Shown here piece after piece: positions 1 through 64,000 of a stretch of 64,000 bases of DNA. The notes beneath the pieces are model-generated. The model was not told the origin of the DNA, did not search any database, and saw only the letters and a program-made list of their open reading frames with translations. Position 1 is the first letter of the stretch; each line of letters begins with the position of its first letter. Source of the DNA: an uncultured Siphonobacter sp. (lineage in GTDB: Bacteria; Bacteroidota; Bacteroidia; Cytophagales; Spirosomataceae); contig CAJYIW010000024.1 in NCBI GenBank assembly GCA_913775095.1, forward strand, positions 310,001 through 374,000. The letters run 5' to 3'. The position numbers and the translations under genes were made by a program.

Positions 1-475
1 CAAAACCAATCACATTACAGCCCTTCTTCTGCAACTGTTCGACGATGATTCCTCCTTTTTCCAGACAAAACTGTAGTTGCTCTGAACTCATAGCGGGACC
101 CGTCAGGTAACTGGCGGTGCCATAGCCCGCTTTAGCATGAATAAGACCGGATTCACCGGAAAAATCAGCATTGACGCCTGCATCCACTACGTATAACTCC
201 AGTTCGTTCTGCCGGCAGAATACGTTAATTGCGGCTCCGCCACACAGAAAGTTCAACACCATCTGATACGTTACTTCTGCCGGATAAGCACTGACGCCTT
301 CCTGAGCGATCCCATGATCAGCCGCGAAGACTACCATGGACGGCTTTTTTAATTCCGGGCTTTCCGTTTGCTGAATGCTGGCAATCCGGAGAGCCAGATT
401 TTCCAGCTGACCTAAAGCTCCCAAAGGCTTGGTTTTGTGGTCAATTTTATGTTGTATTTGTTTTTCGAGAGACAT
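1..475 (-). CDS. cobT: Nicotinate-nucleotide:dimethylbenzimidazole phosphoribosyltransferase CobT (3' end cut by window)
   Basis: Reading the minus strand from an ATG at 475, the frame stays open to base 1, giving about 158 N-terminal residues. CobT transfers phosphoribose from nicotinate mononucleotide to dimethylbenzimidazole, making alpha-ribazole phosphate for the lower ligand of cobalamin. Seen: an N-terminal helix with KPLGALGQLENLA, then FAADHGIAQEGVSAYP, a strand-turn typical of the CobT substrate site, then MVLNFLCGGAAINVF and VVDAGVNADF. The rest (including the catalytic glutamate region near the C-terminus) lies outside the window. It sits about 310 bases downstream of a cobalamin riboswitch on the same strand, so B12 feedback control is expected. 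The family assignment is secure; expression through the long leader is inference. Confidence 0.93.
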   Translation of the reverse strand, partial: MSLEKQIQHKIDHKTKPLGALGQLENLALRIASIQQTESPELKKPSMVVFAADHGIAQEGVSAYPAEVTYQMVLNFLCGGAAINVFCRQNELELYVVDAGVNADFSGESGLIHAKAGYGTASYLTGPAMSSEQLQFCLEKGGIIVEQLQKKGCNVIGF

Positions 476-787
476 AAAGATCTGTTAACGCTTGGACTGA
501 CCATCACACTTTACACGGAACCTCTGATGTAGAGAACCCTAATGATTGATATAGAAACAGGGTTCAGGGCTGACCAGATGATTATTTTCGAAGAACAGAA
601 CAACCCCAGGGCTTTCGGATTCAGCCCGCTGGAAGGAAAAAATTACGCTGATAAGAGTATTCATGACTCCGCTAGTGATTGAATGGGGAGCCTTTCGCAG
701 AAAAGTGAATAGAAGTCGTGCCGGATGAAACATCCAGTCGATCGAAATTCATTCACGGCTTTTCACCCGAAAGCTCGAAACGTATAT
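476..787 (-). other. Leader between riboswitch and cobT; weak 64-codon ORF
   Basis: This gap of about 310 bases separates the riboswitch from the cobT start codon. It holds one minus-strand reading frame at 539-733 (64 codons, starts MFHPARLLF, one short hydrophobic stretch). I recognise no family in it. It could be a leader peptide, a remnant of a cobalt-transport gene, or chance. No clear terminator hairpin followed by a T run is visible, so the switch may act on translation or through a structure I cannot fold by eye. Confidence 0.3.
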
Positions 788-1047
788 CCGTTCAGGCAGG
801 TCTTCTGGCTCGCTTCCTTCCCACCTCCACCTTCCCATACCTGCGTACAGTGGCTTTTGAAGATTGGTTTTGAGTTTGGAGTTTAAGGTTTTGAGTTATT
901 TAGGCTTCCATCTGATTCCTAATAACACTAAACTCAAAACCTCCAACGCTAAACTCATCGAAACTTACAGCTACGGGGATAGCCCCGGATTTGCACCGGT
1001 GTTCCCTTTTCATTCGACGACTAGTTTTGCCGAAACCTGAAACGTGG
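788..1047 (-). promoter_or_regulatory. Cobalamin (AdoCbl) riboswitch
   Basis: On the minus strand the conserved blocks of the cobalamin riboswitch appear in order: GGGAACACCGGTG (complement of 995-1007), GGTGCAAATCCGGGGC (982-997), GTAGCTGTAAG (964-974), the CCACTGT...GGGAAG block (832-855) and the B12 box AGCCAGAAGACCTGCC (795-810). Its downstream gene is cobT, as expected for feedback control by adenosylcobalamin. The variable arm between CTGTAA and CCACTG is long (about 105 bases, 856-961) and is built from two facing copies of an intergenic repeat that recurs elsewhere in the window. End points are approximate. Confidence 0.95.
866..957. repeat. Facing TTTGAG-type repeat arms inside the riboswitch
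   Basis: Arm 866-898 reads as GGTTTTGAGTTT units and arm 922-957 reads as the complement (AAACTCAAAACC, then CTAAACTC). In both arms GAGTTT and GGTTTTGAGTT are separated by the same 9-base spacer length, so the arms should pair into a stem with a loop of about 25 bases. The same unit family recurs at 1112-1270, 1891-2414, 29309-29397, 29684-29802, 58946-59055 and 61635-61742. Confidence 0.7.
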
Positions 1048-1111
1048 GCAAAAGTACAGAAAATACTAATGCTGACCCGGCTTTACACCGAATCAGCATT
1101 AGGTATACCTT

Positions 1112-1270
1112 CGTTTGACTACGTTTGAGGAAGTGAGAAATAGTTTGAAAGGTTTGAGAAGTAAGATAGATGCGTAGGTTCTATCATTTTCAACTACTAT
1201 CAAACCCCGAACGCTAACCTCTTCTAACTACATCAAACAATACTCAAACCATTTCAAACCTCATTACTCG
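1112..1270. repeat. Facing GTTTGA-type repeat arms
   Basis: The 5' arm (about 1112-1161) has GTTTGACTACGTTTGAGG and then two more TTTGA units. The 3' arm (about 1190-1270) has the reverse complements ATCAAAC, CTCAAACC and TTTCAAACC, running a few bases into the stop of the downstream-facing gene. It lies between the small dehydrogenase subunit and the riboswitch and is otherwise non-coding. Confidence 0.6.
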
Positions 1271-1875
1271 TAACTCAGCCCATACTGCTTGAGTACTTCT
1301 TCCGGAACACCCTCCCAGTTGTTGGGCGTGTTACCTACGTAACCCAGGTCTGTGAAACCCATGCGGGTGGTATAGAAGCCCGTCAGGGTCATATCCCGCA
1401 TTTTATTAAAGAACGCAACGCCCTGCGAGAACTGAGGTTTCGCTTGTTCAGGATAGGCGATGTCATCCACAATTTCAATTTGCTGGGCTTTGGTAATCTC
1501 CACAAATTTTTTGCTGAAGCGTTTGCGGCTTTCGTTATCCAGCCAGGCCAGTCCTCCGCGAAGAGGAATCTGATGAACGGGCTGATCTTTCACCATGAAT
1601 TCGATGAAAGCCGGAACGCCCGCCTGCGAAGCACTCCCCGACTTCTCGTCCGCCGGCAGAATAATATCGCAGAGAACGGTCATGGTTTTCAATTCATGGG
1701 GCGTGAAAAACTTCTCCGCCATGAGCTTGGCATCCCGAATGGCTTCGGTCTTCTGTCGTCCACCGGGCACCACCAGCGGCTTTTCGGGCGGAGCCGCTAT
1801 CAGATCCGTAGAAGGAACCGTAGCCATGCCCAACGATCCCAAGGCAATCGATTTAAGTGTATCGCGACGTTTCAT
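1264..1875 (-). CDS. Gluconate 2-dehydrogenase subunit 3 family protein (small subunit of a GMC dehydrogenase)
   Basis: A 203-residue exported protein. It opens with a twin-arginine type leader (MKRRDTLKSIALGSLGMA), then the subunit-3 fold with FTPHELKTMTVLCDIILPADEKSGSASQAGVPAFIEFM (residues about 57-94) and a closing GFYTTRMGFTDLGYVGN segment. In this family the small subunit is needed for export and stability of the flavoprotein large subunit through the Tat route. The large subunit is the GMC gene at 2418-4163, upstream on the same strand, but a four-helix-bundle gene has come between them. No haem-binding CxxCH is present, so electrons must leave by another carrier. Start chosen at the ATG giving the Tat leader. 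Confidence 0.9.
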   Translation of the reverse strand: MKRRDTLKSIALGSLGMATVPSTDLIAAPPEKPLVVPGGRQKTEAIRDAKLMAEKFFTPHELKTMTVLCDIILPADEKSGSASQAGVPAFIEFMVKDQPVHQIPLRGGLAWLDNESRKRFSKKFVEITKAQQIEIVDDIAYPEQAKPQFSQGVAFFNKMRDMTLTGFYTTRMGFTDLGYVGNTPNNWEGVPEEVLKQYGLSYE

Positions 1876-1890
1876 TTTGTTAACGTTTGG

Positions 1891-1917
1891 GGTTTTGTGT
1901 TTAGGGTTTTGAGTCAG
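1891..1917. repeat. Left flanking arm of the four-helix-bundle gene
   Basis: A 27-base TTTAGGG/TTTGAG-type arm between the small-subunit start codon and the stop codon of the four-helix-bundle gene. Its reverse complement matches 22 of 27 bases of the arm at 2388-2414, so in the transcript the two can pair and loop out the gene between them. Confidence 0.75.
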
Positions 1918-1937
1918 TATTCGCCTATGGCTAATAG

Positions 1938-2375
1938 TTACGCATAGTTAACCAAATCTTCTTCCAGGGTTGATGACTTACTAGACGATTGGTATCGACT
2001 TCCTTTGATATTGGATTGATTCAGATACTGCATAAGTTTTCTAATCATTCCTCCAATTTCTTCAGCCTTTTGGTATTGCTCATCGAATAATTCCTGATCT
2101 ACATAGTCACGATCTAAGGCCCGATATAGTTGCGATTTAGATTCTTCCAGAGACCCTTTTGCTATAGCTAAAAAATGGACAAATTCATTTCGATTTCCTC
2201 GCCCAAACCCCTCGGCAATGTTGTCCATAATCGAGTCTGCTGACCTTCGTAACTGACGTCTGTGATCAAAATCATTCGTAAATGGCCCCTCTTTCGTCAA
2301 TTCAAAAACCTGCATGGAAAAGAGCCGGGCTTTTTTCCATACCTGTAAATCTTCAAACCGCTGAATGGTCGCCAT
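1938..2375 (-). CDS. Four-helix-bundle protein (23S rRNA intervening-sequence protein family, TIGR02436)
   Basis: A 145-residue soluble protein with the signature of this family: FEDLQVWKKAR near the N-terminus, RRSADSIMDNIAEGFGRGNRNEFVHFLAIAKGSLEESKSQL in the middle, and an EEIGGMIRKLMQYL helix. Homologues are encoded inside intervening sequences of 23S rRNA genes (for example in Leptospira and Coxiella), are distantly like the Avd protein of diversity-generating retroelements, and also occur as free genes. The cellular role is not established. Here it lies between the large and small subunit genes of a dehydrogenase, same strand, and is bracketed by complementary repeat arms on both sides. 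The C-terminal serine-rich tail (SRYQSSSKSSTLEEDL) is variable in the family. Confidence 0.9.
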   Translation of the reverse strand: MATIQRFEDLQVWKKARLFSMQVFELTKEGPFTNDFDHRRQLRRSADSIMDNIAEGFGRGNRNEFVHFLAIAKGSLEESKSQLYRALDRDYVDQELFDEQYQKAEEIGGMIRKLMQYLNQSNIKGSRYQSSSKSSTLEEDLVNYA

Positions 2376-2387
2376 TGTCTAAACCCA

Positions 2388-2414
2388 TTAACTCAAAACA
2401 CTAAACCCAAAACT
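2388..2414. repeat. Right flanking arm of the four-helix-bundle gene
   Basis: The complementary partner of the arm at 1891-1917. It fills almost all of the 42-base gap between the stop codon of the GMC gene (2418) and the start codon of the four-helix-bundle gene (2375). Confidence 0.75.
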
Positions 2415-2417
2415 CAT

Positions 2418-4163
2418 TTACAGATTTTTCTTCTTCACTTCATCAATGATGTAATCACTCGTTCGCATGGACATGGCCAGGATCGTCCAGGTTACGTTTT
2501 TGTCGCCTTGGGTGACGAATGGAGCGGCGTCTACTACGAACAGGTTCTTCACGTCATGACCCTGCATGAATGAGTTCAGAGCCGATTTTTTGGGATCGTT
2601 GCCCATCCGCACCGTTCCAATTTCGTGGATGATCTTTCCGGGAGCCTCTAATCCGTAGTTTTGTTCTTTTCCGGGTTTGCTGCCCAGAGCGATCCCGCCC
2701 ATTTCATGAATGATCTGCTCGAAGGTATCCTGCATGTGTTTAGCCTGCTTTACCTCGTTTTCTGACCATTTGTAGTGGAAACGAAGCGTCGGAATACCGT
2801 ATTTATCGACGTTATTAGGATCGATTTCGCAATAATTGCTTTCCAGAGGTATGGGTTCGCCACGACCGGCCATGCCGACGTACGCTCCGTAGAAACGACG
2901 CACATCCTCTTTCAGGCGTGAACCATATCCACCGGAGGGCTGTGTTTTTCCATCGCCATAGGCATACTTGCCATTCATGCCCTGAATGCCCATACCGAAA
3001 CCGTAGCTGGGCATTCCCATGCCGCCGCCGTATTCGATGTGATACCCCCGGGGGAAATCCAGTTTTTTATTATCCATCCACCAGGGCGTATACACGTGCA
3101 TACCCCCTACGCCGTCTTCGTTGTAACGTTTGCGGTTCATCAGAGCCGGAACGAACGCTGAGCGACTGGCTCCGGTGGAGTCATTCAGATACTTACCAAT
3201 CACTCCGCTGGAGTTAGCCAGACCATTCGGAAAACGGGCCGACTTGGAATTCAGTAATAAACGGGCCGACTCACAGGCACTGGCCGCTACTACCACAATT
3301 TTGGCCCGAACGGTCCGTTCCTGCAGGGTTGCCGTGTCTACGTACGAGACGCCCGTGCAAAGGCCGGTCTTCTGATCCGTCAATACCTCACGAACCATTG
3401 CTCCGTTGATGAGTCGGGTATTACCCGTTTTGACTGCGGGTTTACAAAGGCAGGAGGAAGAAGAGAAATCGGCGTACGCCTGACAGGCCCGACCACACTG
3501 CGAGCAGTAAAAGCACTGACCGCGTTCGTTGTTGATGGCTTTCGTAAGAATCGCCAGCCGGGAAGGAATCACCGGAATCCCCAGGTTCTTGCCCGCTTTT
3601 TTCAGCATCAACTCGTGCAGACGAGGCTTTGGTGGCGGTAAGAAATGACCATCGGGTTCGTTGCGTAAGCCTTCTTTGGAGCCAAAAATACCGATCAGCT
3701 TATCTACCTTGTCATAGTAAGGAGAGACGTCATCGTAGGTAATCGGCCAGTCGTCACCGATGCCGGTCATGCTTCCGCGACGGAAATCATCGGGACCGAA
3801 ACGAAGGGAAATCCGACCCCAGTGATTGGTACGGCCACCCAGCATCCGGCTTCGGAACCAGTGAAATTCGGTACCGGGAGCTGCCGAGTACGGTTCACCT
3901 TCGAGCTGCCAGCCACCCCAGGCGGCATCAAAGTCACCGAAAGGACGAGTGGTGCTGGCCCCACGGCGGGGCGATTCCCAGGGATTTTTTAACTGCGTAA
4001 TATACTTCGGATCGGCGGGGTCATAGTAGCCTCCGGCTTCCAGTAAGCAAACTTTAGCACCCGCTTTCGATAGCTGGTAAGCCGCCATACCGCCGCCTGC
4101 TCCAGACCCAACGATAACCACGTCAAAGACTTCAGGGGCCTCCTGGATTTGATAACTGTTCAT
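2418..4163 (-). CDS. GMC-family FAD dehydrogenase, large subunit
   Basis: A 581-residue flavoprotein that oxidises a sugar or alcohol hydroxyl. Seen: the FAD Rossmann motif VVIVGSGAGGGMAAYQL (about residues 15-31), the second glycine-rich stretch MLGGRTNHWG (107-116), and the C-terminal GMC region with HEIGTVRMG (His about 513) and GDKNVTWTI (Asn about 556), the expected catalytic pair. A cysteine cluster at C217, C220, C223 and C227, with C238 and C240 close behind, recalls the iron-sulphur site of bacterial FAD-glucose dehydrogenases, although the spacing differs. There is no signal peptide; co-export with the Tat-leader small subunit (1264-1875) is known for the family. The substrate is not readable from the sequence; glucose/glycoside 3-dehydrogenase activity is one possibility. 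Confidence 0.92.
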   Translation of the reverse strand: MNSYQIQEAPEVFDVVIVGSGAGGGMAAYQLSKAGAKVCLLEAGGYYDPADPKYITQLKNPWESPRRGASTTRPFGDFDAAWGGWQLEGEPYSAAPGTEFHWFRSRMLGGRTNHWGRISLRFGPDDFRRGSMTGIGDDWPITYDDVSPYYDKVDKLIGIFGSKEGLRNEPDGHFLPPPKPRLHELMLKKAGKNLGIPVIPSRLAILTKAINNERGQCFYCSQCGRACQAYADFSSSSCLCKPAVKTGNTRLINGAMVREVLTDQKTGLCTGVSYVDTATLQERTVRAKIVVVAASACESARLLLNSKSARFPNGLANSSGVIGKYLNDSTGASRSAFVPALMNRKRYNEDGVGGMHVYTPWWMDNKKLDFPRGYHIEYGGGMGMPSYGFGMGIQGMNGKYAYGDGKTQPSGGYGSRLKEDVRRFYGAYVGMAGRGEPIPLESNYCEIDPNNVDKYGIPTLRFHYKWSENEVKQAKHMQDTFEQIIHEMGGIALGSKPGKEQNYGLEAPGKIIHEIGTVRMGNDPKKSALNSFMQGHDVKNLFVVDAAPFVTQGDKNVTWTILAMSMRTSDYIIDEVKKKNL

Positions 4164-4323
4164 GTCAGGAAAATAGGTAAAGACTCGTTGTTATGTTTAT
4201 GGTTACTCCAATTATGAATGCAACTGAATAATTTTTATTAATTATATAACTTTTTAATTAAAAACTTACGCCTTTTTAGTAACTGCTATGAATATAGATT
4301 AACTCTTTAATTAATTAAAAATT

Positions 4324-5112
4324 TTACGAATTAACTAAAGCTCCTTCGTTTAAGCAACCCGTAACGGAATTCCAGAGATAAATTCTTTGGCGAATGGACT
4401 CTTCTGCTACAGAAATCATCTCCTCCCATTTCTGATTGTCGTTACCGCATAATTCACGCACCATTTCTTCGGCTAAATGCCCGTGATGCCCTCCGTCTAC
4501 TTCGATGTGACGCTCCAGGTAATAGCGGAATGTATCCAGCTGATTCGGGAAACGTTCGTTCAGATTACGAATCAGTTCAATGAATAACTCGGGAATCAGA
4601 TCTTCCCGACCGTAGGTGAAGGCCGCCGCAATTTCATGCGGACGATTTCGCTCGATTACTGAAAAGGTATAACTCACAAAAGCTCGGGCTCCGGCGGGAA
4701 TCGCCGACTGTTCCAGAGCCTGGCTTACGGGCTTTCCATTTCTTACTTCCTGAACGAATTGTTCAATGACCGAAGTATCGGCCTGGAGCTCTTTCATGGC
4801 CCGGAGGTATAACTCGTAATGACTCATCCGAACGCCATGCTGATCGACATCGCTTTCTTCACCCGTTACAATTTCATTGATCAGATACGCCGTTGAACCA
4901 GAGGCCGCGGGTACCCAGGGCACCTGCACGCAGGTAAGCTGACCTTGCAGGGCCTTCAGCAGCGACATAAAATCCCATACGGCAAACACGTGGCTTTGGG
5001 TGAAAAGCTTCAGAGCCTCCAGCGAGTTAATGTGGTTATAAACGGAATGATCAATGAGTTCCTGCCGCAGCGGATTCAGGCGGGCTTCGAGTACTTCCAG
5101 AGGATTGGTCAC
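4324..5112 (-). CDS. DUF3050 protein (haem-oxygenase-like fold)
   Basis: A 262-residue all-helical protein matching the DUF3050 family: LRQELIDHSVYNHINSLEALKLFTQSHVFAVWDFMSLLKALQ at the N-terminus, EIVTGEESDVD in the middle and RYYLERHIEVDGGHHGHLAEEMV near the end. The histidine- and acid-rich helices fit the haem-oxygenase-like fold, in which many members are di-metal enzymes, but no activity has been assigned to this family that I can name. It lacks a signal peptide, so it is cytoplasmic. It reads toward the GMC gene across a 160-base, very AT-rich gap that probably holds a promoter for the dehydrogenase. Confidence 0.85.
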   Translation of the reverse strand: MTNPLEVLEARLNPLRQELIDHSVYNHINSLEALKLFTQSHVFAVWDFMSLLKALQGQLTCVQVPWVPAASGSTAYLINEIVTGEESDVDQHGVRMSHYELYLRAMKELQADTSVIEQFVQEVRNGKPVSQALEQSAIPAGARAFVSYTFSVIERNRPHEIAAAFTYGREDLIPELFIELIRNLNERFPNQLDTFRYYLERHIEVDGGHHGHLAEEMVRELCGNDNQKWEEMISVAEESIRQRIYLWNSVTGCLNEGALVNS

Positions 5113-5149
5113 GATAAATCAGATTTTGGGGTACATACTTAGTAAAACG

Positions 5150-5181
5150 CAAAAAGGTCGGTGGCAACCCACCGACCTCCA
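5150..5181 (-). terminator. Rho-independent terminator of the YcxB-like gene
   Basis: On the minus strand GGTCGGTGG, a 4-base loop and CCACCGACC are followed at once by TTTTTG. It lies between the stop of the membrane-protein gene (5208) and the start of the DUF3050 gene (5112). Confidence 0.85.
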
Positions 5182-5207
5182 ATTAAATTTTCGCACTACT
5201 CCGCAAC

Positions 5208-5771
5208 TCACTTCAGCAATTCTTTGCGAATAAGGATCGTCTCGAACATTTTAATGTCATGCTCTGAGTTAAAAACTTCAAAAGGAAGGTAGAGATACTG
5301 ATACTTTCCCAAGTTGAAGAGATACGCATCTTTCTCTTTCCGAACCGACTGAATCATATTCCAGGGTAACTGGCCGCCTTCTTTCTTGTCGCGGTTTTTC
5401 CAGACAAAAATCTGACGGTTATCAAATTCATACACGAATTTCTCAAACATCTGCTTGTTTTGCTCGACCTGAGTGGTAGCGGTAAACTGCATCCCCCGGA
5501 AGAGAGCGAACCCCACGCCGCCGAGTACAGCCACCAGATAAATCCACCAGTTCGGGTAAACGTTCGTTACGTTTAAGATGACGTTCAGAATGAGTACACC
5601 GACTGGAATCAGAAACCAGTACCATTCCTGTTTGATCCAGTCCCGCAGGGCGAGGTTAATATACTTTTTGGGGTCCAGGCCGTATTTTTTCGTGCGAACG
5701 CCCTGGGGCATTCCCGCCTGACCACTGTTAATGTAGGGCTGCTGGTAGCGATTTACCGGAACTTTTGCCAT
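5208..5771 (-). CDS. YcxB-like membrane protein
   Basis: 187 residues. The N-terminal 45 residues are polar; two adjacent membrane segments follow (about residues 52-70, FLIPVGVLILNVILNV, and 74-92, WWIYLVAVLGGVGFALF). The cytoplasmic tail carries the YcxB-like pattern FVYEFDNRQIFVWKN, then LPWNMIQSVRKEKDAYLFNLGKYQYLYLPFEVF, in which a strand-rich PH-like domain ends in a 'which setting to use' type hydrophobic core. No function is established for the family. The gene is divergent from the phosphoribosyltransferase at 5982 and has its own terminator. Confidence 0.7.
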   Translation of the reverse strand: MAKVPVNRYQQPYINSGQAGMPQGVRTKKYGLDPKKYINLALRDWIKQEWYWFLIPVGVLILNVILNVTNVYPNWWIYLVAVLGGVGFALFRGMQFTATTQVEQNKQMFEKFVYEFDNRQIFVWKNRDKKEGGQLPWNMIQSVRKEKDAYLFNLGKYQYLYLPFEVFNSEHDIKMFETILIRKELLK

Positions 5772-5981
5772 TTTTCTTAATGAGTGACTTCTAAGCGAAA
5801 AACACAGTATGTTTTTCAGATGGAGTACAAAAATACGAAAAGGGCTTAGTACTGAGAAATCCCGCTCTGATATTATCTTATTTATGAATTAAATTTCGTT
5901 TTCCTCGGTCGATTCGGGCAGTTTTCAGAATTTTACGCTTCCGAATCATTTTCAAAAGCTATTGTCGCTGTACATTCGTCC

Positions 5982-6491
5982 ATGATTTCAACTGAAAAAA
6001 CGCTGCTTCTGAACCCGGAACAGCTCAAACAAAAGATTCGCCGGATTGCCTTTGAGGTTTACGAAACCAATTTCGAAGAAAAAGAAATTGTGCTGGCCGG
6101 AATCGTTGGTCAGGGAGTCATCATGGCTTCGCTACTGAAAGAACAGCTGGAAGCCATTTCCCCCCTGAAGGTACAACAGATTGATATTCAGATTCAGAAA
6201 ACCGATCCTTCGCCCCAAACCATTCAGCTCAACGCGGACTCCGCCTCGCTGGCGGGTAAGTGCGTCATTGTGTGTGATGATGTGTTATATACGGGCCGGA
6301 CGCTGGCGTACAGCCTTCTCCCCTTTTTCCAGACGAAAGTGAAGCGTCTTCAGGTATCCGTTCTGGTGGATCGCAATTACCGCCGCTACCCCGTCTCGGC
6401 TGACTTTGTAGGGTATGCCCTGATGACTACGCTTAACGATCACATCGACGTAGTTCTGGAGGGATCGGAAATGGGTGTGTATCTGCGATAA
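5982..6491 (+). CDS. PyrR-like phosphoribosyltransferase
   Basis: 169 residues with the type I PRTase fold. The PRPP loop is VIVCDDVLYTGRT (residues 95-107), including the two acidic residues and the TGRT phosphate loop; the N-terminal part has IVLAGIVGQGVIMASLLKEQL, where PyrR and UPRTase-like proteins have GI.TRG. The usual TRG arginine is replaced (VGQG), so substrate binding may differ from true PyrR. PyrR is a uracil PRTase and RNA-binding regulator of pyrimidine genes; neither role is demonstrable here. It lies 29 bases before purN on the same strand, suggesting a two-gene nucleotide-metabolism unit. Confidence 0.85.
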   Translation: MISTEKTLLLNPEQLKQKIRRIAFEVYETNFEEKEIVLAGIVGQGVIMASLLKEQLEAISPLKVQQIDIQIQKTDPSPQTIQLNADSASLAGKCVIVCDDVLYTGRTLAYSLLPFFQTKVKRLQVSVLVDRNYRRYPVSADFVGYALMTTLNDHIDVVLEGSEMGVYLR

Positions 6492-6520
6492 TCTTTACTA
6501 TTGATTTAATCAGCATTCTT

Positions 6521-7087
6521 TTGAAACGTATTGCACTTTTTGCTTCGGGATCGGGTACGAACGTCGAGAATATCGCCGGGTACTTCAAAAATCACGAAAC
6601 GGTTTCCGTGGAAATGGTCCTTTGTAACAACCCTTCTGCGGGAGTTATCGAACGGGCTAATCGCCTGGGCATTCCTTTGAAACTCTTTACCCGCGAACAA
6701 TTTCGTTCGGGAGAAGTATTAAGCTGGCTTCAGGAAGCTCAGATTGACTGGGTTATTCTGGCCGGTTTTCTCTGGCTTATTCCCAAAAATCTGGTAGACG
6801 CTTACCCCAACCGGATCTTGAATATTCACCCGGCTTTGTTGCCCAAATACGGTGGAAAAGGAATGTACGGCCATTTCGTACATGAAGCCGTCGTAGACGC
6901 CCGGGAAACGGAATCGGGAATTACTATTCACTACGTGGATGAACACTACGATGAAGGCAATATTCTTTTCCAGAAGTCTTTCGTCGTTGAACCGACCGAT
7001 ACCCCGGCGGACGTTGCCAAAAAATGTCACGCTCTGGAATATGAATGGTTTCCAGTGGTCATCGAACAGGCGGTTACTAACAGTTGA
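6521..7087 (+). CDS. purN: Phosphoribosylglycinamide formyltransferase PurN
   Basis: 188 residues, close to the usual length. PurN transfers a formyl group from 10-formyl-tetrahydrofolate to GAR in step three of purine synthesis. Seen: the phosphate loop FASGSGTNVENI (7-18), NIHPALLPKYGGKGMYG with the catalytic Asn101 and His103, and DEHYDEGNI with Asp144. The start is a TTG at 6521, since no ATG lies in frame upstream and the conserved MKRIALFASGSG begins exactly there. A strong terminator follows the gene. Confidence 0.96.
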   Translation: MKRIALFASGSGTNVENIAGYFKNHETVSVEMVLCNNPSAGVIERANRLGIPLKLFTREQFRSGEVLSWLQEAQIDWVILAGFLWLIPKNLVDAYPNRILNIHPALLPKYGGKGMYGHFVHEAVVDARETESGITIHYVDEHYDEGNILFQKSFVVEPTDTPADVAKKCHALEYEWFPVVIEQAVTNS

Positions 7088-7116
7088 TGGTTGTTAGTTA
7101 GGAGTTATTAGTAGAA

Positions 7117-7149
7117 ACAAAAAGACGCGATGGCATTGCGTCTTTTTTG
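7117..7149 (+). terminator. Rho-independent terminator of purN
   Basis: AAAGACGC and GCGTCTTT form an 8-bp stem followed by a run of Ts. A second hairpin using the same AGACGCGAT word lies at 7174-7193 (no T run), as if this element was partly copied. Confidence 0.88.
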
Positions 7150-7210
7150 TTTTCAATCGTTTTTCATCTACTCAGACGCGATCAATCGCGTCTTACCTTA
7201 TATCTACCTA

Positions 7211-7241
7211 TAAAAACGGGCTGGTTAATAACCAGCCCGTT
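7211..7241 (-). terminator. Terminator of the DUF4136 lipoprotein gene
   Basis: On the minus strand the stem ACGGGCTGGTT / AACCAGCCCGT with a short AT loop is followed by TTTTTA. It lies 37 bases past the stop codon of the gene at 7278-7817. Confidence 0.88.
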
Positions 7242-7277
7242 GGCATCAACTGAAAACTGTAAACAGACCACTGCCCA

Positions 7278-7817
7278 TTAGTAAGAAGAAGACCGATTCT
7301 GAGCCTGATACGTCAGTGAGAACGTATGGTAACCCAGCAGCACATTCCGGGCCGCCGTTCGGACGGCTTTCTTATCAAAAAAACCTTCGGGTGACACTCG
7401 GGCGGCGTATCCCTGCCAGACCGTTTTATTCATAAAGGTGTCCTGAAATTGAATCAGTAATGTTCCCTTCCGCAGAAACGTTTTATCGACCACATAATCC
7501 ACTTCTGGAGAACGATAACTCTTAACGTACGTATTCAGCTTGATTTTGTCAGGGTGCAGGGAATAAAAGACTAATACATCAGGATTTTGCGTAGTGTACT
7601 GAAAACCCCTCAATTGCATCTGGCGATTAATTTCAGCGGTAATCACATCGTGTTGAAGCGTAGTGTCTTCCGCAGTAACGGGATCAAAGGCGATGCAGTA
7701 CGTATTATACAGGTGCGTATAATTGGGAGCGTACCCGGAATGAATAACGAGATTTTTAGGGTTGCAGGCCGAACATAGCACGGCCATAACAGCAAAAACG
7801 AGTAAAGACTGTTTCAT
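7278..7817 (-). CDS. DUF4136 lipoprotein
   Basis: About 179 residues from the ATG at 7817; the frame runs 23 codons further upstream, but that ATG is the one that begins a lipoprotein signal (MKQSLLVFAVMAVLCSACNPK, lipobox CSAC). The mature part has YCIAFDP, DVITAEINRQMQLRGFQYTTQNPDVLVFYSL and GTLLIQFQDTFMNKTVWQGYAARV, the usual DUF4136 pattern of an outer-membrane-associated protein of unknown function. It stands alone, divergent from the lipoprotein gene at 8157. Confidence 0.82.
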   Translation of the reverse strand: MKQSLLVFAVMAVLCSACNPKNLVIHSGYAPNYTHLYNTYCIAFDPVTAEDTTLQHDVITAEINRQMQLRGFQYTTQNPDVLVFYSLHPDKIKLNTYVKSYRSPEVDYVVDKTFLRKGTLLIQFQDTFMNKTVWQGYAARVSPEGFFDKKAVRTAARNVLLGYHTFSLTYQAQNRSSSY

Positions 7818-8156
7818 AAACGTTAAAGGCCGCGAAGCCGAATTAAATGGAAAAGAGTTGTACTGAAAAATACGTAAGAATAGCACCCCTGAAGTCTAAA
7901 AAATGATGCCAGTTTTGAAGCACACTGTCATCATTTATCTCCTTCATTGTTAAGAAGTTATGAATTACCTCACCGGAATTCAACTAAATGATAAAATTAA
8001 TACAAATCCGGATAATTCAAAATCAACTAACGTTTAGTTACGCTCACAACTGAGCGAACTTAGCTCTAGAAAAGATTTGCCCAAAATTGCTCCTTTAAGA
8101 AGTTTTAACGTGTGCATCAAAGGTATTTTTTATAGTTTGGTCCAAAATCAACCGCT
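7818..8156. other. Divergent intergenic region with two short palindromes
   Basis: 339 AT-rich bases between two divergent lipoprotein genes. It must hold both promoters. Two adjacent palindromes are visible: AACTAA/TTAGTT around a 3-base loop (8025-8039) and CGCTCA/TGAGCG around a 4-base loop (8041-8056). A TATAGTTTG stretch at 8131-8139 resembles, with one extra base, the Bacteroidota -7 element TAnnTTTG. No ORF of interest is seen. Confidence 0.4.
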
Positions 8157-8963
8157 ATGAAAACTTTACCGATTTTTCTCCTCGCCTTTATCTTTTACGC
8201 CTGTTCTCCGAAAGTCCAGGTTGTTACTTTACACAGTGACGCCGTTAGCCTGAAAGATAATAAATTTGTTTACGATACGGATTCCTTACGAATCACCTAT
8301 AATTTTCAGGGAGCTAATGGAGTGATTCGAATGAATATCTACAATAAGCTCAGTGTTCCGCTTTATATTGACTGGAAACGGTCGGCTTTTATTAAGGGAA
8401 AAGAGAAGTTTGACTACTGGGTAGACGAGGCCTATTTTCAGGGCGTTTACGGTGGCGTTACCGCAACTGACCTTCGTCCGTCTCTGAATCGTTATAACCA
8501 GTTTCTTTACAGTTACAACCGGGGATTTTTTGAGGGAGCTCTTCGCAAGGAGGAACAGATTTCCTTTATCCCTCCTAAAACGGAGATTAGTCAGTCCCGC
8601 TTTAGGGTTGCCCCCGGCAAAGGCTGGTCTCTGCCTTCGGCTCAGGGTACGGTAGAGGAAGTGGATGTCATCCTTTCGGGGTCTGATTCCAAGAAGAAGG
8701 AGCTGGTGCGATACACCTTCTCCAATCAGAATACGCCCCTGAGTTTTCGGAATTTTCTGACCCTTTCCACGGATGCTCAGTTTAGAACGGAGTTTCACAT
8801 TGATACCCCTTTTTACGCTTCACAGGTAGAAAACATGGATGGCCGTTATCTGTTTGGTCCCACCTACGTTGAAACGGATCTGAATGCACCCAGCAGTATC
8901 AATCACATTCGGGAAGAATACCGGGCTGAAAACAAGTTTTTGCTGAAACTGCCTATTGATTAA
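8157..8963 (+). CDS. Uncharacterised lipoprotein
   Basis: 268 residues. The start MKTLPIFLLAFIFYACSPK gives a lipoprotein signal with FYAC as lipobox. The mature part is beta-rich and polar (ITYNFQGANGVIRMNIYNKLSVPLYIDWKRSAFIKG, then FIPPKTEISQSRFRV and a FRTEFHIDTPFYASQV tail) and resembles conserved hypothetical lipoproteins of Cytophagales; I know no function. Its stop codon overlaps by four bases the end of the convergent FG-GAP gene, so the two transcripts are not separated by a terminator here. Confidence 0.75.
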   Translation: MKTLPIFLLAFIFYACSPKVQVVTLHSDAVSLKDNKFVYDTDSLRITYNFQGANGVIRMNIYNKLSVPLYIDWKRSAFIKGKEKFDYWVDEAYFQGVYGGVTATDLRPSLNRYNQFLYSYNRGFFEGALRKEEQISFIPPKTEISQSRFRVAPGKGWSLPSAQGTVEEVDVILSGSDSKKKELVRYTFSNQNTPLSFRNFLTLSTDAQFRTEFHIDTPFYASQVENMDGRYLFGPTYVETDLNAPSSINHIREEYRAENKFLLKLPID

Positions 8964-11900
8964 GGCTTTGGATTGACCAGCAGCAACTGAGCGGCGGCTC
9001 CGTTTTTGGAAAATATCAATCCGAGTCCCTGTGGGGTTTTAAGCTCTGCCGAACGTCGTACCTGCCCCTTAATGACCAAACCCGTCTGAGCGGAAGGTAC
9101 GACATTGAATTTTTGTTGTCCCATGCCTTTTAATACCACTCCACGATTGGCATCATAACGGCCCAGTTCGGGCAGGCAATCGAAGAAATTACCTGTCAGA
9201 ATGAGATCCAGTTTTCCATCCTGATCATAATCTACACTGCTGATGCCGTAAATGGGTGAAAACTGAACGTCCCGGGGTAAGGCTTCAAAGCGGAAATTTC
9301 CCTTTCCATCGTTCCAGAATACGCCCGTCCGGTCTTCTACTGCCGAACGTTTGATCATGCCCTCACGAGAGCTTTCATCAAATAGATCTTCAACCGTTTT
9401 TTCGGCATAATCCGTGAATTTGAGAAACTTCTTTTTGATGGAAGGCACCGCTTTCTGTAAGTCCTGTTTGAGTACCATCGGATAACTTTTACCGGTTTCG
9501 GTCCAGCAATTGATGATTTGTTCCATGGTTCCGTTGCGGTCAAAATCGTTGACGTACAGCTCCGCCGGGTGTTCTGCCGAAGCATGGTACCGATTGTTAC
9601 TCCCCAGATTCCCCGCCACCAGATCCAGATCACCATCCCCGTCGAGATCCCGCACGTACAGGCGGTTCCACCAGCCCGTTAACTCCGCCAGCTGAGGCGA
9701 CTTCGCTAAGCGTTGTCCCTTTTCATTCAGGAAAATGGTAACGGGACCCCAGTCTTCACTAATGATTAGATCGGGCCAGGAATCGCGGTTGACATCCGCC
9801 CAGACCGCGTCGGTTACCATTCCAATTTTTGAGAATTCGGGAATATACCGTTTAGTCATTACCTTGAACTCACCCCGACCATTATTGACGAGTAACTGAC
9901 TCTGCGGTGAGATGCCGTACTGCCCGGAGACCATACGACTTCCCACAAACAAATCCTGATCGCCATCGTGGTCGAAGTCAGCCGCCGTAACACTCGATCC
10001 ATTCAGATACAGCAAGGGCAGGCGACGATCGCGGGTGAAAGTCCCCTTTCCATCATTCAGGTACAGCCGGTCTTCGAGTTCAGCGGAACCGTCGATAAAT
10101 TCATTGCCGCCGCTTACTACGTACAAATCCTGATCGCCATCCTGATCCGCGTCGAAGAAAGTGGCCGCTACGTCCTCGTACAGGCGTTCGGTATCGAGCA
10201 TGATCAGCTCCTGACCCTTAAACGTACCATTGGACTGTTGCACGAATAATTTTTTGGGCGAGCCGGAAGCTCCGCCGAGGTACACGTCATCCAGCCCATC
10301 TCCGTTGACATCCCCCACGGCCAGCGGTGGCCCCTGTGTGGAGTACATCTGCTTGAGCAGCGGATCGCGGTTGTAATCCACAAATGCGTTTTCGACGTGA
10401 GTATAGTCCAGACGGGAGGAAACCGTTGCATCAGTAAAATAAGACGCTGGCTTTGCTCCCACTCGAGGAGTTCCGGGTTTTGATTGACGATAATCCAGCA
10501 CAAGTTCCGTATCCGCTTTTGCCTTCGGGATTACCTGTTGCTGACCATCCGGCCAGATAATCGTTACGGAATCAATTGCCGTTTCTTTTCCCAGGCCAAA
10601 AACCAGTGTCAAATCCACGGAAGACTGAAAACCCCGGTTTGGCATTTGTTGCAGCAGTATCGTGCGATTGGGCTGGTGTACCCGAACTTTCGCTCCGATA
10701 CCATTCCGGTTCTGGTCGGTTCCTTTCAGTTTCACCCGTAAGAAATGCTGATGATTGCGATCGCTGGCATGATTTCGGTAGACCGACAAGGGTTGATTAA
10801 CATTGCTGACAATCAGATCCAGATCACCGTCATTATCCAGATCACCGTAAGCCGATCCGTTCGAGAAATTAGGTTCATCCAGTCCCCATGCCTGAGCCTG
10901 ATTACTGAATTTCAAACCTCCTTCGTTCCGAAAAGCATAATTAGGAATTGGCTCCGAAGGCATCTTGGTTAGAAATTCCGCAAAATTGAAGCCCTGCGTT
11001 ACCACTTGCTGCATGGTATTGTCGTCGGAAAAGAAGGAGATAAAATCCTGATCCGAGATGGTTTTGTACAGACCATTAGCGACGAAAATATCCTTTTGCC
11101 CATCGTTATCCATATCAAAAAGCAGAGCTCCCCAGCTCCAGTCGGTCGCGGCTACGCCGGCGTACTGCCCCACATCACTGAACGTCAGTTTTCCCTTCGC
11201 GTCCAGACCATTGTTCAGATGCAGCATGTTTCGCATGTACTGGTGATGGTAATCCTGTGTAAGCTTGAACTGTTCCAGCTCGTAGCTTTCGAAGAGCGTC
11301 GTGGTTTTCAGGCGGCGGTCGGTACCGGGCAACATTTCCGTTACGAAAATATCCAGGCGTCCGTCGTTATTGACATCAGCCACATCTGCTCCCATCGAGG
11401 ACAGGCTAATATGCGGAAAGGTTTCTTTTAATGATTCCTTAAAGGTTCCATCCTGATTGTTCAGGTAGAGGTAATCGTGTTCATAAAAATCATTGGAAAC
11501 GTAAATGTCGGGCCAGTCGTCATCGTTTACATCCCCTACCGTAATTCCCAGGCCGAAACCGATCACACTTCCGTAAATACCCGCTTTTTCTGAGATATCG
11601 ACGAATTGCGTCGTTACTGGAGCGGCATCTTTATGAATAATCCGGTTTTCGAAAAACTTATGACCGCCGTCGTAATCGCGTTTATTTCGTAGATTTTTAT
11701 AGCCTAACCGCCCAACCGGCATGAAACTGTTATTAAGCAGAAACATATCCAGATCCCCATCCCGGTCGTAATCAAAGAAGGCAGCGTGCGTCGACACCCC
11801 CCGGTCATCCAGTCCATATTCTTTGGCTTTTTCAGTAAAGGTCAGGTTGCCGTTGTTGATAAACAGTTCGTTGGCCCGGTCGTCATTGGGGCGGTTGCCT

Positions 11901-12295
11901 GCGTTGCAGACGTACAAATCCAGACGGCCATCGCCGTTCACATCCGCGAAGGTGGCTCCCGTGCTCCAGGCATGCTTGCCTTTGATTCCAGCTTTTTCGG
12001 AAATATCCTCAAACTTAAAATTACCTTTATTCAGGTACAGTTTGTTGTCGCCCATATTGGACGTCAGAAACACGTCGGGCAAACTGTCATTGTTAACGTC
12101 GCCGATGGCTACGCCGCCGCCGTTATAGAAATTCCGGTAATTGAAAATATTCAGTTCCTTGTCGTCTTTTACTTCGTTGACGAACGTAATGCCCGTTTCT
12201 TCCGCTGGGAGCGACTCAAACAGGGTTTCTTCTTTCTTCTTTCCGCACGCGGCCAGCACTAGAGCCAGGGCCGTTATCAGAATATAATGTTTCAT
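8960..12295 (-). CDS. Large FG-GAP/VCBS-repeat lipoprotein with ASPIC/UnbV domain (copy 1)
   Basis: About 1111 residues. A lipoprotein signal (MKHYILITALALVLAACGKKK) is followed by two blocks of calcium-binding propeller repeats marked by DxNxDGxxD cores (DVNNDSLPDVF, DVNGDGRLDLY, DYDRDGDLDMF, DVNGDGLDDVY and others). Between the blocks lies an ASPIC/UnbV domain (about residues 518-588: GIGAKVRVHQ, NRGFQSSVD, WPDGQQQ). Such proteins are surface or periplasmic lipoproteins. A longer frame starting with GTG at 12313 overlaps the upstream stop codon by GTGA, but the ATG at 12295 begins the signal peptide, so I chose it. It is a tandem paralogue of the next gene and last in the haloperoxidase/SusCD cluster. 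Confidence 0.9.
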   Translation of the reverse strand: MKHYILITALALVLAACGKKKEETLFESLPAEETGITFVNEVKDDKELNIFNYRNFYNGGGVAIGDVNNDSLPDVFLTSNMGDNKLYLNKGNFKFEDISEKAGIKGKHAWSTGATFADVNGDGRLDLYVCNAGNRPNDDRANELFINNGNLTFTEKAKEYGLDDRGVSTHAAFFDYDRDGDLDMFLLNNSFMPVGRLGYKNLRNKRDYDGGHKFFENRIIHKDAAPVTTQFVDISEKAGIYGSVIGFGLGITVGDVNDDDWPDIYVSNDFYEHDYLYLNNQDGTFKESLKETFPHISLSSMGADVADVNNDGRLDIFVTEMLPGTDRRLKTTTLFESYELEQFKLTQDYHHQYMRNMLHLNNGLDAKGKLTFSDVGQYAGVAATDWSWGALLFDMDNDGQKDIFVANGLYKTISDQDFISFFSDDNTMQQVVTQGFNFAEFLTKMPSEPIPNYAFRNEGGLKFSNQAQAWGLDEPNFSNGSAYGDLDNDGDLDLIVSNVNQPLSVYRNHASDRNHQHFLRVKLKGTDQNRNGIGAKVRVHQPNRTILLQQMPNRGFQSSVDLTLVFGLGKETAIDSVTIIWPDGQQQVIPKAKADTELVLDYRQSKPGTPRVGAKPASYFTDATVSSRLDYTHVENAFVDYNRDPLLKQMYSTQGPPLAVGDVNGDGLDDVYLGGASGSPKKLFVQQSNGTFKGQELIMLDTERLYEDVAATFFDADQDGDQDLYVVSGGNEFIDGSAELEDRLYLNDGKGTFTRDRRLPLLYLNGSSVTAADFDHDGDQDLFVGSRMVSGQYGISPQSQLLVNNGRGEFKVMTKRYIPEFSKIGMVTDAVWADVNRDSWPDLIISEDWGPVTIFLNEKGQRLAKSPQLAELTGWWNRLYVRDLDGDGDLDLVAGNLGSNNRYHASAEHPAELYVNDFDRNGTMEQIINCWTETGKSYPMVLKQDLQKAVPSIKKKFLKFTDYAEKTVEDLFDESSREGMIKRSAVEDRTGVFWNDGKGNFRFEALPRDVQFSPIYGISSVDYDQDGKLDLILTGNFFDCLPELGRYDANRGVVLKGMGQQKFNVVPSAQTGLVIKGQVRRSAELKTPQGLGLIFSKNGAAAQLLLVNPKP

Positions 12296-12309
12296 GGGGT
12301 ATAGCGAAT

Positions 12310-15300
12310 TCACTGAATGGGGTGCGTGTGGGTTTGAAATACCAATAACCGATCATTGTTCCGGCTGACCAGCCAGCGGATTCCTTTCGCTGTTTGAAGA
12401 GCCTTTATATCCCGGATTTCGCCCGTTACCGAAAATCCGGAAAACGGTCCGGGACTGGATTGAAAATTCCCTTTGCCGTCGTTGAGTAATACCAGGCCGG
12501 GGTTTGCATTGTACTGTCCCTGGGCCGGATTAACGCTATACAGGTTCCCCCCTGCCAGGACATCCGGCGTACCGTTGCCATCTACGTCACCAATCGCAAA
12601 AGCGTAGAGTTTTGACCACTGGGCCGGAGCGGGCAATTCGTGAATGACAAACCGAAGGTCTCCTTTGTTCTCCAGCCAAACGGAGTTATATCGATTGATT
12701 TCAAATTCAGTCGCTCCGTCCAGCTCGTTTTTATCGAAGATTTCCTGTACCGTTTTTCCGGCGAAACCGGCGTAGGTGGTGAATTTCTTATTGATGATTG
12801 AAGGTAACTGTTTGCCTAGTTCGTCTTTGCCCGCCAGCGGGTAATACGAACCAGCCTGATCTTCATAGGCGATAATTTGTTCTGCCTGCCCATTCGAATC
12901 AATATCCTTGACCCACATTTTCAGGTGGTTGGATCCTTTTCGGCGAAACCGACTGTTCAGGCCCAGATTACCGAGTACGGCATCCTCCCGCCCGTCTTTA
13001 TTCAGATCGCCCCAGGCCATACGGCTCCAGAAACCCTTCATTCGCGTGGATTCCGTACCGTCGGCTTCTTCCAGACGCATGGATTTTCGGTTGAATTTTC
13101 CGCCTTTTTGTACGAAGAGTTGGGGTTCCATCCAATCACCGATCACCAGAAGATCGGGTTTCTGGTCGCCATCAAAGTCGCTCCACTGGGCATCCGTCAG
13201 TAAGCCCGCCAACCGTAACTCCGGAGCCAGTCGATCCGTTTGATCCTGGAAATTACCCTTGCCATCATTCACAAGCAGAAAAGACCGGGGCGGTTTACCA
13301 TAGGCATAAGCTGTTACCCGACCCGAAACGAACAAATCAATATCCCCGTCTTTATCGAAATCTGCCGGGTACACACCCGACTTATTTTCCAGCATTTTGG
13401 GTAACGCCGTGCTGGCTTTGGTAAACGAACCCTTTCCGTCGTTGAAGTACAGCAAGTCCTGCAACTGATCCATTTCGCCGTAGTATTCGTTGCCACCCGC
13501 GACAACGTACAGATCCAGATCACCATCGCCATCCGCATCAAAAAACGTAGCGGCTACGTGTTCAGCCGTTGAGTCAGCGTCGAATGCAGGTTGCGAACTA
13601 TGGACCAGCTGGCCGTCGTTTTTTTGCAAAAACAACTGACCTACCTTAAACTTGGCCCCAGGAATATAGACATCCTCCAGGCCATCTCCGTTCACGTCAC
13701 CTTTCGCTATTCGTGGTTCTTCCGTTGATAGCTGGAAAGGCATCAATGGTTCACGGCTGAAGTCAAAATAATCCTTATTCTCCCGATGAGTATAAGTAAT
13801 CGGATTAGGCTGTACCTCTTCCAGGACCGGCGTTTGGCTGGTACTCCACCAGGAAGTAACCGACTGCTCTTTCGCAGCAGTGTACTGAACGGTCAGGGTC
13901 TGATCGGCTTTTACGTTGCGAAGGGTTTGTGATTTCCCGTCGGGCCAGATTACCAGTATGCTGTCAATAGATGTTTGTTTTCCAATGCCAAAAGTCAATA
14001 AAGGCTCCACGGATGATTCAAAGCCCCGCACCGGACTATTTTGCTGGTAGAAGAGTTGCGTACTGTCTTTCAGTAATACCTTCGCTCCCACGCCTAACAC
14101 GTTAGCTTTATCACCTTTAAAATTTACTTTCAGGTAATGGTTACCCAGCGTTTCACGTGCGGTATTTCGATACACGCCCGCCGCCTCATTAATGGCATTA
14201 CTTACTAAATCCAGATCACCGTCGTTATCAAGATCGGCGTAGATGGCTCCATTATTAATATTTTCTTTTTCAAATCCCCAGTCTTTCGAGCGATCCCTGA
14301 ACGTAAAATCAAACGGTCCTTTTGCAATACCCTGGTAGAGGTAATTGTGCGTTTTTCCCTCGGGCATATGCTTAATAGACTTTTGAACTACCTCTTTCAC
14401 TCGTTTATCTAAAGCTGCATATACCGAATCCTGAAAGACGTATTTGATGTAATCCATGTTGTTGGGTCGCCGGACGATGCCGTTAGTGATGAAGACATCC
14501 TTTACCCCATCGCCGTCGTAGTCGGCCCAGAGCGGTGCCCAGCTCCAGTCCGTAGCGGCCATGCCGAGTTGGGCGGCAATGTCCACAAACCGTTTACCCT
14601 GTAAGTTCAGTTGCAGGCAATTGCGGGCGTACTGATAATGATACCCGTAGCTGAGTTTAAATGAAAAGACATCGAAGGGATCTTCGCCCGCCGATGATTT
14701 TTCGACGGTTTCATCTTCAGGATACATGTCCAGCGTCATGACATCCAGCCAGCCGTCATTGTTGATATCTGCCATGTCATTACCCATCGAAAAACGACTG
14801 GTATGGGCAAAAACCTCCTTTAATTTCTCAGTAAAAGTGCCATTTCCGTTATTGTGGTAATAGTAATCGTCTTCGTGAAAGTCATTGGAAACGTAAATAT
14901 CTTCCCAGCCATCGTTATCCAGATCACCTACAGAAATTCCAAGACCGTAACCCATTGGAGCTCCGTAGATACCTGCTTTTTCGGATACATTCTCAAACGG
15001 AGCTTTCGCCTGAATACCTTTGTCAATGAGTTTATTTTCGAACAAATAATCCCCGGCTTCATTATCCCGTAAGAATCTAGCATTCACATTGTTATACGAA
15101 ATGGCCTTATGAATGGCATGATTGAGTAAGTAACAATCTAGGTCGCCATCGTGATCGTAGTCGAAAAAAGCCGCCTGCGTTGAAAAGCCCGTAAAATCCA
15201 GCCCATACTCCGCTGCTTTTTCCGTAAAGGTTCCATCTTGATTATTGATGTAAAGTTCATTCGAGCCTTCCAGCCCCCGATAGTTTCCTACGGCACATAC

Positions 15301-15708
15301 GTACATGTCCAGCCAGCCGTCACCGTTGACATCGGCCATACTCACGCCCGTCTGCCAGTCGGCAAAACCGCCGACGCCCGCCTGCTCGGTAATGTCTTCA
15401 AATTTCCAGTTTCCTTTATTGAGGTATAGTTTATTCTTGCCGCGATTGCTGACGAAGTATAAATCGGTCAGACCGTCTTTATTAATATCACCCGCCGCGA
15501 CCCCGCCTCCGTTATAGAAATACAGATACTCTACGATGTTCAGGCTGTCGTCATCCAGAATGGTATTCTGAAAAGCAATGCCTGTCTGGGTCGAGTCTAA
15601 CGTTTCAAACAGGGGCTTTTCCTTGGAAGATGTGCAGGCCATAAGGCTCAGTAAACATCCAATTACTACAGTGGTTGCTTTCAGGAATACGCAAAACGAA
15701 TGATGCAT
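12310..15708 (-). CDS. Large FG-GAP/VCBS-repeat lipoprotein with ASPIC/UnbV domain (copy 2)
   Basis: About 1132 residues with the same plan as its downstream neighbour: lipoprotein signal ending LSLMACTSSK, N-terminal propeller repeats (DINKDGLTDLYF, DVNGDGWLDMY, DYDHDGDLDCY), an ASPIC/UnbV domain (about residues 526-606: GVGAKVLLKD, VRGFESSVE, WPDGKSQ) and a C-terminal set of repeats (DVNGDGLEDVYI, DADGDGDLDLYV). The ATG at 15708 begins the signal peptide; the frame itself opens 11 codons earlier. Placed directly after SusD, it takes the position usually held by surface glycan-binding proteins, so a role in capturing cargo for the SusCD importer is a reasonable inference. Confidence 0.9.
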   Translation of the reverse strand: MHHSFCVFLKATTVVIGCLLSLMACTSSKEKPLFETLDSTQTGIAFQNTILDDDSLNIVEYLYFYNGGGVAAGDINKDGLTDLYFVSNRGKNKLYLNKGNWKFEDITEQAGVGGFADWQTGVSMADVNGDGWLDMYVCAVGNYRGLEGSNELYINNQDGTFTEKAAEYGLDFTGFSTQAAFFDYDHDGDLDCYLLNHAIHKAISYNNVNARFLRDNEAGDYLFENKLIDKGIQAKAPFENVSEKAGIYGAPMGYGLGISVGDLDNDGWEDIYVSNDFHEDDYYYHNNGNGTFTEKLKEVFAHTSRFSMGNDMADINNDGWLDVMTLDMYPEDETVEKSSAGEDPFDVFSFKLSYGYHYQYARNCLQLNLQGKRFVDIAAQLGMAATDWSWAPLWADYDGDGVKDVFITNGIVRRPNNMDYIKYVFQDSVYAALDKRVKEVVQKSIKHMPEGKTHNYLYQGIAKGPFDFTFRDRSKDWGFEKENINNGAIYADLDNDGDLDLVSNAINEAAGVYRNTARETLGNHYLKVNFKGDKANVLGVGAKVLLKDSTQLFYQQNSPVRGFESSVEPLLTFGIGKQTSIDSILVIWPDGKSQTLRNVKADQTLTVQYTAAKEQSVTSWWSTSQTPVLEEVQPNPITYTHRENKDYFDFSREPLMPFQLSTEEPRIAKGDVNGDGLEDVYIPGAKFKVGQLFLQKNDGQLVHSSQPAFDADSTAEHVAATFFDADGDGDLDLYVVAGGNEYYGEMDQLQDLLYFNDGKGSFTKASTALPKMLENKSGVYPADFDKDGDIDLFVSGRVTAYAYGKPPRSFLLVNDGKGNFQDQTDRLAPELRLAGLLTDAQWSDFDGDQKPDLLVIGDWMEPQLFVQKGGKFNRKSMRLEEADGTESTRMKGFWSRMAWGDLNKDGREDAVLGNLGLNSRFRRKGSNHLKMWVKDIDSNGQAEQIIAYEDQAGSYYPLAGKDELGKQLPSIINKKFTTYAGFAGKTVQEIFDKNELDGATEFEINRYNSVWLENKGDLRFVIHELPAPAQWSKLYAFAIGDVDGNGTPDVLAGGNLYSVNPAQGQYNANPGLVLLNDGKGNFQSSPGPFSGFSVTGEIRDIKALQTAKGIRWLVSRNNDRLLVFQTHTHPIQ

Positions 15709-15739
15709 TGACTTCTGTTTTACTTGGGCTAGTATCAAC

Positions 15740-15775
15740 ACAGGCCCCTTCCCAAATATCTGGAAAGGAGCCTGT
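15740..15775 (-). other. Intercistronic hairpin between susD and FG-GAP gene
   Basis: ACAGGC and GCCTGT close an imperfect stem (CCCCTTCC facing GGAAAGGA). It has no T run on the minus strand, so it looks more like an mRNA-stabilising or partial-attenuation hairpin that sets the ratio of SusCD to the downstream lipoproteins than a full terminator. Confidence 0.5.
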
Positions 15776-15796
15776 TGTACTGGAAAAAATCGACTA

Positions 15797-17317
15797 TTAA
15801 TTATAACCAGGATTTTGTTTCAAGTTAGGGTTACTTGAAATCTGTACCGATGGAATGGGCATCAGATTATACTTGGAATCCGTCACGGGTTTGAACTGCC
15901 ATGCCTTCTGGGTGAACGATTTGAAACGAACCAAATCAGTCCGGCGACGGCCTTCGAAGGCAAATTCCCGTCCGTACTCTTTCAGCAGGTTATCCAATGT
16001 CATATCCGACGTGGTGAAATCTGCTACTCCTGCCCGCTTGCGTATCTGATTGATATAAGGCAATGCTTCAGCTGCCCGTCCCAGACGTACCAGTGCTTCC
16101 GCTTTAGCCATCAACACCGATGAATAGCGGAAGATCGGGAAATCGTTATCCTGGCTAGTAACCAGGTTTCCGGTTTGAATTTCAAACTTTTGGAAACGCA
16201 CCCCCTGATAAGCCAGTGCTCGTTCAAGGGCACTGATTTCCGGCGTAAAGTTTACATCATGCCGTAAGCCATCCACGCGGTCATCATACTGAATCACTTT
16301 CCCATCCGAACCCGTCTGCGGACCAGCCAGCCACATCTTCTTCCGGCCATCCTGATCACTGAACGTAGAATAGAAATCCGCGTAGGTACAGTATCCGTTC
16401 CAGGGGCTGTTCGCCAATCCATACTTCTGTTGCAGGGCGTAGTGCAGCGTACGTAACTGGAAAGTATTACCGGTAGCAAACGTTTTATCAAAAGGAATTA
16501 CGAAGATGTTCTCCCTCATGGATCCATTCTTATCATTGTTGACGGCAAAATTTTCAAGGAAATTAGACGTCAGGGAATACAACTTTGAGTTGATTATTGA
16601 ATCGCATTCGGCCGATGCTTCCGTCCAACGGGGCGTCCCCGTAAATACCTCTGCGTTCAGATACACGTGAGCCAGCAAGGCATGTCCGGCACCTCGGGAC
16701 ATCCGTCCGTACATGGCAATACTATTCTCGTTCCGCATCTGAGGAATCGCTTCCCTGAGTTCCTTCACGATGAAATTGTACACATCCACTCGTGGACTCT
16801 GGGCTGGATTACCAGCGGGAGAGTCCTCCGTCAGAATGGGTACATTCCCGAAAAGATCCACCAAGTAGTAGTAGTTCAACGCCCGAATAGCCCGTAATTC
16901 AGCAATGGTCGTTTCCTTGCTTGCCAGTGAAGAAGCTTTTAAGGTAGCAACATTGATGTTTACATTGGCAATACTGCGGTAGAAAGCCTCCCAGGCTCCA
17001 TTGATGTTCGTTGGAATTAGAGGCGTAAACTGATGTTTAGCCAATTGCTGCCACCGCCCATCGTCATACCAGTCTGGTCCCCGTGTTGGTACTACGACTT
17101 CGTCCGTAGTAGTTTCCTGTAAAACGAAAGGATCATCGACGAACGATCGTAAGGTTCCATACGAAGAACCAATCACCGAATTTAGATCTGACTCAGTAGA
17201 CGGGAATGACCCTGCATCAGCCCGGTCATATACGGTTGAATCCAGATTCGTACAGGACTGATTGAATACCATCAATCCCGTCAGCCCGAGTCCGTATAAA
17301 ATTTTAAGCGTTTTCAT
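15797..17317 (-). CDS. SusD/RagB-family outer-membrane lipoprotein (pair 1)
   Basis: 506 residues. Lipoprotein signal with FNQSCTNLD, then typical SusD features: DEVVVPTRGPDWYDDGRWQQL, helical TPR-like repeats (AELRAIRALNYYYLVDLFGNVPILTED) and the C-terminal LLKEYGREFAFEGRRRTDLVRF signature, ending PIPSVQISSNPNLKQNPGY as in most RagB/SusD proteins. SusD forms the extracellular lid over the SusC channel and helps to load nutrient. The partner SusC gene lies 72 bases upstream on the same strand. The substrate cannot be told from sequence. Confidence 0.96.
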   Translation of the reverse strand: MKTLKILYGLGLTGLMVFNQSCTNLDSTVYDRADAGSFPSTESDLNSVIGSSYGTLRSFVDDPFVLQETTTDEVVVPTRGPDWYDDGRWQQLAKHQFTPLIPTNINGAWEAFYRSIANVNINVATLKASSLASKETTIAELRAIRALNYYYLVDLFGNVPILTEDSPAGNPAQSPRVDVYNFIVKELREAIPQMRNENSIAMYGRMSRGAGHALLAHVYLNAEVFTGTPRWTEASAECDSIINSKLYSLTSNFLENFAVNNDKNGSMRENIFVIPFDKTFATGNTFQLRTLHYALQQKYGLANSPWNGYCTYADFYSTFSDQDGRKKMWLAGPQTGSDGKVIQYDDRVDGLRHDVNFTPEISALERALAYQGVRFQKFEIQTGNLVTSQDNDFPIFRYSSVLMAKAEALVRLGRAAEALPYINQIRKRAGVADFTTSDMTLDNLLKEYGREFAFEGRRRTDLVRFKSFTQKAWQFKPVTDSKYNLMPIPSVQISSNPNLKQNPGYN

Positions 17318-17389
17318 AAGAAAGTGTAGTATTCTAAATAAGCCTAAAGCTTATGCCTGATTGCGTATATAATACAAGGACTTTGTCGA

Positions 17390-20300
17390 CTAGAACGTCA
17401 GTGAGATACCTGCCACTAACGTACGTGCCCGTGGGTAGTAAGAAATAGGATCTACGCCCGGCGACAGGTTAACGGCCCGGTTATCATCGCTGATGGATCC
17501 GTATTGGCTCCGCGAATCACCCGTACGCACTTCAGGATCAGCACCACGATATTTTGTCAGTATGAAGATGTTTTGACCTGAAACATATACCTGAGCGTTC
17601 TGCAGAACTTTTTTCATTCCTGGAATGCGGTATCCCAGGCGGAAGTTATCCAGCCGAACGAACGAAGCATTTTCTAACCACAAATCAGACCAGGCCGAAG
17701 AAACTCCTTTACCAATGCCCGTTGAGAAGGCGTCTTTCAGCAAGTTTTCGCCGGGGAATCGGTTGGGGTTTGCAAAGTAGATGTACATCCCGTTCGCAAC
17801 TTTCTGACCTAAACTTCCACGGAAGAAGAAAGACAGATCCCAGTTTTTGTAGGTAAAGTTGTTTTGCCAGCCAAAAGTTAACTTCGGTTGGGCATTACCC
17901 AGATACGTACGGTCTGCACCGGCAGGTTGCGTACCTCCACCTCCAAAGTCCTGATAGATGTATTCGCCTTTATCGTTGAAGCCCGTCACACGGGGACCGT
18001 AGAAGGTACCAATGGCATATCCTTCCTGCAGTACGATGGGAGAGGCAATTCCTCCCTGCCCACTACCGAATCCTCCATATAAAATGGGGTTATTGGTATT
18101 GTATTGGAACAGGCCATTGCTCAACGAAATGATTTTGTTGGTATTATGAGCCAGGTTCAATGAGGTCCGCCATTCAAAGTCTTTCGTACTGATAGCCTGA
18201 TAGTCCAGCGATAGTTCGATTCCTTTGTTAGACACCCGGCCTACGTTTGCCAGTACGTTGTTCGTTACGGCTGTTAGTTGCTGTGAACCGTATTTGGAGC
18301 CAATCGCAACCGGATAATTGAACAACAGGTCACGCGTATCTTTGGAGTATACCTCCACAGATCCCGTCAGTCGGCCCTTCATTAATCCAAAGTCCACCCC
18401 AATGTTCGTCATGGCAGAGGTTTCCCATTTCAGATCCGGGTTTGCATTTTGTGAATAGAAATATGCCGTCTGAAATCCACCATTGGTATAGTAAGAACCC
18501 TGTGAACCGTATAACATTCGAGCGGCGTAATCAGCAATACCATCCTGGTTACCTGTCACTCCATAACCAGCCCGTAATTTCAGATCACTGAATACGTTAC
18601 TGGTTTTAATAAAGTCCTCCTCGATCAAACGCCATCCGGCGGATACCGAGGGGAACCATCCCCAGCGATTATTGGCCCCGAACCGGGAAGAACCATCCCG
18701 ACGAATGTTCGCCGTCAGAAGGTATTTCTCGTTATAGGAATAGTTAAGACGACCAATCAAACCTACCAGAATGGCCTCTGACTTATAGGAGTTCACCTGA
18801 CGGTTAGTCGAACCATCGGCGTTACTATTTCCAGCTCCCAGGTTATTGTATCCGAAGGCATCGGGGAAGTTTGAGTTTTCTGAACCAAATCCTTCATTGC
18901 TAACTTTCTGGTACGTATGACCCAACAGAACACTAAAATTGTGTTTCTCAATAGTGTTGGTATAATTAATAGTACTCTCAATCAGGCGATCCAGTACTTC
19001 CTGTGTTTCACGACGACCTCTGGAGATACTGTTTCCACTGCCCCGGAAATAACTGGGGATAAAAAAGCCGTAGAGGTAGTCAAACGTACTTTGCGAAGCA
19101 TTTACGCCCACCTTTAGTCCCTTCACGATTTCGTAGCTGGCTTTGGCGTTCAGCAAGGTCTGACGTTCTTTTCCTTCGTTCGTCAGCTGTGAAAGACGAG
19201 CCAGTGGGTTTTCTACTTCAAACTGCCCCTGTGGTTGGTTAAACGTGCCGTCAGCGTTATAAATCGGCTGAGTTGGGTTGAAGCGTACCGCTGAACGCAA
19301 GGCTCCATAATCTACAAATTTTTTGTTGTTAGTCTGATGCGAAAGCAGAAGTTGCAGTTCCAGACGATCGTCCAGTGCTTTCTGTACCATGTTCAAACGG
19401 GCATTGATCCGGTTGAAGCCCGAATTTTTCACGATACCGGGCTGATCCAGGTACACGAGTGACCCCCGGTAATTAAACTTATCAGCACCTCCACTAACGG
19501 CAACGGAGTGGTTTTGCGTCCATGAGGTCTGCGTTACCTGATCAATCCAGTTCGTAGAAGATCCGTAGTCCTGATTAGTAACGTTTTGTTCAGCCAATTT
19601 GGCCCGGAACTCATCTGGTGTCAGGAACCCGGGACGGCGAACTTCTTTGCCCATTGAGATGTAACCACTGTATTCAACGGAGGTACGGCCCGCTGAGCCC
19701 TTTTTGGTGGTAACAATGATGACACCGTTGGCTCCGCGTGAACCGTAAATAGCTGCTGCTGAAGCATCTTTTAGTACGTCAACCGACTGGATATCTTCGG
19801 GAGCCACGCTATTCAGAGGAGCTCCTGCCACGCCATCGATTACAATCAAAGGCTCTGAGTTAGCCGATAGAGAAGACGTTCCGCGTAAACGAATGGTGGG
19901 ACGGTTATTCGTCGGATCACTGTTCGGAGCACTGATGACCAGACCGGATACTTTGCCCTGTACCGCCTGTAAAGGGTTGTTGAGTACCCCTGCGTTAAAA
20001 TCTTTGGATGTTACTGTGGCCGTGGCACCGGTTACGTCCGCTTTCCGTTGGGTCCCATACCCTACGACTACTACTTCCGAAAGAGCCTGTGAATTGGACT
20101 GTAAGGTTACGTTAAGCGTGTTTTGATTCGTAATGTCAATCTCCTGAGAAACCATACCTACGGAAGTAAACCGCACTTTGGAACCAGAGGTAACGCTGAT
20201 TTTATACGTCCCATCTGCCGCCGTTTGCGTACCCGTGGAAGTACCCACTACTAAAACGCTTACCCCAGGTAAATCACTTCCATCTTCCGCTGAAGTAACT

Positions 20301-20440
20301 TTTCCTGAAAGGATACGTTGCTGAGCCCAGGTAGTCATGCTGAGAAGAATCATTAAAAAACTCAGGCATCCGGCGAACCCATGTCTAAGCTTACTTTTTT
20401 GACCCAACGAGCTACGTTGCAAGTAAGTCTGTTTCATCAT
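17390..20440 (-). CDS. SusC/RagA-family TonB-linked outer-membrane transporter (pair 1)
   Basis: 1016 residues. Long signal peptide ending TTWAQQ, a carboxypeptidase-D-like domain (ILSGKVTSAEDGSDLPGVSVLVVGTSTGTQTAADGTY), a SusC-type TonB-box region (SEVVVVGYGTQRKADVTGA), plug with IRLRGTSSLSANSEPLIVIDG and SVDVLKDASAAAIYGSRGANGVIIVTTKKG, and a 22-strand barrel ending in LVAGISLTF. It imports oligomers across the outer membrane with TonB energy. The first two codons are both ATG; either may be used. It is preceded by a 283-base AT-rich gap after the haloperoxidase gene, large enough for its own promoter. Confidence 0.97.
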   Translation of the reverse strand: MMKQTYLQRSSLGQKSKLRHGFAGCLSFLMILLSMTTWAQQRILSGKVTSAEDGSDLPGVSVLVVGTSTGTQTAADGTYKISVTSGSKVRFTSVGMVSQEIDITNQNTLNVTLQSNSQALSEVVVVGYGTQRKADVTGATATVTSKDFNAGVLNNPLQAVQGKVSGLVISAPNSDPTNNRPTIRLRGTSSLSANSEPLIVIDGVAGAPLNSVAPEDIQSVDVLKDASAAAIYGSRGANGVIIVTTKKGSAGRTSVEYSGYISMGKEVRRPGFLTPDEFRAKLAEQNVTNQDYGSSTNWIDQVTQTSWTQNHSVAVSGGADKFNYRGSLVYLDQPGIVKNSGFNRINARLNMVQKALDDRLELQLLLSHQTNNKKFVDYGALRSAVRFNPTQPIYNADGTFNQPQGQFEVENPLARLSQLTNEGKERQTLLNAKASYEIVKGLKVGVNASQSTFDYLYGFFIPSYFRGSGNSISRGRRETQEVLDRLIESTINYTNTIEKHNFSVLLGHTYQKVSNEGFGSENSNFPDAFGYNNLGAGNSNADGSTNRQVNSYKSEAILVGLIGRLNYSYNEKYLLTANIRRDGSSRFGANNRWGWFPSVSAGWRLIEEDFIKTSNVFSDLKLRAGYGVTGNQDGIADYAARMLYGSQGSYYTNGGFQTAYFYSQNANPDLKWETSAMTNIGVDFGLMKGRLTGSVEVYSKDTRDLLFNYPVAIGSKYGSQQLTAVTNNVLANVGRVSNKGIELSLDYQAISTKDFEWRTSLNLAHNTNKIISLSNGLFQYNTNNPILYGGFGSGQGGIASPIVLQEGYAIGTFYGPRVTGFNDKGEYIYQDFGGGGTQPAGADRTYLGNAQPKLTFGWQNNFTYKNWDLSFFFRGSLGQKVANGMYIYFANPNRFPGENLLKDAFSTGIGKGVSSAWSDLWLENASFVRLDNFRLGYRIPGMKKVLQNAQVYVSGQNIFILTKYRGADPEVRTGDSRSQYGSISDDNRAVNLSPGVDPISYYPRARTLVAGISLTF

Positions 20441-20723
20441 TTGTAAGGGTTATGTATTGTATCAAGAACATGAAAAGAAAAAAATGCACATCCAGCTAAC
20501 AAAATAGGGGTGAATTCAAATCAAATTCGTCTATTATTATATTAGATAAATGCACATTTGGCCTCTTCAGGTGTGCAAAATACAATAATTAGCTTACATA
20601 ATACAATTTATTACAGAAGATTTTAAAAAAATTAAATTAAGTACATACACCTAAAAAACACGTCAAATAAGTACTCATTTAATTGATCGCCCTACCTGAG
20701 ATACTTACCTAAAATAATCATCT

Positions 20724-22043
20724 CTACTTTTTTGTTTTAATATGGTTTAGTATCCAGTCTCCTACTGACTCGCCCTGATTAAAGCCATCTTCGATTCCAG
20801 ACTTGAAATGGATTCCACCGTAGAGCCGGCTAACGGCTGCTTCCGTCGCAGCTGCTTTAAAAGAAGAAAATTGACGCACGGGTAATCCATAGGCTACTTC
20901 TGAGGAATCCGCAAAGGCCAAACGATCTCCCATAAGGGCTGTCAGAACTACCGCAGAGGAAGCGGAAACGACGCTGTGACCCGAAGGATATTCAGGAAAA
21001 GGAGGCGTTTGTAACAAGGGCTGCCACTGATCATCTATTTCATTATTGATATACGTTTCGGGACGAATGCGAACAGAATGGTATTTTTCATCCCAGCAGG
21101 CAATGAAACCGTCAAACAAGGCAATGGACGTAAACAGATAAGCTTCGGCAGTCTGCATAAAATCCTTGTGAGCCTGCCGAGTGGTTAATCCAACAATACT
21201 CATCCAGTGGCCGCCCGGTGACATTTTTTTAGTAGCAAAAGCCGCATGTCCCTGAATATTGAGTTTAAAAGGGTTACAATCCCAGAAGTTTGCAATTTCT
21301 TTCTGCTCTTCTGTGCTGAATTTAACCGCATCATACACTTCTTTCGCCTCTTTAAAGCAATCACTTTTGGAATCTATACTATACACTGGAAAACCTTCAA
21401 TTCGAAATTGGGCAGCTGAATCCAGTACCATTGGTCGGATTTTAGCCCAAAAAGGTTCCAAAGCATCCATGTACGCGGGTGGCGTGGGTACCCAGCTCCC
21501 CTTCTGATTGGTTACGGTGTACCGAAATCCCCGGGTTTCTTTGTAATGGTCTTTTAAAGAATAAGCGATGACGTGCTTAGCAACGGCTTCCCCATACTGC
21601 ATGGAGCGTTCGTACACGTCCGAAGGCAGGACTTTTTCGAACGATTCGTAAAAATCTTTTTCGAAATCATCAATCATATTGCCTGAAAACGTCCAGTGCC
21701 GTCCTACCATCAGAAAAGCCCGGGTACTAGCCAGGGGATAACAATACTCCTGATTAACTTCCGGCTTAGGCGTAGCCGTGTATTCATTCAGCTGCCCCGC
21801 CATGCTCCGGTACTGAGGATACTGTGGCAATAAAGCTTCGTACGCTGCCAAACTGGAATAGGCATAAATACGGGCAGCCACCGGGGGGCCAAATACGTCG
21901 TGTATGATGACTTGAGTAAGCTTAAGTTCTGCTTTTCTTAAAAAGTCAGGGCTACTGGTTAGCAGGGTGTACTCGCTCTTATTTTTCTGACAACTGCTGA
22001 AAATCAGAATATGTACAAGTAGTGTAAGGAAAATTCTCTTCAT
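20724..22043 (-). CDS. Vanadium haloperoxidase/PAP2-superfamily lipoprotein
   Basis: 439 residues. A short lipoprotein signal (MKRIFLTLLVHILIFSSCQKNK) precedes a helical vanadium-chloroperoxidase-like domain. Vanadate/phosphate site motifs are visible in order: K-x6-RP (KYHSVRIRP), PSGH (PEYPSGHSV) and SR-x5-H (SRLYGGIHF). The acidic residue usual four positions after the last histidine is a glycine here (HFKSG). Proteins of this superfamily are either haloperoxidases, which oxidise halide with peroxide, or acid phosphatases; sequence alone does not decide. In this cluster the protein is predicted to sit in the periplasm or on the surface next to SusC/SusD and two FG-GAP proteins, a gene grouping I have seen in other Cytophagales. 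Confidence 0.87.
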   Translation of the reverse strand: MKRIFLTLLVHILIFSSCQKNKSEYTLLTSSPDFLRKAELKLTQVIIHDVFGPPVAARIYAYSSLAAYEALLPQYPQYRSMAGQLNEYTATPKPEVNQEYCYPLASTRAFLMVGRHWTFSGNMIDDFEKDFYESFEKVLPSDVYERSMQYGEAVAKHVIAYSLKDHYKETRGFRYTVTNQKGSWVPTPPAYMDALEPFWAKIRPMVLDSAAQFRIEGFPVYSIDSKSDCFKEAKEVYDAVKFSTEEQKEIANFWDCNPFKLNIQGHAAFATKKMSPGGHWMSIVGLTTRQAHKDFMQTAEAYLFTSIALFDGFIACWDEKYHSVRIRPETYINNEIDDQWQPLLQTPPFPEYPSGHSVVSASSAVVLTALMGDRLAFADSSEVAYGLPVRQFSSFKAAATEAAVSRLYGGIHFKSGIEDGFNQGESVGDWILNHIKTKK

Positions 22044-22243
22044 CTCAATCTTACTATAGTATAATTTTATTTCAATAAATTACTACAAAAATAGCAGAAT
22101 GCGTAGCATCCTGTATCGGTTTCTATCATTTAGCCATTACTTATTTTATTCCTATTAACGACTAGCCGCCCAGCGAATCCTGAAGTGGTACGCATGGAGG
22201 TAACTATCTTTGCCAATACTAAGCCTGGGTATTATTTCTTTTA

Positions 22244-22251
22244 TAGTTTTG
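22244..22251 (+). promoter_or_regulatory. Possible Bacteroidota -7 promoter element
   Basis: TAGTTTTG is a full match to the Bacteroidota -7 consensus TAnnTTTG, 46 bases before the glycosyltransferase start codon. No TTTG lies at the expected 19-21 bases upstream (one at 22209-22212 is too far), so this is only a candidate. Confidence 0.3.
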
Positions 22252-22297
22252 AGCAGGCGTATATTCTCATCTATCGAAATTCCGGAGTATAGGAGTT

Positions 22298-23425
22298 ATG
22301 AAAAGTAAAGTGCTCCACCTGAGTACCCTCCATCGGGGCGACGATTCCCGAATGATTCTGAAGATGGCGTTCAGCACCGCCCTTCAGTATCAAACAATGG
22401 CTTTTGTTACCCTGCATTCATATTCCCATCCATCCATCGACTATCATTTACTCCCCTATCAACCCTCGCTCCTGAAACGCCTGTTATTCGTTCATCCCCT
22501 TGCTTTCTGGAAAAGTCTTCGTTTAAAACCGAACCTCGTTCATGTCCACGCACCCGAGGCTTTACCCATTGCGTTGGTGCATTACTGGCGGGGAGCTACC
22601 GTCATTTTTGACGTGTATGAGGATATGGGTAAGCAGCTGAAAGGAAAGCAGGTGAACAACAATGCCTGGTTCCGGGGGTTTTTCAGGCTTTTCGACCGCA
22701 TCGCCCGCAGGAAGTTCCACTTCATTTTTGCGGAAGATTCGTATCAGCAATCGTATCCGGATCTGAAAAAATCAGGCGTGGTGATCCATAACTTTCCTGA
22801 TTTAACTTCGATTCCCAACGCTCCTGTCTACTCTGAAAAAACTGATTTCTTTTATTTAGGACAGCTGAGTAAAGCCCGATGCCTGGATGTGATGATAGAA
22901 GCCGCCGTTCTGCTGCGAAAGGATTACCCGAATTTTCGCTGGCATATTTTCGGTAAAATTGGTTTCGACCTGACGTCGATGGAAGAAGTAGAACAAATGC
23001 GGGGTTACGAAGAAGTAAAAGAAAATCTGATTTTTTACGGATACGTACCCGCTACGGAGGCCTACCTGAAAGGGGCTGAATGCCTGGCCGGAATTGCCTT
23101 GTTGAAACCCATCGGTGATTTTGAAGGGTCTTATCCTACTAAAATCTTTGAATATATGGCCCTGGGATTGCCCGTTATTACCTCTGATTTTCCTTTGTAT
23201 CGCTCCGTTGTAGAAAAAAATAATTGCGGATTTTGCATCGACCCGACCCATGCATTCCTTCTCTATGAACGCATGAAGCAGATCATTGAAAGCCCTACCC
23301 TCCGGCGTCAGATGGGCCAGAACGGGAAAGCGGCCGTACAGAAGGACTATAACTGGGCTAACGAACAGCAGAAGCTATTCAACTTTTACGAAGAAGTCAT
23401 CAGAGAAGGTCAGAAGGAATCCTGA
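22298..23425 (+). CDS. GT4-type glycosyltransferase
   Basis: 375 residues, two-domain GT-B layout. The N-terminal half has VLHLSTLHRGDDSRMILKMA and LVHVHAPEALPIALVHYWRGATVIFDVYEDMG; the C-terminal half has FFYLGQLSKARCLDVMIEAAVLLRKDYPNFRWHIFGKI and the nucleotide-sugar region AECLAGIALLKPIGDFEGSYPTKIFEYMALGLPVITSDFPLYRSVVE, with the conserved E-x7-E-like motif. It probably builds an extracellular or lipid-linked polysaccharide, but donor and acceptor are unknown. It is a single gene, divergent from the haloperoxidase and convergent with GH127 (27-base gap), so no cluster helps to place it. Confidence 0.9.
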   Translation: MKSKVLHLSTLHRGDDSRMILKMAFSTALQYQTMAFVTLHSYSHPSIDYHLLPYQPSLLKRLLFVHPLAFWKSLRLKPNLVHVHAPEALPIALVHYWRGATVIFDVYEDMGKQLKGKQVNNNAWFRGFFRLFDRIARRKFHFIFAEDSYQQSYPDLKKSGVVIHNFPDLTSIPNAPVYSEKTDFFYLGQLSKARCLDVMIEAAVLLRKDYPNFRWHIFGKIGFDLTSMEEVEQMRGYEEVKENLIFYGYVPATEAYLKGAECLAGIALLKPIGDFEGSYPTKIFEYMALGLPVITSDFPLYRSVVEKNNCGFCIDPTHAFLLYERMKQIIESPTLRRQMGQNGKAAVQKDYNWANEQQKLFNFYEEVIREGQKES

Positions 23426-23452
23426 TTTCTAACCTTCTCTAAGACAGGCCAC

Positions 23453-25417
23453 CTATTTTCCAGAGACCCAAACGGCCATTTTACCCACCCCGCGATGGCT
23501 CCATAAGTGGTAAGGAATAGCCGTAAATTTCTTACCGCCTGCATTTTCCCCTTTAATCAGCACACTGGTGGTAATGAAATCAGGAGCATTAACGGACGTT
23601 AGCCTGGTCTGATCATTGACGACCACCTGATCAACGTCACCATTATTATCTACTCCCTCCACGCAATACACCAGCGGCCCACGTTCCAGAGCCACCTTTC
23701 CCCGGTCCGCTTCAACCTGGTCATTAGCCAACACTTTTCGAATCGGCATGGGCAATTCCATCTCTACTTTATCCCCTTTTTTCCAGTTGCGGCTGATGGC
23801 GGCGAACCCTTTGGATACTTCGTAGGAAACTTTTTTACCATTCACCTTAATCACTACGGGCTGAACCTCAGCATTCTGATAGCGATACAGATCTCCCGGC
23901 ACGGGTTTTCCCTGAGACCAGCCCGGAAGGCGAACCTGTAGGGTAAAGTCAGTATTTTTTTCCGGGTTTACCATCAGTTTCATAAATCCATTCCAGGGAT
24001 AGTTGGTCTCCTGAATCAGTGCTATGGGTGTGTTATTAACCGAGACCTTAGCCGTTCCTCCCATCAATAAGTTCAGATACAGGTCTTTCCCTTTAGTCGC
24101 GTATGCGTAACCCGGCAGTGAAGGCATCACCCGCGTCACGTTAGTTGGGCAACAGGAAGTAGCGAACCATTCCACCCGGGTGGCTTCTCCGTTGAATTTA
24201 GTCACTCCATCTGCGGCCAGAGGATTAGGATAAAAGAAATGGGTTCCGTCCAACGATACACCCGAGAGAAATCCATTATACATGATTCGCTCAAAAATGT
24301 CGAGATACGCTCCATCCCCGGAATCCAGAAAAAGCCGGTAATTCCATAACATCTGAGCTACAGACGCACAGGTTTCAGCATAGGCTTCCTGATTAGGCAG
24401 ATGATAATTCTCACCAAACCCCTCATTGGAGCGGTCGGAACCCACGCCCCCGGTCAGGTACATCCGTTGGTCAGCGGCATTATGCCACAGTTTCTGCAAG
24501 GCTTTTCCGTAGGTTTTAGAGCCCATCATGGCATCTACGTCGGTCATCCCTGCGTACAGGTAACCCGCCCGAACGGAATGACCTACCACCTCGGTTTGCT
24601 GGGTAACGGGCAAATGATCCTGAAAATACATACTGTCCGCATGCGTGGCACTGCCATCGGGTTTCTGCACAATCAGAATGCGGCGTAAGTCTTTCCGCCC
24701 CCTCATGTCAATGAAAAACTTCGCCAGATCCAGGTATTCTTTCTTTTTGGTGGCCCGATACAGTTTGACTAACCCAATCTCAATTTCTTCATGCCCTGGC
24801 ACTTCCACTAACTTATCAGGACCGAAGACAGTGAGCAGATAATCGGCGTTCTTAGTCGCTACATTCAGTAAGTTTTTCTTACCAGTAGCCTGATAATGAG
24901 CAACCGCGGCTTCGTACATGTGTCCGACATTGTATAGCTCATGCGAACCGTTCAGGAAGTTGAATCGGGTATATCCGGCCCGCCAGTCCTTGTCCATGAC
25001 CCGGTCACCTAGGATGGTACGGATGGTATACAGATACCCGTCGGGTTCCTGAGCGGCTGCGATTTTGGTAATGAGGGTATCCAGGTAAGCCTCCAGTTTC
25101 GGATCGGGATGACTGGCTAACGAATAGGAAGCTCCTTCAATCACTTTAAAAACGTCCGAGTCATCAAATCGCTGGCCCTGGAACTCCCCCTTCCTGAGCT
25201 TTCCTGCAATGGCAAAGTTGTCGATTCGACCCGTTTCTTCGCATTTCCCGAATGCAAAGGGAATCGTTCGGGTACGATTCGTCTCAATGCGAGGCTGCCA
25301 GAAGGGGGAAGTAATCTTTACGTCAGTGAAAGGAACGGGCTGAATGGGGTAGTCCTGGGCCTGAGACACGCCCGTTACCGCCATTCCGAGTAAAGTCAGA
25401 AAGGTACTTTTTTTCAT
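23453..25417 (-). CDS. Glycoside hydrolase family 127 (beta-L-arabinofuranosidase-like, DUF1680)
   Basis: About 654 residues from the ATG that begins a signal peptide (MKKSTFLTLLGMAVTGVSQAQ); the frame opens 13 codons earlier. The catalytic zinc-thiolate site of GH127 is present: AYAETCASVAQM gives Glu348 and Cys350, and FATSCCPTNVTR gives Cys422 and Cys423, corresponding to Glu338, Cys340, Cys417 and Cys418 of HypBA1. The (alpha/alpha)6 domain is followed by beta-sandwich domains. It removes terminal L-arabinofuranose from glycans in characterised members; other specificities exist in the family. Exported to the periplasm; not beside a SusCD pair. Confidence 0.94.
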   Translation of the reverse strand: MKKSTFLTLLGMAVTGVSQAQDYPIQPVPFTDVKITSPFWQPRIETNRTRTIPFAFGKCEETGRIDNFAIAGKLRKGEFQGQRFDDSDVFKVIEGASYSLASHPDPKLEAYLDTLITKIAAAQEPDGYLYTIRTILGDRVMDKDWRAGYTRFNFLNGSHELYNVGHMYEAAVAHYQATGKKNLLNVATKNADYLLTVFGPDKLVEVPGHEEIEIGLVKLYRATKKKEYLDLAKFFIDMRGRKDLRRILIVQKPDGSATHADSMYFQDHLPVTQQTEVVGHSVRAGYLYAGMTDVDAMMGSKTYGKALQKLWHNAADQRMYLTGGVGSDRSNEGFGENYHLPNQEAYAETCASVAQMLWNYRLFLDSGDGAYLDIFERIMYNGFLSGVSLDGTHFFYPNPLAADGVTKFNGEATRVEWFATSCCPTNVTRVMPSLPGYAYATKGKDLYLNLLMGGTAKVSVNNTPIALIQETNYPWNGFMKLMVNPEKNTDFTLQVRLPGWSQGKPVPGDLYRYQNAEVQPVVIKVNGKKVSYEVSKGFAAISRNWKKGDKVEMELPMPIRKVLANDQVEADRGKVALERGPLVYCVEGVDNNGDVDQVVVNDQTRLTSVNAPDFITTSVLIKGENAGGKKFTAIPYHLWSHRGVGKMAVWVSGK

Positions 25418-25514
25418 AAGATCAGATGTTGGGAATCTCAACGCGGGAATCATCAAAAAAATAATACCTCGATGATGTTGAAGATTAGAGACTGACCGGA
25501 AGATTGATCTATTA

Positions 25515-25547
25515 AACTTCTCGAAAGTTCTAAACTTTCGAGAAGTT
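25515..25547. other. Perfect 15-bp inverted repeat
   Basis: AACTTCTCGAAAGTT, a 3-base loop CTA and its exact complement. It lies between the end of the ABC gene (25564, minus) and the start of GH127 (25417, minus). No T run follows, so it may be a bidirectional transcript-end hairpin, an operator for GH127, or a mobile miniature repeat. Confidence 0.75.
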
Positions 25548-25563
25548 CGGGTCGATTTTAGTT

Positions 25564-27030
25564 TTATACCCTCTCCACCACTTTTCCCTGATTCAACCGA
25601 ATGGTACGATTGACGCAGCTGGGAATTTCTTCGGTATAATGAGAAACGTACACTAACGTTCGGTCCGGGTGCTCTCCAATGGCATTCACGGTATCCCGGA
25701 AACGAAGCATTTGCTCGGTATCGAGTCCCTGACAGGGTTCATCCAGAATCAGTAAAGGAGGATTTTTAACCAGGGCTCTGGCTAATAATACCAGTCGTTG
25801 CTGTCCGGTAGAAAGCTGAGCCAGTCTTTTTTCTTTGATTGCCTCTAATTCAAAAGCTTTTATGTATTCTTCCAGATACGCGGTATGCTCGGGTTTCAAT
25901 ACTCTGAATAAACCCATGGTATCAAATAATCCCGAAGCGATTACCTTCCAGACGTTCTGATCGCGGGGGAAGTACAGATGCAGCTCGGGTGAGACGAAGC
26001 CAATTTTCTTTTTGATATCCCAGATGCTTTCGCCCGTGCCGCGTTTGCGGTCAAACAAATCAAAATCGTTCGCGTAAGCCTGGGGGTTGTCTCCCGTGAT
26101 CAGGCTTAATAAAGTAGATTTCCCGGAACCATTGGGTCCGAGTAAGGCCCACTTTTCTCCGCGTTTCACTTCCCAGTTCACTCCGTCAAGCACTTGGGTT
26201 TCTCCGTACCGAATCGAGATCTGACGCATGCGAATGGCGTAGGAAAACGCCTCCTGCCCGGTTAAGGGCTCCGGTAAGTGAATTACTTTTTGCTCGTTTT
26301 CAGGATTATGTGAAACGTAGTTTTTCCGCAACAGGGGTTTTCCTTCGGGCAGTAGCAATACATGGGTAATCACCGCCGGAATGTCCGAAGGGGGAGCAAC
26401 CATGATAAGCGTCGTTCCTGATTCAGCGATGTGCTGTAAGATTTCGTGCAGGGAAGCCCGGCTGGCTACGTCCAATCCGACGAAAGGGTTATCCAGGATC
26501 AACACCTTAGGCTTTCTGAGAAAACTGCGGGTGAGTAAGGTCCGGCGGGTTTCGCCGTTGGAAAGTGAGGTCACGTGGCGATCCAGCAAATGACTTACCC
26601 GTAACTGCGTAGCTATCTCCTGCAAATACGCTTCGTTGTAAGCCAGCGGGGGTAACTCTACCGAATGAGCATCTACGGTTCCGGCGGGTTTCACCTGCTC
26701 CTGCAACACCTCCCATACCGTTGGACTTTCCTCCGAAGCATAACTATTGAAGCGTTGCTGATAGAAAGTAGCCGTTGCGGCAACGTTTCGATTAAAGCTG
26801 AAATCGCTGGCCACGAGTTCGATGTCTTTTCTGGCAGGTATCGCCTGGAATGTTCCTCCCAGAATACTTCGTTTTTCGGCCAATACGGAGAGTAGTAATG
26901 ATTTTCCAGAGCCCGTTGGGCCTACCAGAGCCCAGTGCTCTCCCGCCTGAATGGTGAGATTCAATCCACTGATAATCGTTTCCCGTTCCCAGCCGATGCG
27001 GGCGTTTTCCAGTTTAAATAACGTTGACAT
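25564..27030 (-). CDS. ABC ATPase with two nucleotide-binding domains (ModF/PhrA-like)
   Basis: About 488 residues from the ATG at 27030 (MSTLFKLENARIGWERE); an 8-codon longer frame overlaps the end of the upstream GNAT gene. Domain 1: Walker A GPTGSGKS, signature SLSNGETRR, Walker B VLILDNPFVGLD. Domain 2: Walker A GPNGSGKS, signature QLSTGQQRL, Walker B LLILDEPCQGLD. There is no transmembrane domain and no long ABC-F linker, so the layout fits ModF-type soluble ATPases. In domain 1 the catalytic glutamate is Asn (LDNP), so only domain 2 should hydrolyse ATP efficiently. Its partner is unknown; it is last in a probable gldD-GNAT-ABC unit. Confidence 0.88.
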   Translation of the reverse strand: MSTLFKLENARIGWERETIISGLNLTIQAGEHWALVGPTGSGKSLLLSVLAEKRSILGGTFQAIPARKDIELVASDFSFNRNVAATATFYQQRFNSYASEESPTVWEVLQEQVKPAGTVDAHSVELPPLAYNEAYLQEIATQLRVSHLLDRHVTSLSNGETRRTLLTRSFLRKPKVLILDNPFVGLDVASRASLHEILQHIAESGTTLIMVAPPSDIPAVITHVLLLPEGKPLLRKNYVSHNPENEQKVIHLPEPLTGQEAFSYAIRMRQISIRYGETQVLDGVNWEVKRGEKWALLGPNGSGKSTLLSLITGDNPQAYANDFDLFDRKRGTGESIWDIKKKIGFVSPELHLYFPRDQNVWKVIASGLFDTMGLFRVLKPEHTAYLEEYIKAFELEAIKEKRLAQLSTGQQRLVLLARALVKNPPLLILDEPCQGLDTEQMLRFRDTVNAIGEHPDRTLVYVSHYTEEIPSCVNRTIRLNQGKVVERV

Positions 27031-27035
27031 AAGCA

Positions 27036-27602
27036 CTAGCAAATCCAGTCCCACAACACAATAACCCAGGTATCATGCGTGGCCGCGGAGTCAGTAAAAG
27101 TATGAATGGGCTGAAACCCTACGCGACGGTGAGCCGCCTGCGACCGGGTATTCCGCACCGAAATATCAGTAATCAGGTAATCAAATTGAGTGCTGTAGGT
27201 GTTGCGATGGTGCTGATAGAGTCCATCAAAAATTCCCTGGCCCCGGTATCCATCCGCCACACACACCTGCCCCATGAGGTAATACGAAGATTCCGAAAGC
27301 AGTTTGTCTTTGTAAATCAGGGTAGATAAGGTCTCGATGAGGGGGTCAAAAAAAGGATGTTTCGTTTCCGGACTGGCCGTCAGGGCATAGCCTACTACCT
27401 TGTCCCCGTCTTTGGCAATGATGTGAGGAGCCTGCGTATTCATATCCCGCAGCAGATCCAGTTCGTAAGGAATGGTAACAAAACCCTGCTCCTGAGCGAT
27501 TTCTTCCGATACGTTGGCTCGTAAATTAGCCTGCATTAATGCATGAAGCTGCTGCAATTCCGCTTCGGTCCGAACGGTAGTAAACTCAATTACTTTTTCC
27601 AT
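27036..27602 (-). CDS. GNAT-family N-acetyltransferase
   Basis: 188 residues with the acetyl-CoA loop VCVADGYRGQGIFDGLYQHHR (the [RQ]-x2-G-x-[GA] pattern as RGQGIF) and flanking strands VVGYALTASPE and YLITDISVRNTRSQAAHRRVGF. GNAT enzymes acetylate amines; the substrate is not predictable. The start codon overlaps the end of gldD by 13 bases and the stop lies 5 bases before the ABC ATPase start, so the three genes are very probably co-transcribed. Confidence 0.88.
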   Translation of the reverse strand: MEKVIEFTTVRTEAELQQLHALMQANLRANVSEEIAQEQGFVTIPYELDLLRDMNTQAPHIIAKDGDKVVGYALTASPETKHPFFDPLIETLSTLIYKDKLLSESSYYLMGQVCVADGYRGQGIFDGLYQHHRNTYSTQFDYLITDISVRNTRSQAAHRRVGFQPIHTFTDSAATHDTWVIVLWDWIC

Positions 27603-28177
27603 TTCATTGTATTCACCAGATGCATAACATCCTTCTTGATGTATTCTACCACGGGCTTGAGTGAATCGTTTTCAGTAGCCGTTTGTAAATACATAGCACC
27701 GCGAAGGAAGTTTTTGGTCGAATCCGTCGTATAAAACTGCATGTGACTGGGCACGTCTCCGGCGATTTCCAGAATGACAAATTTCTGTCCGGTTTTTCCC
27801 AGAGCCATAGCCTCTTTCACAGCGTAAGCTTTTTCCTGGTGCTTGGAGGCCAGTTTATAAGCATCCGCAATGAACCCCCGAAGTCGGTCTTTACTTCCCA
27901 GAATGGGTTTGTAGGTAAGCTGAATATTTGCTTTTAAGGCGGGATAATGAATAAAAATCCAGTGCGGTTCGGCATTCAGAAAGGTGTCAGGTTTGATAAC
28001 CGCTGCTTTGGAATATTCGAAGGTATAGGGATGATCTTCCGTCAGCGTTTGGTAACTATGCGGGGGGAAGTCAATGCGTTGAAAGCCTTTGGGTTTGGGC
28101 GTATAATCTTCCTCACAAGCCAGCAAAAAGCTACTGATCAGTAAAGCACATAAACTATAATAAATCGTTCGAAGCAT
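27590..28177 (-). CDS. gldD: Gliding-motility lipoprotein GldD
   Basis: 195 residues. Lipoprotein signal MLRTIYYSLCALLISSFLLACEED, then the GldD hallmark YTPKPKGFQRIDFPPHSYQ, and HWIFIHYPALKANIQLTYKPI, the conserved core region. GldD is required for gliding and for the type IX secretion-linked motility machinery in Flavobacterium; its exact role is not known. It is usually next to gldE; no gldE is seen in this window. Here it heads a unit with GNAT and ABC genes. Confidence 0.93.
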   Translation of the reverse strand: MLRTIYYSLCALLISSFLLACEEDYTPKPKGFQRIDFPPHSYQTLTEDHPYTFEYSKAAVIKPDTFLNAEPHWIFIHYPALKANIQLTYKPILGSKDRLRGFIADAYKLASKHQEKAYAVKEAMALGKTGQKFVILEIAGDVPSHMQFYTTDSTKNFLRGAMYLQTATENDSLKPVVEYIKKDVMHLVNTMKWKK

Positions 28178-28517
28178 CTGTTGAGTGGTCTGTGATTAGT
28201 TTACGGTTGTCAGTTGTCAATTATAAACATTGATGGTTATACACTTGGGTATTCAGTAGTTTCCCAACTGAAAACAGCCCACGGCAAACCGACAACTGAA
28301 TAAACGAAAACGGGAACCCCCTTGTGATGGGATTCCCGCGAATTTATGATTATTTTCTTAGTAAGAAGACTCTCAGGTGAATCTGTGCGTTAGTGTGGCT
28401 CAGCCAGCATAACTCAGCTATATTTTGTGCTAGTGTATTTTCTTTCAATCGAACCCACTGAAAGAAGTGCTGCCAGCTTTTTCGCTGGTAGCGATATGAA
28501 GCCAATGCTGACGAATT
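28178..28517. other. Intergenic region with several hairpins
   Basis: 340 bases. Near 28196-28225 and 28290-28305 are facing GTTGTCAGTTG / CAACTG-type words, a variant of the intergenic repeat family. Around 28312-28340 CGGGAA and TTCCCG form a short stem. At 28469-28492 lies the hairpin described separately. I see no ORF and no tRNA. Confidence 0.5.
28469..28492 (-). terminator. Hairpin downstream of AIM24 gene (shared with 57204-57227)
   Basis: On the minus strand GCTACCAGC-GAAAAA-GCTGGCAGC is followed by ACTTCTTT. One base differs from the hairpin at 57204-57227. Both lie just past a stop codon in the same orientation relative to the gene, so they probably act as transcript ends, though the T tract is interrupted. 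Confidence 0.6.
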
Positions 28518-29300
28518 CTACTCGAACAGATTTCCTAATCCACCCAACATCGAACCACTTTCCCGACCACTACCGGAAACGCTGGTCATGGAGCTAAGGG
28601 TATTCGCCAGTTTCACAATCGGCATGGACTGAATCCAGACCCGACCCGTTCCTGATAGCGTCGCCAGGAAGATGCCTTCTCCACCGAAAACCATGGATTT
28701 CAGACCGCCCGAACGTTGAATGGAGTAGTTGATCTGTTGCTCAAAAGCAACGATACAGCCCGTATCAATTCGTAGCGTTTCGTTGTTGAGATACCGTTCA
28801 ATTACCACTCCACCAGCGTGCACGAAAGCCAGCCCGTCTCCCTGTAGTCGTTGCAAGATGAAGCCTTCTCCGCCAAATAACCCGGAACCAATTTTCTGAT
28901 TGAACGTAACCGATATTTTCGTACCCAATGCGGCACAAAGAAAACTGTCTTTCTGGGCAATCAGCGTTTGGCCGGGTAAGGAAGCCAGATTAATCGGGAT
29001 AACCGTTCCGGGATACGGAGCGGCAAATGCTACCTTACTTTTGCGGTACCCCCGGTTGGTGAAGTGAGTAATGAAGAGTGATTCGCCCATTAACACCCGG
29101 CTTCCCGCCTGCATTAACTTGCCAAGCAACCCCCGGTCCGGCTCAGAACCGTCACCCATTTTCGTTTCAAACTGAATACCATCTTCCATGAACAGCATGG
29201 AGCCTGCTTCGGCCACTACGGTTTCATGAGGGTCCAGTTCGATTTCAACAATCTGAATGTCTTCACCGATAATCTTGTAATCAATTTCGTGGCTACGCAT
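28518..29300 (-). CDS. AIM24/TIGR00266 family protein
   Basis: About 260 residues from the ATG at 29300 ([41 protein letters not shown]); an in-frame extension of 28 codons upstream runs into the spacer repeat and is unlikely to be coding. The beta-rich body carries the family pattern [26 protein letters not shown] and [21 protein letters not shown], ending in a glycine-rich tail ([17 protein letters not shown]). Members form trimeric jelly-roll structures similar to mitochondrial AIM24; the function in bacteria is unknown. Cytoplasmic, no signal peptide. Confidence 0.9.
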
Positions 29301-29308
29301 AGCTTGGG

Positions 29309-29397
29309 AGGTTTGTAAGGATTTGTGTCGTTTGATAAGCAGGATCAGGTAACGTTTCGAAACAAACTTTATCAAACGGCTCAAACCTTTCTAAACT
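29309..29397. repeat. Facing repeat arms in AIM24/small-protein spacer
   Basis: GTCGTTTGATAAG (29327-29339) pairs with CTTTATCAAACGGC (29368-29381), and outer units GGTTTG / CAAACC extend the stem. It fills the gap between the stop of the acidic protein gene and the AIM24 start on the minus strand. Confidence 0.6.
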
Positions 29398-29674
29398 ACT
29401 CGCCCAGTTCGCGTTTGAGATCATCCGGTAAATCGAAATCGTCTTCCTCTTCTTCTGAATCTTCTTTCTTCCGACCGGGTAAAGCTTCGAGGTCATCGCG
29501 GTGACGGAGTTTCTTATCGTCTACCGTACGGTTGAGGAACTCGTTGATCTTATCGATCGGCAAAGACATATTCAGTTCCCCAAAATTATTAATCGTGATA
29601 TCGAGTCCGTCTAAGTCTTTATGAACTCGCGGCTTTTCGGGTTGAGCGGGCTTTTTCGCTGATTTCTTTGCCAT
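29396..29674 (-). CDS. Small acidic conserved hypothetical protein
   Basis: 92 residues. A lysine-rich N-terminus (MAKKSAKKPAQPEKPRVHKDL) is followed by LDGLDITINNFGELNMSLPIDKINEFLNRTVDDKKL and a highly acidic tail (EDSEEEEDDFDLPDDL). The middle has a predicted strand-helix and looks conserved; I believe the type occurs in other Cytophagales, without a known role. It sits between AIM24 and gltX, with a repeat-bearing spacer on each side. The coding call rests on length, the codon pattern of its neighbours and the non-random charge layout. Confidence 0.75.
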   Translation of the reverse strand: MAKKSAKKPAQPEKPRVHKDLDGLDITINNFGELNMSLPIDKINEFLNRTVDDKKLRHRDDLEALPGRKKEDSEEEEDDFDLPDDLKRELGE

Positions 29675-29683
29675 GACTTTTAT

Positions 29684-29802
29684 GTTTTGAGTTTTGAGTT
29701 TGAGGTTTTGAGTTTCTGCGAGTCAAAAAAGTGTCTCTTCATGTAGGTTCGGCCTAACTGTTCTTTTCATAACTCTAAACTCAAAACCCAAACCCAAAAC
29801 CC
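29684..29802. repeat. Facing TTTTGAG repeat arms between gltX and the acidic protein gene
   Basis: The arm at 29684-29716 has three TTTTGAGTTT-like units. The arm at 29771-29802 reads the complement (CTCTAAACTC, AAAACCCAAACCCAAAAC) and ends at the gltX stop codon. The gap is otherwise empty. Confidence 0.7.
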
Positions 29803-31299
29803 TTATAATACTTTCTTCAGCCGCTCCACTACTTCTGCTTTGCCCATGATTTCCATGGATAACATCAGGTCGGGGCCGGCGGGGGCTCCGGTCAGGACGA
29901 CGCGGAGGGGCTGCATTACTTTTCCTAGTTTAATGCCTTTTTCGTCGGTTACCCGGTGCAGGGCTTCTTTGGCCGTTTCAGCCGTGAAAGGCTCTACTTC
30001 GGGTAACACAGTTGCGTATTGTTCGACTACGGCCGCTACATCAGCGTTCCATTTCGTCGCCATCACCTGCTCATCGTACTGCGTAGGAGCTTCGAAGAGG
30101 AATTTCGACTGTTCCACAATTTCCTGGGGAAACGTAACGCGGTCCTTCAGCAGGTGAACAATTTTCTCAATTTTTCCAGCCTCGCTTCCAGCGAAGGAAT
30201 CCTGTAGCGTTTCTGCTACCGAAGCATCCGAATATTGCTTGAGATACTGCTGGTTGAACCATTTCGCTTTGGCAATGTCAAAACGGGCTCCTCCCTTGTG
30301 AATTTTGTCCAGACTGAACGCCGCCACTAATTCATCCATGGTGAACATTTCCTGTTCGGTACCGGGATTCCAGCCCAAAAAGGCCAGGAAGTTAATGACG
30401 GCTTCAGGCAGATACCCATCTTCCCGAAATCCGCGTGCCACGACTCCACTGGCGGGGTCTTTCCATTCCAGCGGGAACACCGGAAAGCCTCCCAAATCGG
30501 CATCACGTTTAGATAATTTGCCGTTGCCTTCCGGTTTTAGTAATAATGGAAGGTGGGCAAACTCAGGGCGTTCCCAGCCAAAGGCCTGGTATAACAAGAC
30601 GTGTAAGGGTGCCGAAGGTAACCATTCCTCACCCCGGATCACGTGCGTGATTTCCATCAAATGATCATCCACCACGTTAGCCAGGTGATAAGTCGGCAGA
30701 CCGTCCGCTTTTAGTAATACCTTATCGTCAATCTGCGAAGAATGCACGTTTACCCAGTCACGAATTAAATCCCGGAAACGGATTTCTTCCTTCGCCGGAA
30801 CTTTCAGTCGAATGACATGGGGCTCCCCCGCAGCGATACGGGCCTGAACTTCTTCGGCAGGTAGGGTCAACGAGTTTTTGAGACGCGTGCGGGTGATGCT
30901 GTTATATTGAAAAGTAGAACCCTGTTTTTCGAAGGTCTGACGCATGTCGTCCAGCTCCTCGGTGGTATCAAACGCGTAGTAGGCTTTATCGGCGGCAATC
31001 AGCGTTTCGGCAAAATCGCGGTACATGTGCATCCGTTCCGACTGGCGATACGGAGCATGCGGGCCACCCACGCCCACGCCTTCATCAATGGTAATGCCTA
31101 CCCATTTCAGGGCTTTCAGAATGTAGTCTTCGGCTCCGGGAACAAAGCGATTCTGATCCGTATCTTCAATACGAAGCAGCATTTTTCCGCCCATCTGGCG
31201 AGCAAAGAGGTAGTTATAAAGTGCGGTGCGAACGCCGCCGATGTGCAAGGCTCCCGTCGGACTGGGAGCAAAACGTACGCGAACTTGAGTTGATGACAT
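29803..31299 (-). CDS. gltX: Glutamyl-tRNA synthetase
   Basis: 498 residues. Class I synthetase charging tRNA-Glu. Seen: VRFAPSPTGALHIGGVRTALYNYLFARQ (HIGG as the HIGH-type motif), RIEDTDQNRFVPGAED, and GNGKLSKRDADLGGFP (KLSKR as KMSKS). The C-terminal anticodon-binding helices are present and end MEIMGKAEVVERLKKVL. Length and start fit the family. Absence of a second glnS-like gene in the window means nothing about Gln charging. Confidence 0.98.
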   Translation of the reverse strand: MSSTQVRVRFAPSPTGALHIGGVRTALYNYLFARQMGGKMLLRIEDTDQNRFVPGAEDYILKALKWVGITIDEGVGVGGPHAPYRQSERMHMYRDFAETLIAADKAYYAFDTTEELDDMRQTFEKQGSTFQYNSITRTRLKNSLTLPAEEVQARIAAGEPHVIRLKVPAKEEIRFRDLIRDWVNVHSSQIDDKVLLKADGLPTYHLANVVDDHLMEITHVIRGEEWLPSAPLHVLLYQAFGWERPEFAHLPLLLKPEGNGKLSKRDADLGGFPVFPLEWKDPASGVVARGFREDGYLPEAVINFLAFLGWNPGTEQEMFTMDELVAAFSLDKIHKGGARFDIAKAKWFNQQYLKQYSDASVAETLQDSFAGSEAGKIEKIVHLLKDRVTFPQEIVEQSKFLFEAPTQYDEQVMATKWNADVAAVVEQYATVLPEVEPFTAETAKEALHRVTDEKGIKLGKVMQPLRVVLTGAPAGPDLMLSMEIMGKAEVVERLKKVL

Positions 31300-31523
31300 A
31301 AGATTAATTTTGGAGTTGAGCCCGGGATTACGCTGGTTTGTACCCTCGATCCTGTTGCTCAGATTGTCTCTGCTCCATTTGATACCGTAAAGTTACTTCT
31401 TTTACTGTGTTTAGGGTTTAGAGTTTGCCGTTTACTGTCTCCAGTTTTCAGTTCTGGATGAGATTTTTAGATCACAATCGCTTTAGCTCACGCAAAATTT
31501 CGAGTGGAAAGCCTTTTAGTACG

Positions 31524-32195
31524 ATGATGACAGACCTTTCTTTTCTGGATTTCCATACCCATCAATTGAATTCTGGCGAAAATTCAGAAGGCATTTATAA
31601 CGCTGGTTTTGCGGAGTTCGATTCATTACCCGAAACGCAGCCCGTCAGTTTGGGTATTCACCCCTGGTACATTAACGAAAGTACCGTTGAAGAACAGTTA
31701 CAAGTGATCGAAAAAGCCATTCATGCCAAACGAATCACAACGCTGGGCGAATGCGGGCTGGATCGGCTGACTCATACGCCGCTGGCCATTCAGGAGTCGG
31801 TCTTCGAACGTCAGTTGGTCCTGGCGAATCAGCATCACATGCCGGTAACGATTCATTGCGTTCGGGCTTTTCCCGAATTAATTCAACTCGTAAAGCGACT
31901 AAAAGTCAAGATCCCACTCATTGTTCATGGGTTCAATACCAAGCCGGACATCGTTCGGCAGTTACAGAAGTACGATTTCTATTTTTCGCTGGGCGAAGCC
32001 TTGATGCATGACGATTCCAATGCTGTAAAATGCCTGAAAATGATCTCCTTAGATCGTCTATTTCTGGAAACAGATGATAAGGAGATTTCGATTAGTCGTA
32101 TCTTTGCCGCCGCATCGAAGCATTTGAGTATTCCCGTTTCTACCTTAAAAAATCAGATTTGGCGGAATTTTCAGCGAATGACTGCCATTCCCTGA
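31524..32195 (+). CDS. TatD-family metal-dependent hydrolase
   Basis: About 223 residues from the paired ATGs at 31524/31527 (MMTDLSFLDFHTHQLNSGE); the frame extends 33 codons upstream without any conserved sequence. The TIM-barrel metal sites are visible: DFHTHQ, GECGLD, TIHCVRAF, LIVHGF and LETDDKEIS. TatD proteins are DNases or general phosphoesterases; the short length is typical of the Bacteroidota subgroup. It is 21 bases from tcdA on the same strand, so the two are probably transcribed together. Confidence 0.9.
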   Translation: MMTDLSFLDFHTHQLNSGENSEGIYNAGFAEFDSLPETQPVSLGIHPWYINESTVEEQLQVIEKAIHAKRITTLGECGLDRLTHTPLAIQESVFERQLVLANQHHMPVTIHCVRAFPELIQLVKRLKVKIPLIVHGFNTKPDIVRQLQKYDFYFSLGEALMHDDSNAVKCLKMISLDRLFLETDDKEISISRIFAAASKHLSIPVSTLKNQIWRNFQRMTAIP

Positions 32196-32216
32196 CAAGC
32201 AGTATCCATATTGATT

Positions 32217-33038
32217 ATGAGTTGGTTATCCAGAACAGAATTACTGATTGGGCCGGAAGGGCTTGATTTATTACACCAGGCTCACGTATTAGTGATCGGT
32301 CTGGGCGGCGTAGGCTCTTTTGCCGCTGAGTTTATTGCCCGCTCGGGCGTAGGCGAAATGACGATTGTAGACGGAGACGTAGTGGACCCCTCGAACCGGA
32401 ACCGGCAGTTACCCGCCCTTGCTACTACGCACGGGTTATCCAAGGCTGATTTGATGGCCGAACGTCTGCTTAGTATCAATCCCGACCTGAAGCTACACGT
32501 TCGCAAAGACTTTCTTTCGCCCGAAGCCTGCCGCGAGATTCTCACCCAGTCCTTTGATTACGTAATGGATTGCATTGATTCCGTTACGCCCAAGCTCACC
32601 TTATTAGCGACCGCTCACGCAAAAGGCTACCGGATCATCAGTTCGATGGGTGCGGGTGGCAAATTAGATCCTACCCAGGTACAGGTGGCTGATTTATTCC
32701 AGACAAAAGCCTGTACACTGGCCTATTACGTTCGGAAGCGGTTACGGAGGTATGGTATTCAATCAGGGATCAAGGCTGTTTATTCGACGGAAACGGTCCG
32801 CTCGGAATCCTTAATGCTGACCGACGGCTCAAATTTCAAACGTTCGGCTTACGGAACAATTTCCTATTTACCCGCTACGTTTGGAGCCGTTTGTGCGTCA
32901 GTAGTAATCCGGGACTTGCTGAATGAACCCATTGCCGATTACGAAGCCGCTCAACTGGAAAATCGGAAGCGTCAACGCCTGGAGCGGGAAGATTTTTTTC
33001 GCAAACAGGCTAAAGCTGAATTACGGAAAAAAGGTTGA
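32217..33038 (+). CDS. tcdA: tRNA threonylcarbamoyladenosine dehydratase TcdA
   Basis: About 273 residues from the ATG at 32217 (MSWLSRTELLIGPEG; an upstream in-frame TTG is less likely). E1-like adenylating enzyme that cyclises t6A37 of tRNA. Seen: VLVIGLGGVGSFAAEFIARSGVGEMTIVDGDVVDPSNRNRQLPAL (ATP-binding site with the conserved D and the R/N/Q cluster), then YVMDCIDSVTPKLTLLATA and SSMGAGGKLDPTQVQVADLF, the region with the catalytic/adenylation residues. Followed by a strong terminator. Confidence 0.94.
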   Translation: MSWLSRTELLIGPEGLDLLHQAHVLVIGLGGVGSFAAEFIARSGVGEMTIVDGDVVDPSNRNRQLPALATTHGLSKADLMAERLLSINPDLKLHVRKDFLSPEACREILTQSFDYVMDCIDSVTPKLTLLATAHAKGYRIISSMGAGGKLDPTQVQVADLFQTKACTLAYYVRKRLRRYGIQSGIKAVYSTETVRSESLMLTDGSNFKRSAYGTISYLPATFGAVCASVVIRDLLNEPIADYEAAQLENRKRQRLEREDFFRKQAKAELRKKG

Positions 33039-33070
33039 TGGTTGTTCGTTACTGGTTGTTAGTTCTTACT

Positions 33071-33108
33071 AAAAAAGGGCTTTCCTCTTGCGGGGAAAGC
33101 CCTTTTTT
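33071..33108. terminator. Bidirectional terminator between tcdA and susD
   Basis: AAAAAAGGGCTTTCC and GGGGAAAGCCCTTTTTT form a long stem with a 5-6 base loop and A/T runs on both sides. It serves tcdA (plus) and the convergent SusD gene (minus). Confidence 0.9.
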
Positions 33109-33126
33109 GGTTTTGCTGCTTAGAAA

Positions 33127-34809
33127 TTAGTAGCCTGGGTTTTGAGGAAAAGCGGAAGCTCCACCCGCTGTCCGGTCAATTTGAGTTTGAGGTATCGGAC
33201 GCAGGTTATGGAAGGCCTGAATTCCGGCGGCCGCATCGGGGTTGTACTTTTTAACCCGTTCGACCAATAATCCCCAACGCTTGAGATCATACCAGCGGAA
33301 CATCTCTCCGAGTAATTCCCGCTCCCGTTCTTCCATAATAAACTCCATGGTCAGGCTGGACGCACTCACCTTCATAGCATCCTGTTGTCCCGGCCAGGCC
33401 GCCCGCACCCGTACCATGTTGATGGCATCGGCAGCTTCCTGCGTTTTACCCAGCTTCAGATTCGCTTCAGCCAGAATCAGATAGGTTTCAGCCAGACGCA
33501 TGACAAACCAGTCGCGACTTCCCCATTCAGCCGTTACATCCTGACGCAGAGGGTCTAAAAATTTGTTCAGAACGGGAAACAGGTTAGGTTTATATTGACT
33601 GGGCACTAAAACCTGATACGGCTTGGCAGCCCGCTGGGCGGTGGTCCATTCAACGCCGGGAATGAAAATGGCCGTGTCTCCCTGAGCGAACGTCACCCTT
33701 GATTTAGAGTTATCAAAAACATTGGTAAACGTACCCGGATTATTAGCGTACCAGGTGTCTTTGAACGTCTTTTTATACCGGGAATCTTTCGTCCGATCCG
33801 CTGGATTAAAGATCACGTTCAGTAAGTAATTGGTCGGCATGTATCGCTTCCAGGGACGGCCATTGGCCAAATCCCGCTTCATGCCCGCCTGAACGTCGTA
33901 TTCATTACCAAAAAACAGGTGCGTCTGATTTCCATTGACCGTAGCTCCCGTTCCACTGGGGAAGATATCGGTAAGGGCGTCGTTGGTATACTGTACCGCG
34001 AAAATGACTTCACTGTTAATCTGGTTGGCCTGATTATACACGTTGGCAAAGTCGGGCAATAGAGCGTATCCGTAATTTTTGGTAACGTTCTGAGCGTACG
34101 TAGCAGCCTTCGCGTAGTCATCCGAAGCGGCTGCTTCAGAGGTAGCTTTCGTCAGGTAAACCCGGGCCAGCAAGTGCTCGCAGGCTCCCTTCGTAGCCCG
34201 ACCGTAATCCGTTGAAGTAGTGGGCAAGGCAGCCAGCGAGGCTTCCAGATCAGCGGTTATGGCTGCATAAACCTCCTTCACTGAAGCTCTCGTGAAATCC
34301 TTTTTAGGTTCCAGATTACCCGTCAAACTTAAAGCGACTGGCCCCCAGTTCTGAACCAGAATGAAGTAATGGTGAGCCCGGAGAAAACGTAACTCGGCCA
34401 CTCGCAACGTCTTCGTAGCATCCGTCAAACCCGTCACCGTTCCTGCATTGGCTTTGTCGATGAGCACATTCATCGTATTGATTCCTACGTAGAGGTTATT
34501 CCATAAATCCCGGAGGATGTCTACGTTAGAACCAAACTGCGTGGTGTACTGATTCATGTACTTGTAACTGCCATCGGCACCCATGGTGTAGGTATCCGTA
34601 CCAAAAACGGTCAGGTTCGTTCCGATTTCACGGCCGTAATAATCCCGTAGCGAAGAGTACGTTGCCTTCACGCCCGCCTCAAAGCCCGCCTGCGAATTGA
34701 AGTAATCCGCTCCAACCGCAGAAATGGGTGTTTCTTCCAGTAGATCTTTACACGATTGCCCAGTCAGCATGAGACTGGCCATCAAGAGGGTATAAACTAT
34801 TTTTTTCAT
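33127..34809 (-). CDS. SusD/RagB-family outer-membrane lipoprotein (pair 2)
   Basis: 560 residues. Lipoprotein signal ending LTGQSCKDLLEETP, then SusD repeats (RVAELRFLRAHHYFILVQNWGPVALSL, ACEHLLARVYLTKA) and the C-terminal FIMEERERELLGEMFRWYDLKRWG signature, ending IPQTQIDRTAGGASAFPQNPGY. Its channel partner lies 43 bases upstream on the same strand. Beyond this pair no glycosidase or lipoprotein belongs to the cluster, and the next gene is convergent, so the substrate is unknown. Confidence 0.96.
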   Translation of the reverse strand: MKKIVYTLLMASLMLTGQSCKDLLEETPISAVGADYFNSQAGFEAGVKATYSSLRDYYGREIGTNLTVFGTDTYTMGADGSYKYMNQYTTQFGSNVDILRDLWNNLYVGINTMNVLIDKANAGTVTGLTDATKTLRVAELRFLRAHHYFILVQNWGPVALSLTGNLEPKKDFTRASVKEVYAAITADLEASLAALPTTSTDYGRATKGACEHLLARVYLTKATSEAAASDDYAKAATYAQNVTKNYGYALLPDFANVYNQANQINSEVIFAVQYTNDALTDIFPSGTGATVNGNQTHLFFGNEYDVQAGMKRDLANGRPWKRYMPTNYLLNVIFNPADRTKDSRYKKTFKDTWYANNPGTFTNVFDNSKSRVTFAQGDTAIFIPGVEWTTAQRAAKPYQVLVPSQYKPNLFPVLNKFLDPLRQDVTAEWGSRDWFVMRLAETYLILAEANLKLGKTQEAADAINMVRVRAAWPGQQDAMKVSASSLTMEFIMEERERELLGEMFRWYDLKRWGLLVERVKKYNPDAAAGIQAFHNLRPIPQTQIDRTAGGASAFPQNPGY

Positions 34810-34852
34810 GAATGTTTACGTCTTTATCCTGAAATGGATTTGCAAGTGCTTG

Positions 34853-37800
34853 CTAGAATTTCGCGTTGATACCGAAGATAATCTGGCGGGTCGAAGGCGT
34901 CTGGCTTTCCGTTACGCTATCTACCGTTTCGTTATCAATACCTTTGTATTTCGAACGGTACTCCGAGAAAATGAAAGGCTGCTGAGCTGCCAGGTACACC
35001 CGCAGGCTGCTCATACCTACTTTTCTCGCCGCATTTTCCGGTACGTTATAGCCCAGATTAATATTCCGAACTTTCAGGAACGTACCGCTGAAGTACCGCA
35101 GGGTACTGGAATAGATGGGTGTTTCCTGGTTTTGGTTCGGACGGGGGAAATCGTTCGTTGGGTTATTGGGCGTCCAGTAGTTAATATTCAGGTTATTGTA
35201 ACGACCAGCCAGGGTGTTGAACGTCTGGTGGAACCCACTCGTGATCGTGCTACCTACGCGGGCATACAGGAAGAAGGATAAATCCAGACCCTTGAAGCTG
35301 AACCGGTTGGTCATCCCAGCCGTGAATTTAGGAATCTGCGAACCAATAATCATCCGGTCGTGATCGGCGTCAATTTTACCATCACCGTTGATGTCCAGCA
35401 GTTTCACCTCTCCCACATTCTGTCCGTACCGCTTGGCTTCATCGCTTTCGCTGGTTTGCCAGATCCCTATCTTTTTGTAATCATAGATGGCCGTAATGGG
35501 CTGTCCGATGAAACGGGCATTTCCGACGTCGTCTACTTTTCCATTGAAGAGTTCACGAATCTGCTCCCGGTTTTTCGTAAACTGAAGATCCGTACTCCAG
35601 CGGAAACCATTAGAGGCATCTACGTTAATCGTCGAAAGGGTAATTTCCAGCCCCTGATTCCGGGTTTTCCCTACGTTCCGCAGTACGCTTCCATAGCCGC
35701 TGGTATAGGGTAACTGGTCATTCAGTAACAGGTCACGGGTATCGGCCTGATAAACCTCTAACGAACCAGCCAGCCGGCCCCGGAAGAAGCTGTAATCCAG
35801 ACCAATGTTTGCCGTGGAGGTAGTTTCCCAGCGTAAATTGGGGTTACCAATCGAGTTAGGGCGATACCCGTAAGCAGCGTTGGTATTCCAGGCGTATACC
35901 GTACGGGACAGCAGGGTCTGCGTCTGATAAGGGTCAATAGCGGTATTACCGATGGAACCCCAGCTGGCCCGTAACTTCAACTGATCCAGCCAGCTAACGC
36001 CTTTCAGGAAGTTTTCATTACTGATGTTCCAGCCTGCTGCCACGGAGGGGAAGAAGCCGTATTTGTTATTCCGGCCAAAGCGGGAAGAACCATCGTAACG
36101 TCCGGTTAAGGTCAGCAGGTATTTTTCGTTATAATCGTAATTAAAACGAGCCATGAACGATTGTAAGGTCCACTGAGTCAGGTTTGTAGCTACGCTGTTA
36201 ATCGTTTGAGCCTGACCCAGACTATAGAATTCCTGAGTAGAGGCGGGAATGCCGTTTACACTGATGCGAGCCGTTTCGTAGTTATCCCGCTGAATGGAGT
36301 GCAGAGCCGTAATGTTCAGGTTATGGATTTCCCGGAATTTTTTGGTGTACGTCAGAATGTTTTCAATGGTATAATTGAAACCCTGAGAATAATCCGTCAT
36401 TCCACGGGGATCTCCTCCCCGACGGTCATTAGTAAACGTTCCCCAGAAACGTCCAAAACGGCGGTTCGTAAAGTCAGGGCCGAAGTTCAGACGGTATTTT
36501 AAACCATCGGTGATATTCCATTCGCCGTACAGACTGTTGAAAATACGGATGGTTTTGGTCTCGGCAATGTTGGCTCCGGGTACTACCTCAGACGCCGGAT
36601 TGGATTGAAGGCCATCGGAAGTAGGCAGGAAAATCAGATTTCCCAGATCGTCGTAGGGCTTACCCAGGGGATTTTCCCGGAGCGTTAATCCAAGGGGATT
36701 AAAACCGTTTCCACCACCGGGATAAAACGTATCGCCGCCATTATTGACACTGTACACCGCAAACGTTGAAGTGCCTACTTTTACCCGTTTGCCAATCTGG
36801 TGATCCAGGTTTACCCGAAAGCTGTACCGGGTAAAATCCTGGGTTTTGATGATGCCCTTATCCTGAAAGAAGTTACCTGAAATAGAAAACTGGGTTTTCT
36901 CGCTTCCGCCCTGTACCCCTACCTGATGGCTTTGAATATGCCCGGTACGGTAGATGTAGGATTGGTAGTCGGTGGAACGACCCGTAGCTATACCATCCAG
37001 TTCGACTGCTTCAAAAATTTTGCTGTCTGCATTGGGATCGGCATCATCGTAGCGACCTACGGCCCGGCGTGACTCCCGTTTGTATTCGGCAAACTGAGCC
37101 CCGTTCATTACTTCAATGTTGCCCAATGCTTTTGAAATGCCATAATACCCGTCGTAACTCACGATGGTTTTACCCGTCGTACCCCGACGCGTCGTTACGA
37201 TAACCACCCCATTCGCACCCCGTGAACCGTAAATGGCGGTAGCGGAAGCATCTTTCAGTACTTCCATGGACTGAATATCGTTCGGATTGATGTCGTCAAT
37301 ACCGCCAGCTAATGGGATTCCATCCACTACATAGAGCGGATCATTGGAAGCGTTGATGGAACGACGGCCCCGAATCCGTACCGTTACGCCGGAACCGGGT
37401 TTACTACCCGCCTGTACGACGTCCACCCCCGCGGCCCGGCCCTGCAAAGCCTGACGTGCGTTGGTAATAGGTAACTCCGCAATTTCCTTCGAACTCACCG
37501 ATGATATGGCCCCCGTTAACTGACTTTTCTTCTGAGTACCATACCCGACTACTACTACTTCCGTCAATGCGGCACTTGTGGAAGGAATTACCAGCTCCAG
37601 ATAATTCTGATTTCCTACGGGAAATTCAAGGGTCTGGTATCCTACCGAAGACACCACCAGAATAGTATTCTCGGGAACGCTCAGAGAGAATTTCCCTTCT
37701 GCATTAGTAACCGCTCCGCGTGTCGTTCCTTTTACAGATACACTGGCTCCGGGAATGGGCTGCTGATCGTCTCCGGTTACTCGTCCATTAATGGCACGGT

Positions 37801-37861
37801 CCTGAGCGAACGCATTCCAACCAAGTCCAAGAAAAAAAAGACTTAGTAATAAGTTTCTCAT
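34853..37861 (-). CDS. SusC/RagA-family TonB-linked outer-membrane transporter (pair 2)
   Basis: 1002 residues. Signal peptide MRNLLLSLFFLGLGWNAFAQ, carboxypeptidase-D-like domain (AINGRVTGDDQQPIPGASVSVKGTTRGAVTNAEGKF), SEVVV-type region (LTEVVVVGYGTQKKSQLTG), plug (VRIRGRRSINASNDPLYVVDGIPL, SMEVLKDASATAIYGSRGANGVVIVTTRRG) and a barrel ending in IIFGINAKF with a terminal aromatic residue. It is 1 kb-scale similar in plan to the transporter at 17390 but not identical. Its upstream region (37862-38341) is AT-rich and must hold the promoter. Confidence 0.97.
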   Translation of the reverse strand: MRNLLLSLFFLGLGWNAFAQDRAINGRVTGDDQQPIPGASVSVKGTTRGAVTNAEGKFSLSVPENTILVVSSVGYQTLEFPVGNQNYLELVIPSTSAALTEVVVVGYGTQKKSQLTGAISSVSSKEIAELPITNARQALQGRAAGVDVVQAGSKPGSGVTVRIRGRRSINASNDPLYVVDGIPLAGGIDDINPNDIQSMEVLKDASATAIYGSRGANGVVIVTTRRGTTGKTIVSYDGYYGISKALGNIEVMNGAQFAEYKRESRRAVGRYDDADPNADSKIFEAVELDGIATGRSTDYQSYIYRTGHIQSHQVGVQGGSEKTQFSISGNFFQDKGIIKTQDFTRYSFRVNLDHQIGKRVKVGTSTFAVYSVNNGGDTFYPGGGNGFNPLGLTLRENPLGKPYDDLGNLIFLPTSDGLQSNPASEVVPGANIAETKTIRIFNSLYGEWNITDGLKYRLNFGPDFTNRRFGRFWGTFTNDRRGGDPRGMTDYSQGFNYTIENILTYTKKFREIHNLNITALHSIQRDNYETARISVNGIPASTQEFYSLGQAQTINSVATNLTQWTLQSFMARFNYDYNEKYLLTLTGRYDGSSRFGRNNKYGFFPSVAAGWNISNENFLKGVSWLDQLKLRASWGSIGNTAIDPYQTQTLLSRTVYAWNTNAAYGYRPNSIGNPNLRWETTSTANIGLDYSFFRGRLAGSLEVYQADTRDLLLNDQLPYTSGYGSVLRNVGKTRNQGLEITLSTINVDASNGFRWSTDLQFTKNREQIRELFNGKVDDVGNARFIGQPITAIYDYKKIGIWQTSESDEAKRYGQNVGEVKLLDINGDGKIDADHDRMIIGSQIPKFTAGMTNRFSFKGLDLSFFLYARVGSTITSGFHQTFNTLAGRYNNLNINYWTPNNPTNDFPRPNQNQETPIYSSTLRYFSGTFLKVRNINLGYNVPENAARKVGMSSLRVYLAAQQPFIFSEYRSKYKGIDNETVDSVTESQTPSTRQIIFGINAKF

Positions 37862-38341
37862 AGGGGTAATGGTTTAGTTCAAGTTTTTCATAGAATAAGT
37901 CAGTAACTATTACACGACTTGAACTCTCCGCATCCACCCTTAATTTTTTGAATTTTTTAAAGAAAAAGTTTTTATTAAGTACTATTATTATAAGTTATCT
38001 ATTCGAATAGTTAAATAAAATGGATTTGAAAAGAGGCAATTGTAGAGGAATGAAGAGAAAACGCTTCGGTTCACTCTATTCCTTCAAGAAGGAAGTCATA
38101 CAGCGAAAACTCATGTAGCATGAAGTGGCTATCTTAAATAGGCTTGCCCTCTGGAGGATCATTGTCCGTCGAAGTATGATTCTGTATTTTGTTCGAAAAG
38201 AGTGAAAGAAGGCTTATTGCCAGACCACATCTGCGAGCGGTAGCGAAGTAAAAAACTTACGAGTCATGGGATACACTCGTGATGAAGGAGGGCTATTCCA
38301 TGATTCGTAAGTTCTCTGATCGGGTAATCTTTTTTCTGTTT
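37862..38341. other. Long intergenic region upstream of SusC 2
   Basis: 480 bases. The first 150 or so are AT-rich (TTTTTTGAATTTTTTAAAG near 37950), as expected for a SusC promoter and leader. No clear -7 element (TAnnTTTG) and no ORF longer than about 25 codons stands out. The right part holds the long inverted repeat at 38255-38312. No sigma/anti-sigma gene accompanies the pair here. Confidence 0.5.
38255..38312 (-). repeat. Long-stem inverted repeat downstream of BatA-type gene
   Basis: ACTTACGAGTCATGG (38255-38269) and CCATGATTCGTAAGT (38298-38312) are complementary at 14 of 15 positions around a 28-base loop, 30 bases past the stop of the BatA-type gene. There is no T run. It may be an mRNA-end hairpin or the ends of a small mobile fragment. 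Confidence 0.6.
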
Positions 38342-40393
38342 TTACGCTTTCATCAAACGCACAATGGCTATTTCACTCAGCAAGAAAATTAAAGCCGCTA
38401 TGATGAAGTACTTCCAGAGGTCTTTTCCCAGATGCTGCTCTTTGTAAATGGTGGCTACATCGGCCCGGTTTACGTTATCAAATACCTGCACATTCCGATT
38501 GTTTTTGAATAAATCCCGAAGCTCCTGTGGGGAATACACCTGCATATTAGACTCCTGATCATCGTGATTGAAGGCGAGTAACTGGGTTACTTTTCCATCC
38601 AGAATGAGTTCATAATAACCCGATTCCAGGGGTTGTCCGTTACTTAGCTGCTCGGCTTTAGGCAGTTCAAAAGTCAGTGTATTGCCGTTGATCCGCTGAA
38701 TGGGGATGAGTTCCAGCTTGTCTTTTCTGAGTTTGAATACCGCATTTTTTGGAGAGCCCGATGCATCCACCCGCACATCAGGGCTTTGAAAGGAATAAGC
38801 AATAGGCTCCTGACGGACACTTAAAGCGGCCATTTTATAAAGCATGGGCAGGAACAGAGCATGCTGAGCAAAATCACCCAGGGTTGGGTCCAGTGATGAG
38901 GCCAGTACATATACCTTTCCCTGACCGGATTTGGAAGAGGTCAGGAAGGGCTCACCTGATTTAAAGCTCAGTAATCTATCACCAACCACTCGCCAGCTCC
39001 AGACGGATGAAGCGGCGGGCATAATCATCTGTTCTTTCTGAGTGGTTTCGTCAAAAATATCACTGAAGAACGGATTCTGGCGGGATGGATCCGCCAGAAG
39101 GGTTGGTGTGGAGGGTTCCCCCTGCACGCTGGCTATATTCTGAATCCCTAAGGCATTCAGCCAGGAGGCATCGCTGACCCGAGCCGGCGGAATTACCAGC
39201 AGACTTCCCCCTTTACTGACAAAACTCAGTAACTCTGCCCGCAGGCTTCCATCAATGCGTTCAATCCCTTCCAGCACTATCATATTCGCCGTCTGGAACG
39301 TTCCCACGTCTACATTACTGACTGAAAAACTTTCCTTCCGAAACAGGCTATCGTTGGAGAAGACACTGGATACATAATCTTTTGTTTTCTGACCATAGAT
39401 GTGCAATACGTTGATTCGGGGATCGGCATTGAGCACGAAGAAATAATCGTTGTCAAAACTAACGGGCGAGTCCTCGAAGGTAATCCGTCCTTTTTTGAAT
39501 CCTTTGCCCCGAATGGTAAAGTTAAAGGCCGTCTGCACGTAATTATCAGCCGGGATGGACACGATCTGAGAAGCCACCTGCTTATCGTCCAGCAATAATT
39601 TAACATTCAGATTTTCCACCGGATTCGTTCCTGAATTCCGTAACCGAACGGTTACTACATTCGATTGCATTTCGCGAATAAAAGGAGTATTGAGCCAGAG
39701 CGTATCTACAAACACGTTTTGCGTGGCAGTGCCCTGAACGGGTACCAGAAAGAGTTGAGTACCTGAATCCGGCTCAATTTTCTGTAAATCACCCACGGTA
39801 GATTTCTGAAAATCCGAAACCCAGAACAACTGATTTTTACCATTGCTGTGGGCCGAAGCCAATTGCTGTTGCCGGCGGTACACGCTTTCCAGCGATCGGC
39901 CCGAAGGTGAAAAATCAACGGTAGAAAGTCGATCCCGGATTTTCTGGCTTCCCTGTAAAGCGTACTCCTGGGCTCCAAAATCATTGGTTATTAATTGAAG
40001 CGTTGGGGTATTGGAAAAAGAGCCCAGTAACTCTTCCGTTTTGGTCACTCCAACGTCCAGTAAACGGCGGTTATCAACCAGGTTTTGCATGGATAAGGAA
40101 TTATCCAGATAAATGCTGGTGATGCCGTCGCGACTCAGGCCTGTACTCTGACTGGCGGGAATGAAAGGCTGGGCAAAGGCCAGAGCCAGACAAACCAGAG
40201 CTAATATACGAGCTGCCATAATCAGCCAATGCTTGAGCCGGCGGAAACTGCTGGTAGTGGTATTAACCTGCTTTAAAAAGCTGACATTCGTAAAATAAAC
40301 CCGTTTGATTCTCCTAAAATTAAACAAATGAATCAGCACCGGAATGGCAGCGGCCAGAAGCCCCCATAGAAAGGCAGGATACAGAAACTGCAT
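38342..40393 (-). CDS. BatA-type membrane protein with VWA-like domain
   Basis: About 683 residues from the ATG at 40393 (MQFLYPAFLWGLLAAAIPVLIHLFNFRRIKRVYFTNVSFL), the standard start of the BatA/aerotolerance N-terminal domain; a 16-codon extension lacks that pattern. A second membrane helix (MAARILALVCLALAFAQPF) follows, then a VWA-like region with YLDNSLSMQ, in which D-x-S-x-S resembles a MIDAS site, and a large extracytoplasmic part. A final membrane helix (YFIIAALIFLLSEIAIVRLM) closes the protein. No MoxR ATPase or other Bat gene lies next to it, which is common for this longer Cytophagales form. The function (membrane stress or transport assembly) is inferred from the family. Confidence 0.85.
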   Translation of the reverse strand: MQFLYPAFLWGLLAAAIPVLIHLFNFRRIKRVYFTNVSFLKQVNTTTSSFRRLKHWLIMAARILALVCLALAFAQPFIPASQSTGLSRDGITSIYLDNSLSMQNLVDNRRLLDVGVTKTEELLGSFSNTPTLQLITNDFGAQEYALQGSQKIRDRLSTVDFSPSGRSLESVYRRQQQLASAHSNGKNQLFWVSDFQKSTVGDLQKIEPDSGTQLFLVPVQGTATQNVFVDTLWLNTPFIREMQSNVVTVRLRNSGTNPVENLNVKLLLDDKQVASQIVSIPADNYVQTAFNFTIRGKGFKKGRITFEDSPVSFDNDYFFVLNADPRINVLHIYGQKTKDYVSSVFSNDSLFRKESFSVSNVDVGTFQTANMIVLEGIERIDGSLRAELLSFVSKGGSLLVIPPARVSDASWLNALGIQNIASVQGEPSTPTLLADPSRQNPFFSDIFDETTQKEQMIMPAASSVWSWRVVGDRLLSFKSGEPFLTSSKSGQGKVYVLASSLDPTLGDFAQHALFLPMLYKMAALSVRQEPIAYSFQSPDVRVDASGSPKNAVFKLRKDKLELIPIQRINGNTLTFELPKAEQLSNGQPLESGYYELILDGKVTQLLAFNHDDQESNMQVYSPQELRDLFKNNRNVQVFDNVNRADVATIYKEQHLGKDLWKYFIIAALIFLLSEIAIVRLMKA

Positions 40394-40589
40394 GAATTCT
40401 GAAAGGCGAATAGTGAAACGTGGATGAGCTGGGTGCCGCAACCTCGCTATGATTCTTAAATAAACGAAAAACTACCTTCATAAACGAAAAAAGAGCCTTT
40501 TAGTTGATCGTTACTGGTTAATAGTTGCTCGTTACCCGTTCTCCGTCTCTCATGGGTGGATAATCGAGTGTCGATTCAGGTTTATAACC

Positions 40590-40627
40590 AAAGAAGCCTT
40601 CATCCAAAACTGAATGAAGGCTTCTTT
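40590..40627. terminator. Terminator of the rimP-nusA-infB operon
   Basis: AAAGAAGCCTTCAT and ATGAAGGCTTCTTT form a perfect 14-bp stem with a 10-base loop, about 55 bases past the infB stop codon on the minus strand. The flanks (40504-40545 and 40645-40680) carry facing GTTACTGGTTAATAG-type words of the intergenic repeat family. Confidence 0.82.
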
Positions 40628-40681
40628 CTATGGATATTCGCTACTGCTGATCAACTCATAACCAGCAACGATTAACTCGAT

Positions 40682-43600
40682 CTATAACTTACGTTTCACT
40701 TCCTGCATTTCGAAGCATTCGATGGTGTCGCCTACTTCCAGGTCGTTGAAGTTTTTGATGCTCAGACCGCATTCGTAGCCGAATTTCACTTCTGAAACAT
40801 CATCTTTGAAACGCTTCAGGGCCTGAATCTCTCCTTCGTGGATCACGATGAAGTCGCGGATCACGCGGATTTTGTTGTTCCGTTTCACCGTACCTTCGGT
40901 TACATAGCAACCCGCAACGGTACCAATTTTGGAAATCCGGAATACTTCGCGGATATCGATGTTGGCCGTAACCACTTCCTGGAATTCGGGTTCCAGCAGA
41001 CCTTCCATGGCTTTCTTGATGTCCTCGATTGCCTGGTAGATGATGGAGTAATTCCGAATCTCGATTTGTTCCTGATCGGCTAAACGACGAGCGTTGAGCG
41101 AAGGACGAACCTGGAACGCTACTACTACGGCATCCCCGGCAGAAGCTAACATGACGTCGGATTCCGTTACCTGACCTACGCCCTTATGGATGATGTTAAC
41201 ATTAACTTCAGCCGTAGAGAGTTTAAGCAGCGAATCGGAAAGGGCCTCCACTGAACCGTCCACGTCACCTTTAACGATAACGTTAAGCTCTTTGAAGTTT
41301 CCAATCGCTTTCCGGCGACCAATTTCCTCCAGAGTGATGTGCTTGCGGGTACGAAGCGATTGCTCACGCAGTAACTGCTCCCGTTTGTTCGCAATTTCCC
41401 GGGCGTCACGCTCAGTCTCCATCATGTTTACCTTATCCCCAGCCGTTGGAGCACCACTCAGACCTAAGACCTGTACAGGTGTAGAAGGTCCAACCGATTT
41501 CACGCGTTGACCTTTGTCGTCAAACATCGCTTTCACTTTACCGAAGAACGGTCCAGCCAGCATAACGTCACCTACGCTCATGGTACCATTTTGTACCAGA
41601 ATGTTTGCTACGTAACCCCGACCTTTATCCAGCGATGCTTCGACTACGGTACCAACACCACGCTTGTTCGGATTTGCTTTCAGGTCCAGTAATTCGGCTT
41701 CAAGCAGTACTTTTTCCAGTAACTCGTCAATACCCAAACCGCTCTTCGAAGAGATTTCCTGGGTTTGGAAACGTCCACCCCATTCTTCTACGAGGATATT
41801 CATTTGAGAAAGTCCTTCACGAATTTTCTCAGTGTTGGCACCGGGTTTATCTACTTTCGAGAATGCAAATACCATCGGTACGCCAGCATTCTGGGCGTGG
41901 TTAATGGCCTCACGAGTCTGGGGCATGACACTATCGTCTGCCGCAATTACGATGATGGCTACGTCGGTCAGCTTAGCTCCCCGAGCACGCATGGCCGTAA
42001 AGGCTTCGTGACCCGGTGTATCCAAGAATGCGATTTCGCGACCATCATTGGTTTTTACTTTATAGGAACCGATGTGCTGGGTAATACCACCCGCCTCACC
42101 AGAAGCTACTTTCGTTTTACGGATATAATCCAGTAATGACGTTTTACCGTGGTCAACGTGACCCATGATGGTAACCACCGGAGCACGGGGTACCAGACTT
42201 TCGGGAGCGTCTTCCTCTTCAATCAGAGCCGATTCTACTTCTTCTTCCGCTGAGATGAACTGAACGTCGAACCCGAACTCATCGGCAATAATGGCGATGG
42301 CTTCGGCATCCAGACGCTGGTTAATGGATACGAACATCCCCATATTCATACAGGTCTGAATGATGTCGTTGATGGATACATCCATTAACGAAGCAAGATC
42401 GCTGGCCGATACGAACTCAGTTACTTTGAGGATTTTTTCTTGTTCCAGTTCGTGCTGTTCAGCCTCTTCGCGGCGGCGAGCCCGATCCTGACGACGTTCC
42501 CGACGACGGTCTGCACCAAAGTTTTGCTTCTTGGCACCTCCACCGCCCATCTGGGCCATCGTATTTTTTACATTATCGCGTACTTCCGTTTTCGAAGGTT
42601 CATCACGACGGTTACCGCGGTTGTTATTACGTCCATTGTCACGACCATTGTTATTCCTTGCATTCTGGTTATTACCCTGATTGTTGGAATTCTGGCCCTG
42701 ATTCTGGTTTTGGTTATTGCCGCGATCCTGTCCCTGATTGCCGGAGTTCTGATTATTCCCCTGATTTCCGCCCTGACGATTTTGGTTATTGTTGTTCTGA
42801 CGGTTATTAGGATCGTTATTGTTTGCGTTATTATTATTCGGACGAGCCTGATTACGATCCTGCTCTACCGGCTTAATACGCTTGCGTTTCTTTTTCTCGT
42901 TATTCGAGTTTCCACCCCGGTTATCGCGGTTGTTATTATTACCGCGATTGTCATTTTTCGAGGGTAACTCAATTTTACCCAGTACAGTCAAACCTTTCAA
43001 TCGATCGGCTTTTGCTTCGATCAATTCAGGTGGTGTAGCTGAAGGATTCTCTGTCTTCACTTCCGGTTTTGGCTCTGGCGTTGGTTCTTGTTTCTGTTCG
43101 GGCCGTGGCTTCTGGAAATTCTTCTGCTGATCAGCAGGACGATTGGCCTGCTGAGGTTGCTTCGAAGATTCTTCTTTGGGCTGAGGCGTTTGAGCTTTTG
43201 CTTCAGGCTCCTGCTTGGGAGCAGCCGCGGGTGCGGGCTCTACCACAGTAGCCACCGGGGGAGTTGCTACGACAGTAGGTTCTGGTTTAGGTTCGGCAAC
43301 GGGTGAGGCCTTTACTTCAGGCTTCACGGGTTCAGCCGGTACTTCATTTTTGGGTTCGGGCTTTGGTTCGGCCACAACGGGTTGCGGTGCAGCAGGCTTT
43401 TCAGCTACAGGCTGTGCTTTGGGAGCTTCGGGTTGAGGAACCTTCACAGGCTCAGCTGCCGGAGCTTCCGCTGCTTTGGGAGCTTCTGCTTTCGGCTTTT
43501 CTACCGGAGCTTCGGAGGCTGCCGCAGCAGGAGCCACGGGCTTGCCCGTGCTTAAGTCAATTTTACCCAATACTTTTAATCCTTGCAGTCGCCCTTCTTC

Positions 43601-43930
43601 CTTCGCAGGTTCGGGTTTTTCTTCTACTGGTTTCGCTTCAGTAGGAGCAGCTGCCTCTTCCGATTTCTGGCGGAAGTATAAAGGCAGATCGTCATCTCCT
43701 TTTGAATGGGCCGTCGCGGCGGATTCGGAGTGTTTAGGCCCTTCCTTGATTAAATCAGGAGCACTAAATTCTTTTGCCAACACCTGTAACTGTTCACCTG
43801 TCAGCTTGGTATTGGGATTACTGTCAATTTTAAATCCTTTGGCCGAAAGTCGATCCACAATGGTTCCCATGCCCACGTTGATCTTTCGTGCCGCCACATT
43901 TAAACGCATTGTTTGGATCTCTTCTGCCAT
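40682..43930 (-). CDS. infB: Translation initiation factor IF-2
   Basis: About 1082 residues from the ATG at 43930 ([28 protein letters not shown], the usual IF-2 N-terminus; an ATG ten codons earlier is in frame). A long low-complexity part follows: a Pro/Ala/Glu/Lys-rich stretch and an Asn/Gln/Gly/Arg-rich stretch. Then the GTPase: [11 protein letters not shown] (G1), GGITQHIG (G2), DTPGHEAF (G3), and SKVD where the G4 motif is normally NKxD, followed by domains II, III and IV with the fMet-tRNA-binding C-terminus. It brings initiator tRNA to the ribosome. It is last in rimP-nusA-infB, a conserved order. Confidence 0.97.
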
Positions 43931-44084
43931 GTTGGATGCTTTACTGTCTGAATTCGTCAAAACGAGTGGTTTATAATGTACGAGTTTAGGGTGTTTGTTG
44001 AATTAGATATGATGCATAACAGTCGTTGTTCTTGAGTTACGCACCATATCCCCTGGTTCGTAACCTATTAAACCTGCGTTTGCA

Positions 44085-45329
44085 TTAATCGAATTCCTGA
44101 CTCAGGATCTCCAGCACGTCATCAACGGTTTCTTCCTCCAGTTCAGTCCGGCGAACCAGATCTTCCTTACCCATGGCAAGAACGCTCTTGGCGGTATCCA
44201 GACCAATACGATGGAGCTCGTCGAGAACCCACCGGTCGATTTCATCGGAGAACTCATTAAGTTCTACATCATCGTCATCTACAGGTCCTTCGGTTTCCCG
44301 GAAGACATCGATTTCCATGCCGACTAATTTACCTGCTAATTTAATGTTCTGGCCCCCTTTTCCGATCGCCAGTGAAATTTGGTCGGGTTTCAGCCAGGCT
44401 GATACCCGCTTGTCATCTTTATTGATGCTCATGCGGCTGATCTTCGCAGGACTCAACGCACGGGCAATTAATAATTCAATATTGTCCGTGAAGTTAATCA
44501 CATCAATATTTTCGTTATTCATCTCCCGAACAATTGTGTGAATCCGGCTACCTTTCATCCCTACACAGGCACCTACGGGATCAATCCGATCATCGTATGA
44601 TTCTACGGCTACTTTGGCACGCTCTCCGGGTTCGCGAACAACTCGGCGAACCATGATCAGTCCATCCGTAACTTCAGGAATTTCCTGCTCAAACAAACGT
44701 TCCAGGAATACGGGAGACGTCCGGGAAAGCGTAATTTTAGGTGTACCGTTGTTCATTTCCACCTTATGAATTACGGCCTTCGTAGAATCGCCTTTCTTGA
44801 AACGATCCCGGGGAATTTGCTGGTCACGGGGTAAGCTTAATTCATTTCCCTGAGAATCCAGACAAATGATTTCGCGACCCAGCACCTGATACACCTCAAC
44901 CGTCAGCAGTTCGCCTACCTGATCCTTGTAACGGTAATAGAGCAATTCTTTCTCCATATCCTTTACTTTCTGAATCAGAGTCTGACGAGCCGTCTGCACG
45001 ATGCGGCGACCAAAGTCTTCCAGCTTTACTTCTTCCACTACCTCTTCGCCTACTTCAAAATCCTTTTCGATTTTCTTGGCGTCCGCTAATGGAATTTTAT
45101 CGTAATCCCAAATATCTTCAGAATCATCATCCACGATTTCCCGCGTCCGGAACATTTCCAGATCACCGTTATCAGGGTTAATGATTACGTCAAAGTTCTC
45201 ATCAGTACCGAATTTCTTACGAATCATCGTCCGGAAGACATCTTCCAGAATTTTGATCATCGTCGGACGGTCAATGTTCTTCTCTCTCGCAAAATCGGCG
45301 AAGGAAGAGATCAGTTCTGCACTGTTCAT
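44085..45329 (-). CDS. nusA: Transcription termination/antitermination factor NusA
   Basis: 414 residues, the shorter form without C-terminal acidic repeats. N-terminal domain (MNSAELISSFADFAREKNIDRPTMIKILEDVFRTMIRKKFG), S1 domain around VGELLTVEVYQVLGREIICLD, then two KH domains with RIDPVGACVGMKGSRIHTIVREMNNENIDVI and SLAIGKGGQNIKLAGKLVGMEIDV. It binds RNA polymerase and paused transcripts. Flanked by rimP upstream and infB downstream on the same strand; the 154-base spacer to infB may hold an internal regulatory site, but I see no hairpin that stands out. Confidence 0.97.
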   Translation of the reverse strand: MNSAELISSFADFAREKNIDRPTMIKILEDVFRTMIRKKFGTDENFDVIINPDNGDLEMFRTREIVDDDSEDIWDYDKIPLADAKKIEKDFEVGEEVVEEVKLEDFGRRIVQTARQTLIQKVKDMEKELLYYRYKDQVGELLTVEVYQVLGREIICLDSQGNELSLPRDQQIPRDRFKKGDSTKAVIHKVEMNNGTPKITLSRTSPVFLERLFEQEIPEVTDGLIMVRRVVREPGERAKVAVESYDDRIDPVGACVGMKGSRIHTIVREMNNENIDVINFTDNIELLIARALSPAKISRMSINKDDKRVSAWLKPDQISLAIGKGGQNIKLAGKLVGMEIDVFRETEGPVDDDDVELNEFSDEIDRWVLDELHRIGLDTAKSVLAMGKEDLVRRTELEEETVDDVLEILSQEFD

Positions 45330-45407
45330 CGGTTCGTCATAGTTTTTGTTAGTTTCCAGGCCTGTTGCTCTGGCCCTGCCTGATCGGCTAAACGCCCGCT
45401 TTGGCGA

Positions 45408-45869
45408 TTATTTAAATGATACCAGCACTTGAGCTTTTTTAATCTCAGCATAGGGAATCACAATCGTCACCGCTGGTTCTTTTTTAGTCCCATCGGTGGT
45501 GATGGTAATGTCTGAATCACTAACTGCGTTCAGCATTCCAATCTTCTCACTTCCGTCTGTAAACTGAACGCGGAGCTTCCGACCGGTATTCCGTTGATAT
45601 TGGCGAGTTTGAGTCAGTGGAAAATCAACACCAGGAGAGGAAACTTCTAATGTATAAGCGTTTTCAATTAAATTCAGTTCCTCAATTTGATGCCCTAATT
45701 CGCGACTTAATGCGGCACATTCATCGATGCTGATGCCGGCATCGCTATCCACCAAAATCGTCAACTTCGACTTGATGCGGGACTCACTTGCCTGAACATC
45801 TACCAGATAATACGTTTCATCGGGTAGCAGGGCAGTGGCCAGTTCCGTAATTTTTTCCTTCAGATTCAT
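45408..45869 (-). CDS. rimP: Ribosome maturation factor RimP
   Basis: 153 residues. N-terminal alpha/beta domain with YYLVDVQASESRIKSKLTILVDSDAGISIDECAALSRELGHQIEE and the motif YTLEVSSPGVDFPLT, then an SH3-like C-terminal domain (KLRVQFTDGSEKIGMLNAVSDSDITIT). Needed for 30S subunit maturation. It heads the rimP-nusA-infB operon; the 5' leader contains a 10-bp perfect hairpin (45952-45982). Confidence 0.95.
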   Translation of the reverse strand: MNLKEKITELATALLPDETYYLVDVQASESRIKSKLTILVDSDAGISIDECAALSRELGHQIEELNLIENAYTLEVSSPGVDFPLTQTRQYQRNTGRKLRVQFTDGSEKIGMLNAVSDSDITITTDGTKKEPAVTIVIPYAEIKKAQVLVSFK

Positions 45870-45951
45870 ACTACGTCAAGCAGTAGGCGTTTTTCAGGGA
45901 CTTTTTTCTGAAAACTAAACCTGTTTTTTTCAACGAAAAACTTGTATAAAC

Positions 45952-45982
45952 AAAGAAGAGGAGTGCAATGCCCCTCTTCTTT
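45952..45982 (-). other. Hairpin in the rimP leader
   Basis: AAAGAAGAGG and CCTCTTCTTT form a perfect 10-bp stem with an 11-base loop, 83 bases before the rimP start codon. On the minus strand it is followed by GTTTATAC, not a strong T run. It might be a leader attenuator of the operon or a promoter-proximal terminator for read-through from the right. Confidence 0.55.
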
Positions 45983-46120
45983 CCGTTGAAATCCGCTGCA
46001 AATTAATACTTTTTTCTTATACCAAGCAATAATATATTCGTTTAGCCTGAACAGTTTTAAGATTATCAATCAATTTTACGATTCCCAAGAGTCAACTTCA
46101 ATCGCATCCGAATAAATTTC

Positions 46121-47254
46121 ATGAATTCCCAAAACCATAAAGGCGGATTTTTTACTTCGCTTCTTGCATTGATCACTTACCTGCTCTGCGGGTACCTGTT
46201 GATTGGCTATCTGATTGGATATACGTTGTGGTGGACTCACTGGCTTACTGGCTTCTGGCTCATCGTTATGCCCTGGGTCATGCTGGCCCTGGCCCTGCTC
46301 ACGATCTTCTGGTTTTTCAAAAATGTTCGCCAGGCCTGGGCCCCCCTTCTCGTTCTGCTGGCGGGCTGGCCGTTCTGGCTTCGTACGGCTGGTTTTCATG
46401 CCCAGAAGCAGGCCGGAGAACTTACTCAGACGTTGCGGGTATCTACTTTCAACACCACTGCCTTTGGATCCACTACTTATCTGGAGAATCACGACATTAG
46501 CCCCCTGCACTCTATGCTGGACTGGTTAAAAACGTCACACTCAGATGTCTTGTGCTTACAGGAATACTACAGCTGGGATCATCCGTATTTACCCGACGAC
46601 TTTCAAATGAATGACCAGCTTCGAAAAGCGGGGTATCCTTATAAAGCGATATTCAAAGAATTGAAATGGTACAGCGGTAATCTTCGCAAAAGCGAACGCG
46701 GCTTTTTAGGACCCGTTTTGTTTTCCAAATATCCCATTATCAATCAGACCTATCATGTTTTTGAAAATGCCGGCGGACACAATGGCTTTGTTCTGGCGGA
46801 TATCAAAAAAGGGCCGGATACGCTTCGAATCATTAGCATTCATTTGTACTCGATGGGCGTTCGGGTAGGAAATGTGGCCCGGGCTAAAAATTCCAAAGTA
46901 GCCAAAGCAGAAACCAGATCCATCTTACACAAACTCAAAGAAGGTTTCATTGCCCATAACCTTGAGATTAATGAAGCTCTTAAGCTGGTAAAGAACAGCC
47001 CTTACCCGGTCATTCTTTGCGGCGATTACAATGAAGTTCCCACCGGCATTGCTTACAGTAAAACCCGACGTTACCTGAAAAACAGTTTTGAAGAAGCCGG
47101 TCGGGGTTTTGGATTTACCCTTAATCGAAGTCCCTGGTTTATTCGGATTGACAATCAGTTTCACAGCAATCATTTCAAGGTACTCAGGCATACGGTTCGT
47201 CGGGACGTGAAAGGTTCCGATCACTTCCCGGTTGAAGTAGATTACGCCTATTAG
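46121..47254 (+). CDS. Membrane-anchored endonuclease/exonuclease/phosphatase-family protein
   Basis: 377 residues. Three membrane helices at the start (about 11-33, 42-64 and 72-90) anchor an EEP catalytic domain outside the membrane. Active-site motifs: STFNTTAF (Asn), VLCLQEYYSWD (Glu), IISIHLYSMG, ILCGDYNEVP (Asp and Asn) and GSDHFPVEVDY (terminal His). Members cleave phosphodiesters in DNA or lipids; this TM-anchored form is common in Bacteroidota with no assigned substrate. The transcript ends at a shared hairpin with the convergent HmuY gene. Confidence 0.87.
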   Translation: MNSQNHKGGFFTSLLALITYLLCGYLLIGYLIGYTLWWTHWLTGFWLIVMPWVMLALALLTIFWFFKNVRQAWAPLLVLLAGWPFWLRTAGFHAQKQAGELTQTLRVSTFNTTAFGSTTYLENHDISPLHSMLDWLKTSHSDVLCLQEYYSWDHPYLPDDFQMNDQLRKAGYPYKAIFKELKWYSGNLRKSERGFLGPVLFSKYPIINQTYHVFENAGGHNGFVLADIKKGPDTLRIISIHLYSMGVRVGNVARAKNSKVAKAETRSILHKLKEGFIAHNLEINEALKLVKNSPYPVILCGDYNEVPTGIAYSKTRRYLKNSFEEAGRGFGFTLNRSPWFIRIDNQFHSNHFKVLRHTVRRDVKGSDHFPVEVDYAY

Positions 47255-47267
47255 GTAATCTTAGGGA

Positions 47268-47317
47268 CAAAGGGGGTCCGCCGCACTATCTTTTCATTGT
47301 GTAGCGGCCCCCATTTG
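47268..47317. terminator. Shared convergent terminator-like hairpin
   Basis: Two 19-base arms (47268-47286 and 47299-47317) are complementary apart from one gap and two mismatches, with a 12-base loop holding TCTTTTC. It lies between the stops of the plus-strand EEP gene and the minus-strand HmuY gene. No T run, so the ends of both transcripts may be defined by the stem alone. Confidence 0.6.
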
Positions 47318-47338
47318 GGCTTATCGGTGGACCAAAAA

Positions 47339-48730
47339 TCAGCTTCCTTTCTTCACCAGCTTATACTCGATGTTTGGATACCCGCGTTCGCCGCCGTCGG
47401 TTGAGGTGTAATTCACAAACTTGAGTTTGTAGACATTACCAGCTGCGTCTTTGACTACGTAAAAACGATCCGTTTTCACGCCCGCGGCCGCTCCTCCGGG
47501 GCCCGCGGAAGTCCGCCAGTTGCTGCCAATGACGTTTCGTTCCTTTTTGAATGACGAGCCAGCGATATTTGCCTCAGCATAGGCCTCGTACCTTACCGTG
47601 CTGGTTAATACCTCAGCGGCTTCAACGCCTGCGAGATGATTGATCTGAACGAAATCGGAATATGTATAAGGAATCGTTTCCGTTGCCTTATAGGTTGTTA
47701 AACCCCAAACCAGATCCCAGCCTGTTTTGGCGGGTTCTACCGAAACTGCTTTCCCCTGCCCTAACGAAGCATAGCTAAAATTCAGGCCTGCATCTTTGGT
47801 AATATCCAGCGTTTTGAACGTCGTTTCGGTAATTCGGGCGTATTGCACCGTATAACCCGTTCCCTTCCTCAGAACGCGGATTTTGTACCAGGGCTTTTGC
47901 GTGGTTCCGGCATTTCCCGAGTTTACGATGTACACGGGGTTTTCCGAATCCGTAGCCGATACTTCTTTAATAACGGTTTTTGTCAGATCCCCGTCAATAT
48001 TATCTACCAGATCAAACGTTCCCTGTCCCGTTCCCAGAATTAATACGCTAGCCAGAGCGGTAGTATCAGCGGCGGTTACCTGCGTTAAATCCGTTTTGGT
48101 CAGGGCTTTCGCGGTGGCACCGGTAGTGGCATTCAGGATCACGCGGAATTCATTTCCGTTATAAAAACCTAAATCCCAGCTATTTCGGGCCACGGCCGTT
48201 TGGCTATTCGAGCTAAAATCAACAAATACCGAGTTCATAGCACTGGCTCCGCCCGCTCCCCCATTCAGTTTCAAAGCTGAACCGCTGGAGATGATGGAAG
48301 AGAATTTCAGTTTTTGTGTAACAGTCGTTCCATTGACAACCGAGTTATTGGCCGATTTAATAGTAAAATCAATAGTCTCTGCACCCGTCAGAAAGATATT
48401 GGCCGCTTTCGTAACCTTGATTGAGGCCGTATTACTATTGGCGGGAACGGTTACGGTAATGGAGTTATTCGTTGCCGCCGGAGTCGTCGTGAAATGCGTT
48501 CCGTACGTAACCCCCGTCGGCGTTAAGTCCACCACTACATTCGTAGCCGCCGTAACCGCACGATCCAGGTTCAACTTGACCGTAACAGACGAAGAATCCG
48601 AAGAAAAGCCCTTTTCAGCGGATTCAAACTGAACAGTATTATCGGGCAGTGGGGGTTCTTCGGTTTTACAGGCCGGAACCAAGGCTGCCATCGTGACGAC
48701 AAACAATAGAGATAAAAACTGCTTTTTCAT
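47339..48730 (-). CDS. HmuY-family haem-binding lipoprotein
   Basis: 463 residues. Lipoprotein signal MKKQFLSLLFVVTMAALVPACKTE, then a Calx-beta-like domain (about residues 30-145: VTVKLNLDRAVTAATNVVVDLTPTGVTYG, AANIFLTGAETIDFTIKSANN), and the HmuY domain with ARNSWDLGFYNGNEFRVILN, TGWDLVWGLTTYK and a closing PNIEYKLVKKG. HmuY of Porphyromonas captures haem outside the cell and passes it to the receptor HmuR. Here the extra N-terminal beta domain probably extends the binding lobe from the membrane. Its receptor gene lies 60 bases upstream. Confidence 0.87.
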   Translation of the reverse strand: MKKQFLSLLFVVTMAALVPACKTEEPPLPDNTVQFESAEKGFSSDSSSVTVKLNLDRAVTAATNVVVDLTPTGVTYGTHFTTTPAATNNSITVTVPANSNTASIKVTKAANIFLTGAETIDFTIKSANNSVVNGTTVTQKLKFSSIISSGSALKLNGGAGGASAMNSVFVDFSSNSQTAVARNSWDLGFYNGNEFRVILNATTGATAKALTKTDLTQVTAADTTALASVLILGTGQGTFDLVDNIDGDLTKTVIKEVSATDSENPVYIVNSGNAGTTQKPWYKIRVLRKGTGYTVQYARITETTFKTLDITKDAGLNFSYASLGQGKAVSVEPAKTGWDLVWGLTTYKATETIPYTYSDFVQINHLAGVEAAEVLTSTVRYEAYAEANIAGSSFKKERNVIGSNWRTSAGPGGAAAGVKTDRFYVVKDAAGNVYKLKFVNYTSTDGGERGYPNIEYKLVKKGS

Positions 48731-48790
48731 GAGCGTTATTGGGTTATAAACAGGAGGAATTTTGATAGGTTACTGGCTTGTGATGAGGCA

Positions 48791-51049
48791 TTACTTACTC
48801 CAGTTGAAGGTTAAGCCCAGAAAATAGGAACGTCCGTAACTCTGCGGAATCGGGCCGCTGCTGCTGTGAGCACTGCCGGAATCGGTAGCGGTATTATTAA
48901 GTCGGGTTACGTCAAGGATATTCTTCACACCCGCATTCAGGGTTAATACCTTTAGCAGCGGTTTGCTGATGGAAAAGTCCAGCCAGTGGAAAGCCGCCGT
49001 CTGAGCCAGATTGACGCTGAGGTCGGCGGCGGTTTGGTAACTGGTCCGTTTTCCGGTGTATTTATAGAAAAGGTTCAGTTTGGTATTGATGCTTTTGACC
49101 GTATAAATCAGATTGGCGTTGATTTCGGAGGCCCAGTTGAACTCAGGAATATCGGCGTCTGCTGAAAGCTGATTGAAACGACCGATGTACGAGTAACCCA
49201 CCGAACCCTGAAGGTCCTTCCATTGTACGACTGTATTCAGTGTTCCTCCGGTAGTTTTAGAGCGATCAATGTTAACCGTACGCATGATGCGGGGATCTAC
49301 CGGATCATTACCATAAGCAATCAGGTTGTGAAAATCGTTGTAGAAGAATCCCGGAACCAGATTGAGGTAACTGGCTTTGGTACGCAAAACCTCCCAGGAA
49401 AAAGAGCCGTTGAAGCTGTTGGAGTACTCTGCTTTCAGATCAGGATTTCCCTGAATGGAGTGACTGGCATCGAAGAAATTGAAGTATAACTCCCGCAGGG
49501 CCGGCGAACGAAAGCCACGAGCGTACGAAGCCCGGAAGTCCAGTTTTCGGGTCAGAGCAAATTTGGTATTAATGGAAGGAATAACGGGCGGAGCCTGATA
49601 GACTGAGTTATGAATGAAGCGTAAGCCCGGCCGAATCACGATCGTTTCCGTGGGTTTCCATTCCGAAGAAACGTAGAAAGCCAGGTCAGTAATTCCGCTG
49701 TTCGCCGAAATCCGGGCACCGCTGGACTGATCGTGATTCAGCTCCAGGCCGGGCTGAAACGACCATTGATGAGTCAGCCGATACTGAGCCGTGGCCCGAA
49801 CCATGAAGTTATCAAAACTGGCCAGGTCCTGCTCGCCTTCACCCAAAGACAGCGTTCTTCGGCCCGTGTTCAAGTCCATCTGAGTCGTCTGGATTCTTCG
49901 GCTGTAATCCGTATAAGCGGCAATGGCGTTCAGGCTTAGCCGATCACTGGCTTTCCATTCGGCCTGCCCCTGGTGCATCAGTCGTTTGGTAATGAAATTC
50001 TGATCACGGGCAATGTTGGTATTGGCATTCGCCGCTCCCAGAGCGTTAATTGTTTCCTGCAAGCCATCGAGTCGATATCGAATGCTGAAGTGATCTTTTC
50101 GATACCCCAGAGTTCCATTCCCTAACCACTGGTTTTTGGCGTGCCAGTCAGGGGTGCGGGTTTGAGAATAGCCCTGCCAGCCGCCAAAGTCATTGCGGCT
50201 TCCGCCGGCGGAGGCAAACCAGCCTTTTCGCTGCCAGCTCAGGCCTACGCTGTTCAGGTGCGATCCCTTACCCTGTCCTGGCTCGTATTCGTTGCCTACG
50301 CTTTCTTCCTGCACCCGGGCCATTACTGAAAATTTCTCCGCTCCCGGCTTTTTAGTAATGAGATTAATAACCCCCGCCAGAGCATCCGAACCGTAGGAAA
50401 CCGACATGGGGCCTTCCACGATTTCAATGCGGGCAATGGTATTGATATCAATCTGGTTAAGACTTTCGCGGGTATCGCCCCGATCTAACATGGGCACACC
50501 GTCCAAAAGAATTTTGACGTTACGCCCCGTCATGCCCATCAGCTGAATATCCGACGTACCCATAGCCATGTCATTGGAAAACCGGATGCCTAATTCAGTG
50601 TTCAGCACGCCCACCAGAGAAGTAGCCGCCCGGGCCTGAATGCGTTCCAGATCAATGGTTCGTACCTGAAAAACGGATTGTTTAAGGGATTGCGGTTCAA
50701 ATTGACCCGTCACGACAATTTCCTGAAAATCCGTTTGCTCGGTATGCAGGGAAATATCCAGCATTTGAGTTTGGTCAGCCTGCACCTGCACGGCCCGTTC
50801 AACGCTCTTCATCCCAACCCGGCTCACCCGAATTTCATATGAGCCAGATTTTAAATTGTTGAATACATAGCGTCCTTCCTGATCAGAACTCACCCCGTAA
50901 TTCGTGCCTTTAATAACCAGAGAAGCAGCCTCGACGGCTTCGCCTTTCTCGTCCGTTACCTTGCCTGTAACACGACCCGTTTGAGCCCAGACGTGACCGA
51001 TCGTCAGGCTCAGGAAGAATGCATATCGAATAATGGAATGGACCGCCAC
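48791..51049 (-). CDS. TonB-dependent haem/iron receptor (HmuR-like)
   Basis: 752 residues. Signal peptide (VHSIIRYAFFLSLTIGHVWAQ), a carboxypeptidase-D-like domain (RVTGKVTDEKGEAVEAASLVIKGTNYGVSSDQEGRYVF), a plug with GRNVKILLDGVPMLDRGDTRESLNQIDINTIARIEIVEGPMSVSYGSDALAGVINLITKKP, and a barrel ending FLGLTFNWSK. The start is a GTG; there is no ATG in frame that would keep the signal peptide. It is shorter than SusC proteins and has no SusD, so it is a small-ligand receptor. The downstream HmuY gene and the palindrome 32-46 bases upstream point to haem or iron. Confidence 0.9.
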   Translation of the reverse strand: MAVHSIIRYAFFLSLTIGHVWAQTGRVTGKVTDEKGEAVEAASLVIKGTNYGVSSDQEGRYVFNNLKSGSYEIRVSRVGMKSVERAVQVQADQTQMLDISLHTEQTDFQEIVVTGQFEPQSLKQSVFQVRTIDLERIQARAATSLVGVLNTELGIRFSNDMAMGTSDIQLMGMTGRNVKILLDGVPMLDRGDTRESLNQIDINTIARIEIVEGPMSVSYGSDALAGVINLITKKPGAEKFSVMARVQEESVGNEYEPGQGKGSHLNSVGLSWQRKGWFASAGGSRNDFGGWQGYSQTRTPDWHAKNQWLGNGTLGYRKDHFSIRYRLDGLQETINALGAANANTNIARDQNFITKRLMHQGQAEWKASDRLSLNAIAAYTDYSRRIQTTQMDLNTGRRTLSLGEGEQDLASFDNFMVRATAQYRLTHQWSFQPGLELNHDQSSGARISANSGITDLAFYVSSEWKPTETIVIRPGLRFIHNSVYQAPPVIPSINTKFALTRKLDFRASYARGFRSPALRELYFNFFDASHSIQGNPDLKAEYSNSFNGSFSWEVLRTKASYLNLVPGFFYNDFHNLIAYGNDPVDPRIMRTVNIDRSKTTGGTLNTVVQWKDLQGSVGYSYIGRFNQLSADADIPEFNWASEINANLIYTVKSINTKLNLFYKYTGKRTSYQTAADLSVNLAQTAAFHWLDFSISKPLLKVLTLNAGVKNILDVTRLNNTATDSGSAHSSSGPIPQSYGRSYFLGLTFNWSK

Positions 51050-51080
51050 AAAGGTATCAGTTGAGCAATATTATTTTTAT

Positions 51081-51095
51081 TTAGATTTAATCTAA
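51081..51095. promoter_or_regulatory. Perfect 7-1-7 palindrome, candidate iron-repressor operator
   Basis: TTAGATT-T-AATCTAA, 32 bases upstream of the receptor start codon. Its size and symmetry fit operators of Fur (7-1-7) or DtxR/MntR-type metalloregulators; the sequence leans to the latter. Regulator identity is inference. Confidence 0.6.
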
Positions 51096-51164
51096 TTTCA
51101 CACAAAGGTAAAAATGATTCGGAATTCACAAGGTTTTCCTGAAAAAATTTAGATAATGCTGAAA

Positions 51165-51192
51165 CAAAAAAAAGACTGCCCGGGAGCAGTCT
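51165..51192 (-). terminator. Rho-independent terminator of moaE
   Basis: On the minus strand AGACTGC and GCAGTCT form a 7-bp stem with a 6-base GC loop, followed by eight Ts. It lies 43 bases past the moaE stop codon. Confidence 0.9.
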
Positions 51193-51234
51193 CTGTTCAT
51201 ACTAATACTTGTTCAATCGTACCCAGTAATTTAA

Positions 51235-51645
51235 TTAAGGATGGGCCTCCAGCCACTCTTCTCCGTTTTCATAAATTTCCTTTTTCCAGATCGGTACGAC
51301 TTCCTTCAGGGTATCAATTACCCAGCGACAGGCTTCGAAAGCATCTTTGCGGTGCGGTGTTGCTACGGCAATCACGACCGCAATGTCGCCGATTTCCAGC
51401 GTTCCCTTCCGGTGTACGATGGCGATTTTTTCGACGGGCCAGCGACGGGACGCTTCTTCACCTAACTCCCTCATTTTTCTGACGGCCATACCGTCAAAGG
51501 CCTCAAACTCAAGCCGAACGACTTCGCGATTTTTATTATGATTCCGAACGGTGCCAATGAACACGTCAACGGCTCCAGCCCTCTCTGACTGAACCGCGTC
51601 AATGCAGCTCTGAACCTGAATCGGCTGATCGGTTATTTCTATCAT
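51235..51645 (-). CDS. moaE: Molybdopterin synthase catalytic subunit MoaE
   Basis: 136 residues. MoaE holds the precursor Z/cPMP and takes sulphur from MoaD to form molybdopterin dithiolene. Seen: GAVDVFIGTVRNHNKNREVVRLEFEAFDGMA, VEKIAIVHRKGTLEIGDIAVVIAVATPHRKDAFEACRWVIDTLKEVVPIWKKE, which carries the conserved active-site arginine and lysines. It is separated from moaD by 91 bases on the same strand, so the synthase subunits are probably co-expressed. Confidence 0.96.
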   Translation of the reverse strand: MIEITDQPIQVQSCIDAVQSERAGAVDVFIGTVRNHNKNREVVRLEFEAFDGMAVRKMRELGEEASRRWPVEKIAIVHRKGTLEIGDIAVVIAVATPHRKDAFEACRWVIDTLKEVVPIWKKEIYENGEEWLEAHP

Positions 51646-51736
51646 TAGCTGGTTGATTAATGGTGGTTTGACTAACCATTTTACTCATTTTGATTACCTG
51701 GTTCATAAGAACAGTATCATTCTTCAGACTACATCT

Positions 51737-51979
51737 CTAGCCTCCACTCACCGGAGGAATCAGGGCTACGTCATCCCGCCCGGTCAGTACGACTTCTCCT
51801 TCGGCGTACTCTTCATTGACCGCTACGAGTAACGATTTCAGTTCGGCTAAGGAAGGATACTCCTTTCGAATCTGCTCCAGTAAGTCCTGCACGCGGGCTC
51901 CGTCGGGGAGCTGGACGCTCTTTTTTGAGCTTCCTATGATATCACGGGTAATTCCGTACAAATGTATTGTCAATTCCAT
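51737..51979 (-). CDS. moaD: Molybdopterin synthase sulphur carrier MoaD
   Basis: 80 residues with a beta-grasp fold and the required C-terminal diglycine (VALIPPVSGG), which is thiocarboxylated and inserted into MoaE. Seen also SVQLPDGARVQDLLEQIRKEYPSL and the acidic middle loop. Start chosen at the ATG; the gene is divergent from moaA with about 60 bases between the start codons. Confidence 0.93.
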   Translation of the reverse strand: MELTIHLYGITRDIIGSSKKSVQLPDGARVQDLLEQIRKEYPSLAELKSLLVAVNEEYAEGEVVLTGRDDVALIPPVSGG

Positions 51980-52039
51980 CGTTCAAAGTTGATAAAGCTT
52001 CGGGAACAAGCGAGGCTTTTTTTCGTTTATTTGCATAAG

Positions 52040-53041
52040 ATGTCAACAAATCGCCCACTCATTTATGATAACCACGGACGGCCCATCCAGTACCTGCGAC
52101 TGGCCGTAACCGATCGCTGTAACCTTCGCTGTTTTTACTGCATGCCTGAAGAGGGCATTCCCTATCTTCCCAAAAAGCAATTACTGAGTTACGAGGAAAT
52201 GTTACGCATTTCCTCCGTGCTGGCAGAGCTGGGCGTTCGGAAAGTGCGTATCACGGGTGGTGAACCTTTTGTTCGACACGATCTTACTCAATTTCTCTAT
52301 CAGTTAGCCGACATTGAAGGCATTGATGAAATTGCCCTGACGACGAACGGAGTTCTTACTCAAAAATACATTCCAGACTTAAAGAAAATAGGCGTTAAAA
52401 CTATTAACCTGAGTCTGGATTCCCTCGATCGGCAGCGTTTTTATGACATTACCCGCCGTGATGAGTTCACGAAAGTGGAAGCCTGCCTGTATGAGTTACT
52501 GGAGGCCGGTTTTGAAGTAAAACTCAATGCGGTGGTCATGGAAGGGCGTAATATTGAAGACCTTATTCCCCTGGCCCGGCTTACCGAGAAGTATCCCCTT
52601 TCGGTACGTTTCATTGAAGAAATGCCTTTCAACGGCGAAGGTTCCCATTACCCCACCCTTCACTGGACCTACCGCCGGATTCTGGAGCATTTAAAAAGTG
52701 AATTTCCTGATATTCAGAAACAAACGGATCCGCTTAATTCAACGGCTTACCATTACCAGATTCCGGGTTTTGAGGGTAACATTGGCATTATTGCTGCTTT
52801 TTCCCGAACCTTCTGTGGCACCTGTAACCGAATTCGAATGACGGCCCAGGGAACCTTGAAAACCTGTTTATACGACGACGGAGTTCTGGATGTCCGGAAG
52901 TTATTGCGGGAAGGCATCTCGAACGAAGAACTTCAGCTCAAATTCATCCAGACCTTCAAAAATCGTCCGAAGGATGGATACGAGGCTGAACAGTTACGGA
53001 GCACCTCCGTGCACGAATCCATGACGACCATCGGCGGGTAA
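52040..53041 (+). CDS. moaA: GTP 3',8-cyclase MoaA
   Basis: About 333 residues from the ATG at 52040 (MSTNRPLIYDNHGRPIQYLRLAVTDRCNLRCFYC); the frame opens 26 codons earlier inside the divergent promoter region. Radical-SAM enzyme that starts molybdopterin synthesis from GTP. Cluster 1: Cys27, Cys31 and Cys34. Cluster 2: Cys259, Cys262 and Cys276 in TFCGTCNRIRMTAQGTLKTC. The C-terminal GG needed for activity is present (MTTIGG). Followed at 63 bases by a small 2Fe-2S protein and a terminator. Confidence 0.97.
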   Translation: MSTNRPLIYDNHGRPIQYLRLAVTDRCNLRCFYCMPEEGIPYLPKKQLLSYEEMLRISSVLAELGVRKVRITGGEPFVRHDLTQFLYQLADIEGIDEIALTTNGVLTQKYIPDLKKIGVKTINLSLDSLDRQRFYDITRRDEFTKVEACLYELLEAGFEVKLNAVVMEGRNIEDLIPLARLTEKYPLSVRFIEEMPFNGEGSHYPTLHWTYRRILEHLKSEFPDIQKQTDPLNSTAYHYQIPGFEGNIGIIAAFSRTFCGTCNRIRMTAQGTLKTCLYDDGVLDVRKLLREGISNEELQLKFIQTFKNRPKDGYEAEQLRSTSVHESMTTIGG

Positions 53042-53104
53042 TCTCTCCTGCCTGCACAATGGCAATACCCAAGCTATATCTTAGTTTATCATTTTAATAC
53101 AGCC

Positions 53105-53380
53105 ATGAAAGAATTACGCGATACCTGCCCCTGGGTCATCATGATTTGCGAAGGGAGCAAATGCAGTCGTCTGCAAAAAGACCTGCGGCGAACCTTTAAG
53201 CACGAACTCAAAGAACGGGGCCTGAAGCGGGAAGTGGAAATGGTAGAAATGGAATGTACGAGTCGGTGCAAGCAGGGCCCGGTGGTTTGTATCCAGCCGG
53301 CCAACCTCTGGCTCGGCGAAGTTCGGGAGTCCAATGTTTCCCAGATTATCGACGAGATGTTCCGCGAAGAACCCGTCTAA
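53105..53380 (+). CDS. Small thioredoxin-like (2Fe-2S) ferredoxin
   Basis: 91 residues. The pattern C15-x4-C20 (MICEGSKC) and C51-x3-C55 (MECTSRC), plus V-V-C62 nearby, is that of thioredoxin-fold 2Fe-2S ferredoxins. Such proteins transfer single electrons. Its place directly after moaA, with a shared terminator, suggests it could feed electrons to MoaA or another molybdenum-cofactor step; that is inference. It is short but complete for this family. Confidence 0.85.
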   Translation: MKELRDTCPWVIMICEGSKCSRLQKDLRRTFKHELKERGLKREVEMVEMECTSRCKQGPVVCIQPANLWLGEVRESNVSQIIDEMFREEPV

Positions 53381-53397
53381 TGATATAAGCTCTCTCC

Positions 53398-53431
53398 AAA
53401 CCAGATTCTCTCAGGGATCTGGTTTCTTTTT
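53398..53431 (+). terminator. Terminator of moaA and the ferredoxin gene
   Basis: AAACCAGAT and ATCTGGTTT form a 9-bp stem followed by CTTTTT, 17 bases past the ferredoxin stop codon. Confidence 0.88.
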
Positions 53432-53655
53432 GCTGGTTCATTTACCCAGCCCTGTCCCCATCCCGAGCACGCTGTCTGGCAAGATCTTTTTGCAACTTCC
53501 CCTATACTCCCCGAATGTTTTTTCAAACAGCAGGCTACCGGGCAGCCCCTTCCGTATTAAATTCATTTAATACGGCTTGTGATCTTTAAAATTCAGTTAC
53601 TTTTATTTCAGACACCCCGATTTACCCAGTTACCTGACTGTTGCATCTTAACTCT

Positions 53656-56166
53656 ATGAATTTCAGACGCCTCAAACGTATTGCTTTACGAGTACTAGCC
53701 CTATTCCTGATTCTGGGTTTTGTGCTGATGGCGGCCATTTATAGTTACAGAGATCGCATTTTTGATCGCATTAAAGAAGAAGTCAGTCACCAGATCAAAG
53801 GACATTTTTACGCCGATAACTTCAGTATTCTTTTCTGGGAAGGCGGCGTACCGGGCCTGACCATCACGCTGGAGAACGTGCGATTAGAAGATCTGAAGCA
53901 CGATCAGCATCACCTGGACTTTCTGAACGTCCAGCAAGTGCGGGTGCGGCTGGATTTGATTGATCTTTTCCGTCGGCAGGTTCAGATTCGTCACATCCGG
54001 CTGGTGGATGGAACTGTTAATGCCATCAAGCTTAAAGACGGATACGCCAACTGGAGCATCTTTGAACCCAAAGACAAGGCCAAGAAACAGGCGACGCCGA
54101 AGAAAAAAGGCTTTCTGGTGGACATCAAGCAGGTTCGTCTGGAAAATATTCAGGTTCACTTTGCCGACTCCCTCCATCACAAATGGTACGGTGGCTTACT
54201 GAAGGATGTCATCTTTCACATTTCCAATAAAAACAATCAGTTCAAAATTGGCATTCGGGGCCCTATGCACCTGGATGGCCTGGCTTTTAATCCCAACAAA
54301 GGAAGTTTCGGTACCAATCAGGAGACGGATTTGAAGCTCAACCTTTGCCTGGACACGTCCAGCCGTTTACTCACGCTGGAACCTTCCCGGCTGGTTTTTG
54401 AAAAGAAAGATACCCTACGGGCACACGGGCATTTCCAGTTTTTTGTGAAACGTCCACCCTCCATGAATTTATACCTTCATCTCAATCGTTTACCCCTGAC
54501 CAAAGCCCTGGATTTGATGCCTCGTCAGCTGGCCGCTTCGATTGGTAAGTTTGAGTATTACCCCGAAATTGAAAGTGCTCTGGTTCGCGTCAATGGATCT
54601 ACCGGAGCCGGAACCGAGCCCAAAATTGATGTACGTTTCTCAACGGGTCCTGCCCGTTTTGAATCCAAACTGGGTTTATTAACCAACCTTCGAACCAAAG
54701 GGCACTTTACCAATCATGCCAGTGGATCTCTTCCCACGGGTAACGAAAACTCAAGAGTCTTTTTTAAAGAATACACCGCTAACTGGGACGATGGCCTACC
54801 GGTAAGCGGAAAAATCATCGTCCATAATTTCATTAACACGCGAGCCTTCATTACGGCTCACATCGATACGGATTTATCACGCCTCAACGACAATATCAGT
54901 TCAACGGACTTTATTCTTGAGAACGGAAAAATTTACCTGGATGCTCAATACCGGGGTGGCGTAGTAAATGTGATTCATCCCAAGACAGGGGATTTATCAG
55001 GCCTGCTGACGGGAAAATTACGGGTCGAGAATGGCAGTTTCCGTTACCTGAACCGGCAACTCGAATTTGACCAGCTGAATATAAAAGCTGATTTCAACGA
55101 GAAAGATTTACTTATTCAGCACATCACTACTCGCCTGAATAAAAGCCCGTTGACGGTTAAGGGACAAATTAAAAGACTGATTCCCTTCCTGACGTCCTCT
55201 GATGTACGCCTTTATGCCAATGCAGATATCTACTCGCCCAATCTGAATTTCAATGCGATTAAAATCATGCCCCTGAAACCCAAAGGTTCAGCCCTGGCCC
55301 GGAAAAGAGCCCGCAAGCAACTGATTGCCAAGTTTGACCGCATTGTTGATCAGTTGGAAACGGACATTGACCTGCGTTTTGACCGGTTTCAGTATCGGCA
55401 CTTCAAAGCGGGCCAAGTCAGTGGCAAGCTGAATGTAACGACCAAGAAAATGCAGATTAAATCGCTGACGATGAATGCTTTTAATGGTAATTTTAATTTC
55501 AGCGGACAGGTCGACTACGTGCATAACAACCCGGCCCGGCTCAGCGTGGCCTGTGCCTTACGCAATACGAACGTACAGGAGTTATTCTGGGCCTTTGACG
55601 ATTTTCAGCAACAGACCATTACGCATCGCAACATTCGGGGCTTATGGAATTCGGAAGGTAAGATTTCCATGAATCTTCGTCGGGATTACACGCCCATTCC
55701 CGGCAGTTTCTCGGGATACCTGAATTTTAATCTTCGTAATGGAGAACTCATTGGCTTCAAGCCCATCAAGGGAATTCAGAAATTCATATTTAAAAACCGA
55801 AACTTCGATCACATCAAATTCGCTCCGCTGACCAGTCAGTTCCGATTCAAAGGCCGGGAGATTGAAATGGATAAAATGGCCGTTGAGTCTACCGCTTTAA
55901 CTTTGTTCGTAGGTGGAACGTATAGCTTCGGCAATCAGACGGATCTATTCGTTCAGATTCCGTTACGAAATCTTCGCAAGCGGGACAAAGATTATGAACT
56001 GGTTCGCTACGATGAAGAACACACGCCCGGCTGGACGCTTAATCTGCGGGCAAAAGACGAAGGTGCCGAAACGAAAATACGGCTGGATCTGGGGCAAAGG
56101 GTTCGCCATCGCAAGGCCAAACGTCAACTTCAGGAATTATCCGAAGGAACGGGTCGGTTACCGTAA
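53656..56166 (+). CDS. AsmA-family envelope protein
   Basis: About 836 residues from the ATG at 53656 (MNFRRLKRIALRVLALFLILGFVLMAAIYSYRDRIFDRIKEEV); an in-frame TTG lies five codons before. One N-terminal membrane helix is followed by a long beta-rich body typical of AsmA-like bridge proteins, with RVRLDLIDLFRRQVQIRHIRLVDG, LTGKLRVENGSFRYLNRQLEFDQLNIKADFNEKDL, and a C-terminal SGYLNFNLRNGELIGFKPIKGIQKFIFKNRNFDHIKFAPL, the AsmA C-terminal pattern. Proteins of this kind carry lipids between membranes or act in outer-membrane biogenesis. It stands alone, 71 bases before a sugar isomerase gene on the same strand. Confidence 0.85.
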   Translation: MNFRRLKRIALRVLALFLILGFVLMAAIYSYRDRIFDRIKEEVSHQIKGHFYADNFSILFWEGGVPGLTITLENVRLEDLKHDQHHLDFLNVQQVRVRLDLIDLFRRQVQIRHIRLVDGTVNAIKLKDGYANWSIFEPKDKAKKQATPKKKGFLVDIKQVRLENIQVHFADSLHHKWYGGLLKDVIFHISNKNNQFKIGIRGPMHLDGLAFNPNKGSFGTNQETDLKLNLCLDTSSRLLTLEPSRLVFEKKDTLRAHGHFQFFVKRPPSMNLYLHLNRLPLTKALDLMPRQLAASIGKFEYYPEIESALVRVNGSTGAGTEPKIDVRFSTGPARFESKLGLLTNLRTKGHFTNHASGSLPTGNENSRVFFKEYTANWDDGLPVSGKIIVHNFINTRAFITAHIDTDLSRLNDNISSTDFILENGKIYLDAQYRGGVVNVIHPKTGDLSGLLTGKLRVENGSFRYLNRQLEFDQLNIKADFNEKDLLIQHITTRLNKSPLTVKGQIKRLIPFLTSSDVRLYANADIYSPNLNFNAIKIMPLKPKGSALARKRARKQLIAKFDRIVDQLETDIDLRFDRFQYRHFKAGQVSGKLNVTTKKMQIKSLTMNAFNGNFNFSGQVDYVHNNPARLSVACALRNTNVQELFWAFDDFQQQTITHRNIRGLWNSEGKISMNLRRDYTPIPGSFSGYLNFNLRNGELIGFKPIKGIQKFIFKNRNFDHIKFAPLTSQFRFKGREIEMDKMAVESTALTLFVGGTYSFGNQTDLFVQIPLRNLRKRDKDYELVRYDEEHTPGWTLNLRAKDEGAETKIRLDLGQRVRHRKAKRQLQELSEGTGRLP

Positions 56167-56237
56167 TTTTGATTAAATTCTCAGAAAATCAGGGATTTCA
56201 GACTAATTTTCCGTCTTGAGAAAAACCTCTGACTTCT

Positions 56238-57158
56238 ATGAAATCTTCACTTTCCCGCCGGTCCTTTCTTCAGCAGGCCGGTTTAGTTACCTCAGTTGCC
56301 TTTCTGGGTTCGTCTTTAGACGTGCTTGCGTTTAAGAAATCAGGTTTACAAATCGGTTATTCAGCCATTACCTGGGGAGGCAGGGATCTGGAAGCGATTA
56401 AAGATGTTTCGTCGCTGGGTTTTCAGGGCATACAGCTTCGGGCCAATGCTTTCGGTCCTTACCGCAACAAACCCAGCGAACTTAAAACTGAACTCGACAA
56501 TCATAAGCTAAAGCTGGTGATGTTCTCCAGCGGCAACGTAGAAATTGATCCGGAGAAGGAAGAAAGCACCATCAATATGCACGTGGCTCACGCCAGCTTT
56601 GTAAAAGCCTTGGGCGGCAGCAGCATTCAGCTGACCAATAACGTTCGGCCGAAAGATCGGAAGCCTACTACGGAAGAGCTGAAGCGACTGGCCCAGGTGA
56701 TGAACGAAATTGGTAAACAGACGGCTGCCTTTGGGGTACAGACGACGTATCACAACCACATGCACCAGCTAGGCGAAACGCCGGAAGAAGTAGATATCAT
56801 CGTTCAGGAAATGAACCCTAAATACGTCAAGCTCTTGCTGGACGTAGCCCATTATCATCAGGGCGGTGGAGATCCGGCGAAAGCCATTCACCAGTATAAG
56901 GACCGGATTCATGCCCTTCACCTCAAAGATGTGCGTTGTCCCTTGCCCGGTAACGCTGATCCGAAAGCCTATAAATTCGTGGAATTGGGTCAGGGTAATG
57001 TCAACCTACCCGCTGTTTTCAAGGCTCTGAACGACATCAATTTTAAAGGTTGGGGAATCATTGAACTCGACGGCGTCCCTGATCAGGGCAAAACGGCTCT
57101 CTCGTGTGCCGAGACCAGCAAAAAGTTTTTGATGGATCAGAAAATTGCCCTTACCTAG
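56238..57158 (+). CDS. Tat-exported sugar phosphate isomerase/epimerase-like protein (copy 1)
   Basis: 306 residues. A twin-arginine leader (SRRSFLQQAGLVTSVAFLGSSLDVLA) precedes an AP-endonuclease-2-type TIM barrel with LQIGYSAITWGGRDLEAI, GVQTTYHNHMHQLGETPEEVD, KYVKLLLDVAHYHQGGGDPAKAI, HALHLKDVRC and FKGWGIIELD, in which His, Asp and Glu form the metal site. Exported members of this family act on sugars in the periplasm. Next come a tandem DUF1080 protein and a Tat-exported oxidoreductase on the same strand, suggesting a sugar-conversion set. The substrate is not known. Confidence 0.88.
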   Translation: MKSSLSRRSFLQQAGLVTSVAFLGSSLDVLAFKKSGLQIGYSAITWGGRDLEAIKDVSSLGFQGIQLRANAFGPYRNKPSELKTELDNHKLKLVMFSSGNVEIDPEKEESTINMHVAHASFVKALGGSSIQLTNNVRPKDRKPTTEELKRLAQVMNEIGKQTAAFGVQTTYHNHMHQLGETPEEVDIIVQEMNPKYVKLLLDVAHYHQGGGDPAKAIHQYKDRIHALHLKDVRCPLPGNADPKAYKFVELGQGNVNLPAVFKALNDINFKGWGIIELDGVPDQGKTALSCAETSKKFLMDQKIALT

Positions 57159-57529
57159 ATTTTGAGCGGTATCGGATATCTTCTAATGCTACTGAATAGC
57201 ACTGCTGCCAGCGAAAAAGCTGGCAGCATCTCTTAAACCAGCCAGAACGTTCTACGCCCCTGCCCCTTCGAACGAATAGAGCAAAGTAGCTGGAAAACCA
57301 ACTATTCTGGCAAGGATGGATCAACGAAGCAGAAGTAATTATTCTTATCTCTTGCGGTAACCAGTATCAACTCTTTCTTTCCTTCTTTATTAGAAAGAGT
57401 TCTCTGTTTCATAAACGGATTCTGTTTTTCAGGGTAACGCCTGAAAAGCGGGGTCATGTTATTGAAGTGTGTCTGAATGCTTTTCAGCATTTATGTTTCT
57501 TCACCGCATTGACCATTAAACTATTAAAC
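57159..57529. other. Intergenic region with one hairpin
   Basis: 371 bases. It holds the hairpin at 57204-57227 and a minus-strand 62-codon frame (57302-57490) that overlaps the region just upstream of the DUF1080 start, with no family I recognise. Nothing else is seen. Confidence 0.45.
57204..57227 (+). terminator. Hairpin downstream of isomerase 1 (shared with 28469-28492)
   Basis: GCTGCCAGC-GAAAAA-GCTGGCAGC is a perfect 9-bp stem 45 bases past the isomerase stop, followed by ATCTCTT. It matches the minus-strand sequence at 28469-28492 at 23 of 24 positions. Confidence 0.65.
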
Positions 57530-58945
57530 ATGAAAAGATTATCAGTACTTTTAGTAACACTGGCTCTTTCCAGTCATACTTTAAGCTACGCCACCAATCC
57601 CCCGAAAGGTACCTGGAAAAGTTTATTCGACGGGAAGACCCTGAAAGGCTGGAAACTGGCTGAGGGTTCGGCTTCGGGTAAGGCCAAGTATGAAATCAAA
57701 AATGGAGAAATCATTGGTATTTCTCAGATGAATACGCCTAACACCTTCCTTCTCACGGATCAGCAATACGGAGACTTCATTTTTGAGTGCGACGTAAAGA
57801 TTGATAATGATCTCAATTCGGGTATCCAGTTCCGTAGTCTGCAACGCGAAGGCGATGGCCGGGTCAATGGGTATCAAATGGAAATTGATCCCGCCGAGCG
57901 TAGCTGGAGCGGCGGTATTTACGACGAAGCCCGTCGCGGCTGGTTGTGTAATCCCAACAATAATCCGGCAGGTAAAGCGGCTTTTAAAAGAGGTGAATGG
58001 AATAAATATCGCATTGAGGCGATTGGTAATTCCATTCGTACGTTCGTGAATGGCGTTCCTGTCTCCAATCTTGTGGATGACCTAACACCGAAAGGATACA
58101 TCGCTCTCCAGGTTCATAGCATTGGCAAGGATGCTTCGCACGAAGGAAAAGCCATTCACTGGAAAAATATTCGCATCCAGACGGATCAGTTGCAACCTTC
58201 CCCCCTGGATACTACTCCTGTCATTAATCTGGTCCCTAATACTATTTCCGAGCAGGAAAAAGCCCTGGGCTTCAAACTTCTGTGGGATGGGAAAACAACG
58301 AACGGCTGGCGTGGAATCGGCAAACCCGCTTTCCCCGAAAAAGGCTGGAATATCAAGGATGGTGAATTAACCCTCGACGTAGCATCTGGCGGTGGTGGAG
58401 ATATTCTGACGACCGAGAAATTCGGTGCTTTTGAGCTTACCTTTCAGTTCAGGCTAACGGAAGCGGCCAACGCCGGAGTAAAATACTTTGTCAACGAATG
58501 GGTAACGGATACCTATGAATACCAGCCTTCCAATCAGGCACCTGTTATGAAAAGTATCATGGCGGTAGGCCCCGAATTTCAGGTGTTGGACGACGAAAAA
58601 CACCCGGATGCCAAACTTGGAGCGGGTGGTAACCGAAAAATCGGTTCCTTGTACGACCTGATTCCAGCCGACAAAACCGGACCGAATAAAGCGGCCGTAA
58701 AGAAAATCGGTGAATGGAATGAAGGCCGGGTTATCGTTTACCCCAACAATCACGTGGAACACTGGCTGAATGGCTTTAAAGTGCTGGAATACGAACGGAA
58801 CTCCCCGCTTTACAAAGCCTTGGTAGAACGCTCCAAGTACGCTACATTCAAAGGATTTGGTGCCGCCGAAAAAGGCCCGATTCTGCTCCAGGATCACCAC
58901 GACATCGTTAATTTCAGAAGCATCAAGATTCGGGAAATAAAGTAA
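57530..58945 (+). CDS. Tandem DUF1080 (3-keto-disaccharide hydrolase family) protein
   Basis: About 471 residues from the ATG at 57530 ([21 protein letters not shown], signal peptide); the frame opens 21 codons earlier. Two DUF1080 jelly-roll domains lie in tandem: the first begins [20 protein letters not shown] and ends near RIQTDQ, the second begins [19 protein letters not shown] and ends ... [10 protein letters not shown]. Domain 1 holds [19 protein letters not shown] and [17 protein letters not shown]; domain 2 [27 protein letters not shown]1080 (PF06439) includes enzymes that cleave 3-keto-glucosides. Exported to the periplasm, between an isomerase and an oxidoreductase on the same strand. 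Confidence 0.9.
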
Positions 58946-59055
58946 GTTTGGGGTTTTGAGTTAAAGGGTTTTGAGTTAAAGGTTGAAGTAACGTAATGGC
59001 TTACAACGGCACTCACTCTAAACCCAAAACGCTAAACTCCAAACCATAAACTCAA
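58946..59055. repeat. Facing TTTTGAG repeat arms between the DUF1080 and oxidoreductase genes
   Basis: The arm at 58946-58985 has GGGGTTTTGAG, GGGTTTTGAG and GGTTGAAG units. The arm at 59011-59055 holds CTCTAAACCC, AAAACGCTAAACTCC and AAACTC units facing it. No ORF occurs in this spacer. Confidence 0.7.
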
Positions 59056-59098
59056 TTAATAACCTATAAAAAAAGCCGATTAGCCTTCGGTTTACACT

Positions 59099-60457
59099 AT
59101 GGAAAATCGTCGAGAATTTCTCAAGAAAGTATCCCTGGCTGCCGCTGGTTCTGCTCTGAGCCTGGGTAGCGTCAATGCCATGTCTGCGGCTAGTTACCGT
59201 AAAATCCTTGGAGCAAACGACCGGGTTCGCGTCGGTTGCGTGGGCTTCTCGGATCGTTTTAAAGCCTCACACGTCCCTCCGTTCAAAGCTCTGGCCAAGG
59301 AAATGAACTTTGAAATGGTGGGTGTATCAGACATCTGGAAGCGTCGCCGCGACGAAGGAAAGGCTTTCCTGGAAAAACAATTAGGTGGAACCATTAAAGA
59401 TTATCGCAATAACGACGAACTCTACGATTCGAAAGCGGTAGACGCCGTATTTATCAGTACCGCCGATTTCCAGCACGCTATTCACACCATTGACGCCGTA
59501 AAAGCGGGTTGTGATACGTACACCGAAAAACCACTGGCTGAAACCATGGAAGATGCCCGTGCCGTACTGAAAGCCGTAAAAGCCTCGGGTAAAATCGTTC
59601 AGATTGGATCACAACGTCGCAGTGGTGCGAATTATCACGCGGCGGAAGATTTCATCAAATCCGGTAAATTCGGCCCTATCACGATGGTGGAATTAATGTG
59701 GAACGTTAACCAGCCCGGTCGCTGGCGTCGTCCTGAGCTGGTAGCTCAGTGCAAGCAGGAAGATCTGGACTGGAACCGTTACCTGCTCAACCGTCCAAAA
59801 GAAGCTTTTGATCCTCGTAAGTACCTGGAATACCGTTTGTTCTGGCCTTATTCTTCAGGAATTCCCGGTCAGTGGATGAGCCACCAGATTGATACGGTAC
59901 ACTGGTTCACTGGTTTGCCTCACCCCCGTTCAGCCGTAGCGAATGGCGGTATTTATCAATGGAAAGACGGTCGTAAAAACGCCGATACGCTGACGGTAGT
60001 GTTTGATTACGGTCCATTAAACGATCCGACATCAGGCTTCCAGGTATCCTTTGCGAGCCGTTTCAGTAACTCGGCCGGAGGCACCAAAGAAATTTATTAC
60101 TCCAACGGTGGAGAGTTGAACCTGGACACCAACATGATCTCACCCACGGGTGGATTAACGGCTCGGGATGCCGCCGACATGAAAATGCAGGCGAACCTTC
60201 TGGCTTCTGCCAAACTGGAAGGCCAGAGAGTAGAAACCGGAGCCAACACCGGTGGCGACGTGCTGACGTTCAACCACATTAAAAACTGGATGGAATGCGT
60301 ACGAAGCCGTAAAACGCCCAACGCTCCCATCGAAGCGGGTTACCAGCACTCCATTGCGACGATCATGTCCAACGCGGCCTATCGCACCGGCCTGCGGGTA
60401 ACGTTCGATGAAAAAACGCAGGAAGTGATGGCGGGTAATAAAGTATTCAAATACTAA
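59099..60457 (+). CDS. Tat-exported Gfo/Idh/MocA-family oxidoreductase
   Basis: 452 residues. A twin-arginine leader (ENRREFLKKVSLAAAGSALSLGSVNA), an NAD(P)-binding start (RVRVGCVGFSDRFKASHVPP, with a serine where a third glycine is usual), VDAVFISTADFQHAIHTIDAVKAGCDTYTEKPLAETMEDA (EKP motif) and the C-terminal beta-sheet with WPYSSGIPGQWMSHQIDTVHWFTG. Such proteins oxidise or reduce sugars with a tightly bound cofactor; export through Tat fits folding with cofactor inside the cell. It follows the DUF1080 gene and ends at a strong terminator. Confidence 0.9.
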   Translation: MENRREFLKKVSLAAAGSALSLGSVNAMSAASYRKILGANDRVRVGCVGFSDRFKASHVPPFKALAKEMNFEMVGVSDIWKRRRDEGKAFLEKQLGGTIKDYRNNDELYDSKAVDAVFISTADFQHAIHTIDAVKAGCDTYTEKPLAETMEDARAVLKAVKASGKIVQIGSQRRSGANYHAAEDFIKSGKFGPITMVELMWNVNQPGRWRRPELVAQCKQEDLDWNRYLLNRPKEAFDPRKYLEYRLFWPYSSGIPGQWMSHQIDTVHWFTGLPHPRSAVANGGIYQWKDGRKNADTLTVVFDYGPLNDPTSGFQVSFASRFSNSAGGTKEIYYSNGGELNLDTNMISPTGGLTARDAADMKMQANLLASAKLEGQRVETGANTGGDVLTFNHIKNWMECVRSRKTPNAPIEAGYQHSIATIMSNAAYRTGLRVTFDEKTQEVMAGNKVFKY

Positions 60458-60474
60458 CTGAATCGCTATTCCCT

Positions 60475-60512
60475 AAAAAAGGCTCCGCACCTATCGGTAC
60501 GGAGCCTTTTTT
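60475..60512. terminator. Terminator between the oxidoreductase and the convergent gene
   Basis: AAAAAAGGCTCCG and CGGAGCCTTTTTT form a 13-bp A/T-flanked stem with a 12-base loop, usable from both sides. Confidence 0.9.
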
Positions 60513-60522
60513 ATGCTTATCT

Positions 60523-61014
60523 CTAAACCGCCGCGGCCGTGCTCATCGTCATGTAAAGATTGATGGCAAACTGACAGGAAATCAATAACTCCAGGGGCGA
60601 TTCCTGATTGGGTTCTACCTCTACCTGGTATTCGTACCGGAACGACGACCAGTCAAAGCGGGGCCTCAAAGCCATCGTGACTATTCCCATCTCATTCTCC
60701 AGAATAAAATGGTGATTCAGTAACCCCCGGCCTTTCAGGAGAAATACCTTCTCCTTACCGTCGTAATCGATTCTGATGATAATCTGGCCTTTCCAGTTAA
60801 AAACGATATCTCCTTTATCTACCTCGTTGATGAAAATATCAAACTTTGAAGCCCAGATGTTTTTAGGTTTAATCAACAGCTGTTTCCCCGGCAGTTCGGT
60901 TCTTCCATTGTTTGAAAACCAGCTTTCGTAATGGAACGTCGTTAAAAGATTTTCTTTTTCGTTAAAAATTTCAAATCCAGAGGCAATGGATTTAATCTGA
61001 TAAGTAGTTTTCAT
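60523..61014 (-). CDS. Uncharacterised beta-rich protein
   Basis: 163 residues, no signal peptide or membrane helix. The body alternates short strands (MKTTYQIKSIASGFEIFNEKENLLTTFHYESW, GDIVFNWKGQIIIRIDYDGKEKVFLLKGRGLLNHHFILENE, SSFRYEYQVEVEPNQESPLELLISCQFAINLYM), resembling a tubby/LURP-one-like barrel, but I cannot assign a family. It ends 12 bases before the DUF1684 gene on the same strand, so the two are probably co-transcribed. Confidence 0.65.
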   Translation of the reverse strand: MKTTYQIKSIASGFEIFNEKENLLTTFHYESWFSNNGRTELPGKQLLIKPKNIWASKFDIFINEVDKGDIVFNWKGQIIIRIDYDGKEKVFLLKGRGLLNHHFILENEMGIVTMALRPRFDWSSFRYEYQVEVEPNQESPLELLISCQFAINLYMTMSTAAAV

Positions 61015-61026
61015 GGCAGGTTACCT

Positions 61027-61632
61027 TTACTCGTGAAAATTCATTTCCCCCGCCCGAATGGCAATGGGCAGGTTATTTTCCTTCGGTGGCACCGGGCAGG
61101 TATATTCCGGCGAATACGCACAGAATGGGTTATAGGCCTTATTAAAATCAATCGTGACCCGATTTCCGGTAATGTCGCCCTCGGGAATATCCAGATAACG
61201 ACCGCCCGCGTAAGTTTCTTTTCCAGCCGTTAAATCTTTGAAGGGAATGAATAAGGTACGGGCTTCATTACTTTCAAAAACCAGTAACGTACAGGTTTTA
61301 CCCTGTAACTCGAAAGTAGCTTTTCCGAAAAGGGTATAGTTTTCCGTTTGCCCTCCCGTCATTTGTACGGCGAAGGTTTTGGTCTCGTCCAGTTCCTCAA
61401 TTTTGGCAAATACTTCATAACTCGAATCGGCCGGGAAGTAATTCAGTCCTTTGAAACTGGCTTTATCCTTGATGGGCGATTCGGCGGAAGTCCGGTAGTT
61501 TTCATCTTTCTCTATCCGCTCGGCCCGTAAATCGTCCGCATACGAAGTCGTTTTTCCGGTACTGAGGGAATACGCGACAATGCCTACAATCAGAACGGCA
61601 ATGCCTATTAAAAGTAATTTTCGACTATTCAT
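61027..61632 (-). CDS. DUF1684 protein
   Basis: 201 residues. An N-terminal membrane helix (LLLIGIAVLIVGIVAYSLS) or uncleaved signal anchors it; the DUF1684 core has FKGLNYFPADSSYEVFAKI, YTLFGKATFELQGKTCTLLVFES, LFIPFKDLTAGKETYAGGRYLDIPEGD and FNKAYNPFCAYSPEYTCPVPPKENNLPIAIRAGEMNF, the strongly conserved end of the family. The function is unknown; the conserved P-x-C/Y-P and acidic residues suggest an enzyme or binding fold outside the membrane. It lies upstream of the beta-rich protein on the same strand. Confidence 0.88.
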   Translation of the reverse strand: MNSRKLLLIGIAVLIVGIVAYSLSTGKTTSYADDLRAERIEKDENYRTSAESPIKDKASFKGLNYFPADSSYEVFAKIEELDETKTFAVQMTGGQTENYTLFGKATFELQGKTCTLLVFESNEARTLFIPFKDLTAGKETYAGGRYLDIPEGDITGNRVTIDFNKAYNPFCAYSPEYTCPVPPKENNLPIAIRAGEMNFHE

Positions 61633-61634
61633 TA

Positions 61635-61742
61635 TTGGTTTTGAGTTTGGGGTTCAGGGTTTTGAGTTACTGCTCGAATTCTGATCATGACTCGTTAATT
61701 ATCAGACAACAAACAACTAAAAACCAAAAACTATCAACAATT
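61635..61742. repeat. Repeat arm upstream of the DUF1684 gene
   Basis: At 61635-61668 there are GGTTTTGAGTTTGGGG, GGGTTTTGAG units. At 61706-61742 lies an A/C-rich run (CAACAAACAACTAAAAACC) facing it, a variant of the arm family. The gap lies between divergent genes. Confidence 0.55.
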
Positions 61743-61822
61743 AGCTATTTCCGGGTGCAAATTGCAATGCTTTGGTGTTATCCTGCAAAAATCTACAACT
61801 TAACGGCAAAAGCCAATAAAAT

Positions 61823-62410
61823 ATGTTTACCGGAATTATTGAAGCTACGGGCGTGATTACGGAAGTACAGGCCGAGGGTACCAATGTTACTTTCAGTATT
61901 CAATCTCCCATTTCTCACGAGTTAAAAATTGACCAGAGCGTCTCACACAATGGCGTTTGCCTGACCGTCATTGCCCTGGGCGATGGTGTCCACCAGGTCA
62001 CAGCCATTGATGAAACGCTCAAGAAAAGTAACCTGGGCCGATTACAGGTGGGATCGCTCGTGAATCTCGAACGCTGCATGCAGGCTAATGGTCGTTTTGA
62101 CGGTCACATTGTGCAGGGCCACGTGGATCAGACCGCCCGTTGTACCCGGATTCAGGATGAAAACGGAAGCTGGTTATTTGATTTTGAATACGATACTTCA
62201 GCCGGAAATGTGACCGTCGAAAAAGGATCTATCTGTATCAATGGCGTTAGTCTCACGGTTTTTAATTCTGAACCCTCTTCCTTCCGGGTTGCCATTATTC
62301 CTTACACCTATACCCACACGACCTTTTCACAATTGAAAGCGGGAGATTCGGTTAATCTGGAATTTGACATTGTGGGTAAATACGTCAAACGTTTGCTGGG
62401 ACAAGCCTGA
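61823..62410 (+). CDS. ribE: Riboflavin synthase alpha subunit
   Basis: 195 residues with two lumazine-binding domains: domain 1 starts MFTGIIEATGVITEV and has SVSHNGVCLTV; domain 2 starts GHIVQGHVDQTARCTRI and has KGSICINGVSLTVFN. It dismutates two 6,7-dimethyl-8-ribityllumazine molecules to riboflavin and a pyrimidine by-product. Length and start agree with the family. No FMN riboswitch is visible upstream; the 5' gap carries only the repeat described above. Confidence 0.97.
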   Translation: MFTGIIEATGVITEVQAEGTNVTFSIQSPISHELKIDQSVSHNGVCLTVIALGDGVHQVTAIDETLKKSNLGRLQVGSLVNLERCMQANGRFDGHIVQGHVDQTARCTRIQDENGSWLFDFEYDTSAGNVTVEKGSICINGVSLTVFNSEPSSFRVAIIPYTYTHTTFSQLKAGDSVNLEFDIVGKYVKRLLGQA

Positions 62411-62554
62411 TTGAGTCTCAGAAGGTTACAACAATAATCAAATTTATTATTGTCATATTTCCATTTTTGCCTCTGCGATTCATACATTAGCCCGTTCGTT
62501 AACTTCTGTGGAATGACACGAAAGTCCGTTTTAGACTTAATACACTAGCTTATT

Positions 62555-63427
62555 ATGAATCGCAGAAATTTTCTCCATACCTCCCTGGGTTTTGGAGCTC
62601 TTTCCCTGGCGGGTCTTGATGCCCTGGCCGCCACGCAAGCCAAATCAGTAGGTCTGCAACTGTTCACCGTACGTGACGATATTCAGAAACAGGGTATTGA
62701 AAAAGTACTGGAACAGGTAGCCAAGCTGGGTTATAAGACCGTAGAAAATTTCGGCTATAATCAGGGTAAGTTCTTTGGCAAGACGCCTGCTGAATATACT
62801 AAAATCCTGAAAGACAATGGCTTGACGGCGTTTAGCGGTCACTACATGACGGCTCGTTCCACCAAATTTGGAGCGGGCGATGGCTTAACTAAAAACTGGG
62901 ACAAAGCCGTTGACGATGCCGCAGCGATCGGTCAGAAATACGCGGTTCTGGCCTACCTCGTAGACGATGAGCGTTCAGCGGAAGATTATAAGGAATTATT
63001 CGGAATCCTGAATAAAAGTTCAGAAACAGCCAAAAAGGCTGGGTTGATCATGGGTTACCACAACCATGATTTTGAGTTCACGCAAAAAATTGACGGCGAA
63101 AAACCGTATGATTTATTGCTGAAGAACACGCCGATACAAATGGAAATGGATTTATACTGGGTAGCAAAAGCCGGAGAAAAACCAGCGGAATATTTTGCCA
63201 AGTATCCCGGTCGTTTCCCCTTATGGCACGTGAAAGACATGGCGAAAACTCCTCAGCAGGAATTCGCTGAAGTGGGTACCGGCAGCATTGACTTCGGAGC
63301 TATCTTTAAACATGCCAAAAAAGCTGGCCTCAAGCAGTATTTCGTCGAGCAGGACGTTTGCAAACGTCCTCCGCTGGAATGCATCAAAACCAGCATTGAT
63401 AATATTCAGAAAGCCAAGTGGGGATGA
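62555..63427 (+). CDS. Tat-exported sugar phosphate isomerase/epimerase-like protein (copy 2)
   Basis: 290 residues. Tat-type leader (NRRNFLHTSLGFGALSLAGLDALA), then a TIM barrel with SVGLQLFTVRDDIQKQGIEKVL, AGLIMGYHNHDFEFTQK, PIQMEMDLYWVAKAGEKPAEYF, FPLWHVKDMAKT and FVEQDVCKRPPLECIKTS. It shares fold and export route with copy 1 but is clearly divergent, so the two probably act on different sugars or steps. Followed by a strong terminator. Confidence 0.88.
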   Translation: MNRRNFLHTSLGFGALSLAGLDALAATQAKSVGLQLFTVRDDIQKQGIEKVLEQVAKLGYKTVENFGYNQGKFFGKTPAEYTKILKDNGLTAFSGHYMTARSTKFGAGDGLTKNWDKAVDDAAAIGQKYAVLAYLVDDERSAEDYKELFGILNKSSETAKKAGLIMGYHNHDFEFTQKIDGEKPYDLLLKNTPIQMEMDLYWVAKAGEKPAEYFAKYPGRFPLWHVKDMAKTPQQEFAEVGTGSIDFGAIFKHAKKAGLKQYFVEQDVCKRPPLECIKTSIDNIQKAKWG

Positions 63428-63448
63428 TCCCGAGAAGTTTTTATGACT

Positions 63449-63491
63449 AAAAAAACAGTCGGATGTCTCAAAGCATCCGACTGTTTTTTTT
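63449..63491 (+). terminator. Terminator of isomerase 2
   Basis: AAAAAACAGTCGGATG and CATCCGACTGTTTTTT form a 16-base stem with a short loop and a T run, 21 bases past the stop codon. Confidence 0.92.
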
Positions 63492-63714
63492 ATAGACTTA
63501 TTAATCGTCTACAATTTATAATTGGATGGTCATCTACAAAAAGCTCATGTAAATCCTGATAACCAATCGTTTGCCAGACTGTCATCTCCAACGTAGTGAG
63601 AGAACTTCTGTGAGGCGGGCTTTAGGTTATTAATGATAGTTAATATCCTGTCCTGTCTCAAACGCTGCGAGAGCCCTGTTTACGGTCTTCCTATTTTAAG
63701 ACGGACTCTTACCA

Positions 63715-64000
63715 TCACTCCTCATCCAGCTGATCTTTCTTTTCCCACATCGCCCGAAACGTGGGTGCCATGTATAGCATTTCATTCACTTTGCTGCGGG
63801 CGGCATGAAAAAGGTGGTAATTGAAGCCGTGATCCATAATCTGATCGAGTACGTATTCCAGCTGAATCATCTCCCGAATGTTCACTGAAAAATCGCGGAT
63901 GATATACATACTAAACCCCCGGTCTGCTTCATCGGCAAAGTAAAAAGCCAGACAAAAATCCTGATTGGCCAGAAAAGAAGTTACCTGGCTGACGGAAAAG
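63715..64000 (-). CDS. Partial hypothetical protein (5' end beyond window)
   Basis: A minus-strand frame is open from the window edge to a TGA at 63715, giving about 94 C-terminal residues: ...NQDFCLAFYFADEADRGFSMYIIRDFSVNIREMIQLEYVLDQIMDHGFNYHLFHAARSKVNEMLYMAPTFRAMWEKKDQLDEE. It looks cytoplasmic and mixed alpha/beta; I do not recognise the family. It is longer than the internal ATG (63909) suggests because the frame continues past it, so the start is outside the window. Confidence 0.6.
   Translation of the reverse strand, partial: FSVSQVTSFLANQDFCLAFYFADEADRGFSMYIIRDFSVNIREMIQLEYVLDQIMDHGFNYHLFHAARSKVNEMLYMAPTFRAMWEKKDQLDEE

Follow-up and report, generated by a model that had tools for sequence, protein, structure and literature searches.

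Intervening sequences (IVS) with an S23/IVP open reading frame (ORF) are known from the 23S rRNA genes of Coxiella, Leptospira and other bacteria. The IVS of Coxiella comprises 428 nt, its terminal inverted repeats form a 28-bp stem, tandem heptamers GACAGAT precede the ORF, and the IVS protein has no known function, as stated in the report (PMC4990558). The cassette described here is of similar size and encodes a protein of the same family by name, but it is located between protein genes of an operon and not in an rRNA gene.

Heptameric tandem repeats are also found elsewhere, among them the STRR of cyanobacteria. Reported examples are GGGAATC in Xanthomonas, GGGGA(C/T)T in Nostoc and TAACTGA in Beggiatoaceae, which are mostly intergenic (PMC4692102, PMC4679880), and 70 and 75 inverted heptamer pairs were counted in two Xanthomonas genomes (PMC4692102). 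In the main text of both reports, the IVP gene is not named as 'four helix' or 'S23'. The arms described here, in contrast, flank an IVP gene. An analogy may also be drawn to REP/RAYT and MITE systems, in which the abundance of short, dispersed palindromes varies with a gene of that genome, RAYT in the case of REP. From these, the cassette differs in that its ORF has no transposase match, and in that the word is free and the period fixed.

The trp RNA-binding attenuation protein (TRAP) is a ring of 11 subunits reading NAG triplets at a fixed spacing; its likeness to the IVP protein is a proposed analogy, the folds being different and the TRAP spacing shorter. Avd of diversity-generating retroelements is pentameric. 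It is described as homologous to PF05635 (PMC10053308); here, however, the neighbours of the IVP gene are dehydrogenase subunits. A prior description linking IVP, operon junctions and heptads was not found in searches of open PubMed Central papers.

In this study, we analysed an IVP cassette in the window, i.e. the whole 64,000-nt stretch of DNA under investigation. We consider it fairly probable that this is an IVS-like selfish mobile hairpin cassette of operons and that the encoded protein, of a pentameric family, probably reads its ends one word at a time.

The cassette between the dehydrogenase subunit genes

Profile searches and gene order confirmed that a gene of the TIGR02436 type is located between the large and the small subunit gene, as given in the preliminary description. 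The encoded protein of 145 aa exceeded the family cut-offs of PF05635 (E 2.8e-35; 121.2 vs 33.8 bits) and TIGR02436 (E 6.6e-32; 110 vs 24 bits), and its solved relatives are 2gsc (E 2e-9) and 2rld (E 0.03), each with five chains per entry. This sole ORF of the cassette matched IVP models only in Pfam and NCBIfam (TIGR02436, plus two PRK12275 models below cut-off in the latter), no transposase being found, and nothing in the analysis points to a catalytic activity of the protein. The edges of the cassette (Table 1), which is about 540 nt in size, were inferred by comparison with empty junctions and with cassettes whose words differ. Inspection of the compared junctions by eye showed no target-site duplication, but the sites have diverged so far that a short one could have been missed.

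Table 1. Features of the cassette, its host genes and gene-less hairpins in the window
Feature	Position	Strand	Basis or composition
Cobalamin riboswitch	778-1055	-	Rfam
Gene-less hairpin of TTTTGAG words, inside the cobalamin riboswitch	871..957	.	27-nt arms, 85% complementary
Downstream host gene, gluconate 2-dehydrogenase subunit 3-like small subunit	1264..1875	-	profile search
Whole cassette (inferred edges)	1876..2417	-	GMC stop codon end to just before small-subunit start codon
3' arm on gene strand	1892..1918	-	reverse complement of heptads GTGTTTA GGGTTTT GAGTCAG
IVP gene (23S rRNA-intervening-sequence protein / four helix bundle protein)	1938..2375	-	PF05635, TIGR02436
5' arm on gene strand	2387..2413	-	heptads GAGTTTT GGGTTTA GTGTTTT GAGTTAA
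Upstream host gene, GMC oxidoreductase large subunit	2418..4163	-	profile search
Gene-less heptad hairpin, TTTTGAG words	29678..29802	.	inverted repeat and 7-nt period

The arms at 1891-1917 and 2388-2414, reported earlier to be complementary at 22 of 27 positions, gave the same value on recount, and the shifted pair listed in Table 1 is complementary at 23 of 27. The best 23-mer pairs at 21 of 23 positions, a value reached by none of 2000 dinucleotide shuffles of the flanks (mean 14.3, maximum 19), and a repeat search returned 91% complementarity. With a gapped score of 42.0, the locus fell just short of the 95th percentile (42.4) of mismatched pairs, and 5.9% of those pairs scored at least as high, with the caveat on this control that words of the window arms are common to other loci. 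RNA folding predicted pairing of the two arms in minimum-energy and centroid structure alike, with a z of -2.15 and an equally good fold for 1 shuffle in 100. Looping out or cleavage of the RNA, by which the two subunits would stay together, is made plausible by this prediction.

As in a 23S IVS, complementary termini enclose an ORF, whereas the hosts are GMC subunits, leuC-leuD and Gfo/Idh-like genes in place of an rRNA gene. RNase III excision, a trait of the 23S IVS, is a candidate process for the window cassette. The cassette acts like a 23S IVS outside the rRNA location by which the latter is defined, and by its gene it is no insertion sequence.

Complementary flanks and the period of the arms

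The IVP gene is carried by 137 of 150 genomes of the host's family. At 44 family loci, the mean flank complementarity was 44.7, compared to 26.9 for mismatched pairs, and 24 loci were above the 95th percentile. The cross-phylum set consisted of the best 80 of at least 574 confirmed relatives from a scan of named genomes, including, by record titles, Bacteroidota, Planctomycetota, Poribacteria, Chloroflexi, Acidobacteria, Nitrospirae, Omnitrophica and others. Among the 79 usable loci (one had a short flank), the mean was 40.1 vs 24.1 for mismatched pairs, with 48 above the 95th percentile. Of the cross-phylum IVP loci, 51.9% reached a score of 40, compared to 10.7% of the 252 further ORFs with at least 90 codons from the same loci, spurious ORFs included. 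Below the 95th percentile were 20 of the 44 family and 31 of the 79 cross-phylum loci, the latter including Fibrobacter, Elusimicrobia and an alphaproteobacterium. In some cases, e.g. L001 and L004, the end of the coding sequence contains the 3' arm.

For analysis of the period, arms were cut out by complementarity alone, which 26 of 44 family and 40 of 80 cross-phylum loci passed; arms below the score threshold were left out (18/44, 40/80, and 18/30 in a third set). After removal of near-duplicates, the self-match at lag 7 was 0.602 for 21 family arms (z 13.9) and 0.639 for 38 cross-phylum arms (z 21.4), with 0.307 and 0.304 for shuffles. Lag 14 was as high as lag 7, and the next among lags 3-16 was lag 8 in the family set with z 1.7. 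Also in 100-nt IVP flanks unselected for pairing, the lag-7 self-match was 0.36-0.41, compared to 0.28 at 109 control ORFs. The phase-aligned heptad of 58 arms read N-[A 63, G 20]-[G 89]-N-N-N-[T 58], with an information of 2.86 bits vs 2.27 (sd 0.04, maximum 2.34, n=20) for phase-permuted controls; 30 restarts were used for the data and 8 for the controls, and arms below 18 nt were left out. The third word of the window 5' arm (GTGTTTT) breaks the rule of one NRG triplet per heptad, which the published Coxiella heptamer GACAGAT fits, with CAG once per seven bases. In both arms, five was the commonest word number, at 37 and 28 of 123 loci, and likewise in a second count (23 of 94 and 24 of 83), with a wide spread.

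Arm words showed weak covariation with IVP protein similarity at unrelated sites (r 0.118; 15 of 500 permutations as high) in a test leaving out weak-period arms and 32 pairs with homologous flanks. A genome-wide tie of arm words to the IVP group was unsupported, as in the genus (six genomes) the abundance of the words does not follow the IVP group at the GMC site.

A second gene family that was tested, GxxExxY (TIGR04256), occurred in 73 of 101 genomes. Its flanks were complementary as well (47.0 vs 26.5; 34 of 67 above the 95th percentile, 3 of 70 loci being left out), while its arms (n=27) had a rhythm of 8-10 nt (z 4.0, 4.6, 3.7) and not of 7 (z -1.3). In the window's genome, GxxExxY follows directly behind leuD and an IVP gene is located between leuC and leuD, so that one leu operon contains both kinds. 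Among the loci L256 (G000:C26:175697-176044), L266, L129-L158 and L239-L278, GxxExxY genes were often enclosed by complementary word arms.

Empty, filled and exchanged junctions

The window's genome (5.65 Mb, 27 contigs) contains three IVP genes, at the GMC junction, between leuC and leuD, and between two Gfo/Idh-type oxidoreductase genes, the gene names at the second and third sites being given by eye from translations. Their arm words are TTTTGAG, GTTGTTYGTT and GTTTGATA, respectively; therefore, the three cassettes do not repeat a common end sequence. Further copies with identical arms, for which a search had been suggested, were not found; the copies have period and complementarity in common and differ in spelling, by which sequence-conserved transposon ends were rejected.

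The GMC junction was compared at the 30 loci retrieved by the searches, 6 in the window's genus and 24 in other genera. It was occupied in all six genomes covered of the genus, and the 24 others comprised 4 with IVP, 11 of at most 24 nt, 4 with gene-less hairpins and 4 with other repeats or sequence, the gene-less classes being assigned by eye and the remaining locus (L117) being cut by a contig end. In one other genus, the junction measured 5 nt (G142) and 2 nt (G105) vs 497 nt (G125). The uninterrupted large-small subunit junction looked for in relatives is thereby present. The GMC enzyme has paralogues, so that two of the comparisons are blurred: the cross-genus and the g5 junctions may not be strict orthologues. 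At L119 and L122 of genus g17, several copies of GGTCGCGTAGCGACC-like palindromes, a repeat of another kind, were observed at the same place.

Within the genus, two cassette types occupy the GMC site, with arms of TTTTGAG (G000, G005, G004) or TTTTCAG (G003, G002, G001) words, and each goes with its own IVP group. In the sister pair G002/G004, the flanks are 96% identical, with 60 of 60 and 59 of 60 identical positions at the cassette edges, and the IVP genes 61% identical in DNA. Allelic replacement by homologous recombination between species, the cassette having no mobility of its own, would be one explanation of this exchange, since the site is common to all members of the genus and a donor allele therefore exists. 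We regard it as quite unlikely, as no donor flank is visible in the 60 nt on each side of the cassette, and as it leaves a second site unexplained: the leuC-leuD gap is empty in G002 (28 nt) and G005 (23 nt) and filled in G004 (489 nt) and G000 (481 nt), and in G001 it holds another IVP cassette.

The leuC-leuD gap of G003 (L283) contains 612 nt of other sequence, the end of which perhaps resembles a PIN-domain toxin by eye; small selfish genes may settle preferentially at the junctions of operons. At L004/L279, the stop codon of IVP and the start codon of leuD overlap in ATGA. Compared to the empty sister G002, leuD has lost one codon here, so that the cassette end may supply a new start codon.

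The constant place of the cassette in the genus and the predicted pairing of its arms would also agree with IVP being a normal operon gene and the arms a conserved attenuator or RNase III site setting the subunit stoichiometry. In addition, both neighbours were co-directional with IVP at 36 of 44 family and 55 of 80 cross-phylum loci (both opposed at 6 and 4). Against such a regulatory hairpin, which we consider very unlikely, stand the 11 of 24 corresponding junctions outside the genus with at most 24 nt, the distant cassette swapped in between the near-identical flanks of G002 and G004, host genes that differ among the three copies of the window's genome, and in-frame stops in two IVP copies of the third site (L012, L013). 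The earlier proposal of an IVS-like or mobile cassette was supported in part, by the empty junctions, the exchange as a unit, other copies with the same arm arrangement, and the IVS reported with a stem and heptamers (PMC4990558).

Link of the heptads to the IVP gene

The dN/dS of IVP was 0.087, 0.155 and 0.074 in the three computable pairs of six tried, the last value being from a saturated dS of 2.5 and the first from the window IVP and the G005 gene at the same site. These low values show purifying selection by which the protein is kept working, in contrast to the IVS gene of Coxiella, which is described as decaying.

Heptad runs were surveyed in five 20-kb stretches per genome in 20 genomes (16 first, 4 added later), which were hand-picked for long contigs and are related by descent. 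The 11 genomes with at least two IVP matches contained 36 runs in 1.1 Mb (4, 3, 5, 5, 2, 2, 1, 5, 0, 0 and 9 per genome), compared to 1 run in 0.9 Mb of the 9 genomes with none or one (Mann-Whitney p 0.0009); for the first 16 genomes, the numbers were 27 and 1. Two of the IVP-rich genomes added later, G024 and G052, had no run in 100 kb. The other lags gave, in IVP-rich and IVP-poor genomes, 1/2 (lag 5), 6/5 (lag 6), 11/4 (lag 8), 5/9 (lag 9), 8/2 (lag 10) and 1/1 (lag 11); lags 8 and 10 thus lean toward IVP-rich genomes too, although less than lag 7, and lags 5, 6, 9 and 11 do not. Within one genus, lag-7 runs split into 4, 3, 5, 5 and 0, 0, 0, 0 by IVP content, the four negatives possibly being near kin. 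Because the genomes were hand-picked and the negatives may be near kin, these counts hint strongly at a spread or maintenance of heptad repeats by the IVP protein but do not prove it.

Heptad words occur by the hundreds in the window's genome, as tandem arrays and inverted pairs, and exceed by far its three IVP genes. Heptameric hairpins might therefore be spread by slippage and template switching, with IVP as a passenger often caught between the arms, and heptamers and inverted pairs of Xanthomonas are reported without any named protein (PMC4692102). This explanation seems unlikely to us, as heptad runs are nearly absent without IVP, even within one genus (kinship being uncorrected), as unselected IVP flanks are rich in heptads across phyla and those of control ORFs are not, and as GxxExxY genes have arms too, with another period.

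In the mobile cassette that we favour, a four-helix-bundle gene is enclosed by complementary arms of about 30 nt made of 7-nt words, most often about five, with the form N-R-G-N-N-N-T in the 5' arm. It would enter short junctions of co-directional genes, mostly in sense, where it can be lost or exchanged for another cassette. Pairing of the arms in the transcript would place the stop codon of the upstream gene close to the start codon of the downstream gene, and the stem may be trimmed by a nuclease such as RNase III. The protein would act on the arms, most likely with one NRG triplet per ring subunit in a TRAP-like manner, as we infer from the period, the triplet, the word number and the pentameric relatives, and would move or spread both gene-bearing and gene-less hairpins.

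Pairing ends with a seven-letter rhythm and free spelling point to a little-noticed family of mobile elements. If this reading holds, the IVS of rRNA genes are one branch of a large family of elements in ordinary operons of many phyla. More tentatively, and with doubt prevailing, such elements may be widespread in bacteria and have ends that are defined by their rhythm and not by their sequence: a ring of five subunits would read NRG every 7 nt, leaving the spelling of the arms free given period and self-complementarity, and the protein would spread the cassette and gene-less hairpins and be the unrecognised origin of heptameric repeats and of the 23S IVS, with GxxExxY as the core of a sister class of 8-10 nt. 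Under the favoured reading, the orphan protein would gain a candidate ligand in which NRG recurs about five times at 7-nt intervals, a cause for the heptameric repeats of bacterial genomes would be offered, and the ends would keep their complementarity without conserving sequence.

Gene-less hairpins are present in the window itself (Table 1). The one inside the riboswitch is also found in G003, G002 and G004 with changed letters, and Rfam at gathering thresholds gave the cobalamin riboswitch as the only known RNA family (window; 4 of 20 loci). (TTTTGAG)n arrays were seen within about 130 bases of contig ends in G000 (C3, C7, C14, C16, C20), so that such arrays may break assembly and be undercounted. 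Furthermore, a gene-less inverted repeat of GTTTGA-like words with 28-nt arms (79% complementary) was observed at 29311-29396 of the window, and two more runs with a 7-nt period and weak inverted partners at 31409-31453 and 61703-61749.
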